Below, piece by piece: positions 1 to 42,691 of a stretch of 42,691 bases of DNA. Position 1 is the stretch's first letter. Every line of letters starts with the position of its first letter. The position numbers and the translations under genes are program-made. The stretch covers positions 1-42,691 of the forward strand of contig JADFPP010000024.1 in the NCBI GenBank assembly GCA_022562275.1, in the 5' to 3' direction. The stretch comes from Bacteroidota bacterium. Its GTDB lineage: Bacteria; Bacteroidota; Ignavibacteria; Ignavibacteriales; Ignavibacteriaceae. The notes below the pieces were generated by a model. The model was not told where the DNA came from. It was given only the letters and a program-made list of their open reading frames with translations, and ran no database searches.

Positions 1-2638
1 CGATTACGGGAACTGTTACAGATTTAACGTCAGGGGAAGTTTTAATGGGGGTAAACATTATCGTTGTTGGATCAACAAGCGGCTTTACAACCTCGCTTGA
101 TGGTACTTACGAGCGCATATAAACTGGTTGCCGGAACTTATACTCTTCGTGCCGGCTACCTCGGTTATGAAGCAGTTGAAAAAAGGGTAACAATAAAATC
201 GGGAGAAACCATAAATGTTGATTTTCAGCTAAAATCAGCTCCGCTTCAAATTGGGGAAGAGTTAATTATTCTTGGTTCTCGAACAATAAGAACCATAACT
301 GGAACACCAGTACCGGAAGATATTATTTCTTCAACCGAGATACAGCAATCGGGTTATATGCAAATTGATCAGGTGCTTCAGAATCTTGCACCTTCTTTCC
401 ATTCAGCCCCTCAAACTATTTCAGACGGAACAGATCATATTAACCCTGCTTCTTTAAGGGGTTTAGGACCTGACCAGGTCTTGGTTCTTGTAAACGGCAA
501 ACGCCGTCATAAAAGTGCACTTATTCATGTTAATGGAACAGTTGGGCGCGGAACAGTAGGAACTGATCTTAACTCAATCCCGCTTTCAGCCGTTGAAAGA
601 ATCGAAATTCTGCGCGACGGTGCTTCATCACAATATGGTTCAGATGCTATTGCGGGCGTAATAAATATTGTACTAAAGTCATCCAGCAAATTTACTGCTG
701 ACATCCAGGCGGGAGTTACCGGAGAAGGCGACGGGGAACAAGTGAAAACTTCAGTCAGCTACGGTACAGATATTGGTGATGAGGGGTATTTTGTTGTTAC
801 TGGTGAATTTCTTGATAGAGCAAGAACTAATCGTTCGGGTACATGGACTGGTGACATATTTCTCGGTATTTCCGGAGAAGCAGAAACTAATGCAGAGCTT
901 CAAAAGCGAGGTCTCTCCCGTGATGATTTCTCAATGAAAACCGGACAGAGTAATGGGGTTTTTGGTCAGGCATTTTACAACACTTCTGTTCCTTTAAGCG
1001 GAGGGTTTGAATTTTATTCTTTCGGAGGTCTCTCTCACAGAAAGGGTGAAGCAACCGGATTTTTCAGACTTCCAAATTCAGAGGCAAGGGTTGTCCCTGA
1101 AATATATCCAAATGGATTTTTACCTCAAATTCATACAGAAGTACAAGATTTATCTTTTGCTAGTGGTTTGAGAGGTAATCTGAATGGATGGGATTTCGAT
1201 TTTAGTGTGAGTTACGGAGCGAACTCATTTTTATTTAATATAGAAAACACTAATAATGCTTCTATTGGTACTGCAAGCCCGGTTTCATTTGATGCCGGAA
1301 AGCTTGGCTTTGGCAATACTCTTGGTAACCTGGACATTGTAAAATTGATTGATACTAAGGGAAAATTAAAATCGCTTTCCTTCGTTTTCGGTGGTGAGTT
1401 CAGAGTTGAAAATTACTTTATTGAAGCCGGTGAGGTCGCTTCCTGGCAATTGGGTAATGGCGGCAGTGAACCTTGGAGTAGATTTTGACACTACTTCCTC
1501 AGGAGGTCCTAAAAATCCCGGTTCTCAGGTATTTGCCGGTTTCCAACCAGATAATGAAATTGACCGCTTCAGAAATAGTGCTGGTGTTTATGCGGGATTA
1601 GAAACTGAAATTTCCGACAACTTCCTGGTAGATATTGGTGGAAGATTTGAAAATTATAGTGATTTTGGAAGTACTTTTAATGGTAAAATTGCCACACGAA
1701 TCGGATTTGGCAAAAAATTTGCCTTAAGAGGTGCTTTCAATACTGGTTTCAGAGCTCCTTCACTTCACCAGATGTGGTTCAATAATGTTAGCATCCAGTT
1801 TGTTATTGACCCGCTAACAGGTGAGCTTGAACCAACAAGAGTTTTAACTTCTAATAATAAAAGTTCCGTTACAAAGGCATTCGGTATCCCTGACTTAAAG
1901 GAAGAAACCTCTCTAAACTTTAGTGCTGGCTTTATTACAACTCCTATAACTGGACTAAGCATTTCAGGTGATTTTTACTTTATTACTATTGATGACAGAA
2001 TTGTTTTAACAAGTAGATTCTCGGACAGCGACCCCACAGTTGCTGCTTTGCTTGAGCCATTCAGTTCTCTGGGTGTTGGTGCTGCTCAGTTTTGGGCTAA
2101 TGCTGTTAACACCGAAACTAAAGGTGTTGATATTATAGTTGCATATAACACTATTATGGGTGATGGAATATTGGCATTCAGTCTGGCTGCTAATTTTACT
2201 GAAACCGAAGTTACTGAAGTTATTGTTCCTTCATCTCTTCTTGCAGGATTCGAAGAAACGATTTTCAACCGTGAAGAAAAAAACCGGTTGGAAGACGGAT
2301 TGCCTCAGCAGAAGGGTACCTTTAGTGTTGCCTATCGTGTAGATAAATTTAACGTTACCGCGCGTGCAAACTACTTTGGAGAAATTGAATACAAACCTAC
2401 TAATCCCGATAATGACGAAACATTTTCTGCCAAGGTTTTATTAGATTTAGATTTTGGATATGAAATTATTCCTGGTTTAAAACTATCTGTTGGTGGTAAC
2501 AACGTTTTAAACACATTCCCCGATGAACATCAAAAAGCTGCAAATAGAAGCAATGAAAGATTTATTTACAGCCGAAGAGTTACTCAATATGGTATGAATG
2601 GTGGGTTCTACTATGGGAGGATAACATTAAGCTTATAA
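1..2638 (+). pseudogene. TonB-dependent receptor, 5'-truncated by the window edge and broken by two frameshifts
   Basis: Three reading frames join into one receptor. Frame 3 (from base 3) gives a carboxypeptidase-regulatory-like domain (ITGTVTDLTSGEVLMG) and stops at 120-122. Frame 1 continues it from about 112 (LVAGTYTLRAGYLGYE) through the plug domain (LRGLGPDQVLVLVNGKRRH, then RDGASSQYGSDAIAGVINIV) and stops at 1486-1488. Frame 2 carries on from about 1460 (GSQVFAGFQP) through the barrel to the terminal strand at 2638. Both shifts need one base to be skipped. The family imports siderophores, cobalamin or glycans through the outer membrane using TonB energy; the substrate here is unknown. 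Either a true pseudogene or two indel errors near a contig end. No other inactivating change is visible and the barrel end is complete. Confidence 0.85.
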
Positions 2639-2679
2639 AAGTTTAATCTTCTTTATTTGGGTTTGATTATGACCTATAG

Positions 2680-2712
2680 AAAAACCGCCATTAAACCGGC
2701 GGTTTTTTTATT
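2680..2712 (+). terminator. Rho-independent terminator after the TonB receptor
   Basis: A perfect 9-bp stem (AAAACCGCC at 2681-2689 and GGCGGTTTT at 2698-2706) with an 8-base loop is followed by a T-rich run. It lies 42 bases after the receptor stop codon. Confidence 0.9.
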
Positions 2713-2880
2713 TTCGACAAATCATTAATAACTAATTTTTGTTATAAATATATTTCTTGCACATCAAAACAATTCATCTTTTGTAATTGCAGCAAGAATG
2801 TATTCGGAAAATTGTTTTACAGATTCTTCATAAATTAGCCAACCGGATTCTTTTTATTTTAAAACACCTTATAAAATCTT

Positions 2881-4188
2881 ATGCAGAAAATCCCCTCGCA
2901 ATTATCATTAAAAAAAATATTTATCTTCTGGCTTCCGCTTGGAGCCACCTGGTTAATGATGTCTGTTGAAGGACCTTTTCTTTCAGCCTTAATTGCCAGA
3001 CTTGACGAACCAACATATAATCTTGCCGCTTACGGAGTTGCATTTTCCTTCGCACTAATAATTGAGGCACCCGTAATAATGATGATGAGCGCTTCAACAG
3101 TACTTGTTAAGGATAAATACTCTTTTAATAAACTTAAAAGATTTACTTACTTTCTTACTGCCGGGATTACTTTGTTAATGCTGATACTGGTTATTCCTGC
3201 TGTCTTTTATTTTATCGCTGAAGATCTGATTGGTTTACCACAACGTGTTTCTTACTTAACACACATTGCAACAATAATTCTATTGCCGTGGCCCGCTGCA
3301 ATCGGATACAGAAGATTTTACCAGGGTGTTTTAATAAGAAATAATATGACCCGCCGTGTTGCATACGGAACTGTTATTCGGTTGGGAACGATGGCTACGA
3401 CTGCATTTATAATGTATTTTTACTTTAATGTTCCTGGTGTAGTTGTGGGTTCAACTGCCCTTTCTGTTGCAGTATTAGCCGAAGCGGTTGCCAGCCGGTT
3501 TATGACTTCTGAAATTCTAATAAAACTAAATAAAGAACCCTCTATTGAGGAGGAGAAACTTACTTATAGAACTATCTATACTTTTTATTATCCATTGGCG
3601 CTTATGTCTCTGTTGTCTTTGGGTGTACAACCTTTTGTAATATTCTTTGTGGGGCAAAGCAGAATGGCATTAGAGTCGTTAGCAGTTTTGCCTGTCATTA
3701 CTTCATTTGTTTTTATTTTTAGAGCGCTTGGTTTATCGTATCAGGAAGTAATTATTGCACGAATTGGTGATGACAAAAGTGGTTATATCCCTTTAAGAAA
3801 TTTTGCCATAATACTTTCGGGTGTGTTATCAATCATTCTTTTAATTATCGCTTTCACACCATTGTCAGATATTTGGTTTAGAGATGTGTCCGGGTTATCC
3901 GACTTATTAAGTGAATTTGCAAGAACACCCTTAAAGATTATGGCAATCATTCCTGCTTTAACAGTATTTATAAGTTTCCAAAGGTCTGTGCTTATAAGTG
4001 ATAAAAACACCGCTCCAATTACGTGGGGCACTGCAATTGAATTTGCGGTGATTGTAATTGTTATGTTGCTTTCAATTAATGTTTTTTCATTTGTTGGTGC
4101 AGTAGCTGCAACAACCTCATTTGTAGTTGGAAGATGCGCAGCAAATTTTTATCTGACTTTTTACGCTAAAGTATCTATGGGAAATTAA
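2881..4188 (+). CDS. Multi-pass membrane transporter, MATE/MOP flippase-like
   Basis: The protein has 435 residues with about twelve hydrophobic segments, beginning FWLPLGATWLMMSVEGPFL near residue 16, and no signal peptide. Length and the alternating long hydrophobic segments with polar loops fit the MOP superfamily (MATE exporters and relatives such as ANKH-like proteins), which move drugs, metabolites or lipid-linked sugars across the inner membrane using ion gradients. The N-terminal segment followed by a polar stretch around residues 35-45 (RLDEPTYNLAAYG) resembles the first repeat of that fold. No substrate can be inferred. The gene stands alone between the TonB terminator and an opposing gene. 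No clear Shine-Dalgarno precedes the ATG; an overlapping ORF starting at 2787 is in another frame. Confidence 0.6.
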   Translation: MQKIPSQLSLKKIFIFWLPLGATWLMMSVEGPFLSALIARLDEPTYNLAAYGVAFSFALIIEAPVIMMMSASTVLVKDKYSFNKLKRFTYFLTAGITLLMLILVIPAVFYFIAEDLIGLPQRVSYLTHIATIILLPWPAAIGYRRFYQGVLIRNNMTRRVAYGTVIRLGTMATTAFIMYFYFNVPGVVVGSTALSVAVLAEAVASRFMTSEILIKLNKEPSIEEEKLTYRTIYTFYYPLALMSLLSLGVQPFVIFFVGQSRMALESLAVLPVITSFVFIFRALGLSYQEVIIARIGDDKSGYIPLRNFAIILSGVLSIILLIIAFTPLSDIWFRDVSGLSDLLSEFARTPLKIMAIIPALTVFISFQRSVLISDKNTAPITWGTAIEFAVIVIVMLLSINVFSFVGAVAATTSFVVGRCAANFYLTFYAKVSMGN

Positions 4189-4259
4189 AACTTTTTTCTA
4201 AACAATTCTGTTGCCTGAATTCTGAGAAGAATAATAATTAAAAATGATTGGGCTAAAAT

Positions 4260-4772
4260 TTAGAATATTGGAATAACATAGGTTACTGCCAGGCTCTCTA
4301 CACCCGGATTTTCTACGCCTAAAGTAGCATTAGAAATATGATTAAAACTAACTCCAACTCTTGCACCGTTAACAAATTTAAATGAGATTTCAATCTGTGA
4401 TTGGAATTCAAGAGCAAATTTTAAATCCTTACTGTTATTTTTTGCATATAAACCCGGGGCAAAGCTTGGTGTAAGAAACAAAAAATCTGTGAGTTGAATA
4501 TCATAGTAAAGACCCAAATAAATATGCACTGCACCTTCCGTATTTACCATCACTCCGCTGAAGGGATGACCTCCCAGTTTAACTTTGCCTAATCTGAATT
4601 CAACTCTGCTTTCAAAGGAAGGATCGGTTTGCTGAAGAATATCAAACACCGCCGAGGAGATTGCAATATAGTTTCTATCCTGTGCAAATGAATATATTGA
4701 TGAAAGTGCAACAATAGTTATCACTAAAGTTATGCTTTTTATGCTGGAAAAATATGTGTGCAATAAATCCAA
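4260..4772 (-). CDS. PagL-like lipid A 3-O-deacylase (acyloxyacyl hydrolase family)
   Basis: The 170-residue protein has an N-terminal signal segment (about 15-30, ending SIYSFAQ), then alternating beta-strands typical of a small outer-membrane barrel, and ends in an aromatic residue. Near the C-terminus lies HISNA followed by NPGVES: His145, Ser147 and Glu159. The spacing (H+2 = S, H+14 = E) equals that of the Pseudomonas PagL catalytic triad (H126, S128, E140). PagL removes the 3-O acyl chain of lipid A from the outer membrane and so tunes endotoxin structure and permeability. Neighbours give no pathway link. The overall assignment rests on the triad, size and topology rather than on global similarity, which cannot be measured here. 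Confidence 0.72.
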   Translation of the reverse strand: MDLLHTYFSSIKSITLVITIVALSSIYSFAQDRNYIAISSAVFDILQQTDPSFESRVEFRLGKVKLGGHPFSGVMVNTEGAVHIYLGLYYDIQLTDFLFLTPSFAPGLYAKNNSKDLKFALEFQSQIEISFKFVNGARVGVSFNHISNATLGVENPGVESLAVTYVIPIF

Positions 4773-4854
4773 AATAATTCCTAAAAAACTTCTTGTTTAA
4801 TAGATACTATCTTATTCGCCAAAAAACTTTGAGAAAGACGACAAGATTGTTTTT

Positions 4855-4895
4855 AAAAATAAATCCGTACGGTCTTAGTTTAGACCGCACGGATT
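4855..4895 (-). terminator. Terminator of the surface-protein cluster
   Basis: Arms 4862-4875 and 4882-4895 form a 14-bp stem with one mismatch around a 6-base loop, starting 10 bases after the stop codon of the PorV/PorQ-like gene. On the minus strand the hairpin is followed by a short T-rich stretch (TTTATTTTT). Confidence 0.85.
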
Positions 4896-4905
4896 AAGAA
4901 ATCAA

Positions 4906-5973
4906 TTAGAAATTAACTCTTATTGAAAAAGTATGATTACTATCAAAAAATTGGACCGGAACAAAGGCATAATCTAAGGAAACGTCCACGCTGGCAAATT
5001 CTTTAAGATTTAGTCCTAAACCTAAAGTATAGTCTTCAAAAATGTTAGGCCTTTCGTCTTTAGACCCATCTGAAAACAAGTAACCCCCTCTTAAGAACAA
5101 AATATCTCTATAGGAATATTCAACACCAAATTTATAATCATCATAGGCAAAATTATTATTTACGAAAGCGCTTGAAAATGATATTGTGTTCTCTTCATTT
5201 AAAGCCCTGGTATATGAAATTCCTAAAGAAAATTCGGAGGGAAGCTCGAAACTGGCAGCAGCAACCTGATAGAAAGTGTTGCCTCTTCCACTAGTCGGAT
5301 CATCAGCTTGTAAAAAAAGCGCTGATCCTTCATATTTCATAGAGCCACCCAAATTCTTTACAACTATACCCAATGCAAGACCAGGTGTGAAAAGATCTCT
5401 GTATTGAACACCGACATCAACACCAAAACCGTTAGCACTTACGCCTCCCCAGCTTTCATTAATTATATTAAAATTTATACCTATAGAGATGCGATCTGAA
5501 AGCAGCCTCGAATAAGTAAGTCCCAGGACGAAATAAGTCGGACTGATTATTTCGCCGGTGCCGTCCGGCTGTTCAATGGTAGTAACGGAGATGTCGCCAA
5601 TGTTTAGGCTTCTAAATGAAACTGCTATAGTTCCGAAATCGCCAAAGTTACCGCTGAGCGCAGCGTAGCTCATATCCATATCTGCTATATATTGCCTGAA
5701 AGAGAATATCGCACTGGCATTTGTTTCAGTAAGATTAACTCCCGCAGGGTTCCAGTATATTGCTTCCAACCCGGACGCATATGCAACAGCAGAACCATTC
5801 AGAGCTAAATACTGTCCTCCGACAGGAATTCTTAACTCCGGAGCAGCGGCAGTCCCGGCGCGATCCTGCCCACCTGCGAACGTTTTGCTAAAAGAACAAA
5901 TACTCACCAGCAGGATTATGAAAAGAAGTCTCATCCTAAACCAGCTAGAGAATAATCTGTTAAAGTGAATCAT
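4906..5973 (-). CDS. PorV/PorQ-family outer-membrane barrel protein
   Basis: This start gives 355 residues. The ATG at 5973 is chosen over an upstream in-frame start at 6012 because a GGAGG sits 6 bases before it. A signal segment (about residues 14-34, ending SKTFAGG) precedes AGTAAAPELRIPVGGQYLAL and YASGLEAIYWNPAGV, the N-terminal signature of the PorV/PorQ (UPF0164-like) family, followed by repeated beta-strands. In Bacteroidota PorV shuttles T9SS cargo to the surface attachment machinery and PorQ is an associated barrel; related barrels of unknown role are common in Ignavibacteria. It lies directly downstream of a T9SS cargo gene, so a role in handling that cargo is a reasonable inference. 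An intrinsic-type hairpin separates the two genes. Confidence 0.8.
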   Translation of the reverse strand: MIHFNRLFSSWFRMRLLFIILLVSICSFSKTFAGGQDRAGTAAAPELRIPVGGQYLALNGSAVAYASGLEAIYWNPAGVNLTETNASAIFSFRQYIADMDMSYAALSGNFGDFGTIAVSFRSLNIGDISVTTIEQPDGTGEIISPTYFVLGLTYSRLLSDRISIGINFNIINESWGGVSANGFGVDVGVQYRDLFTPGLALGIVVKNLGGSMKYEGSALFLQADDPTSGRGNTFYQVAAASFELPSEFSLGISYTRALNEENTISFSSAFVNNNFAYDDYKFGVEYSYRDILFLRGGYLFSDGSKDERPNIFEDYTLGLGLNLKEFASVDVSLDYAFVPVQFFDSNHTFSIRVNF

Positions 5974-5978
5974 AATTT

Positions 5979-5983
5979 CCTCC
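5979..5983 (-). promoter_or_regulatory. Ribosome binding site fixing the PorV-like start
   Basis: GGAGG on the minus strand, 5 bases upstream of the ATG at 5971-5973. It supports the shorter start over the one at 6012. Confidence 0.75.
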
Positions 5984-6004
5984 AAATGAAATTTAAATTT
6001 TAAT

Positions 6005-6033
6005 AAAAGCACCCCGATAAAATCAGGGTGCTA
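6005..6033 (-). terminator. Intergenic intrinsic-type hairpin (possible attenuator)
   Basis: AGCACCC (6008-6014) pairs with GGGTGCT (6026-6032) around an 11-base loop. Read on the minus strand it is followed by TTTATT, and it lies 9 bases after the stop of the T9SS cargo gene and before the PorV-like gene. It may terminate most transcripts before the barrel gene. Confidence 0.6.
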
Positions 6034-6041
6034 TTTCAATA

Positions 6042-9000
6042 TCAATATACTCGCAATATTTGCTCTTCCTGAACAACAGCAAATTTCAGGATTTTGGAAG
6101 TTCCAAGGTCCGGTAAATCAATATAAACTACATATATACCGCTTGCAATCGGAAAGTTATTATCATTTTGCAAGTTCCATCTGATAAATTGAGAGGCATC
6201 GTTCTTCTCAATTGTTTTTACCAGAACCCCTGCTAAATCAAATATTCTTATGGTAGCTTTTGGCGGCAGATGGCTAAAGGTTACAAACTTACCATCTCTG
6301 GTCACTTCCCGACTATGGAATCCATAATAGGGATTTGGAAATACATTTATTTTTTTAATATCCACTAGAGCGTCGTCAATACTTCGGGAAACTGTTGGAG
6401 CGGAAAATGTAAATGAATCATCGGTTGTATTAACCTTGTTCGACAATATTAAGAACTGGTCTTCACCTGAAACACCTGGTGAGAATGGGGGATTGCCTCT
6501 TCTATTGACAGTTAACCACCACATTACCGGAACAGGGTTAGCTATGGGCTCCACCTGAAAATCCGAATTTGGAGTCTCGCTATAATCAGTGTTAAATATC
6601 CAAAGCCATTCTCTCGGTCCTCCGCCAGCAACATTATCAAAAAGGGTATGACTACCTGGCCACCATTTTCCGTCTACCAAACCACCACCTGCTTCATTAA
6701 CAGGTAAGGCTAGATCTCCTTCCTGATTATTTTCCAGAAAACCAACTGCTAAACGGCGTGGGTTTGCTGGATCGGAAACATCCCAAGCGGACAGGGGAAC
6801 GTTTTTTTCAAAAGCCTGATACTCGTACCCCGTAGCAGACGTATTTACATAATATTGGTCAAATTCAGGCCTTGTCATTGGGCTAGCAAATGCTCTGCCA
6901 TATCTATAGCCGTAAGACATATTCACATCACCGGGATCAAATGTGGGCTCATAATTTATAGGCGGATCTTCAGGAACACTTGCTAACTTCAGTAATACAT
7001 CAAAAAGTTCTGATGCAGCAACCGGTTCTGTACCTCCACCGAAGACACCAAAAGGACTACCCCAGCCAATAGCGCCATTAAATCCTTCAAATCCAAAATC
7101 AGCATTAGCAAAGGTAAATCTTCTTTCTCCTTCAGGTATTTCCCAATCTTTCATACCAGCAGGTGGTCCTAGAACTTTAATCATTATCCCATCAATGATA
7201 GCATAGGTATCATCGCCTGATTCATTGGTTTGGTCTGATAATAAATCGGTACCAGTTGTTTCATCTGTTAATGTCCAAGTTAAACCTGCATCAGATTCCT
7301 GAAAAGTAACTTTATAGCTGTTACCAGTAACGGCAGATGGATCAACTACAATAGGATAAACTGCACCATCGCTACCCCCGATATGTATAACTTCAATTGT
7401 ATCACCTACTGAACTATTATACCGCACTCCCGGTGTTGTTGATTGAGGTACAGCTGTTATAACAACCGGAGAGGATTCCAGAGCGTTGAAAGGAAGAGTT
7501 TTATCTGGATTATAGCCGTAAGCCGTCACAGCAAAATAGTATTCAGAACCATTTCTTAACGGCTCATTCCTTACAGCGTCAGTTGTAACTTCCATAAATC
7601 TTATAATTCCTGAGTTTTTCCCCACCTGTACCGGTACTTTAAGGATTTCACCAGTATCTATATCAAGCTGGTCATCCAGAATTACTGTAATTTCATCAAT
7701 CAAATCAAAGGTTGCAATCTTTACAGCATCTGAAAGACTTGAAGAGGGAGTTGGTAATTGATAAACGTTATATCCCTGAAAGTCATAGCCGTTAGGAGAT
7801 GCGTTTTCTAACTCGTTATAAGCATCTGGATCTGTACCCCAGTTTAACAATACGTTCCCATCGAAATTGGTAAGCGTTGCAGATGGTGAAGGGAAAACAG
7901 GTAGATCAAACAAATTATCATACGCAAATTGTACGAATCTGTCTGTAAATTTAAGAACGGATATACTGGTTAAATTATTGCTGCCAATCCCGCCGAGCAG
8001 AGCAATTACAACTTCAGCAGTATCATTTAAAGCCATATTAAACGGACCATGGACACAAACGATTCTTCTATCGCCGGGACCTTCTGCTACACCATCTACT
8101 AAACCGGTTCCCGTAACAGGATCTCCACTTAACAGATAAGTACCAACTCCCCCGGCTAAAGTACCGCCCACATTTGCAGGAAATGGTAGACCTTGAGGAT
8201 ATGGAGGTCTGGGGAGAAATCCTCTCATTAAGTTATACCATTGTGGCGTGCCTAAAGGATCCCGCAAATCGGGATCTCCCCAGGCTCCGCCTGCAGCAAA
8301 ATAAACGAAAGTGGTCATCGGCTTATCCGGCGGATGAACATACTTATAACCTCTTCTCCACTTAAGGTTGAAAATGGCGCTATCATTAGGATTACCAGTA
8401 AACTGGGATACTCCCTGCAAAAAATCATAACCTAAAGCAGGGGGTGCTAACCCTAAACCTAAATAAACAGCATCAGTTGTTCTTGAACTGTATGCATAAC
8501 CTAAATTCAAAAGAGTATCAACTCCTGCAAAGTCATCGGTAAATTGCCCAATGTCCGGATCTGACCATTGTGTAATATACATATCAACAATCTCGGCATT
8601 AGGTGGTGTATTTTCAGTTCCCTTGTAAACTATATTGACTTTCTTAAAAATGGCATCACCCAACGGGTTAGCAATTGAATATGCCCAGTAAGTTTCCTGT
8701 ACTTCAAGTCCAATTGGCGGCGAGCCGTATATATTAGGGGCAATTGCATCGTTATAGTAAATCCAAATCGTCTGGGAGGCGCCCGAAATTCCGGGAATAT
8801 CAACATTGGGGTCGTAAACACCATTACTATCTACATCATCATAAGGCGCACCTAAATCTACAGGCCATTCAAGCCAATCTTTTTCATACTGGTCCCGTAG
8901 TATTAGAATTTCTCCTTCCGAGACCAGCCCGGCATCAAGCGGAAAATTTTGAAAATGAAAGAAGTTCGCAGCATCATCGGTTAAATCAGCAGTTTTATAG

Positions 9001-9437
9001 TCCGGTCTAACTCTATAGATTCTTTTACCCCCATCATGGCTAGGAGTTAGTGACACAGTGCCACTAGCATAAGTATTGCCGCCAACCCTGAGTACCGGGC
9101 TTTGTCCGTCGTTTACCAAACCTCCCCAAACTATACCTTCCTGAAATATACCCCCGGCGGTTCCTTTAGGAAAAGCAGAGCTCCAGGAGTTCCCATAAAT
9201 AGGTGGATGAAATCCATCCGGTTGAGTAAAGATTGTAATATTATTTATATTAAGAAGAGTGGTAACAGGATCATCACCTTGCGTTTTACCTAACACTCTC
9301 CGGATCTTATTCTTATCCTTATCTTTTCCCTTATAATTAGAATAAGTTTGATAAGGAGAAATCAAAAAGAACAAAAAAACCAGAATTAGACTTATCAGTT
9401 GGATACCTGACAAGCTTGCTTTATTTAATTTTCTCAT
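6042..9437 (-). CDS. Large secreted protein with C-terminal T9SS sorting domain
   Basis: With the ATG at 9437 (GGAGG 8 bases upstream; the longer ORF would need a TTG at 9452) the product has 1131 residues. A signal segment covers about residues 11-35. The middle is beta-rich, with a fibronectin-type III-like stretch (SEYYFAVTAYGYNPD, about 640-660) and many Asp/Pro-rich turns. The end has the FlgD-like sorting domain seen on T9SS cargo: NVFPNPYYGF, then IRIFDLAGVLVKTI and ASGIYVVYIDLP. The family role is a cell-surface or secreted protein processed and anchored by the type IX system; no enzyme motif is visible. It lies between a TonB receptor and a PorV-like barrel on the same strand, so it is probably the exported partner of that module. 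Confidence 0.82.
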   Translation of the reverse strand: MRKLNKASLSGIQLISLILVFLFFLISPYQTYSNYKGKDKDKNKIRRVLGKTQGDDPVTTLLNINNITIFTQPDGFHPPIYGNSWSSAFPKGTAGGIFQEGIVWGGLVNDGQSPVLRVGGNTYASGTVSLTPSHDGGKRIYRVRPDYKTADLTDDAANFFHFQNFPLDAGLVSEGEILILRDQYEKDWLEWPVDLGAPYDDVDSNGVYDPNVDIPGISGASQTIWIYYNDAIAPNIYGSPPIGLEVQETYWAYSIANPLGDAIFKKVNIVYKGTENTPPNAEIVDMYITQWSDPDIGQFTDDFAGVDTLLNLGYAYSSRTTDAVYLGLGLAPPALGYDFLQGVSQFTGNPNDSAIFNLKWRRGYKYVHPPDKPMTTFVYFAAGGAWGDPDLRDPLGTPQWYNLMRGFLPRPPYPQGLPFPANVGGTLAGGVGTYLLSGDPVTGTGLVDGVAEGPGDRRIVCVHGPFNMALNDTAEVVIALLGGIGSNNLTSISVLKFTDRFVQFAYDNLFDLPVFPSPSATLTNFDGNVLLNWGTDPDAYNELENASPNGYDFQGYNVYQLPTPSSSLSDAVKIATFDLIDEITVILDDQLDIDTGEILKVPVQVGKNSGIIRFMEVTTDAVRNEPLRNGSEYYFAVTAYGYNPDKTLPFNALESSPVVITAVPQSTTPGVRYNSSVGDTIEVIHIGGSDGAVYPIVVDPSAVTGNSYKVTFQESDAGLTWTLTDETTGTDLLSDQTNESGDDTYAIIDGIMIKVLGPPAGMKDWEIPEGERRFTFANADFGFEGFNGAIGWGSPFGVFGGGTEPVAASELFDVLLKLASVPEDPPINYEPTFDPGDVNMSYGYRYGRAFASPMTRPEFDQYYVNTSATGYEYQAFEKNVPLSAWDVSDPANPRRLAVGFLENNQEGDLALPVNEAGGGLVDGKWWPGSHTLFDNVAGGGPREWLWIFNTDYSETPNSDFQVEPIANPVPVMWWLTVNRRGNPPFSPGVSGEDQFLILSNKVNTTDDSFTFSAPTVSRSIDDALVDIKKINVFPNPYYGFHSREVTRDGKFVTFSHLPPKATIRIFDLAGVLVKTIEKNDASQFIRWNLQNDNNFPIASGIYVVYIDLPDLGTSKILKFAVVQEEQILRVY

Positions 9438-9445
9438 ATTAATAA

Positions 9446-9450
9446 CCTCC
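9446..9450 (-). promoter_or_regulatory. Ribosome binding site fixing the T9SS cargo start
   Basis: GGAGG on the minus strand, 8 bases before the ATG at 9435-9437. The longer reading frame from TTG at 9452 would overlap the site. Confidence 0.75.
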
Positions 9451-9480
9451 AAAAGTTTTTAGTTTCTATCCTTATCCCGT

Positions 9481-9515
9481 CCCGACCAAGACTGCCTTTC
9501 GGCAAACTGGTCGGG
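9481..9515. repeat. Intergenic hairpin with nested stem
   Basis: CCCGACCA (9481-9488) and TGGTCGGG (9508-9515) form a perfect 8-bp stem, with an inner TGCC/GGCA stem at 9493-9504. It sits between the TonB receptor and the T9SS cargo gene. No T-run follows on either strand, so a repetitive extragenic palindrome or an mRNA-stabilising hairpin is more likely than a terminator. Confidence 0.65.
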
Positions 9516-9534
9516 ATTGCCGGGAGATAAATAA

Positions 9535-12500
9535 TTAAAAGCCAAGTAAAACCAGAACACCAAAGCGTATTTGTCTGGGTAGACCAAATACATCAAATCC
9601 TTTTAGGCTCTGGAAACTCTGCCTGTTCTCTAAATTAATGATATTGTATAGATCCGCAAATCTCTGAGTAAACCTGGAACCTGCAATAATATTTTGTGCT
9701 TCGCCTGATGTAAGGAATGCATCATCGAATCCATTTCCAGTCTGGTCATACACATTTAAAACATTCCTGGTATTGAACAGATTCTGTACATAAACATAGA
9801 AGTTAAAATCCACATCAAAAATCGGTACTGTCTTATCGATACGCAGGTCAAGCTTATTAACCCAAGGAGTGGTAGTTGAGTTCATAGGTGCTGCTGGTCT
9901 TCTTTGTCTGGTGTCACTACCGATTACTCCCCCGGTCCAGGCTTGACTTTGACCAAGACCAGTTGGCGCTGCAATTGTAAAAGGATGACCACTGTTGAAA
10001 GTAAACAGGAGATTAATACCCAACCGTTCAAGAATTGGACCCCCATCATCCTTCTCGAATCTGTAATCTAACGAAAGGGATCCCCGGTGATTTTGGTCGT
10101 AATCTAAAGGAATAATAATAGTAGGAACATTATTATTTACCTGGACAGAACCAAAAGAGCTGGCTACAAAAGAATTTGTACCTCTAGAATCTGAAAATGT
10201 ATAGTTAAGCTCTGCTCTAATCCTTTTTATTCTTCTGATCTTTAAGCTGAATTCAAGACCTTTTGTAGTGGCAAAATCCTGATTTTCATATACCGGATAA
10301 CTAGATACCTGTCCACCAGGAACTGTGGGCTGAAAAGCATACACCAATTGACCTTTTATATCTTTATAAAATGCAGTTATATCAAATGCAGCAAAATCGG
10401 TAAATTGCTGTGAGAACCCGATTTCATATTGAGTTGTCCTGATAGGTTCAGGGTCGTAGGCAATCGGATTTAAGAATGCAGAACCACCTATAAGCTGCGA
10501 TGCTGCATCATGGACTCCAGTATAGGCAACATCAAGACTTGGTGATTGAACAAACTTTCCATACTGCATATGGAAAACTGTTCTGTCTGTAACCGGGAAG
10601 GCAAAACCTAAACGAGGAGTTATAAAAGTATGCGTAGTCTTTTTATCAGAGAGTACCGGTATATGAGTAGTTACATCGAATTCAGGATCTGTAGGATCCT
10701 CAAACGACCAACTATCCATATCAATATAATCAAACCTCAAACCGGCATTAATAATTAAATCGCCAGTTTCAAATTTATCCTGCAGATAAGCGGATGCAAA
10801 AACTGGATGTCTGGGGGTATAAGGATCTTCATCGGTCTCATTACCAAATAAATCATATCCATAGTTAGTAAATGATTCCCAATTGAACTCCTGTAAAAAT
10901 GCTGTAAAAGACTGTGGATCGCGTAATTCATCCGGTTTTTGTCTTATACTAAATAAGAGCGAGCTTAAACGATCCACACTATAAAGTCGATTCGTCCAAC
11001 GCTGAAAGGAGCCCCCCATTTTTATTTCATGCTCTTCCAATTGTGCCGTTAAAGCAAGCGAGCCTCCAAAATAACTATTATGGTTTTTCAAATACTGAAA
11101 TGAAGGTGTATTATCAATTTGAGGGTCATCAGTTATGAGCGCACCGGGTCTGGTAAAGGGAAATCCATAGAAATCATACGGTAGCGGGCTGGTTGTGTAA
11201 TCAACATAGTTCCAGCCAAATTCGGCACCCCTCAAACTATCACTATAGGCAAGCAAATCATCTTCAAAGAAAGGATCGTACCTTTTAGAGCGACTGTCCA
11301 AAAAGTTAACAATACCTTCAAGAAAAATGTTAGAAGCAATTATATATGTTCCCTTCATATTCAACAGCAAATTTGAGTTATCTGTTAAGGGTAATCTTCC
11401 CTGGTTAAAAATATGAATAATGTCCGGTGTATTATTTCTTTGCTGTCGCCAGGTAAAAGCCCCCGCTAACTTAAGAATTACCGGTTTCAGATCTATTAAA
11501 GCTGTACCGTTAAAAGTGTAACGATTCCGGAACCTACCCGGTATATTACCTCCATCCCACGATAAAATCTGATATTCAGTGGGATCACCGCCCAGAGCAC
11601 CTGTATCAAATATTTTTGAAGTGTCTAATAAAGCACCGTCAGAAAACACTGTGGGGTTAGAGGCAAAGAACGTCGGTCTGTAATCGCGTATGAAAAAGTT
11701 TTCTCCCGATAAGAATAACTTTACCCTATCTGTTATAAGCGGTCCGCTTGCAGTTATAACATAATTCTGATAGCCATATGAATGAGTCCCTAAAAATTTG
11801 TCACCCTGGTAATTACCAAAATTATCCGTCTCCAACCGTACTGAAAGATGATAAGTTGTTTTACCGGTTTTTAGATCTGCTTGAATTATACCCGCATTTG
11901 CATTTCCATACTCTGCGTTATAACCACCTGCCTGGACAAGAAGCTCTTGTATAGCGTCTGGTATTACAGTTATAAGAGAACCACCGTCGGTATTAAGGAC
12001 ATTCCTGACATCGGCGCCTTCTAATAAATACCCGGTTTCATCCGGTCTGCTTCCACGGATAGTAATTAAATCGTTCTGCAATACAACCCCAGGCTGAAGT
12101 GCAACTATTTCAGCAAGATCCCTGGTGGGATAAGTTTCAATAAATTGAGCATCAATTATTCTTAATGCATTAGTAGAGCTTTTCTCAATCAGGGGCCTTT
12201 CTGCGACTATTATAATTTCTTCTGTCGCAATCGCTTCTGAAGGCACAGAGAAATCTACAGTCCGGGTGAGCCCTGTAACAACTCTGATGTTGTGAATGGT
12301 AACACGCTGATAACCGATATAAGTAGCTCTTAACTCATAATTGCCGGGTGGTACCAGGGAGATTATATATTCTCCGTTTACATTCGTTGCAGCACCATAG
12401 CTTGTATTTAAAATAAGCACGTTGGCACCAATTAGCGGCTCGCCGGTTTCAAAATCTGTGACCTTCCCGGTGATTTTTCCTGTTTGTGCCCAAGCCGTAA

Positions 12501-12549
12501 AGCTTATTAGCAGGACAGATACCGCTATTGAAAAAAACTTATTATACAT
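9535..12549 (-). CDS. TonB-dependent receptor with carboxypeptidase-regulatory domain
   Basis: 1004 residues, preceded by GGAGG 6 bases before the ATG. A signal peptide (residues 1-21, ending FTAWA) is followed by a carboxypeptidase-regulatory-like domain (about 24-105, GKVTDFETGEPLIGANV), a plug domain (about 125-235: LAEIVALQPGVV, ITIRGSRPDETGYLLEGADV, YNAEYGNANAGII) and a long barrel ending in LVLLGF with a terminal Phe. Members of this family are outer-membrane, TonB-energised importers, or SusC-like partners of surface lipoproteins. The neighbours (lipoprotein upstream, T9SS cargo and PorV-like barrel downstream, all on one strand) suggest a receptor complex with exposed partners. The substrate is unknown. 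Unlike the receptor at the left edge, this one is intact. Confidence 0.9.
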   Translation of the reverse strand: MYNKFFSIAVSVLLISFTAWAQTGKITGKVTDFETGEPLIGANVLILNTSYGAATNVNGEYIISLVPPGNYELRATYIGYQRVTIHNIRVVTGLTRTVDFSVPSEAIATEEIIIVAERPLIEKSSTNALRIIDAQFIETYPTRDLAEIVALQPGVVLQNDLITIRGSRPDETGYLLEGADVRNVLNTDGGSLITVIPDAIQELLVQAGGYNAEYGNANAGIIQADLKTGKTTYHLSVRLETDNFGNYQGDKFLGTHSYGYQNYVITASGPLITDRVKLFLSGENFFIRDYRPTFFASNPTVFSDGALLDTSKIFDTGALGGDPTEYQILSWDGGNIPGRFRNRYTFNGTALIDLKPVILKLAGAFTWRQQRNNTPDIIHIFNQGRLPLTDNSNLLLNMKGTYIIASNIFLEGIVNFLDSRSKRYDPFFEDDLLAYSDSLRGAEFGWNYVDYTTSPLPYDFYGFPFTRPGALITDDPQIDNTPSFQYLKNHNSYFGGSLALTAQLEEHEIKMGGSFQRWTNRLYSVDRLSSLLFSIRQKPDELRDPQSFTAFLQEFNWESFTNYGYDLFGNETDEDPYTPRHPVFASAYLQDKFETGDLIINAGLRFDYIDMDSWSFEDPTDPEFDVTTHIPVLSDKKTTHTFITPRLGFAFPVTDRTVFHMQYGKFVQSPSLDVAYTGVHDAASQLIGGSAFLNPIAYDPEPIRTTQYEIGFSQQFTDFAAFDITAFYKDIKGQLVYAFQPTVPGGQVSSYPVYENQDFATTKGLEFSLKIRRIKRIRAELNYTFSDSRGTNSFVASSFGSVQVNNNVPTIIIPLDYDQNHRGSLSLDYRFEKDDGGPILERLGINLLFTFNSGHPFTIAAPTGLGQSQAWTGGVIGSDTRQRRPAAPMNSTTTPWVNKLDLRIDKTVPIFDVDFNFYVYVQNLFNTRNVLNVYDQTGNGFDDAFLTSGEAQNIIAGSRFTQRFADLYNIINLENRQSFQSLKGFDVFGLPRQIRFGVLVLLGF

Positions 12550-12581
12550 AATTTTCCTCCTTAAGAGTTTTATTTTTTTTT

Positions 12582-13328
12582 CTAATCATCTAAAAAGAAA
12601 GTATTCTTTAAGTCGCTGCTATAGTCATAGATAACCGCTGTATATCTATTCTGAGGAGCAGCAGAAAAAGAGATTGTAGCCAGAGTAACTCCTCCCTGGA
12701 CAACAAACAACTGATAATCAGCTGTCGCAGTTGCTGGTATTTTGATATATGGAACTCCACTTTTATAGGCTACAGGCTCTTCAAAAGTGATGGTCGTATC
12801 CTTATTATCACTTACCCGACGAATAGAAACCTCATCTATAGTTACATCTGGTGAAGCATTAAATAATGCAATTTGTGTCATATCTGATGGAAATAAAGAT
12901 TGACCACTTGAACTGCCTTTAACCTGAAAGATATATCTTTGAAAACTTTTTACAACAGAATTACCCGAACTATCTCCAACTATATATATTCTCATCTTAA
13001 AATCGGTTTCTGTAACAATTCTTAATGTGTCGCTTCCTCCATTTGAATAATCTACTATTAAAGTTTTAGAACCAGCAGGAACTTCGCGAAAGGGTTGTCC
13101 GGCAGCCGGTGTTTCACTTCCCAGATCAGCAGTGCCGATTTGCGTCCCATCTAAAGTTATTGTGGCAGTTCCACTTCCCGGGACTAAGTTGACAAATTTT
13201 AGCTGGCTGAAAAAGTTTAAACTTTGAGAAATATTCTCAACGCCCAAATCTACACAGCTTGCTACAGAAAGAATTAAACTAAAACCGATTAATAGTGAGA
13301 AAAATCTGTTATTGTAAGCTTTTCTCAT
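12582..13328 (-). CDS. DUF4397-like lipoprotein
   Basis: 248 residues starting at an ATG with GGAGG 4 bases upstream. The N-terminus is a lipoprotein signal (LILSVASC, lipid-modified Cys at about residue 26). The rest is two Ig-like beta repeats: one with VNLVPGSGTATITLDGT and EVPAGSKTLIVDY, a second with IALFNASPDVTIDEVSI, the pattern of DUF4397 proteins (surface or periplasmic, function undefined). It is the promoter-proximal gene of the minus-strand cluster, 32 bases before the TonB receptor, so it is likely a surface-exposed accessory of that receptor, as SusD-type lipoproteins are for SusC, although it is not SusD-like in sequence. Confidence 0.75.
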   Translation of the reverse strand: MRKAYNNRFFSLLIGFSLILSVASCVDLGVENISQSLNFFSQLKFVNLVPGSGTATITLDGTQIGTADLGSETPAAGQPFREVPAGSKTLIVDYSNGGSDTLRIVTETDFKMRIYIVGDSSGNSVVKSFQRYIFQVKGSSSGQSLFPSDMTQIALFNASPDVTIDEVSIRRVSDNKDTTITFEEPVAYKSGVPYIKIPATATADYQLFVVQGGVTLATISFSAAPQNRYTAVIYDYSSDLKNTFFLDD

Positions 13329-13952
13329 GATTCCTCCTTCTTAATAATTTAATTGAAATTGTTTGAAATATTAGAATTATCGATTGGAAATTTCCTATGC
13401 CCAAAATATAATAGGAAGTTTTCAATGTATAGAAATTCGTCGCAATTATAATTCATATCTCTCTCCTAGATTATTTATGATTTGAGTTAATTTCACTAGT
13501 GGCCAAATTATTTCACTCAGTAATAAGAACAAGACATTAGCTTCCATATTTTTAAAAATACAAAAGCACTGAACTCCGATAAAAAATACTGGGAATTATT
13601 AATGGTATTTTCCATTGATGAAAAACGCTATAATAGAGTTTAGCTTATTCGGAGAGTGTGTTACTAATTGACACACTTTTAATTAGAAAAGAGTAAAAAA
13701 AATTCATTTACCTCCGGATTTTATTAGTAAATTATTAAAGCAATACTAACGTCTGAAAAATTATTCACAAAGTCAACACCTTATTTCGTTTTTCTAATTT
13801 TGGGGATTTTTAAAAATTTAATCATTCTTTTAATAATTGTGATACCATTATAACATACATAAGCTACAAATAGATGTACAGATTAGATTCTGCACCAACA
13901 AAATCCTACTTAAAACCAGACAAATTAAAATTTTATAGCTTATAATAGTGGC
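13329..13952. other. Gene-free 624-bp gap, probable promoter region of the surface cluster
   Basis: No convincing coding frame is visible on either strand. The stretch is very AT-rich. The leader of the minus-strand cluster starting at 13328 must begin here. The only clear structure is an inverted repeat AGTGTGT/ACACACT (13655-13661 and 13671-13677, 9-base spacer), which could be an operator. No T-run lies beyond it on the minus strand, so it is not a terminator of the antiporter gene. Confidence 0.5.
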
Positions 13953-14927
13953 TTAAAACACTGACTGAGTTTGGGCTAAGTAAATAATATAAGCAATATA
14001 TCCACCGAAAAGTACAGCCCCTTCCCATCTTCTTAGTGTAAATTTTGATTTGCTTAGAGGGAGAATTAGAATTGTAAAGAACATCATGATTGAAAGATCA
14101 ATTATTGTAATGCCGGAATTAGATATTGGATTTATAATTGAAGAAATCCCTAATATGCTGAGAATATTAAAAACGTTTGAGCCTACTGCGTTCCCTATTG
14201 CGATATCATTTTCATTTTTAAAGGAAGCCACAATAGAAGTTGTTAATTCCGGTAAACTTGTTCCAAGCGCAACTATAGTAAGCCCGATAACTGCCTGACT
14301 AACACCTAATTTAACAGCAATAGCAACAGCACCATCAACAAATAAAATCGATCCCAAAACCAATAAGCCTAAACCGAAAATCATTAATAATATTATTTGC
14401 CAAGTTTTATAAGCAGTTTTAGGAATGCTTTCTTCAAATTCTTTTGATAACCCCAGACTGCTCTTTTCATTTAATGCATACTTATAACCAAAAATTATAT
14501 AAGCAATAATTCCGATAACAAATAGTACTCCGGTTATCCTGGAAATTGTAAAATCCAGGAGTACAAACAGAAGAAGAAAAATAAAGGTAATAATAATAAG
14601 AATCGGGATCTCCCGTCTAACAACCTGGGTTTTAATTTGCATCGGCGAAATAAGTGCTGCCACACCCAATATTAATGCGATATTGCAAATATTTGATCCT
14701 ACAACATTTCCCACAACTATACCGGGATTACCTTCAATTGCAGCTTTTACACTAACAAACAACTCCGGGCCGCTGGTGGCAAATGCAACTACTGTTAGTC
14801 CAACAACTAACGGAGATATCCCCAGCCTGAGAGCAAGTGATGAGCTGCCTCTAACCAATCCTTCGGCACCGATAAAAAGACCCGCACTTCCGCCAAGAAT
14901 ATAAAGTATTATTTGCAGTTCGCTCAT
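13953..14927 (-). CDS. yrbG: Calcium/sodium antiporter, CaCA family (YrbG-like)
   Basis: 324 residues with ten or so hydrophobic segments and the two internal alpha-repeats of the Ca2+/cation antiporter superfamily: the first near residues 40-85 (AFATSGPELFVS, then GNVVGSNICNI), the second near 210-255 (ALGTSLPELTTS, then GNAVGSNVFNI). The acidic residue of each repeat that binds the cation is present; the first repeat reads ATSGPE instead of the usual GTSxPE. These inner-membrane proteins exchange Ca2+ for Na+ or H+. The gene is single, and the start at the ATG gives the usual length of the family. The symbol reflects E. coli homologue naming, not proven orthology. Confidence 0.88.
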   Translation of the reverse strand: MSELQIILYILGGSAGLFIGAEGLVRGSSSLALRLGISPLVVGLTVVAFATSGPELFVSVKAAIEGNPGIVVGNVVGSNICNIALILGVAALISPMQIKTQVVRREIPILIIITFIFLLLFVLLDFTISRITGVLFVIGIIAYIIFGYKYALNEKSSLGLSKEFEESIPKTAYKTWQIILLMIFGLGLLVLGSILFVDGAVAIAVKLGVSQAVIGLTIVALGTSLPELTTSIVASFKNENDIAIGNAVGSNVFNILSILGISSIINPISNSGITIIDLSIMMFFTILILPLSKSKFTLRRWEGAVLFGGYIAYIIYLAQTQSVF

Positions 14928-15138
14928 TGTACCAGAATAGAAAAATTGAAAAGCAATATAGAAAGATTTTTACTTACTTATTTAAATGTGACAGGAAGAA
15001 GACAATTAACTATTGCCGGATTCCTTAAAGTACATTCAATTTTAACAGGAATTAATTTTCCCTTTTATCGTTTGGGCATATTGTCTATAATAATTATATC
15101 TAAATAATTTATTGAATACTTTTAAGATTATACATAAA

Positions 15139-15498
15139 ATGAAAATTCTAATCGCTTTTTCAGTTTTATCAATATTTGTATATGGTTGTGTTCAGCCTAC
15201 TTCCGTTGAAGCGAATGTTGATGGGAATAACAATCCGGTTATTAACAGCATTACAGCAAATCTGTTATCTATCAGGGTTGGGACCAGTACTACGATAACT
15301 GTGGATGCAACAGACCCTGATGGTGATAATCTTTCTTATTCCTGGGCAGTTGCGCTTGGAGATATCATTGGTAGTGGTAAACAAGTAAGGTATACCGCGG
15401 CTTTCTGTTGTGTTGGAATAAATACAATAAACATTGTTGTAAAAGATTCAAGGGGGTCAACTGTTAAAGGCAGTATAAATGTAGAAGTCACACTCTGA
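15139..15498 (+). CDS. Small lipoprotein with PKD/Ig-like domain
   Basis: 119 residues from the ATG at 15139; a longer frame would start at a TTG at 15112 and spoil the signal. The lipobox FVYGC places the lipidated Cys at about residue 17. The mature part has NPVINSITAN and TVDATDPDGDNLSYSW, the core of PKD/cadherin-like beta-sandwich domains, ending in KGSINVEV. A Cys-Cys pair occurs at about residues 93-94 (AAFCCVG). The next gene starts 3 bases after the stop, so the two are almost certainly translated together. Function unknown; probably an envelope lipoprotein that works with the barrel protein downstream. Confidence 0.65.
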   Translation: MKILIAFSVLSIFVYGCVQPTSVEANVDGNNNPVINSITANLLSIRVGTSTTITVDATDPDGDNLSYSWAVALGDIIGSGKQVRYTAAFCCVGINTINIVVKDSRGSTVKGSINVEVTL

Positions 15499-15500
15499 AA

Positions 15501-16445
15501 ATGATAAGCTTTTCATCTGTACTTGTATTGCTTCTATTATTATTGAATAATCACATTTTCTCACAAGCCTGCTGTACAGTTGGTACTTCAATCTCGAACG
15601 GCGGCGAGAGAGGTATCCTACCGGTTAAAACTTTGTCAACCGCAGTAACTTTTCAACATAATGTATTAAACACTGCTTACCAATCATCCGAAGTAATTGA
15701 TGATCCTTTAAATAGAACATCAACAGTATCAAATTTTAATATAGAAATAGAATACGGTTTAGTTAAAAAAGTATCACTATTGTTTATTCTTCCATACACC
15801 AACAGAACACGGGAAACAACTGTAACTAATATTGCAACAAACACTTCCGAAGTTATTACGTTCAAGGGCGATGGGCTCGGTGATATTATAATTCTTGGTA
15901 AGTATGAGCTAATAACACCATCAATTTTATCACCACTTGGTCTGGCAGTTGGCGGGGGTGCAAAATTACCTACCGGAAGTTTTGAAGAAGAAAATAACGG
16001 AACCCGTTTATCAATTGATCTGCAGCCCGGTACCGGTGCTGCCGATTTACTTCTATGGGGTCATTTTCTTTACGGTTTACCTTCAATTTCTATGTCTTTC
16101 AATGCTAATTTTCTTTACAGGTATGCCGGTGTAAATTTAGACAGTTATCGTTACGGAGACGAATTTCTTACCTCTATAAACGGCTCTTATGTGTTTACGG
16201 ACTTTTTAGCATTAAACTTACAGTTAAGGGGAAGATTTGCGGAGAAGGATTACTGGAACGGAAGATTCCTACCAAGTACAGGTGGTACTTATATAGATCT
16301 GACACCCGGTTTAATCTATTACGAAGGAAGTTTTGCTTTGAGAGTTTTTGTTCTAATACCGATATATAGAAATGTACAGGGTATTCAACTTGCGGTAAAT
16401 AATATGTTAGGAACAGAAATAAGTTATGTTTTTGACTTTAACTGA
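15501..16445 (+). CDS. Outer-membrane beta-barrel protein, phenol-degradation MetA/transporter-like
   Basis: 314 residues with a signal peptide (residues 1-22, ending NHIFSQ), then ACCTVGTS with a Cys-Cys pair right at the mature N-terminus. The remainder is alternating beta-strands with barrel landmarks (GDGLGDIIILGKYEL, LAVGGGAKLPTGSF, FLYRYAGVN) resembling the 'transporter' barrel family first named from phenol-degradation operons (PF13557-like). Proteins of this type are thought to be outer-membrane channels. It begins 3 bases after the lipoprotein gene, which also has a Cys-Cys pair. No specific substrate is indicated. Confidence 0.65.
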   Translation: MISFSSVLVLLLLLLNNHIFSQACCTVGTSISNGGERGILPVKTLSTAVTFQHNVLNTAYQSSEVIDDPLNRTSTVSNFNIEIEYGLVKKVSLLFILPYTNRTRETTVTNIATNTSEVITFKGDGLGDIIILGKYELITPSILSPLGLAVGGGAKLPTGSFEEENNGTRLSIDLQPGTGAADLLLWGHFLYGLPSISMSFNANFLYRYAGVNLDSYRYGDEFLTSINGSYVFTDFLALNLQLRGRFAEKDYWNGRFLPSTGGTYIDLTPGLIYYEGSFALRVFVLIPIYRNVQGIQLAVNNMLGTEISYVFDFN

Positions 16446-16491
16446 CTCTACCCATTTTTATTATAACATTCTTTAATAGAAATGAACTAAG

Positions 16492-16839
16492 TTACAATTG
16501 TTTATTTAGTTCGTCCTCAGTAATATCATAATGACTTGCGTGATGTTTTACTTTTATATTTTTATCAAGCCATATTATCTGCGGGGATTGGTGAGTAATG
16601 TTTAAATCTTTTTCAATGGTTTCGCTAAGTGTTCTAGATAAAATCACATTTATTTTAAATATTTTTAATTCGTCCTTCTTTTTTACCTGCGATTTTGACC
16701 AACCCTTTAAAACTAAATTTGCCGAGTGACTTAACGGACAAATGGGACTATGCTTGTAAATAATAATTTCATGATCGTTGGAAGAATGGTTAATTAATTC
16801 CTTCCACTCTTTTTTATCTTTTAGTTTTCTTATTTCCAT
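16492..16839 (-). CDS. ytxJ: Bacillithiol-system redox protein, YtxJ family
   Basis: 115 residues with a thioredoxin-like fold pattern: IIIYKHSPICPLS with a single Cys34 at the active-site position, then INVILSRTLSETIEKDL, the cis-Pro element HQSPQIIW and KVKHHASHYDIT. This matches the YtxJ (DUF2847) family, monothiol thioredoxin-like proteins found with bacillithiol biosynthesis and thought to reduce bacillithiolated proteins. Bacillithiol use is established for Firmicutes and some Bacteroidota-Chlorobi relatives. The gene lies 17 bases downstream of the YjbR-like gene on the same strand and is probably cotranscribed with it. Confidence 0.8.
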   Translation of the reverse strand: MEIRKLKDKKEWKELINHSSNDHEIIIYKHSPICPLSHSANLVLKGWSKSQVKKKDELKIFKINVILSRTLSETIEKDLNITHQSPQIIWLDKNIKVKHHASHYDITEDELNKQL

Positions 16840-16856
16840 AAAAATTATATTATAAT

Positions 16857-17213
16857 TTATTTGTTCTGTAATATTTCTTTCTCGGTTTTTCTTAATCCCT
16901 TCACAACAAGATTATAAGAATCATCAATCCATTTATAAATTAATTCATTACGCAAAGTGCCATCAACCCAAATGGTATTCCAATGATTTTTATTCATATG
17001 AAAACCGGGTTGGACTGCTTCGTACCTTTCTCTTAATTCAACTGCAAGTTCGGGTTCACACTTTAAGTTTATCTGCAGCGGAATTCTCTCCAAAGGAATC
17101 AGTGCAAACATTTTTCCCATTACTTTAAATACGAGCGTCTCCTCATCAAAAGGAAAATCTTCCGACGTACCCTTTTTGCTTAAACAATATTCACTAATAT
17201 CTTCTACATTCAT
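16857..17213 (-). CDS. MmcQ/YjbR family protein
   Basis: 118 residues. The pattern GTSEDFPFDEETLVFKVMGKMFALIP, LQINLKCEPELAVELRERY, GFHMNKNHWNTIWVDG and LIYKWIDDSYNLVVKGL is that of the MmcQ/YjbR ('CyaY-like fold', possible DNA-binding) family across nearly its full length. Biochemical function is not established for the family. It is the first gene of a pair with ytxJ and is divergent from the aminotransferase gene, with a 185-base shared upstream region. Confidence 0.85.
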   Translation of the reverse strand: MNVEDISEYCLSKKGTSEDFPFDEETLVFKVMGKMFALIPLERIPLQINLKCEPELAVELRERYEAVQPGFHMNKNHWNTIWVDGTLRNELIYKWIDDSYNLVVKGLRKTEKEILQNK

Positions 17214-17398
17214 AAAATTATTGATTTATACATCGTTGTTAAAATAGGGAAAAAATATTTTGTGTTATGTCGCTGTCAGAACGCAATAACTCATAGAAAT
17301 TTTTACAACTCCAACTTATGCTCTTAATTATACCCTGTCAAATCTCTAACGCATTCATTAAATTATAAACAGGTTTTGCATCAATAATTACTGAATAG

Positions 17399-18241
17399 AT
17401 GACTGTTTACTTAAATGGCAATTTTACACTTGTAGAAAAAGCTAAATTATCTCCCTTCGATCGCGGGTTTCTATTTGCCGATGGGGTGTATGAAGGAATT
17501 CGCACTTATAACAGTAAGTTGTTTAGGTACGATGATCATATTAAAAGATTAATCAAAAGTCTTAACGAGATAAAAATGAAATTCATAGATACAATCAAAC
17601 TCGAAGGAATAATCTATCAGCTAATAAAAAAGAATGATATCAAAGATAGTGCTGTTATTTACCTGCAGATAACCAGGGGGACCCAGTTTCCTCGCAAGCA
17701 TAGTTTCCCTCACGAATCAACCGGGCCAAATATATTTATCACTGCTCAAAATCTTAATGAAAATAAAGAACAACTTATAAATGGTGTGAAAGTTATAACC
17801 GATGTGGACAATAGATGGATGCGTTGTGATATTAAATCTATTTCGCTTTTACCCGCTGTTTTAGCAAATCAAAAAGCTGTTGAGGCGGGAGCTATTGAAG
17901 CAATACTAATCAGAAACGGAATGATAACAGAAGGAACGAATACCAATTTTTTTGCTGTAAAAAATAATTGTCTTTATACTGCACCTGAATCCAACCTGAT
18001 TCTTTCGGGTATTACAAGAAAGGTTGTATTGGAACTAAGTAAAAAACTTGATATTGAAATTAAAGAAGATTTTATTAACACCGAAGATTTAAGATCGTTT
18101 GATGAGTTTTTTATAACAAGCACTACTAAAGAAATTACGCCGGTTGTTCAAATTAATAATTTGGTTGTTAATGCTCGAAAACCCGGGATTTTAACGACAA
18201 AACTTCAGGAGGCTTTCAGAAAACTAACAAATCAGTATTGA
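17399..18241 (+). CDS. dat: D-amino-acid aminotransferase (class IV PLP enzyme)
   Basis: 280 residues, the usual length for fold-type IV aminotransferases. The N-terminus (SPFDRGFLFADGVYEGIR) binds substrate and cofactor. The catalytic Lys146 lies in RCDIKSISLLP, and GAIEAILIRNGMITEGTNTN, SGITRKVVLEL and FITSTTKEITPV form the PLP phosphate-binding part. RCDIKS and the ordering of these motifs are closer to Bacillus D-alanine aminotransferase than to branched-chain IlvE. The enzyme interconverts D-alanine and D-glutamate with their keto acids for peptidoglycan precursors. A branched-chain or 4-amino-4-deoxychorismate activity cannot be excluded. The polymerase gene follows after 48 bases on the same strand. 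Confidence 0.8.
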   Translation: MTVYLNGNFTLVEKAKLSPFDRGFLFADGVYEGIRTYNSKLFRYDDHIKRLIKSLNEIKMKFIDTIKLEGIIYQLIKKNDIKDSAVIYLQITRGTQFPRKHSFPHESTGPNIFITAQNLNENKEQLINGVKVITDVDNRWMRCDIKSISLLPAVLANQKAVEAGAIEAILIRNGMITEGTNTNFFAVKNNCLYTAPESNLILSGITRKVVLELSKKLDIEIKEDFINTEDLRSFDEFFITSTTKEITPVVQINNLVVNARKPGILTTKLQEAFRKLTNQY

Positions 18242-18289
18242 TATTAATCTATAGTCTGAACATTTGGTATTGAAAAATTTCGAGGAAGA

Positions 18290-20611
18290 ATGCAAGAAGA
18301 AAGTACAAATACTGCACACGTTTTTATCCTTACCGGCGAATGGATGGATAGGAATGGAAGTAATATTCTTCGTTTTATTGGTACATCCAAAGAATATGGT
18401 GCAGTAGAAATTAATATTACAAACAATAAACCTGTTTTTTTCGTAGAGCGAGATTCCGACCTAATAAATATAAATACCACATATAGCCCCAAAGAAGTTA
18501 GCATGTGTACTTTTGATCGTAAACCTGTTGATGCGCTCTATTTCAACACCCAAAGCGATTTAAGAAAATCCGTAGATGAACTAGACAATAATAATATCAG
18601 AAATTACGAATCGGATATAAATCCTGTCAGAAGATACCTGATGGAGAGGTTTATCAACGCACAGATAAAAGTTACCGGCAATGCAAACAACCGGGGAAAT
18701 CTTACAACATTCATAAATCCGAAAATTGAACCGTGCGAAGTATCTCCAAAATTCGTTATTGCATCGCTTGATATTGAAACCGGTGAAAATAATAGTAAGT
18801 TATATTCAATTGCGGTTCATATCAGCGGAAATACTGAAGAAAATAAACGGGTGTTTATTATTAGTAATGATGAAAAGGAACTTCCGGATTATGTTTTATC
18901 CTTTCCTGACGAGAAAGAACTACTTCAGAAATTTATTAAATGGTTTAACGATATTGATCCTGATATTATTATTGGATGGCATGTTATCGGTTTTGATTTG
19001 ATGTTTTTAGAAAGCAAATGTAATGAGCATCATATCCCATTTGATATTGCAAGAGCCGGAGGAAGGGTTTCACTCCGCACAAGAAAACCACGCGGATATT
19101 TTGCATCTATAACAGGTAGAGTTGTAATTGATGGTCCGACAGCACTTCGCTCATCATTCTTTACCTTTGAAGATTTTCGTTTGGAAACCGTAGCACAGGA
19201 AATGCTTGCCAAGGGAAAGTCTATAACTTCAGACAAAAATAAAGTAGAAGAGATTGAGAGACTTTTTAAAGAAGATAAGAAAACTCTTGCGGAGTATAAT
19301 CTGAAAGATACTTTACTTGTTACAGATATATTCAGAAAATCCGGACTAATAGGACTGTCGGTTAAGCGCTCGCAACTTTCAGGTTTATTAATGGATCAAT
19401 TGGGAATGATGACCGCAGCTTTCGATCATTTCTATTTGCCAAGATTACATCGTGCAGGTTATGTTGCACCAAACGTAAAAGATCTGGAAACTACCGAGCA
19501 TGCTGCCGGCGGCTATGTAATGGAACCCCGGCCAGGAATTTATGATGATGTTATTATACTTGATTTTAAAAGTTTGTATCCAACCATAATACGCACATTT
19601 AAGATTGATCCTCTTTCAAGACTACTTTCAGACAAAGATACAATTGAAACATTGAATGGATATAAGTTTTCTTCGTCTCAGCATTTGCTGCCGGATTTTA
19701 TTGCACAACTTATGGAGCAAAGAAACAAAGCAAAAAAGAAAAAAGATGAACAACTATCTCAGGCAATAAAAATTTTAATGAATAGTTTTTACGGTGTAAT
19801 GGGCTCTTTCGGCTGTAGATTTTATCACCCTCACCTTCCAACAGCAATCACCGGCACGGGTCACAAACTTCTTTTGGGCAGTAAAGAATATCTTGCAAAA
19901 CAGGGATATGATGTAGTTTATGGTGATACGGATTCCCTCTTCATTAAGTTAAAAGAAAACGAGGGAGAGAATGCCGGGATACATGGGCAAAATTTAGCAG
20001 ATGAATTAAATAAATACTGGAAAAACCGTATAGAAAAAGAGTATGGATTAGAATCTTATCTCGAATTAGAGTTCGAAAAATATTACAGAAAATTTATAAT
20101 CACACTGGCAAGAGGAAGTGAAGCTGGCGCAAAAAAAAGATATGCAGGATTGTTAATTAGTAATGGTAAAGAAACCCTCGAATTTATAGGATTGGAATTT
20201 GTTCGGTCTGATTGGACACGGCTTGCAAAAGATTTTCAGGTTGAACTATACACACGCGTGTTTTATAATGAAGAAATTGATGAATGGATAAAAAATTTAG
20301 TTGAAAGAGTTAAGAGCGGGCAATTTGATGAAAAGCTTGTTTACAAAAAGCGTTTGAGAAAAGATGTTGAAGATTACACAAAAAACGTCCCCCAACATGT
20401 AAAGGCTGCAAGAATGCTTGGCGAAACAACCGGAACAGTTTACTATGTTATCACCAAGCGTGGACCCGTACCGATAGAACTCAAACACAATGATATTGAT
20501 TACCAACATTATATCGAAAAGCAGCTTAAACCAATTGCAAATTCTGTTCTTGGATTGCTTGGTAAATCATTTGATTCAATTGTAGAGTCTGATCAGTTGA
20601 GTTTTTTTTAA
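18290..20611 (+). CDS. polB: DNA polymerase II (family B)
   Basis: 773 residues, close to E. coli Pol II (783). The N-terminal HVFILTGEWMDRNG matches Pol II's opening. Exonuclease motifs are complete: Exo I ASLDIET (Asp161, Glu163), Exo II HVIGFDLMFL (Asp236), Exo III YNLKD (Tyr336, Asp340). Polymerase motifs follow: A, DFKSLYPTII (Asp425); B, KILMNSFYGVMG (about 494-504); C, YGDTDSLF (Asp546, Asp548). Both active sites therefore look functional. Pol II is a proofreading polymerase used in replication restart and translesion repair. It is 48 bases after dat and may be cotranscribed. Family-B polymerases are patchy in this bacterial group. Confidence 0.93.
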   Translation: MQEESTNTAHVFILTGEWMDRNGSNILRFIGTSKEYGAVEINITNNKPVFFVERDSDLININTTYSPKEVSMCTFDRKPVDALYFNTQSDLRKSVDELDNNNIRNYESDINPVRRYLMERFINAQIKVTGNANNRGNLTTFINPKIEPCEVSPKFVIASLDIETGENNSKLYSIAVHISGNTEENKRVFIISNDEKELPDYVLSFPDEKELLQKFIKWFNDIDPDIIIGWHVIGFDLMFLESKCNEHHIPFDIARAGGRVSLRTRKPRGYFASITGRVVIDGPTALRSSFFTFEDFRLETVAQEMLAKGKSITSDKNKVEEIERLFKEDKKTLAEYNLKDTLLVTDIFRKSGLIGLSVKRSQLSGLLMDQLGMMTAAFDHFYLPRLHRAGYVAPNVKDLETTEHAAGGYVMEPRPGIYDDVIILDFKSLYPTIIRTFKIDPLSRLLSDKDTIETLNGYKFSSSQHLLPDFIAQLMEQRNKAKKKKDEQLSQAIKILMNSFYGVMGSFGCRFYHPHLPTAITGTGHKLLLGSKEYLAKQGYDVVYGDTDSLFIKLKENEGENAGIHGQNLADELNKYWKNRIEKEYGLESYLELEFEKYYRKFIITLARGSEAGAKKRYAGLLISNGKETLEFIGLEFVRSDWTRLAKDFQVELYTRVFYNEEIDEWIKNLVERVKSGQFDEKLVYKKRLRKDVEDYTKNVPQHVKAARMLGETTGTVYYVITKRGPVPIELKHNDIDYQHYIEKQLKPIANSVLGLLGKSFDSIVESDQLSFF

Positions 20612-20681
20612 CAATATTATAGCATCTTTCATAAAATCTTCTATATTATAGCCAGATATTATATTTTTTGAGGGTGCAAAT

Positions 20682-20978
20682 TTGAAGATACAGCTCAGCG
20701 GGTATGCAAATCAGGAAGAAATAATTGATTTCCTGCGTCTAAACCCAAAAGTAAAGTTGAAAAACATGTTTCTGGTATACAGTGAAGAGAAGCAATCCCT
20801 CGTTTTGAGGGAAAAATTAGTGGGCTTAGGCTACAGAAGAATTAATTTCCCCGTTTCCGGAGAAAAATTTGAATTGCAGCTTGGGAATCCTTTTTATCTT
20901 ACAATCATCACATGTTTTTATTATATTACATGTTTTATGTTTAGGAACCGCAGAAGATTTCACACAGATAAAATTTAA
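20682..20978 (+). CDS. Stand-alone RMMBL-like domain, probable fragment of a beta-CASP metallo-hydrolase
   Basis: 98 codons starting at TTG, with GAGGG about 10 bases upstream. Residues 1-65 (KIQLSGYANQEEIIDFL, KLKNMFLVYSEEKQSL, then LGYRRINFPVSGEKFEL) follow the C-terminal RNA-specificity module (RMMBL) of beta-lactamase-fold/beta-CASP RNA nucleases, where the usual text is FSAHADQ and KVFLVHGE. The metal-binding His of SAHAD and the His of VHG are replaced (GYAN, VYSE), and no metallo-beta-lactamase domain lies upstream. The last 30 residues (YLTIITCFYYITCFMF) do not fit the family. Either a decayed remnant or a small repurposed protein; its position between polB and rpoD gives no clue. Confidence 0.45.
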   Translation: MKIQLSGYANQEEIIDFLRLNPKVKLKNMFLVYSEEKQSLVLREKLVGLGYRRINFPVSGEKFELQLGNPFYLTIITCFYYITCFMFRNRRRFHTDKI

Positions 20979-21019
20979 CCAACTTTTTTTATTAACCTTT
21001 AAAATAGGGAGTTGTCAGG

Positions 21020-21880
21020 TTGAAGATAACAAAGCAATTTACTAACCGCGAAAGTAAATCATTAGATCAGTATCTACAGGAAATAGGTAAGGTTGATCTA
21101 TTAATCCCCGAAGAGGAAATTGAGTTAGCTATTAGAATCAAGAAGGGTGATGAAGTAGCCAAGGAAAAATTAGTAAAGGCAAACTTGAGATTCGTTGTCT
21201 CAGTTGCAAAACAATTTCAAAACCAGGGCTTATCACTTGGTGATCTTATTAATGAAGGTAACATCGGCTTGATTAAAGCTGCTCAGCGATTTGATGAAAC
21301 CAGAGGTTTTAAATTTATATCCTACGCCGTATGGTGGGTAAGACAGTCCATTATGCAAGCAATAGCCGATCAATCAAGAGTGGTTCGATTACCTTTAAAC
21401 CGTGTGGGTAATCTTACAAAGATCAGCAAAGCTTTCAGAGACCTGGAACAGGAATTCGAAAGAAAACCTACTACTGAAGAGTTAGCTAAAATTCTTGATA
21501 TGACAACCGATGAGGTTGCATATGCTCTTCAGATATCAGGTCGTCATATTTCAATGGATGCTCCTTTAAAAGCAGGTGATGAGAATAAAAACAGTCTGAT
21601 GGATGTGCTTCCAAACGAGCATCAGCCACTGCCGGATAAAGATCTGATGAAAGAATCTCTTAAGGATGAGGTAACTAATGTTCTATCTTCTCTTACCGAA
21701 AGAGAAGCCGAAGTTATTAAACTTTATTTCGGTATCGATGGAGATCACTCTGCTACACTTGAGGAGATTGGAGAAAGATTCAATCTTACCAGAGAACGTG
21801 TAAGACAGATAAAAGAAAAAGCATTAAGAAATCTGAGGCATTCAAAAAGAAGTTACAAATTGAAAGCTTATCTTGGCTAA
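21020..21880 (+). CDS. rpoD: Primary sigma-70 factor RpoD (short form)
   Basis: 286 residues starting at TTG ([16 protein letters not shown]) with a GGGAG upstream. It has region 1.2 (residues 14-45), region 2 (51-123: [30 protein letters not shown], core recognition and -10 helix [17 protein letters not shown]), region 3 (about 131-210) and region 4 (about 222-280: [14 protein letters not shown], then [19 protein letters not shown] for the -35). Region 1.1 is missing, as in the primary sigma factors of Bacteroidota and Chlorobi, which are about 287 residues. It directs RNA polymerase to housekeeping promoters. No gene follows on the same strand, and a strong terminator lies 29 bases beyond. 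Confidence 0.93.
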
Positions 21881-21907
21881 TTCTTAAAGCTGAGTGTAGA
21901 AAATACG

Positions 21908-21936
21908 CTGGCCGGATTTAGTCCGGCCTTTTTTAT
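21908..21936 (+). terminator. Rho-independent terminator of rpoD
   Basis: GGCCGGA (21910-21916), a 5-base loop and TCCGGCC (21922-21928) are followed by TTTTTT. A textbook hairpin, 29 bases after the rpoD stop. Confidence 0.95.
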
Positions 21937-21951
21937 TTGAAAATTTTAATT

Positions 21952-23832
21952 TTAGCGTGCAAATTCTAAATTATTATTATCTGAATTATAATCCGGGATT
22001 TTTTCAACATTAATTTTAATTGATGAAACCTTTTTATTCTTATCAATATCCAGGACAAATTCTTTGTTTCCATCTTTCCAAATCCTTGTACTCTCTTTAA
22101 TAATCTGTTCCTCTCCATCATCGTAAACAACTTTAATTTCTACTGGTACCGGCTGATTACCTATCATCTTCACAATAAAATCCCCTTCATCGTTCTGTTC
22201 TAATCCCAAATCACAATAGCCAAATTCATAAAACCACGGTTTCCAGAACCAGCCAAGGTCTTCACCAGATGCATCATTAAACGTAAAAAAGAAATCGTAT
22301 GGTAAGGGATGTTTGTTATGCCATCTGCTAATATATTCTTTCATTGCTTTTTTAAAAAGATCCCTGCCCAACAATTCTTCCAATGCAGCATAAGCAAAGA
22401 ATGCTCTTCCATAGTTAATTGCATAAAGAGGAATTCCTTTTACTGATCTTGATAAAAGCATAAGAGGAATGTCATTCTCTTTTCCTAATACTGCATTGTA
22501 TCTGTATTTAGGTATCCTGTAATGGCTGTAACTCGAATCAATTTTATGTGTTAATTCTTTTGGTAAGAATGTTGCCCAGCCTTCATCCATCCAGGCATAT
22601 TTTCGTTCGTTTATTCCCATATAAAACGGAAAATATGTATGAGCAATTTCATGGTAAAAAAGGCTAAGCAAATAAGTTCTGTTTGAGTGAGTCCCATCAA
22701 CTGCCATCATCGGGCTTTCCATACCGCCACCCCTTTTGCCTCCGTTACAGAAAGTTGTCATATGTGAATAAGGAAAAGGCCAACCAGGAAAATTTTTTGA
22801 AAGATCTTCAACAACAAGTTTTGACAGATACGCACCCTCATTGTAGTTTGCATCTTCTTCTCTATAAAGAACATCTACAAATGTTCTTCTGCCCGTCTCG
22901 TCATCAACAATTACACTCACACCATCCCAAAGATAATTTTTTACACAGGCAAAGGTGAAGTCTGATACTTTTTTTGCTGAATACTTCCATGTGTTATCAT
23001 CATCGCGTGTTATTTCTCCATCATCAAGATCATCAACAGTAATTATTCTAATAACCGAATCTGATTCTAACGCCTTAATATATTTACTATAAATTTTCGG
23101 TTTAAGAATTTCATGAGCATTTAGCATATCGCCTGTAGCTCTAACTAAATAGTTTTCGGGTACTGTTATCTCAACCTCATAATTATTAAAGTCATTATAA
23201 AACTCAACAGAACCCGTATACTCTGTTATGTCCCAGCCATCAACATCGTCATACACAGCAATCTGCGGATACCAATATGCAATAAAAAATCCGCCCTCTC
23301 TGTACTTTCCCATTCGTAATGTTTTGGTCGATAGTTTGAAATTCCATGCTATTTGTATCTCAGTCTTACTTTGTGGTAAAGCAGGAACCGGCATTTTCAG
23401 ATAATAATTTGTGTAAGAGTTATGACCTGCCGTATCGGGATCTAACTCCTCCCCGTTTACTACCAGTTGTTCCAGTTCGATGCCCTCCGTAAATGCTTCC
23501 GGCTTAATTCCACGATCACGCGGTGTTGATGCTTTAAAAATATTCTGGTATAATCGTATAACTATTTTGCTTAGTGTGTCGGGACTGTTATTATAATAAA
23601 TAATCTCTCCTTTACCGGATACCAATCCCGATTCAGGGTCTAGCTCAACCTTTAAAATGTAATCTGAGCTATTTTGCCAATAATCTGCGCCGGGTTTACC
23701 ATCCCATGATCGTGTTTCATTATTATAAAGTTTTTTTACCTGCGGCGGAACATAAATTCCTTCATCCTGGGTAAAAGAATGTCCAAATATTATAATTACA
23801 AAAAAGAGAGAGTAGTTAATTCTTTTGAGCAT
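21952..23832 (-). CDS. Exported M1-family metallopeptidase
   Basis: 626 residues with a signal peptide (residues 1-21, ending FGHSFT). Residues 55-230 form the beta-rich N-terminal domain of M1 aminopeptidases. The gluzincin core has the exopeptidase-like element GGGMESPMM (368-376; GxMEN in classical enzymes), the zinc site HEIAH (394-398) and the third ligand Glu417 in WMDEGWATF, 18 residues on. The C-terminal part holds YGRAFFAYAALEELLG and a late beta domain. Members cleave N-terminal residues from peptides; this one probably works in the periplasm or outside the cell. It is a single gene converging on rpoD. Confidence 0.88.
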   Translation of the reverse strand: MLKRINYSLFFVIIIFGHSFTQDEGIYVPPQVKKLYNNETRSWDGKPGADYWQNSSDYILKVELDPESGLVSGKGEIIYYNNSPDTLSKIVIRLYQNIFKASTPRDRGIKPEAFTEGIELEQLVVNGEELDPDTAGHNSYTNYYLKMPVPALPQSKTEIQIAWNFKLSTKTLRMGKYREGGFFIAYWYPQIAVYDDVDGWDITEYTGSVEFYNDFNNYEVEITVPENYLVRATGDMLNAHEILKPKIYSKYIKALESDSVIRIITVDDLDDGEITRDDDNTWKYSAKKVSDFTFACVKNYLWDGVSVIVDDETGRRTFVDVLYREEDANYNEGAYLSKLVVEDLSKNFPGWPFPYSHMTTFCNGGKRGGGMESPMMAVDGTHSNRTYLLSLFYHEIAHTYFPFYMGINERKYAWMDEGWATFLPKELTHKIDSSYSHYRIPKYRYNAVLGKENDIPLMLLSRSVKGIPLYAINYGRAFFAYAALEELLGRDLFKKAMKEYISRWHNKHPLPYDFFFTFNDASGEDLGWFWKPWFYEFGYCDLGLEQNDEGDFIVKMIGNQPVPVEIKVVYDDGEEQIIKESTRIWKDGNKEFVLDIDKNKKVSSIKINVEKIPDYNSDNNNLEFAR

Positions 23833-23939
23833 AGAATTTCCTTTTGTTTGATTCAGTAATGAAATTGAAAAGTGAATCCTTACTTAAGTTAAGATAAAGT
23901 TTCTAAATGAAATAAAATAAAGCAGTCAGTTAATAAAAT

Positions 23940-24941
23940 TTAATACTCCTCCTTGTGTAAATTAAATGCCGTCGCTAAAAGCCGGTAGGATGTTAGTCTG
24001 TCCTCAAATCTATCCGTAATTGTTACGATTGTAAATTCATTAACTGCCAGTTTTTCAGCTAACTTTTCCAGATCGGATTTCACTTTATCTGTGTCTCCAA
24101 TAATAGTCCCTTTTCTTCTGAAATCTAAAGCCATCTCTTCTTGCGGGGAGTAAACAGTATTTACTGCCTCTTCAAATTTAGGAAACGGAACATCCTCTTT
24201 TCTAATAAAGGTTTTTATAAACCATAGCTCTGACGATCTCGAAATTCTGATCGCATCATCATTTGTTTCAGCACAGATGACATACACAGCATGATTAACA
24301 TAAGGTTTAGCAAGATATTTTGATGGAGTAAATTTCTGATGATACATTTGCATTGAATTAATACACTGCTCATCATTAATAAAGCTGCCGAATGAATAGG
24401 GCAATCCTCGTTCAGCAGCATATAAAGCACTTGCAGGTGATGTGCCAAGCACCCATAATTCCGGAATAGAATTTATTTGCGGGACAGCTTTAACTCTTTT
24501 GTTAAGAGTTGTTGTTTGTTCTAAGTAAGAGATCAATTCATTATACTTATTGAACGTTTCATCATCATTTAACATATTTGGATTTAGTGAACGATTTGTA
24601 AATGCATCACCGCCACCTGCCCTTCCAATTCCCAGATCAATTCTTCCCGGGAATAAATTTTCCAGCATACAAAACTGTTCAGCTACTTTGAGTGGTGAAT
24701 AATGAGTAAGAAGAACTCCACCCGAGCCAACACGAATATTATTTGTTAACGATGCGATTCTTGTTAAAAGAATTTCGGGGCTTGCAGATGCAAATGATTT
24801 TGTGTTATGATGTTCGGAAACCCAAAACCGGTGGTAGCCAAGCTTATCAGCCTCCTGTGCTAATTTTAATGTCCGGTTAATTGCTTCTTCGTAGGAAGTA
24901 CCCGTAACTACCGGGGATTGATCGAGTATGCTTAATTTCAT
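23940..24941 (-). CDS. Luciferase-like (LLM class) flavin-dependent oxidoreductase
   Basis: 333 residues of a TIM-barrel bacterial-luciferase-like protein: SILDQSPV at the N-terminus, TLKLAQEADKLGYHRFWVSEHHN (29-50), IRVGSGGVLLTHYSPLKVAEQF and LFPGRIDLGIGRAGGGD, then ELWVLGTSPASALYAAERG. This set of motifs is typical of the group-1 LLM oxidoreductases that use FMNH2/FAD and oxygen to oxidise small molecules, often of unknown substrate. No flavin-reductase partner is adjacent. The start is the ATG at 24941, after a 250-base gap to the TraB gene. Confidence 0.88.
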   Translation of the reverse strand: MKLSILDQSPVVTGTSYEEAINRTLKLAQEADKLGYHRFWVSEHHNTKSFASASPEILLTRIASLTNNIRVGSGGVLLTHYSPLKVAEQFCMLENLFPGRIDLGIGRAGGGDAFTNRSLNPNMLNDDETFNKYNELISYLEQTTTLNKRVKAVPQINSIPELWVLGTSPASALYAAERGLPYSFGSFINDEQCINSMQMYHQKFTPSKYLAKPYVNHAVYVICAETNDDAIRISRSSELWFIKTFIRKEDVPFPKFEEAVNTVYSPQEEMALDFRRKGTIIGDTDKVKSDLEKLAEKLAVNEFTIVTITDRFEDRLTSYRLLATAFNLHKEEY

Positions 24942-24959
24942 CAGTTTATAATTCTAATT

Positions 24960-25091
24960 TCAGCCGTAGATACTTATGAATGTATGGTTGTATGGTTGTG
25001 AGTAATGAAGCTGATCATATTTATCAAACCATTCTTTGTAAATGTCCTCAGTATTTAATAATTCTTTATCAATAATTTCACATACATCCAT
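24960..25091 (-). CDS. Possible 43-residue ORF in the LLM/TraB gap
   Basis: From ATG at 25091 the frame reads MDVCEIIDKELLNTEDIYK, followed by EWFDKYDQLHYSQPYNHTF. The codon choice looks coding-like (Glu, Lys, Asp rich) but I do not recognise it and no ribosome binding site is visible. Both ends overlap a TATG/CATA-rich imperfect inverted repeat (24982-24994 with 25089-25101, 12 of 13 bases). Could be a remnant or chance. Confidence 0.2.
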   Translation of the reverse strand: MDVCEIIDKELLNTEDIYKEWFDKYDQLHYSQPYNHTFISIYG

Positions 25092-25188
25092 ACAATCATA
25101 CACATCCTAATTTCACAAGCAGAATCAGTCCCTTTGCCAAAGCCATTCCTTGGATTGTATGTAAGTGTTTTTATTTGCTCGTTCCAAT

Positions 25189-26400
25189 TTAATTGATAAC
25201 GTTTGAGACTATTTCGAAGAACCCAATATAAGTTCCAAGTACACTTCCGAGACTTGCAAGAATAAACACCAGAAAAACTTTAAGCAGTTTATTCTTCCAC
25301 CATTTTTTTGGTTTATTAAAATCAGTCATCACGCTCTCAAATTCCTTCACAACCGGCGGCTGAAAATAAACTTGTACAAACGCTGCAACATAACCAGCCC
25401 CTATAACCGGTGTTAAGCTTGTAAAGGGCGCTGCAAGAAATGATGCTATAATAGTGTACGGATGAGCAAGAGCAATTAAAGCACCGATAGCGCTTGGTAT
25501 GCCGTTGGCAAGAAACCAGAACAAAGCATTGTCCCCTGCTTCGGTAAGTCCTTTACTATATCCAATGTAGGTAATCGAAGCTATAATAATTGCCGGAATT
25601 CCCCAACCAATTATTTTTACAACCGGAGCTGATTTCGGGATTTCCTCTATTTCAGAAAGGTCAACATTTATATCATTTTCAAGGTGATTGATAATTCCCT
25701 TTACATGTCCTGCACCAACAACCGCAACAATTTTTTTGCCTTCGGCTCGCTTCATTTTTTCGGCAAGATATGTATCGCGTTCATCGATCAACACTCTTTT
25801 AAGCACGGGCATTGCTTTTCCAAGCTCTTCCATCATTTCCGAAAGAACATCTTTACTTCTAAGCTCTGCAAGTTTTTCTTCAGTTAGTTCTTGCTTTTCG
25901 AATAAGCCCGCCAGACTGCCAGTTAAGAATTTTATTTTCTGCCATAAACTCATCAAGTTCCACGAACGGCGAAGTGTTATTCTAACTTCTCTGTCGCAAA
26001 GTTCTATTGGAAGATTTAGTTCCTTCGCTGTATTGGCAGCTTCAAGCAATTCTGTTCCGGGTGTTACGCCAAGTTTCTCACCCAGCTTTTTCTGGTAAGA
26101 TGCAAGAACAAGGTTCATCAGTAATGTGCTTAGTTGTTTTTCTTTTATGATAGTTTTCAGGTCAAGATTTTCCCACCTGTTTTTTTCCGATAATGCCTTG
26201 TATCTTTTTTCATCCAACTCAATACAAACCGTATCGGGCATTTCTCTAATTATTACCTCCTTAACCAAATCTGCAGATTGGCGGGAAATATGAGCAGTAC
26301 CAACAATTATAAATTCGCGTCCGTTCTTTTCTACTACCTGAACGTCTTCTGAATATTTATTCTCTAAAGTATTTGTTTTTTCTTCCAAATTATCTCTCAT
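25189..26400 (-). CDS. TraB/PrgY-family membrane protein
   Basis: 403 residues. The N-terminal domain (about 20-245) has the TraB/GumN landmarks REFIIVGTAHISRQSADLV, DTVCIELDEKRY, LPIELCDREVRITL and KIVAVVGAGHVKGI, the conserved Glu/His positions of this Tiki-like putative metalloprotease fold. Residues about 260-400 add four to five membrane segments, as in PrgY-type proteins. PrgY of Enterococcus limits endogenous pheromone activity; in other bacteria the role is unknown. It is an inner-membrane protein with no partner nearby, and no Shine-Dalgarno is visible before the ATG. Confidence 0.88.
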   Translation of the reverse strand: MRDNLEEKTNTLENKYSEDVQVVEKNGREFIIVGTAHISRQSADLVKEVIIREMPDTVCIELDEKRYKALSEKNRWENLDLKTIIKEKQLSTLLMNLVLASYQKKLGEKLGVTPGTELLEAANTAKELNLPIELCDREVRITLRRSWNLMSLWQKIKFLTGSLAGLFEKQELTEEKLAELRSKDVLSEMMEELGKAMPVLKRVLIDERDTYLAEKMKRAEGKKIVAVVGAGHVKGIINHLENDINVDLSEIEEIPKSAPVVKIIGWGIPAIIIASITYIGYSKGLTEAGDNALFWFLANGIPSAIGALIALAHPYTIIASFLAAPFTSLTPVIGAGYVAAFVQVYFQPPVVKEFESVMTDFNKPKKWWKNKLLKVFLVFILASLGSVLGTYIGFFEIVSNVIN

Positions 26401-26533
26401 TGTTTAAATAAAGGATTGCAAATTTAGGAAAATCCTCACTAACATTAGATATTGTAAAAATAAAAAATCACCTCCCCGCAGAGGACTATAGTGGTGGATT
26501 TATCTTCAACTTCGCATGGGATTGGTTCAACTT

Positions 26534-26581
26534 ACTTATACATCTTCTCAATTTCAGACATCGGTTCTATATCAATAATAT
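26534..26581 (-). pseudogene. Orphan C-terminal tail of an M49-like peptidase gene
   Basis: About 15 codons read IIDIEPMSEIEKMYK and a stop. The neighbouring M49-like gene ends VDIKPVYEIEKMYE and a stop, so the two tails are homologous at protein level and across most bases. The Fic gene (26613-27695) lies between them. It looks like the last piece of a tandem paralogue whose body was deleted or replaced. Confidence 0.6.
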
Positions 26582-26612
26582 AAAATTTAATTTAAAGTAA
26601 TTTTTTTTAATG

Positions 26613-27695
26613 TCAGCTTTTCAATAATTCAAACAAGGGAAGATTAAGGTATAGTACTTCCTTCCCAACCTTTTTGCTTTTTAACAATCCGGTCTTTTCA
26701 ATCTCTTTAAGATATTCTGCCGCGGTTTGTCTTTTGGCTATTCCTGCATTAACAACAAATTCAACCTTGCAGTAGGGCTGAGTAAATAGTAGTTCAATTA
26801 ATTCTTTAGAATAAATTCTACCAGGCAATTTTTGCTTCATATCTATCAAAGTGTTTTCAAGCAAAACTTTTATTTCTGTAATCTTAACAGCTGTATTTTT
26901 AGCTGTAGAACTCATTCCATTAAGCATATACAATATCCAGGGGGTCCATTCGTTTTTTTCTGTAACTATTCTTAATAGCAAATAGTAACCGCTTTTATTC
27001 TCTGTAATGTACCTGCTTAAATAAATAACTGGCAGGTCTAATAGTTTTTGCTGTAGAAGGTATAGTATATTAATAATTCTACCTGTTCTTCCGTTGCCAT
27101 CTGTGAATGGATGAATCGCCTCAAACTGATAATGAATTACAGCAAGTTTTATTAACGGATCAGTTCTGTCGCTGTCATTGTGGATGTAGTTTTCAAGATT
27201 AGAAAGTTTTTCTCTTATTACGTTTTCTCCTTCGGGTGGTGTGTAAATTACTTCTCCAGCAGAGGTTGTGATTTTCGTTCCCGGTGTATTACGAATTCCT
27301 GCTGTTGTCTTCTTTATTTTTTGAAAAATATCTATAAAAAGATTTATCGTTAACAGGTTATTTCCTTTTAACTTATTGTAACCTTCCCACAAAGCTTCTT
27401 TATAACGTAATACCTCTTTTGTTTGCGAATCATACTCATCCGTTTTTGCTGCAAGTGCTTCATATAATTGATCATTCGTTGTTAAAACATTCTCAATTTC
27501 AGAACTCGATCTTGCCTCCTGCAATGGAAGGGTATTTATCAAAATTGCCTGATTAGGAATTGTCCTTGCAATTCCTTTAAGCTCCGCTAATGCTTTATTT
27601 GCATCTATTGCAGCTTTCAGAATTTCACTGTTTTCGAGTTCAACTTTAGGTGGGAGAAGAGGGAGATCATTGTATGGTCTGTTTCGATTCATCAT
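26613..27695 (-). CDS. Fic-family AMP-transferase (class II, autoinhibited)
   Basis: 360 residues. An N-terminal domain contains the inhibitory helix S64-xxx-Glu68-Asn69 (SSSEIEN), matching the (S/T)xxxE(G/N) inhibition motif. The Fic core has the complete active site HPFTDGNGRTGR (His195 to Arg206), which transfers AMP from ATP onto hydroxyl side chains. TPPEGENVI (152-160) is the beta-hairpin flap. The C-terminus (about 290-360, IAKRQTAAEYLKEIEKTGL) is a winged-helix-like DNA-binding domain. Such proteins are often self-modifying regulators; a toxin role is not supported by an adjacent antitoxin. The gene sits between an M49-like peptidase and a duplicate of that peptidase's tail, which suggests it was inserted or retained during a deletion. 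Confidence 0.88.
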   Translation of the reverse strand: MMNRNRPYNDLPLLPPKVELENSEILKAAIDANKALAELKGIARTIPNQAILINTLPLQEARSSSEIENVLTTNDQLYEALAAKTDEYDSQTKEVLRYKEALWEGYNKLKGNNLLTINLFIDIFQKIKKTTAGIRNTPGTKITTSAGEVIYTPPEGENVIREKLSNLENYIHNDSDRTDPLIKLAVIHYQFEAIHPFTDGNGRTGRIINILYLLQQKLLDLPVIYLSRYITENKSGYYLLLRIVTEKNEWTPWILYMLNGMSSTAKNTAVKITEIKVLLENTLIDMKQKLPGRIYSKELIELLFTQPYCKVEFVVNAGIAKRQTAAEYLKEIEKTGLLKSKKVGKEVLYLNLPLFELLKS

Positions 27696-27732
27696 TATTC
27701 AGCTGTTTTTTTGCTGAAATTTAACTTGAATT

Positions 27733-27809
27733 ATCGACATATCCAAGGAACGTGTCGAAAAATCACAGTAATATCGACACGTTTTGATAACATGTCGATA
27801 TCATCGACA
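27733..27809. promoter_or_regulatory. Cluster of TGTCGA/TCGACA sites upstream of the Fic gene
   Basis: Five copies of TGTCGA or its complement lie in 77 bases: 27734-27739, 27753-27758, 27774-27779, 27793-27798 and 27804-27809. They form two inverted repeats: AACGTGTCGA (27749-27758) with TCGACACGTT (27774-27783), 10 perfect base pairs; and TGTCGAT (27793-27799) with ATCGACA (27803-27809). They lie 38-114 bases upstream of the Fic start. The Fic protein has a winged-helix domain and could bind them (inference). Confidence 0.55.
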
Positions 27810-27816
27810 ATGTAAG

Positions 27817-27849
27817 AGATATGACAGATTTTGAAAATCTGTCATATCT
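27817..27849. terminator. Perfect 16-bp hairpin after the M49-like gene
   Basis: Two 16-base arms (27817-27832 and 27834-27849) pair perfectly around a single central base; the arm begins AGATATGACAG. It starts 4 bases after the M49 stop codon. Only a weak pyrimidine run (TCTCTT) follows on the minus strand, so termination is plausible but not textbook. The very short loop would also suit an operator or cruciform. Confidence 0.55.
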
Positions 27850-27853
27850 AAAG

Positions 27854-29521
27854 TTACTCATACATCTTCTCAATTTCATAAACAGGTTTTATATCAACCG
27901 GAAGATCAGATAGTTCAGCTAATAATGTTTTCATTGAGGGGGATTGAACAACATATTTTTTAATCAGATCCTTTGCGCCTTGATAATTACCTTCCGCCTG
28001 TATCATAAGCAGCTTGTTAGCAAGTTCTTCCAGCACGTTATAAGCCTTTTCAAAATTAACTTTTACTTTCCGGGTTGATTTATCATATTCAAAGCCACCT
28101 TTTTCTATCAGGAAATTATAAATTATTGCATTCCCGCCGCCGTGTGCTTCGTTAATTCCGAATCTCATCGAGCGAAAAGCCCCTGCAAGAAATGTTGCCC
28201 ATACTTCGTTCTCAAATTCTTTTGGGAAGACCCCTTTTTTTATCATAAATATATTGTTGTATGTACCCAGAATATCAGCCTTACACTCTTCCAAAGTAGA
28301 ATAAGTTTCTTTCAGCTCTTTTTTTACTTCCGTATCTCTTCCATCAACGGTAATAAACCCCGGACCGATTCCGTGAGACATTTCATGCATAAGAGAGTGG
28401 TTAAAGAAAGCATCAAATGAAACATACTTAAGTTGATCGGGAACAAGTACTATTTCTGCTATTGGTTTTAACAGTGTTTTAAACTTGGCTTCTATTATGT
28501 TTTTCAGCATAACTTTTTTTGATCCCTTTGCCTTTCGAACTCGTTCATCATTCGGCAGGTTAAAGGCTATAGTTTGTATACCTGCTTTTGTATCACCGGC
28601 AGTAAAAATTTCATTCACAACAGCCAATGGTGATTCGGAACCACGTTCAAAATTTTTATGTTCATCGGGGATCGGAAGGTGAATTTCCATGTCTTTGAGA
28701 TATTTTTTAAACACATCAAGCTTTTTACTTTCAGCCCGATCTTTTATAGTTAAAAAACTTTCGAAGGATGTTTTGTAGTTGAACAATCTGTCTTCATATA
28801 CTTCGTAAGGTCCAATCACTATTTCAATATCATTATCACTTAAATCCATCCAATCCATGTCGCTCTGGTAATAATCATTACTAAGGAAAGCATCTGCCCT
28901 TGATTGAAGATATTTTTTTAGTGAGACATTATCCGTATACTCCGCAGCTTTTAGAAGAAGCTTTGCTGCTTTGGTTAAATCATCTTTATAGAATTCACTG
29001 TAAGGAATTGCAACCAGTTTTTCACGATCTCTTCTAATAACTGTAAACTCAGAAGTGAAAGCGCTTTCATCTTCCGGATGGTTTTTGATCCAGTTCTCAA
29101 ATTCCTTTTTTGACAGATCTTCCGGATAGAAATTTGCACCTAAGGGCTTTTCTTCTATACCGATAAATGGTCTTTCGTGTTCCAGTCTATCAAACGGACC
29201 GAACATAATGTTAAACAATTCAAGTTGATCATTTGCTTCTTCTTTATCCTTTGCCATCAGATCGGCTTTAATTTGTTTGTTTTTTGAATAAACCTGGTCG
29301 AGAAAGATCCTATCCATAATTTTAGATGCCTGGTAAAGTTTTTCAACAACTATTTTTTGTCTTTCATCAAGCGATCTTACATTGTATTTAAGCTCCGTTG
29401 GTACAAATTTAGAAATTTGTTCTTTGACTAAATAAGGTCCCTCGGGCTTGCTATCATTTTGATTATCGCATCCGCTCAATACTAACCCTGATATAAAAAG
29501 AATTGTGATAATAAATTTCAT
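27854..29521 (-). CDS. M49-like zinc metallopeptidase, lipoprotein
   Basis: 555 residues. The lipobox LVLSGC puts the lipidated Cys at residue 18. The zinc site is HEMSHGIG (His379, Glu380, His383), with the downstream Glu in EECKAD (411-416), the third-ligand region typical of dipeptidyl-peptidase III. Classical M49 enzymes have a six-residue HExxxH; here the spacing is the common HExxH, so this is a divergent branch or a related family. LKYVSFDAFFNHSLMHEM and GPGFITVDGRD frame the site. It is predicted to hydrolyse peptides at the outer membrane or in the periplasm. The gene is divergent from pepF, which suggests a peptide-scavenging role. Confidence 0.72.
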   Translation of the reverse strand: MKFIITILFISGLVLSGCDNQNDSKPEGPYLVKEQISKFVPTELKYNVRSLDERQKIVVEKLYQASKIMDRIFLDQVYSKNKQIKADLMAKDKEEANDQLELFNIMFGPFDRLEHERPFIGIEEKPLGANFYPEDLSKKEFENWIKNHPEDESAFTSEFTVIRRDREKLVAIPYSEFYKDDLTKAAKLLLKAAEYTDNVSLKKYLQSRADAFLSNDYYQSDMDWMDLSDNDIEIVIGPYEVYEDRLFNYKTSFESFLTIKDRAESKKLDVFKKYLKDMEIHLPIPDEHKNFERGSESPLAVVNEIFTAGDTKAGIQTIAFNLPNDERVRKAKGSKKVMLKNIIEAKFKTLLKPIAEIVLVPDQLKYVSFDAFFNHSLMHEMSHGIGPGFITVDGRDTEVKKELKETYSTLEECKADILGTYNNIFMIKKGVFPKEFENEVWATFLAGAFRSMRFGINEAHGGGNAIIYNFLIEKGGFEYDKSTRKVKVNFEKAYNVLEELANKLLMIQAEGNYQGAKDLIKKYVVQSPSMKTLLAELSDLPVDIKPVYEIEKMYE

Positions 29522-29730
29522 CCTGCTTACCCTTTTAGCTGTTGTTAAATATTCGTTTTTCAGAATATGAAATATAAGAAGAAATTCTCTCTTGACTAAA
29601 ACAAAAATACCCGCCTTACCTTCCCCTGTTTATAATAACCATCTAACTAATTGGTTGAGGATATCGTAAACATTCTTCTTAATTTTGTTTATCAATAATT
29701 CTCATTATTTGTTAAACATCAGGTGAAAAA

Positions 29731-31611
29731 ATGAATAAAATAAAAATTCTTTTTATACTGGTTTTTGTTTGCATAACATTGATACCCTCTTTCTCACAAA
29801 CTTTTGAAAGAAAAGACATTCCCGAAAAATACAAATGGAATCTTGCAGATATCTATCCGACAGTTGATGCATGGCAGGCAGATGTAGATATGCTGAATGC
29901 AAATGTAGAAATGCTTGCAGAGTTTAATGGTAAACTAAGTGAAAGTGCAGATGCTCTTTACAAAGCACTTAAAACCGGTAACGATCTTACAAAAACTCTC
30001 TGGAGAGCATGGGTTTATGCAGGTAACCTCAGCAACGAAAATCTTAATGAGAATCAGGCAATAATGCAGCAGATGAGGACGCTCGAAACAAAGTTGGGGG
30101 AAGTGACTGCTTTCTTCGAACCGGAAATTCTTAAAATTCCAAAGGAGAAAATCGATCAGTTCTTTAACGAAAAACCAGAACTGAAAAATGACTTCGATAT
30201 GTACATAGACAACATACAAAGATTACGCGAGCATACACTTACAGAAGCTGAAGAAAAAATACTTGCAAGCTTTGGATTGATAGCCGGAAACCAGAATGAA
30301 GTTTACAGCATATTTAACAATGCTGAAAAGCCATTCCCTAAAGTTACTCTTTCAACCGGGGAGGAAGTTGAGCTAACTTCATCAGTTTATACAAAATACC
30401 GTGCTGCTGAAAACAGGGAAGACAGGGAAAAGGTAATGAAAGCTCTCTTTGAAAGCTATGGTGATTTTAAGAATATGCTTGGTGCAAATCTTAGTGGAAA
30501 AGTAAAAAAGGATTGGGTTTATGCAAAGAACAGGAAATATAAATCATCATTAGAGGCATCATTAAATTCTGATAACCTTCCTACGGAAATCTACTCAACT
30601 TTAATCGAGCAGGTAAATAATAATCTTCCAACTCTTCACCGCGCATTAGATTTAAAGAAAAGAATGCTTGGGTTGGATGAGCTGCATTACTATGATCTTT
30701 ATGTTCCTTTAGTTGAAAAAGTTGATATGAGCTTTACTGTGGAAGAAGGGCAAAACATTCTTCTCAATGCACTAAAACCATTAGGTGAAGAATATGTAAC
30801 AGTCCTTCAAAAAGCTTATGATGACAGATGGATTGATTATATGCCTACTGTTGGAAAGAGAAGTGGCGCTTACTCTAACGGTGGTGCATATGATGTTCAT
30901 CCCTACATTTTAATGAATTGGACGGATGACTTTCTTTCTGTCTCAACGCTTGCACACGAGCTGGGGCACACAATGCACAGTTATTTCTCCAATAAAACCC
31001 AGCCCTTTGCAAAAGCAGATTATGCAACGTTTGTTGCAGAGATCGCTTCAACTGTTAATGAAAATCTCTTGAATGATTATATGGTTAAGAATGCAAAAAG
31101 CGATGAAGAAGTATTGTACATTCTTGGCAGCTACCTGGAGCTTTTAAGAACAACTATTTTCCGCCAAACGTCTTTTGCTGAGTTTGAATGGGAAATTCAT
31201 AAAAAAGTTGAAGCCGGTGAACCGCTAACCGGTGATGATATGTGTGCAATTTACTACGATATAGTAAAAAGATATTACGGACACGAAGACGGGCATTGTA
31301 TTGTTGATGATTATATTCAGTATGAATGGTCTTACATCCCTCACTTTTTAGGATACAATTATTATGTATTTCAGTATGCAACATCATTGATTTACGGAAC
31401 AGCATTAGTTGAAAAGATGAACGAGCAGGGACAGCCCGCAGTTGATGCATACTACAACATTCTTAAAGGCGGCGGTTCTAAATACTCACCCGAATTAATC
31501 AAGGATGCAGGAATCGATCCAATGTCCCCAGAGCCGGTTGCTCTTACAATGCAAAAGATGAACAGGGTGATGGATCAGATGGAAGAGATTTTGAAAAAAA
31601 TAGGAAAGTAA
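29731..31611 (+). CDS. pepF: Oligoendopeptidase F, M3 family, exported
   Basis: 626 residues with a signal peptide (residues 1-22, ending IPSFSQ), unusual for PepF, which is cytosolic in Firmicutes. YKWNLADIYPT (34-44) is the family's opening. Conserved parts are AYSNGGAYDVHPYILMNW (380-397), the zinc site HELGHTMH (His409, Glu410, His413) and Glu437 in FVAEIAST, 24 residues later, the third ligand. The C-terminal GGSKYSPELIKDAGIDP is the usual end. It cleaves oligopeptides; here probably in the periplasm. The gene is single, and no Shine-Dalgarno is obvious. Confidence 0.92.
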   Translation: MNKIKILFILVFVCITLIPSFSQTFERKDIPEKYKWNLADIYPTVDAWQADVDMLNANVEMLAEFNGKLSESADALYKALKTGNDLTKTLWRAWVYAGNLSNENLNENQAIMQQMRTLETKLGEVTAFFEPEILKIPKEKIDQFFNEKPELKNDFDMYIDNIQRLREHTLTEAEEKILASFGLIAGNQNEVYSIFNNAEKPFPKVTLSTGEEVELTSSVYTKYRAAENREDREKVMKALFESYGDFKNMLGANLSGKVKKDWVYAKNRKYKSSLEASLNSDNLPTEIYSTLIEQVNNNLPTLHRALDLKKRMLGLDELHYYDLYVPLVEKVDMSFTVEEGQNILLNALKPLGEEYVTVLQKAYDDRWIDYMPTVGKRSGAYSNGGAYDVHPYILMNWTDDFLSVSTLAHELGHTMHSYFSNKTQPFAKADYATFVAEIASTVNENLLNDYMVKNAKSDEEVLYILGSYLELLRTTIFRQTSFAEFEWEIHKKVEAGEPLTGDDMCAIYYDIVKRYYGHEDGHCIVDDYIQYEWSYIPHFLGYNYYVFQYATSLIYGTALVEKMNEQGQPAVDAYYNILKGGGSKYSPELIKDAGIDPMSPEPVALTMQKMNRVMDQMEEILKKIGK

Positions 31612-31620
31612 TTTCTCCGG

Positions 31621-31656
31621 ATTGTTGCCGGAGTCAATAACTCCTGACAATTTTGA
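31621..31656 (+). terminator. Probable terminator of pepF
   Basis: Arms 31621-31634 and 31640-31651 pair with a 2-base bulge and two G-U pairs around CAATA, followed by TTT. Ten bases after the pepF stop. Confidence 0.5.
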
Positions 31657-31730
31657 CGATCAAAAAAGACAAAATTACAGAACGGAGAGTTGATTATTTA
31701 CATATTCTGCTTATGTATCCCCTGTTTCTT

Positions 31731-31745
31731 TGGTACGATTTCTGC
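31731..31745 (+). promoter_or_regulatory. Candidate sigma-54 promoter
   Basis: TGGTACGATTTCTGC fits the -24/-12 pattern TGG-N10-GC of sigma-54 promoters (consensus TGGCACGnnnnTTGC), with 10 bases between GG and GC. It ends 21 bases before the next start codon. One match in 42 kb can be chance. Confidence 0.3.
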
Positions 31746-31766
31746 CTTACGTTTTAATAAAACGAA

Positions 31767-32093
31767 ATGGAACTGAGTATGAATAAAAACGAAGTAAAAC
31801 AGCTAATTGAACATCATTATTTTGAGTTGGAACATAATAAGGGAATTTCCGATGCTCTGAATGAATACTCAATTTCTTTAAGTAACATCCTTATGAAAGT
31901 TGATGACGAGGTGAATAATATAATTTCAGATTTTGAATCTTACTGGATTAATGAGCAAGAAAAAATGACTGGTATTTCTAAAGAGTATTTAGAATTTGTT
32001 AAAACCGAAATTGAAAAGGAAATTGTTAGTGTGGTTAGTCAACAATTGAAGTATTGGTCTCAGGCAGAAAGAATTAAAATGGATTCCGCCTGA
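31767..32093 (+). CDS. Hypothetical protein, helical, 108 aa
   Basis: I do not recognise this protein. It is small, acidic and alpha-helical by composition (many Glu, Lys, Ile, Leu), with a heptad-like pattern around residues 20-75 and the end KYWSQAERIKMDSA. There is no signal peptide or Cys. A second in-frame ATG lies 12 bases downstream at 31779 (MNKNEVKQLI). It follows pepF by 155 bases with a terminator between, and a sigma-54-like sequence lies upstream. Codon use looks like that of its neighbours. Confidence 0.6.
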   Translation: MELSMNKNEVKQLIEHHYFELEHNKGISDALNEYSISLSNILMKVDDEVNNIISDFESYWINEQEKMTGISKEYLEFVKTEIEKEIVSVVSQQLKYWSQAERIKMDSA

Positions 32094-32248
32094 AAACAAT
32101 TAAACTATGCTGTTGAAATAGTTGAAAAATTCCTCACTTCGTTTTTATCTTTCTTAAAAATTTAAGCTTGGGTTTTATCGATCTTAATAGAGTAGCAGAA
32201 GGAATCTCGCTCAACACTATTTTATAATCCATTGCAAACTACGCCCGT

Positions 32249-32396
32249 TAAGAGGTTGTGTGAATATTGTTAAAACCGTTTGCCAAAGGCATCCCTACGG
32301 GAGAAACGGTTAAAAACACAGTTTGATTTTTGCCTAAATTCTCACGATTGAAATCGTGGGTTAATGTGATTTCTTTATTTTCACACAGCCTCGTTA
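32249..32396. mobile_element. MITE-like element with inverted ends and two internal hairpins
   Basis: Ends GAGGTTGTGTGAA (32252-32264) and TTCACACAGCCTC (32380-32392) are inverted copies with one mismatch. Inside are two further perfect hairpins: AACCGTTT/AAACGGTT (32274-32281, 32304-32311) and CACGATT/AATCGTG (32343-32349, 32352-32358). The 61-codon minus ORF across it is not protein-like. The layout fits a non-autonomous or REP-type mobile unit. The right end is 26 bases from an AlaX remnant. Confidence 0.6.
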
Positions 32397-32422
32397 AGCC
32401 CGAAGACATATTAAAACATTTT

Positions 32423-32584
32423 TCATTCATCAAATAATTTAAATCTAATTCTCACTATACTATCATTATAATTTGTTGAGGTAATCTTAAATCTTCCGAT
32501 TTCTTTTGTGTGTGAAACATGCAAACCGTTGCAGGGACTGGCATCATAACCACCAATATTGTCACCGGCATTAATAACAAAAAA
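32423..32584 (-). pseudogene. C-terminal remnant of an alanyl-tRNA editing protein (AlaX)
   Basis: An open stretch of 53 codons to a TGA reads, in part, GYDASPCNGLHVSHTKEIG and RFKITS, then VRIRFKLFDE. This is the end of the editing domain of AlaX/AlaRS: the zinc motif C-xxx-H (CNGLH, CGGTH in the family), then the (S)EIG element and the final beta-strands. AlaX removes mischarged Ser or Gly from tRNA-Ala. The first two thirds of the gene are missing: an in-frame TAA stops the frame at 32585 and no homologous text was found further upstream. It is next to the MITE-like element. Confidence 0.7.
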
Positions 32585-32694
32585 TTATCTTTTCTTCATT
32601 CCGCTCAAGTGGCTTTTACTTTTTAATATAAATTCATATATACTTGCACTTCTTAAAATAATTCTTAATGAAAATTTATTAAAGGTATTTTAAC

Positions 32695-33651
32695 ATGAGA
32701 ACTATAAATTCAAAATCATTTTATTTCTTCCTTGGGGTTACACTCACATTAGTGGCGTGCATTCTTTCTGCAAGTATATTTTTGCCTAATGATCTGTTAG
32801 CAGGTTCAAATTATAATCCTGATGAACAATTCCCGCAAGGATACAAAATAATATCGCCGCGAATACCCGATTATATGGAATTTGCAGGTGAGCGGGTACC
32901 ATTAGAAAATTTTGACGTTTATGAACGCATTGATCGTGAATTTATTGTGAATACTTATTTTCATTCTTCAACAATACTTGCATTAAAAAGAGCGAACCGC
33001 TGGTTTCCGGTAATCGAACCTATTTTAAAGAAAAACAACATTCCGGATGACTTCAAATTCTTATGTGTTGCCGAAAGCAATATGGAGAACGTAATATCAC
33101 CTGCCGGGGCAACTGGTTTCTGGCAATTTTTAAAAGAAACGGGACAGAGGTACGGATTAGAAATTAACAGCCAGATTGACGAAAGATATCACGTTGAAAA
33201 ATCTACTGAAGCAGCATGTAAATATTTACAGGAAGCACATGATTTGTTTGGAAGCTGGATGATGGCTGCTGGTTCTTATAACATGGGTATTGACGGAATG
33301 CAAAAACAAATTGAAAGACAGAAATCAAATCAATATTATAATATGGTTCTTAGTGCCGAAACCTCAAGATATGTTTCAAGAATAATGGCGTTTAAAGAAA
33401 TATTTAAAGTTCCTGAACAATACGGTTTTGATATTACAGCAGACGAAATGTACGCACCGTTAAAATATCATACCGAAGTGCTTGATAGTTCAGTCAGTGA
33501 TTTTGCTGATCATGCTGCTTCCTTGGGTATAAATTATAGAACATTAAAATTGTATAACCCATGGCTGCGGGATAACAAACTTAATAATAAGAAGAAAAAA
33601 GTTTATGAGATAAAAATTCCCAAGGAGGGTAGTATTGAAATAATAAATTAG
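32695..33651 (+). CDS. Lytic transglycosylase (MltD-like)
   Basis: 318 residues with an N-terminal signal or anchor segment (about 8-30). The SLT domain has Glu127 in CVAESNMENVISPAGATGFWQF, split here as AESNMEN and SPAGATGFWQF, followed by GLEINSQIDERYHVEKSTEAA and AGSYNMG, the MltD-type set of motifs. Glu127 is the catalytic acid that cleaves the MurNAc-GlcNAc bond with anhydro-sugar formation. The last 60 residues (about 255-318, SDFADHAASLGINYRTLKLYNPWL, then YEIKIP) look like a LysM-type cell-wall binding repeat. It acts in the periplasm in wall remodelling. The gene is single. Confidence 0.87.
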   Translation: MRTINSKSFYFFLGVTLTLVACILSASIFLPNDLLAGSNYNPDEQFPQGYKIISPRIPDYMEFAGERVPLENFDVYERIDREFIVNTYFHSSTILALKRANRWFPVIEPILKKNNIPDDFKFLCVAESNMENVISPAGATGFWQFLKETGQRYGLEINSQIDERYHVEKSTEAACKYLQEAHDLFGSWMMAAGSYNMGIDGMQKQIERQKSNQYYNMVLSAETSRYVSRIMAFKEIFKVPEQYGFDITADEMYAPLKYHTEVLDSSVSDFADHAASLGINYRTLKLYNPWLRDNKLNNKKKKVYEIKIPKEGSIEIIN

Positions 33652-33797
33652 TGGGGGGAAATTACCTCACCCCGAAAGATTTCGGAATCGAATTCTTTAT
33701 TATTTTTCTTTGAGATCCTTAACAAGGTTTCGGACGACGTAATATCAAAGTTCTGAGAGGTTTTTTACCGCCCCGCTTGCTGAATTTATCCACAGAA

Positions 33798-34412
33798 CTA
33801 TTGAACTTGTATCAGAATAAAATTCACAATCCAATCCGCAGAATTAATAACATTGGCGCTGTCAATAGATTTACCCGGCACAAGGAACATATCGATCATT
33901 GATGTTGGGTTTATATTCCTGAATGCTGTTACATCTGCCCTGGGCAATAAAATGTTTAAAACTTCCGGGCTATCACTATAACTTGCTGATGGATCGATCG
34001 AAACGGCTGCCAAAGTACCAAAAACTGTTTCCATTACATTTTTTGCAGTTGGACTCTTTATAAACGAAAGCATTGTCTCAAAATTTACCGGGGATTTTAC
34101 CGGTCCCGCCATAAAAACAGGCACATAAAATTCATTCGACTGAAGAGAGTCCGATTGCACTACATAAATAAAGGCATTAAAAGATGTGGTGTTAAGCAAA
34201 TCAATCTTACCATCCGTACTGACCTCTCTTCCATATATTGATGCAAGTTGTGCATCTTGTGAAAAATCACTTCTGACTTTGTTTATTACCTCACCAAGTT
34301 TTTCCTTCGCTGTAATTTTTCCATCTGGTGGTTCATTTAAAAAATCTTCAACATCACAGGCTATTAGGCTTAGAGAAATAAGGACGGTTACAATTATAAT
34401 AGGAAATTTCAT
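33798..34412 (-). CDS. Hypothetical lipoprotein, 204 aa
   Basis: The lipobox LSLIAC puts the lipidated Cys at residue 19. The mature part is acidic and starts DVEDFLNEPPDGKITAKEKL, then LGEVINKVRSDF, and ends with INSADWIVNFILIQVQ. I do not recognise a domain. It lies between the convergent transglycosylase gene and a thioredoxin pseudogene on the same strand. The reading frame is clean and ends normally. Probably an outer-membrane or periplasmic lipoprotein of lineage-specific kind. Confidence 0.65.
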   Translation of the reverse strand: MKFPIIIVTVLISLSLIACDVEDFLNEPPDGKITAKEKLGEVINKVRSDFSQDAQLASIYGREVSTDGKIDLLNTTSFNAFIYVVQSDSLQSNEFYVPVFMAGPVKSPVNFETMLSFIKSPTAKNVMETVFGTLAAVSIDPSASYSDSPEVLNILLPRADVTAFRNINPTSMIDMFLVPGKSIDSANVINSADWIVNFILIQVQ

Positions 34413-34506
34413 TGTTTTCTCTTTTGAATATAAAAACTTTGTGGTTAAACTTTAATACTCGTCGTATAATATGTCATTCTAAATCCAAACAAAGTGAATG
34501 GGGTCG

Positions 34507-34818
34507 TTATAATTTAACTGCTAATTCTGAGAGATTAATGTTCCTGGATTTTCAAAATAATTCTTTCCCATCAAAAAAGAATACGATTATTGGAACTGTA
34601 AAAACAGAATTTTGTGCTGTAAGTTCTTTTATATCTAATACATTAACATAAGCAAAACTAATCTTCGGAAATTCATCAGTCAACAATTCCTTGAAATTCG
34701 GTTTTAATGCTTTACATACATTGCAAACGGGTATGTTGAAATAAACAGCAGCGGTTGGATTTGTATTCAAAAATATTTTAAATGTCTTAAGCTAACTTAT
34801 GGTTTTTTCTTCCGCCAT
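34507..34818 (-). pseudogene. Thioredoxin-family gene with two in-frame stop codons
   Basis: One frame from ATG at 34818 to TAA at 34507 contains TAG at 34792-34794 and TGA at 34552-34554, with no frameshift. Read through, it gives MAEEKTIS-stop-LKTFKIFLNTN, then AAVYFNIPVCNVCKAL with the redox CNVC motif, a helix, TVPIIVFFFDGKELF-stop-KSRNINLSELAVKL. The text before the first stop and after the second still looks like a small thioredoxin (about 103 residues). Two nonsense mutations in an otherwise intact gene are the simplest explanation. Both could come from C-to-T changes (CAG to TAG, CGA to TGA), but the ancestral codons are not known. Confidence 0.72.
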
Positions 34819-34861
34819 TAAATTATTATCCCATAAATTGATTATACAAAAATAGATGTTG

Positions 34862-34890
34862 CGTAAGTCAGGACATTGTCCTGACCTACG
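34862..34890. repeat. REP-type palindrome
   Basis: Two 13-base arms around the loop ATT, one A-C mismatch (core GTCAGGAC/GTCCTGAC). Such palindromes recur in many genomes as repetitive extragenic elements; a genome-wide count is needed. It lies between the thioredoxin pseudogene and repeat copy A. Confidence 0.6.
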
Positions 34891-34966
34891 TATATCTTTT
34901 GAAACTATGAATATTATTAATCTATATTCGTTGCAATTAGAATATTGATTGTTTCCAGGGCGAGAT

Positions 34967-34982
34967 TTAGTGTTAACACTAA
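34967..34982. promoter_or_regulatory. Perfect 16-bp palindrome, possible operator
   Basis: TTAGTGTTAACACTAA is self-complementary across all 16 bases. It lies 17 bases before direct-repeat copy A and about 150 bases before the thioredoxin pseudogene ATG. No promoter can be assigned. Confidence 0.4.
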
Positions 34983-34998
34983 CCTAAATGATAAAATG

Positions 34999-35150
34999 AA
35001 AGGGAAGGGTATTCCTATTTACCCTGGTAATCAAGGTAAGCGGGACTCAAGAAAGTGTTTTTACTGTTGGGGGCTAAGGAGGATGTTCTTGATTCCCTTA
35101 GTAATTCCTTCCCTTAATATTTTAAGAAACTTGTGTTGTGTGTTTGCCCT
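34999..35150. repeat. Direct repeat copy A (93-bp core 35028-35120)
   Basis: The core 35028-35120 matches 36071-36163 at 92 of 93 positions by eye (G/A at 35042). Flanks on both sides remain about 70-75% similar, giving about 150 bases in all. It follows the stop of the cNMP-domain gene. It contains a short inverted pair AATCAAG (35029-35035) and CTTGATT (35088-35094). Confidence 0.85.
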
Positions 35151-35210
35151 ATTTATTTAATAAATTCATTTAATAATTCTTTCCATTAACTCTAATTATG
35201 GTGCGACACA

Positions 35211-35894
35211 TTATTCATCTGCTTTGCTATCCAGCAAATCATCTTCCAAATCATTATTGTGCCGTACTGTTAAATTTTGTCCTATCTCATCTTCAATTTG
35301 GTGTTTGGTTTTTAGCTTTTCTACAATAGAATCCAGCTCTTCATCTGATAAAACTTCATCACTTACATCATCCCGGATGTGTTCGATATCTGACATATCA
35401 AGCTCCTCTAAATTGCCAGACGAATAATTTTCCTCCATATAATTATTGGGATCTAAATATGAATCGAATCCCGGCTCTGCCTCCTCATTGTATTCGTCTA
35501 ATAAAGTCCCTCCTTTTTTAACTAAATTATTTACAATAGTCTTATTGCCAATCGTGAGGAGTTGAAAATCATCAATACAGATTTTATATAACAAAGTTTC
35601 TTTGTTTGCAACAGCACAGGAAAACCGCTTGCTTCCTTCTAATATCTCTGCCTCTCCGAAAAAATCGTATAAATATTTATAATCAATAGAATGATCTTTA
35701 GAAAATTTTATTTTAACTTCACCCCAAACGATTAAAAATACGTGTTTGACATCTTCATCATAACTGTATATGATATCACCATCATTCACTTGTACAAAGT
35801 TTTTGAAATTATACAAATGCCGATAATGGCTTTCATCTACACTTGTAAAGAGCAGGTTTCTTTTTATTGATTTAAAGTTCCAGTCTATTAACAT
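35211..35894 (-). CDS. cNMP-binding-domain protein with acidic tail
   Basis: 227 residues. Residues about 8-130 fit a cyclic-nucleotide-binding (Crp/FNR-type) beta-roll: VNDGDIIYSYDEDVKHVFLIVWGEVKI, LYDFFGEAEILEG and FSCAVANKETLLYKICIDDFQLL. No helix-turn-helix follows. Instead, residues 135-227 are strongly acidic and low in complexity (EEAEPGFDSYLD, LEELDMSDIEHIRDDVSDEV), and read as disordered or partner-binding. It may sense a ligand without binding DNA. The PAS-kinase gene is 400 bases upstream on the same strand, and the same repeat follows each gene. Confidence 0.72.
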   Translation of the reverse strand: MLIDWNFKSIKRNLLFTSVDESHYRHLYNFKNFVQVNDGDIIYSYDEDVKHVFLIVWGEVKIKFSKDHSIDYKYLYDFFGEAEILEGSKRFSCAVANKETLLYKICIDDFQLLTIGNKTIVNNLVKKGGTLLDEYNEEAEPGFDSYLDPNNYMEENYSSGNLEELDMSDIEHIRDDVSDEVLSDEELDSIVEKLKTKHQIEDEIGQNLTVRHNNDLEDDLLDSKADE

Positions 35895-36039
35895 TTTTTA
35901 CTTAATGTGTTTTATTTTACTTTTAAAATTCTTATCGGATTTAACGTATAAAAAATCTATCACTATATTTTTAATTATTCTGATAACCGTACCCTGTGCT
36001 CTTGTTAATCAAGAGATGCCGGCAAGAATAAAAAATATT

Positions 36040-36195
36040 CAAAGGGGAAGGACCTACTTATTTATTCTTGTAATCAAGGTAAGCAGGACTCAAGAAAGTG
36101 TTTTTACTGTTGGGGGCTAAGGAGGATGTTCTTGATTCCCTTAGTAATTCCTTCCCTTAATATATTAATTAACTGGTGTTATCTGTTTTCTTCCA
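36040..36195. repeat. Direct repeat copy B (93-bp core 36071-36163)
   Basis: Second copy of the repeat at 34999-35150, 1043 bases away. It lies after the stop of the PAS-kinase gene and before the start of the cNMP-domain gene, in a 400-base gap that otherwise shows no gene. The two copies bracket the cNMP-domain gene. Confidence 0.85.
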
Positions 36196-36295
36196 TTTTG
36201 TTTATGAATTTAATTATTCAATATTTATACGGTATTTACTCGCTGAAAAAAGTATTGATATAACAACAATATGTTATCCGAATAACATTACTATT

Positions 36296-39200
36296 TTATT
36301 TAACTTCCGGGAATTCAATAGTGAAAATAGCTCCCTTAGCTTCTTCGCTTTTTACTGTTACAGTTCCACCCAATACTTCTATAAACTTTTTAGCTAATGT
36401 CAATCCAAGCCCCGTACCTTCATATTTACGACTATTTCCTTCACTTGCCTGCCTGAAGGGTTGAAAAATCAATTTCAATTTTTCTTTAGATATGCCAATG
36501 CCCGTATCGGTTATTTGTATAGTTGCGTTTCCGTTAGTAAAAACCTTTATACTAATACTTCCTTTTTGAGTAAACTTTATGCTGTTATCCAAAAAATAAT
36601 GAATTGCTCTGCCGAACAATTTTTTATCTACATTACAATAAATCTCTTTACCGTTACTCTCAAAATTAAATTTCAATCCTTTCTTTCGGGCAGCTTGCCG
36701 GCTGGAATAAATACTTTCCTTTATTGCATCTAAAATGTTTACTTTATGTTTGCTCATATTTAGTTTATCTGATTCCAGCATCGAAAGATCAAGTATAAGA
36801 TCAAGTGTTCTCGATAGTCTTTCGCCGCTTTGCAGTATGCTTTCCGCCATCTGTTTCTTTTCTTCATTTTCAAGTTCCTCAACAAGCATTTCTGCAAAAC
36901 CGGTAATGCCTATTAACGGTGTTCTTAGTTCATGGCTCATGTTTGCGAGGAAGTTAGATTTAAGATGGCTCATCTCTTCGGCTTTTTCCTTCGATTCGAT
37001 TAATTCCATCTCAATTTTTTTCTTCTCAGTTATATCTTCTTTAACCGCAAGAAAATGTGTGATTTCTCCTTCTGCATTTCTAATAGGTGAAATGGATGAA
37101 GATTCCCAATAGAGTTCACCGTTCTTCTTTTTATTTCGAATTTCTCCATGCCATTCATTTCCTGACTTGATAGTATTCCAAAGATTTGTATGTTCTTCAG
37201 GTGTGGTCAAACCGGATTCTAGTATTCTTGTATTTTTTCCAATTACTTCGTCGGAACTGTACCCGGTTACCTCCGTAAATTTCGGATTGACGTATTCTAC
37301 ATTACCCAGGGTATCAGTAATAATTATCGTGGCTGAACTTTGTTTTACGGCGCTCGATAGTTTACGAAGTTCCTCCTCTGTCCGGTTGGTAATTATCGCT
37401 TTGGCAATTTGTGACGAAACGTATTCAAGTAAATGCAGATCATTCTTACTATAAGCATTTGGGTCAGAATAATGCTGAACAACCATTGCACCGATTGTTT
37501 TATTCTCGATAATTAATGGAACACCAAGCCAGATGGGTGATTTTGTTCCAATTGCTTCTACTTCTCCTGTTTTGAGTAATTTTTCCTGAGCGGCATCATC
37601 TAAAAACAATGACTTACCCGTTCTAAGAACATAAGCTGTAAATCCCTTACCGGGCTTCGCATAATCCTGATAATCATCTATCTCATCTACAAAATAATCA
37701 AAGCTAAGCAGGTCCTTTTTATCATCATAGGAAGCAATGAAGAAATTATCCGCAGGCATAACTGAGACAATGATCTTATGAACGGATTTATACAGATCAT
37801 CAAGTGATTTGGCTTTATCCGATGCTTCTGAGATTTGATATACGGCGTTTTGTAACAATTCGTTTCTTTTGCGCCTGGTTATATCGTGAATAATTTCCTG
37901 GATAGAACTATCCTCAAGTTTTTCAATGCTAGACTCCACCGGGAATATACTCCCATCCTTACGCTTTATATTGCGTTCAAATCTAAGATTGTCTCCTTCT
38001 TGTAGTTGACCAAAACGCTGTTTGGCAATTTCCTGTTCTTCGGGTGTTGGATAAGTATCAATGATGTTAAGTTGATAAATTTCTTCCTTAGTATAACCAA
38101 GCAGATTACAGGTTTTCGTATTAGCCAAAATAAATTTACCGTTTGAATCTGTACGAAATATGCCATCAGGAGCCTGCTCAATTAACTGCCGAAATTTTCT
38201 TTCACTTTCCATCAGTGCATTCTGGCCAAGCTTCTGCTCAGTAATGTCTTCGAAAACCCCTTCGTAATAGGACACATTCCCTTCTTCATCGGTTACGGTT
38301 CTTGCACTTTCACGTAAATCTACAACAGTACCGTCGGGTTTTTTCCATTCGATTTCAAAACCGTGTATAGTGCCCTCACTATCCATAATTTCTCTAAATC
38401 TTTTTCTTTCGGAAGGATCGCAATAACCATCCGCAAAGTTTAATTTAAGTATCTCTTCCAATGAAGAATAACCTAATAAATTAAGTGCGGCAGGATTAGC
38501 CATAATAATTTTGCCTTCGGGAGTTGATCTATAAATACCCATCGAGGAATTTTCATATAAACCCCGAAATCTTTCTTCACTTTCCCGCAGTGCTTTTTCT
38601 GCTTTTTTACGTTGGGTGATGTCTTTCGCTACCAGTACTGCTCCTTGAATTTCATCAGAGTCATCCCGCATAATGGAACCCGAAATTAATACCTGGATTT
38701 TCTCGCTGTTCTTAGTTACCAGGGTTCTGTCCACATCCCAGAATACTTCTTCTTCTGAAAAAAGTTTTCCAAAACGGGTAACACCGATGAATTCCCACAT
38801 TTCTTTTCTTGAGGGGTCTTGAATGACACTTACGACATGCGTATCACCATCAATTTGAAGTGGGAACAGACCCACTTCCACTGCAAACGTTGTTCCGTCC
38901 TTACGTTGAGCTTTTAGTAACTGTCCTTTTCCCATATATCTCGGACTAGGACTTGCCATAAACCCGACCCGCTTTTTTTCGTGAGCGTCGCGCAGTTTAG
39001 CAGGCAGCAACACATGGATCATTTTTCCAATTAGTTCGCCTTGATCATATCCGAAAATAGATTCCGTCTGTTCGTTTACCATCACGATCTTCCCATCCGA
39101 ACCGACAATAACTGTTCCCAGGTGTGCTGTTTTCAGCAGAGACCAAAAGTCTTCCGGATCACGATCATAAATAATCTGCAATTTCTTCTCAACCATGGAA

Positions 39201-40438
39201 AGCACCTGTTCTGTGAAAACTTCCTCTTTTCCTCCTTTCCCAAAAACCGTTTCAATTGGTTTTCCTATCAGTTCATCTTTTGAATATCCTAATAGTGTGA
39301 CGGCGGCAGTGTTGACAGTCTGAATGGTTGCATCAGGAGCGACCACAAATAGTGCGTCAGTCATAGAAGTAATGATATTCTCCATGTAGGCTTTAGATGT
39401 TCGCATCGCATCCTCCGCTTGTTTGCGTTCTGAAATATTCCGTGCAATGCCAAAAACCAAAGTATTTTCTTTAATTTTAACAGGGAAGTTTCTAATCTCC
39501 ACGGTTATTTTTTCCCCGTTTTTCCTATTAATGATAAACTCTTCCGGTCCGGTTGGGTCTCCGAGTGCATTTTCGGCTAATAGCCGTGCTGCTTTTACTG
39601 CATCGCTTATGTTTAATAGTTTTAATCCTAAAAAATTCTTACCTATCAACTCTTTTCGTTCATAGCCGCTTAATTCCTCTGCTGCCTTATTGCAGTTAAT
39701 AATAGTTCCTTTTAAGTCATGTAAGTAGAAGGCATCGGGAGCATAATCAAAGATTACATTAAACTGTTCTTCCGAAGTTTTAAGACTATCTTTGATTCTG
39801 CTATAATCCGTAATATCTATCGAGTGCTCAATAGTTTGTTCGGGGATTTCTATATTACTTCCGCGCGTACCTTTAAATTTTCCGTTCTTATCATACACTG
39901 GCTGGCAGGTATGTTTTATCCTTTTTACTTCATTGTTCTGTGTAACAATCCTGAATTCCAGTTCCGATATTTCCATAGTGTTTTTAACTTCGTCTTCAAG
40001 ATGCCTTGTAACTCTTTCAAGATCATCCGGGTGAATGATTTTCTTCATAAGGGAGGGATTTTGTTTTAAATCTTCAACAAGATAGCCGGTTATCCTTTCG
40101 AATGCAGGAGATAAATAATGATAACCACCTTTATTGTTTTTCCAAAATTCCCAGTTGCTTGCTTTGTCTGCAATTGTTTTGTACCTGAACTCAAAATCCT
40201 GCAATTCTTCGGTTGATTTTTTCTGCTTATTAGCATAAGCTGCTATAACACTGCCGAAAAGGAAAAAATAGAGAATGATAAGGATCCTGATAAACAATTT
40301 ATGTTCGGGCATATCAATAATTAAGAGATCCAAAAAACTTTTCCCCGAAAAGAAAAGGTGGTCAAGAAAAGCATCGGATATCCATACGAGCATACCGGCT
40401 AAAATTGAAAACGCAATAACTTTAAAATCAAATTTCAT
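36296..40438 (-). CDS. Multi-PAS/GAF histidine kinase, 1380 aa
   Basis: Two membrane helices (about 7-28 and 48-68) lead into PAS domains at about 83-215, 222-340, 350-605 (one PAS with a second nested at about 411-560), 622-735 and 745-855, a GAF domain (about 865-1015), a PAS (about 1022-1138), then HisKA with His1169 (NMSHELRTPL) and a HATPase (N box DNSIKFT, G1 DTGIGI, G2 GTGLGLTLAKK). It is a membrane-anchored sensor kinase with no receiver domain of its own. It lies 66 bases downstream of the receiver-containing chimera, which is a likely partner in origin. Signals sensed are unknown. Confidence 0.88.
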   Translation of the reverse strand: MKFDFKVIAFSILAGMLVWISDAFLDHLFFSGKSFLDLLIIDMPEHKLFIRILIILYFFLFGSVIAAYANKQKKSTEELQDFEFRYKTIADKASNWEFWKNNKGGYHYLSPAFERITGYLVEDLKQNPSLMKKIIHPDDLERVTRHLEDEVKNTMEISELEFRIVTQNNEVKRIKHTCQPVYDKNGKFKGTRGSNIEIPEQTIEHSIDITDYSRIKDSLKTSEEQFNVIFDYAPDAFYLHDLKGTIINCNKAAEELSGYERKELIGKNFLGLKLLNISDAVKAARLLAENALGDPTGPEEFIINRKNGEKITVEIRNFPVKIKENTLVFGIARNISERKQAEDAMRTSKAYMENIITSMTDALFVVAPDATIQTVNTAAVTLLGYSKDELIGKPIETVFGKGGKEEVFTEQVLSMVEKKLQIIYDRDPEDFWSLLKTAHLGTVIVGSDGKIVMVNEQTESIFGYDQGELIGKMIHVLLPAKLRDAHEKKRVGFMASPSPRYMGKGQLLKAQRKDGTTFAVEVGLFPLQIDGDTHVVSVIQDPSRKEMWEFIGVTRFGKLFSEEEVFWDVDRTLVTKNSEKIQVLISGSIMRDDSDEIQGAVLVAKDITQRKKAEKALRESEERFRGLYENSSMGIYRSTPEGKIIMANPAALNLLGYSSLEEILKLNFADGYCDPSERKRFREIMDSEGTIHGFEIEWKKPDGTVVDLRESARTVTDEEGNVSYYEGVFEDITEQKLGQNALMESERKFRQLIEQAPDGIFRTDSNGKFILANTKTCNLLGYTKEEIYQLNIIDTYPTPEEQEIAKQRFGQLQEGDNLRFERNIKRKDGSIFPVESSIEKLEDSSIQEIIHDITRRKRNELLQNAVYQISEASDKAKSLDDLYKSVHKIIVSVMPADNFFIASYDDKKDLLSFDYFVDEIDDYQDYAKPGKGFTAYVLRTGKSLFLDDAAQEKLLKTGEVEAIGTKSPIWLGVPLIIENKTIGAMVVQHYSDPNAYSKNDLHLLEYVSSQIAKAIITNRTEEELRKLSSAVKQSSATIIITDTLGNVEYVNPKFTEVTGYSSDEVIGKNTRILESGLTTPEEHTNLWNTIKSGNEWHGEIRNKKKNGELYWESSSISPIRNAEGEITHFLAVKEDITEKKKIEMELIESKEKAEEMSHLKSNFLANMSHELRTPLIGITGFAEMLVEELENEEKKQMAESILQSGERLSRTLDLILDLSMLESDKLNMSKHKVNILDAIKESIYSSRQAARKKGLKFNFESNGKEIYCNVDKKLFGRAIHYFLDNSIKFTQKGSISIKVFTNGNATIQITDTGIGISKEKLKLIFQPFRQASEGNSRKYEGTGLGLTLAKKFIEVLGGTVTVKSEEAKGAIFTIEFPEVK

Positions 40439-40443
40439 TTTTT

Positions 40444-40476
40444 ACCACCATTGTGAGATTAATTCAGTGTGGTGGT
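40444..40476. repeat. Small hairpin between chimera and kinase genes
   Basis: ACCACCA (40444-40450) and TGGTGGT (40470-40476) pair perfectly around a 19-base loop. No T-run follows on the minus strand. It could modulate kinase translation, as it is just before the kinase start. Confidence 0.4.
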
Positions 40477-40504
40477 CTCCTTTCATATTTCTGTTTATTA
40501 ACCA

Positions 40505-41536
40505 TTAAAAATCAAGTTTTTGTTCTGCTGCTAATTTAAGAATAAAGGCTTTTTTAAGTGCTTTTTCCAACTCAGGAATCTTAACCGGTTTACAAATATA
40601 ATCATCCATTCCCGCCTCAATACATTTCTCTTTATCCCCCGGCATTGCATCGGCAGTCATTGCAACCAACAAGGGACGGTCATCTTTGCTATATTTATCA
40701 CAGATTCTACGCGTGGCTTCAAGTCCGTCCATCTCCGGCATATGAACATCTATAAAGATTAAATCATAAGGTGCCTGCTCAAGAGCTTGCAAAATCTCTA
40801 ACCCGTTGCTAACAATATCCGGGCGGTATCCCATTTTTTGCAGCATTCGCTCTGCAACCTTTTGATTTATTACATTGTCATCAGCAATGAGTATTCTTAG
40901 AGGATACTTATCTACCATCTTTGGATCGAATAGCATTTTTCCCCTTTCTGGTTTGTCGTTTTTTCTCTCTGTACTAAAAACAGAAATTATTTTACTATAT
41001 AGGAAAGACTGCTTAATTGGTTTTACAAGATAAGACAAATTGCCTAATACCTGAATGCCGGTAGACTGCTTTGCAAATAAACGCCCTTTTACACCGAATG
41101 ACAATTCCCTTTTATTATATACAGAGTGGGGCAGAAACGTAAAAAGAAAAGTTGGTGTGGCATCGTGCCTTTCGTTATAGATGCCGAATGGAGACAGAAA
41201 TATACCGATTCGGGCTAATAAAGCATCTGAATATTTATACTCTAAAAAAGCTTTCCCCACATACATTTTACCGGTTATTTCTGCAGACGAGAATACCGGT
41301 CCATGTTCGTAATCTATTTCTGTGGCAACTCTAAACCGGTCATCCAATTGATAATTTACAAGAAAATTCAGATGATGCTGATCGAAGGACCATCTTTTAC
41401 CTGCTGCATCCTTATTATTTACTATGGCTTCAACATCAAAAAAACCGTAAACATTTAGCTTTTGCTGTTGTGGAAAACATAAACTTCCTGCCAGTAATAA
41501 TAAAATAATTACATAGCTAAAATTTGTATTCTTCAT
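40505..41536 (-). CDS. Chimera: signal peptide, half outer-membrane porin, then response-regulator receiver
   Basis: 343 residues. Residues 1-22 are a Sec signal (ILLLLAGSLCFPQ), and 25-172 are beta-strands of a porin-like barrel (KLNVYGFFDVEAIV, YVGKAFLEYKYSDALLARIG, FLSPFGIYNERHDATPTFLF, STGIQVLGNLSYL). From about residue 183 (IISVF) the sequence becomes a linker and a receiver domain: LRILIADDNVINQK (Asp219/220), phospho-acceptor Asp263 (FIDVHMPEMDG), Thr294 and Lys316 (CKP). The linker and receiver are homologous to those of the PAS-receiver gene at 41947. A receiver normally works in the cytoplasm, so the signal peptide is contradictory. Most likely an in-frame fusion of two genes by deletion; whether a product is made is unknown. 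Confidence 0.7.
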   Translation of the reverse strand: MKNTNFSYVIILLLLAGSLCFPQQQKLNVYGFFDVEAIVNNKDAAGKRWSFDQHHLNFLVNYQLDDRFRVATEIDYEHGPVFSSAEITGKMYVGKAFLEYKYSDALLARIGIFLSPFGIYNERHDATPTFLFTFLPHSVYNKRELSFGVKGRLFAKQSTGIQVLGNLSYLVKPIKQSFLYSKIISVFSTERKNDKPERGKMLFDPKMVDKYPLRILIADDNVINQKVAERMLQKMGYRPDIVSNGLEILQALEQAPYDLIFIDVHMPEMDGLEATRRICDKYSKDDRPLLVAMTADAMPGDKEKCIEAGMDDYICKPVKIPELEKALKKAFILKLAAEQKLDF

Positions 41537-41946
41537 TGCAGTCCCACGTAATATATAAAAATCATCTTCTTAATTATTTATAAGACTAACTATTATTTAA
41601 TTAGGAAAGCCATTAACGGTAAGTATAGCTGCTGTCCTAAAATATTTAATCCGCCATATTCTTAAAAACAATTAGTATGCCATCGGGCTAAAGTTTTTGT
41701 GATCCTTTGTCTGAAATTCTTGTAGTCCTTAGTCCTACAGGGTATATAGTGTTTTAATTTAAGTTGGGAATTAGAATAGCAACGCGGTGATTAATTATAA
41801 ATACAGAAATGTTTTGATATTTATTTATTCAATCAATTGTTTATAATTGCGTACGATGTGATATCTGGTCTGCTTTCGAGATCCATTTTTTATGACCAAC
41901 ACCTTAATTTATTTTGCTGAATTACCCAATTATATACTCAACCCTT
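41537..41946. other. Gene-free 410-bp gap
   Basis: No credible coding frame, hairpin with T-run or strong repeat is visible on either strand. It is AT-rich and would contain the promoter for the chimera gene, whose Sec-signal part begins at 41536. Confidence 0.5.
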
Positions 41947-42691
41947 TCATTCTTCAACAAGCTGAAATGAAGTGGTTTTTTCGAGCACACTGATAAGTTC
42001 AGAAATTATGATTGGTTTACATACATAATCATCCATCCCGGCAGCAAAGCATTTCTCTTTATCCCCCTTCATTACATCTGCAGTCATTGCAATTATCCGT
42101 GGGCGATTTTTTTTCTCATAGTGTTTACAGATCTTCATAGTCGCTTCATAACCATTCATTTCAGGCATAATCACATCCATAAATATTACGTCATAAGGTA
42201 CCTGCTCAATTGCTTTTAATACCTCAAGTCCATTGCTAACAATATCCGTACGGTAACCCATTTTTTGAAGCATACGTTCGGCTATTTTCTGGTTTATCAC
42301 ATTATCTTCAGCCAATAGTATTCGTAAAGGATACATAGCACCCATATCAGGATTAATTATAATTTCTTCCTTTATTTTTATATTATCTTCTTCTTTAGGT
42401 TTAAAAACTGAAATCATCGCTTCGTTAAACAATAACTCATCGGAAACCAGGTTGTATTTTAAGACCTCTACATTGCTGCCGCGGGCGCCCATAAATTTTC
42501 CGTTTTTATCGTACACCGGCTGGCAGGAATGTCTTATTTTTTTTACTTCTTTATTCTGTGTAACAATTCTAAATTCCATTTCAGATATTTCCAAAGTGTT
42601 ATTCGTCTCATCTTCAAGATGCTTTATAACCCTTTCAAGATCATCCGGGTGAATGATAGTTTTTATTAACGAAGGCTTCTGTATTAAATCT
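41947..42691 (-). CDS. PAS-receiver protein, 5' end outside the window
   Basis: The frame stays open to the right edge, so the gene starts beyond it. Visible order: the end of a PAS domain (IIHPDDLERVIKHLEDE, then MEFRIVTQNKEVKKIRH, PVYDKNGKF) closely matching the first PAS of the large kinase (residues 130-195), then a linker (MISVFKPKEEDN) and a receiver (LRILLAEDNVINQK, phospho-acceptor Asp in FMDVIMPEMNG, Lys in CKP). No kinase domain lies between PAS and receiver, so it may receive phosphate from the neighbouring kinase or be a deletion product of a hybrid kinase. Residues of the acidic pocket and the conserved Lys are all present. Confidence 0.75.
   Translation of the reverse strand, partial: DLIQKPSLIKTIIHPDDLERVIKHLEDETNNTLEISEMEFRIVTQNKEVKKIRHSCQPVYDKNGKFMGARGSNVEVLKYNLVSDELLFNEAMISVFKPKEEDNIKIKEEIIINPDMGAMYPLRILLAEDNVINQKIAERMLQKMGYRTDIVSNGLEVLKAIEQVPYDVIFMDVIMPEMNGYEATMKICKHYEKKNRPRIIAMTADVMKGDKEKCFAAGMDDYVCKPIIISELISVLEKTTSFQLVEE

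Follow-up and report, generated by a model that had tools for sequence, protein, structure and literature searches.

The frame on the minus strand at positions 40505 to 41536 of the window (i.e., the whole stretch of 42,691 nucleotides analyzed here) runs from a porin N-terminus into the tail of a hybrid histidine kinase, and we regard it as probably a chance, fairly young in-frame chimera with an inert product. In the mechanism we propose, the setting would be a tandemly duplicated, rearranged two-component locus, where codons 1 to 168 of a gene for a 16-strand porin, reaching to the end of beta-strand 6, would have become linked to a hybrid histidine kinase tail. On the kinase side, the join would fall 2 to 3 residues before the KP motif of the first receiver (REC1), and the parts retained from the kinase would be a REC1 stub, a linker, and an intact second receiver (REC2). 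The fusion looks like the young outcome of a rearrangement in a single genome and not like a novel class of periplasmic signaling protein.

One open frame carries parts of two genes

The chimeric frame, comprising porin N-terminus, REC1 stub, linker, and REC2, spans 343 codons with no internal stop, and the window contains zero N; the original prediction of a single open frame and of an intact fusion was therefore right. Hydropathy and alignment with relatives identified a signal-peptide-like N-terminus (residues 1 to 22; 41471 to 41536, minus strand, as for all features below unless stated), a hydrophobic stretch typical of the signal peptide that had been predicted. Within it, Pro22 (41471 to 41480) aligns with the A/S preceding the mature porin in relatives, and may mark erosion of the porin part's signal-peptidase site.

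To locate the junction, we compared where homology to each parent stops. Matches of independent porin relatives end at residues 166 to 168 and those of independent hybrid-kinase relatives begin at residues 168 to 170, which places the join at residues 168 to 170 (window positions 41035 to 41027). Relative to the fusion point proposed originally, the position shifts slightly upstream, from residues 172 to 183 (about 40988 to 41020) to 168/170. Of the kinase, the frame contains a REC1 stub and REC2 only, and the combination of HisKA and HATPase in the same protein that defines a hybrid histidine kinase is absent.

The porin part covers six of 16 strands

The porin part proper (residues 23 to 168; 41033 to 41470) was delimited by homology and by an AlphaFold model of a full-length Zixibacteria porin (L050). 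Residues 1 to 168 of the fusion are about 60% identical to this porin, and residues up to 168 share 46 to 61% identity with porins of Zixibacteria, KSB1, Calditrichota, Eisenbacteria, and Lutibacter. The L050 model has 16 strands (pTM 0.77) and matches the porins VhChiP, OmpT, and OmpC. Since fusion residue 168 aligns with L050 residue 165, the end of strand 6, the fusion holds six of the 16 strands plus a long loop, and not the "about eight" strands of the original prediction. The last porin strand (..SIAVAF in relatives) is missing, as the frame ends in the receiver instead; it is in this last strand that BAM is described as recognizing the beta-signal (PMC10945584). Judged by sequence, i.e., a signal peptide followed by porin-family sequence, the fusion belongs with the 16-strand porins; judged by the barrel, i.e., 16 strands and a C-terminal aromatic beta-signal, it does not. 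The porin part keeps 41 of the 45 columns that are invariant in porin relatives, like other members of the family.

We also considered an OmpA-like small barrel, which would need a closed barrel of eight strands (to our knowledge, the smallest natural barrel). This candidate was ruled out by the strand count, by the mostly low confidence of the porin half in a structure model of the fusion, and by the missing beta-signal.

The C-terminal part derives from a two-receiver hybrid kinase

The REC2 domain (residues 213 to 332; 40541 to 40900) was identified by profile match, alignment, and structure model. Response_reg (PF00072) matches residues 215 to 327 (E 1.5e-25), and the acidic pair (D219/D220), the phospho-acceptor (D263), T294, and K316 are all present, in agreement with the claim that every catalytic residue of a receiver is retained; the combination of profile match and residues qualifies it as a receiver domain. 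In the model of the fusion, REC2 has a pLDDT of mostly 84 to 98. Every close relative of this receiver is the REC2 tail of a large (~1,150-aa) hybrid kinase with two receivers, which identifies the C-terminal part of the fusion as REC1 stub, linker, and REC2. Accordingly, alignment with 89 hybrid kinases delimits the REC1 stub (KPIKQS..SVF; LVKPIKQSFLYSKIISVFS) at residues 170 to 188 (40973 to 41029), and the REC1-REC2 linker follows at residues 189 to 212, an order shared with about 90 aligned hybrid kinases; both elements had been overlooked in the original prediction.

In REC2 trees, the fusion groups with a neighboring PAS-REC gene (support 82/90 and 82/34), a grouping that is only moderate owing to the 82/34 support in the second tree. 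Relative to this sister, REC2 has a dN/dS of about 0.15; the branch leading to the fusion does not exceed the sister's in length and shows no acceleration. A tree constrained to place the fusion receiver among the kinases of the porin operon was rejected (AU test, P = 0.0066), so that the join links two different loci. A deletion inside one porin/PstS-like/hybrid-kinase operon, made attractive by some porin relatives that adjoin a receiver-bearing hybrid kinase, was discarded on the same test.

Relatives keep the genes separate

The original prediction had named separate genes in relatives as evidence against a new fusion, and this is what we found at all close porin relatives with a complete locus: a full-length porin, then a PstS-like gene, then a separate histidine kinase. 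The order porin, one or two small PstS-like genes, kinase, all on one strand, occurs in L050, L063, L073, L128, L059, L178 (G495), L179 (G200), L180 (G055), and L177 (G003, same genus), with porins of about 355 aa (417 aa in G003); complete loci span Zixibacteria, KSB1, Eisenbacteria, Lutibacter, and Ignavibacteriales, and one further locus (L062) is cut by a contig end. Porin searches of 59 relatives, 395 phylum genomes, and 164 order genomes (partly overlapping sets) returned no porin-receiver fusion, and the fused frame was absent among the best 80 matches of a scan of GTDB species. Likewise, a 301-base junction probe matched a single copy, and of six genomes of the genus only this one contained it. 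A conserved porin-receiver fusion gene was therefore rejected, there being no second case within these scopes.

One seeming fusion, in L063 (match at residues 9 to 329), resolved into two separate frames, one for a porin and one for a kinase. This KSB1 contig (porin, PstS-like gene, kinase) has identical 141-base ends (1 to 141 and 4200 to 4340), and is thus either circularized or a single tandem-repeat unit; its kinase frame continues from the contig end into the contig start.

The porin/PstS-like/kinase operon itself recurs across several phyla (L050, L063, L073, L128, L059, and L177 to L180) and comprises a 16-strand porin, one or two PstS-like (TIGR02136/PBP_like_2-like) proteins, and a HAMP/PAS or hybrid histidine kinase. 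It may constitute an outer-membrane-linked anion-sensing system; a literature search found no description of a porin/phosphate-binding/hybrid-kinase operon.

The surrounding locus is duplicated and rearranged

The window is an entire contig of a 148-contig draft genome, and its end overlaps the end of another contig (C46) by 127 bases with one mismatch, which suggests that the two are neighbors. Reading through this overlap, the order is NarL-type regulator, REC, REC, TM-PAS-REC, NarL regulator remnant, porin-REC, TM-PAS-(PAS)n-GAF-kinase and then, farther along, a gene for a cNMP-binding (Crp-like) protein. On C46, a very long sensor-kinase frame of 2,517 aa (L201 7319-14872) lies immediately upstream of this duplicated locus.

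The PAS-REC gene (41947 to 42691) is cut by the contig end and continues as TM-PAS on C46, giving a TM-PAS-REC gene without kinase domains (41947-42691 plus C46:69382-69849, i.e., L201 17383-17850). Its REC, like that of the fusion, is preceded by a REC1 stub, here a degenerate one. Its TM-PAS is a diverged copy (dN/dS about 0.15) of the TM-PAS of the downstream kinase (TM-PAS-(PAS)n-GAF-HisKA-HATPase, without receiver; 36296 to 40438), which begins 66 bases past the fusion and whose first PAS shares 81% DNA identity with that of the PAS-REC gene. Between the PAS-REC gene and the fusion lies the 3'-end remnant of a NarL-type response regulator (41829 to 41889), which is 81% identical to the C46 copy (alignment score 61, against no more than 34 for any of 200 shuffles) and also matches a same-genus locus (L195); from its sequence, we read this remnant as the leftover of a tandem duplication. 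In the same-genus genome G003, the arrangement occurs once (NarL-type regulator, REC, kinase, short gene, Crp-like gene) and includes no porin. On this sequence comparison, the locus is best described as a tandem duplication with losses plus a foreign porin fragment.

An imperfect palindrome, TGTAGTCCTTAGTCCTACA (41721 to 41739, no strand assigned), resembles TGTAAGACAAAGGACTACA (other strand) in front of the C46 receiver gene; the two are possibly binding sites of the NarL-type regulator itself.

The REC1 stub suggests a young join

A REC1 stub has no possible receiver function inside the fusion, and its state of preservation can be set against that of the neighbor's. The match to consensus is 0.58 for the fusion's stub, equal to the median of intact hybrid kinases, and 0.16 for the stub of the PAS-REC gene; REC2 matches the consensus equally well in both (0.65 and 0.66). 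As the fusion's stub is undecayed and the neighbor's has decayed, the porin join appears younger than the neighbor's truncation, and it is probably young. Such youth would explain the conservation of both halves, which thus needs no present function.

DISCUSSION

We propose that the signal peptide would direct export of the full-length product, that this product could form no barrel, with only part of the strands and no C-terminal beta-signal, and that its receiver would lie in the periplasm without a phosphodonor; for these reasons, the protein would be inert and degraded. The original point that topology forbids ordinary receiver work holds for the full-length product, as the frame starts with a signal peptide. 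Two observations count against an inert chimera, namely (i) the conservation of both halves described above (41 of 45 porin columns; receiver dN/dS of about 0.15), which young age explains, as selection on the receiver also would; and (ii) one of the better ribosome-binding-like sequences ahead of an internal ATG, M201.

The latter underlies the main rival and single live alternative, which we consider somewhat unlikely: ribosomes would begin at M201, the porin part would be a leader only, and a free ~143-aa cytoplasmic single-domain receiver (DivK/CheY-like) would be phosphorylated by the downstream kinase. A role as response regulator, which depends on a cytoplasmic site within reach of a kinase or phosphotransfer protein, would need such an internal start, given that the frame opens with a signal peptide, and the prediction that an internal start yields a free receiver fits M201 (AAAGGGG-AAAA-ATG; 40934 to 40947), which precedes the receiver domain by 12 residues. 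The Shine-Dalgarno-like AAAGGGG lies 4 bases ahead of the ATG, with an anti-Shine-Dalgarno pairing energy (canonical 16S end assumed) of -7.1 kcal/mol compared with -3.9 for the frame's own start; of 154 internal in-frame ATGs across the window, only 2.6% reach this strength. Also in favor are the intact catalytic residues and unaccelerated evolution of the receiver, the downstream kinase without a receiver of its own just 66 bases away, and the separate single-domain receivers found at the corresponding place in C46 and in the same-genus L195. As evidence for initiation, however, the signal is suggestive only and weak, since M201 is one site among several ATGs tested; a purine-rich linker would yield such sites by chance, the neighbor's aligned position is ATT rather than ATG, and the receiver's conservation could reflect mere recent descent from a hybrid kinase. 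A literature search on internal starts in hybrid kinases gave no matches.

That the junction is an assembly or chimeric-read artifact is distinctly unlikely, even though the draft is in 148 contigs with the window being one of them, the locus is repetitive, a contig end lies 1.1 kb away, one base differs between the overlapping ends, and the join was seen in one genome only. A misjoin by a graph assembler requires a shared word. The 127-base overlap of the contig ends indicates assembly words of apparently about 127 bases, and the parents, each of which matches its own family as far as the join, share at most a few bases there, far fewer than such a word. In addition, the junction contains no N, the 301-base probe across it is single copy, and neither a PstS-like gene nor an orphan porin C-terminal half (searched with a full-length porin-family model, E 1e-8) was found in the genome, which is rated 100% complete. 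The missing porin half, the lack of Ns, and the lack of a long shared word thus speak against a misjoin. As for a whole protein that is made, exported, and functional, with a six-strand outer-membrane or periplasmic anchor displaying in the periplasm a receiver that engages a partner or takes its phosphate from a small-molecule donor, the intact frame and receiver residues are in its favor. Against it stand the low strand number with the last strand and beta-signal missing, the failure of any relative searched to keep the fusion, and the expectation of no periplasmic phosphodonor; a phrase search of the literature for "periplasmic receiver domain" found no paper. A working periplasmic receiver is therefore very unlikely. 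The new periplasmic receiver of the original prediction is unsupported in view of the separate genes in close relatives, the incomplete barrel, the rearranged duplication, and the young-looking join; the intact fusion, the topological limit, and the consequence of an internal start stand.

A periplasmic receiver, if true, would overturn a basic rule, and the evidence points away from it. As a chance chimera, the fusion would instead show clearly how reshuffled domains in two-component loci can end up in one frame, with both parents, the junction, and the debris of duplication still legible, and it is a caution that intact catalytic residues do not by themselves prove that a fusion protein is used. 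If M201 were used, the locus would illustrate how a hybrid kinase gives rise to a free receiver behind a foreign leader, here beside a kinase that has none.

Among known systems, the fusion resembles 16-strand general porins (Porin_4, PF13609, which one porin relative matches with E 1.2e-8; chitoporin VhChiP and OmpC-like folds) in its homologous N-terminal 168 residues (46 to 61% identity), and differs from them in lacking 10 of the 16 strands and the C-terminal beta-signal. It shares with OmpA-type proteins (8-strand barrel plus periplasmic domain) the order of outer-membrane part first and soluble domain after, but has six strands, no beta-signal, and a cytoplasmic-type receiver in place of a peptidoglycan-binding domain. 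Its C-terminal part aligns end to end, at up to about 56% identity, with the REC1-REC2 tails of large hybrid histidine kinases (BarA/HrmK-like; cyanobacterial and Ignavibacteria), although it lacks the sensor, HisKA, HATPase, and most of REC1, and a signal peptide and porin sequence precede what is left. Finally, the receiver has the fold and residues of single-domain response regulators such as DivK and CheY, and the product of an internal start would be of this type; unlike those proteins, the receiver here sits inside an exported frame.
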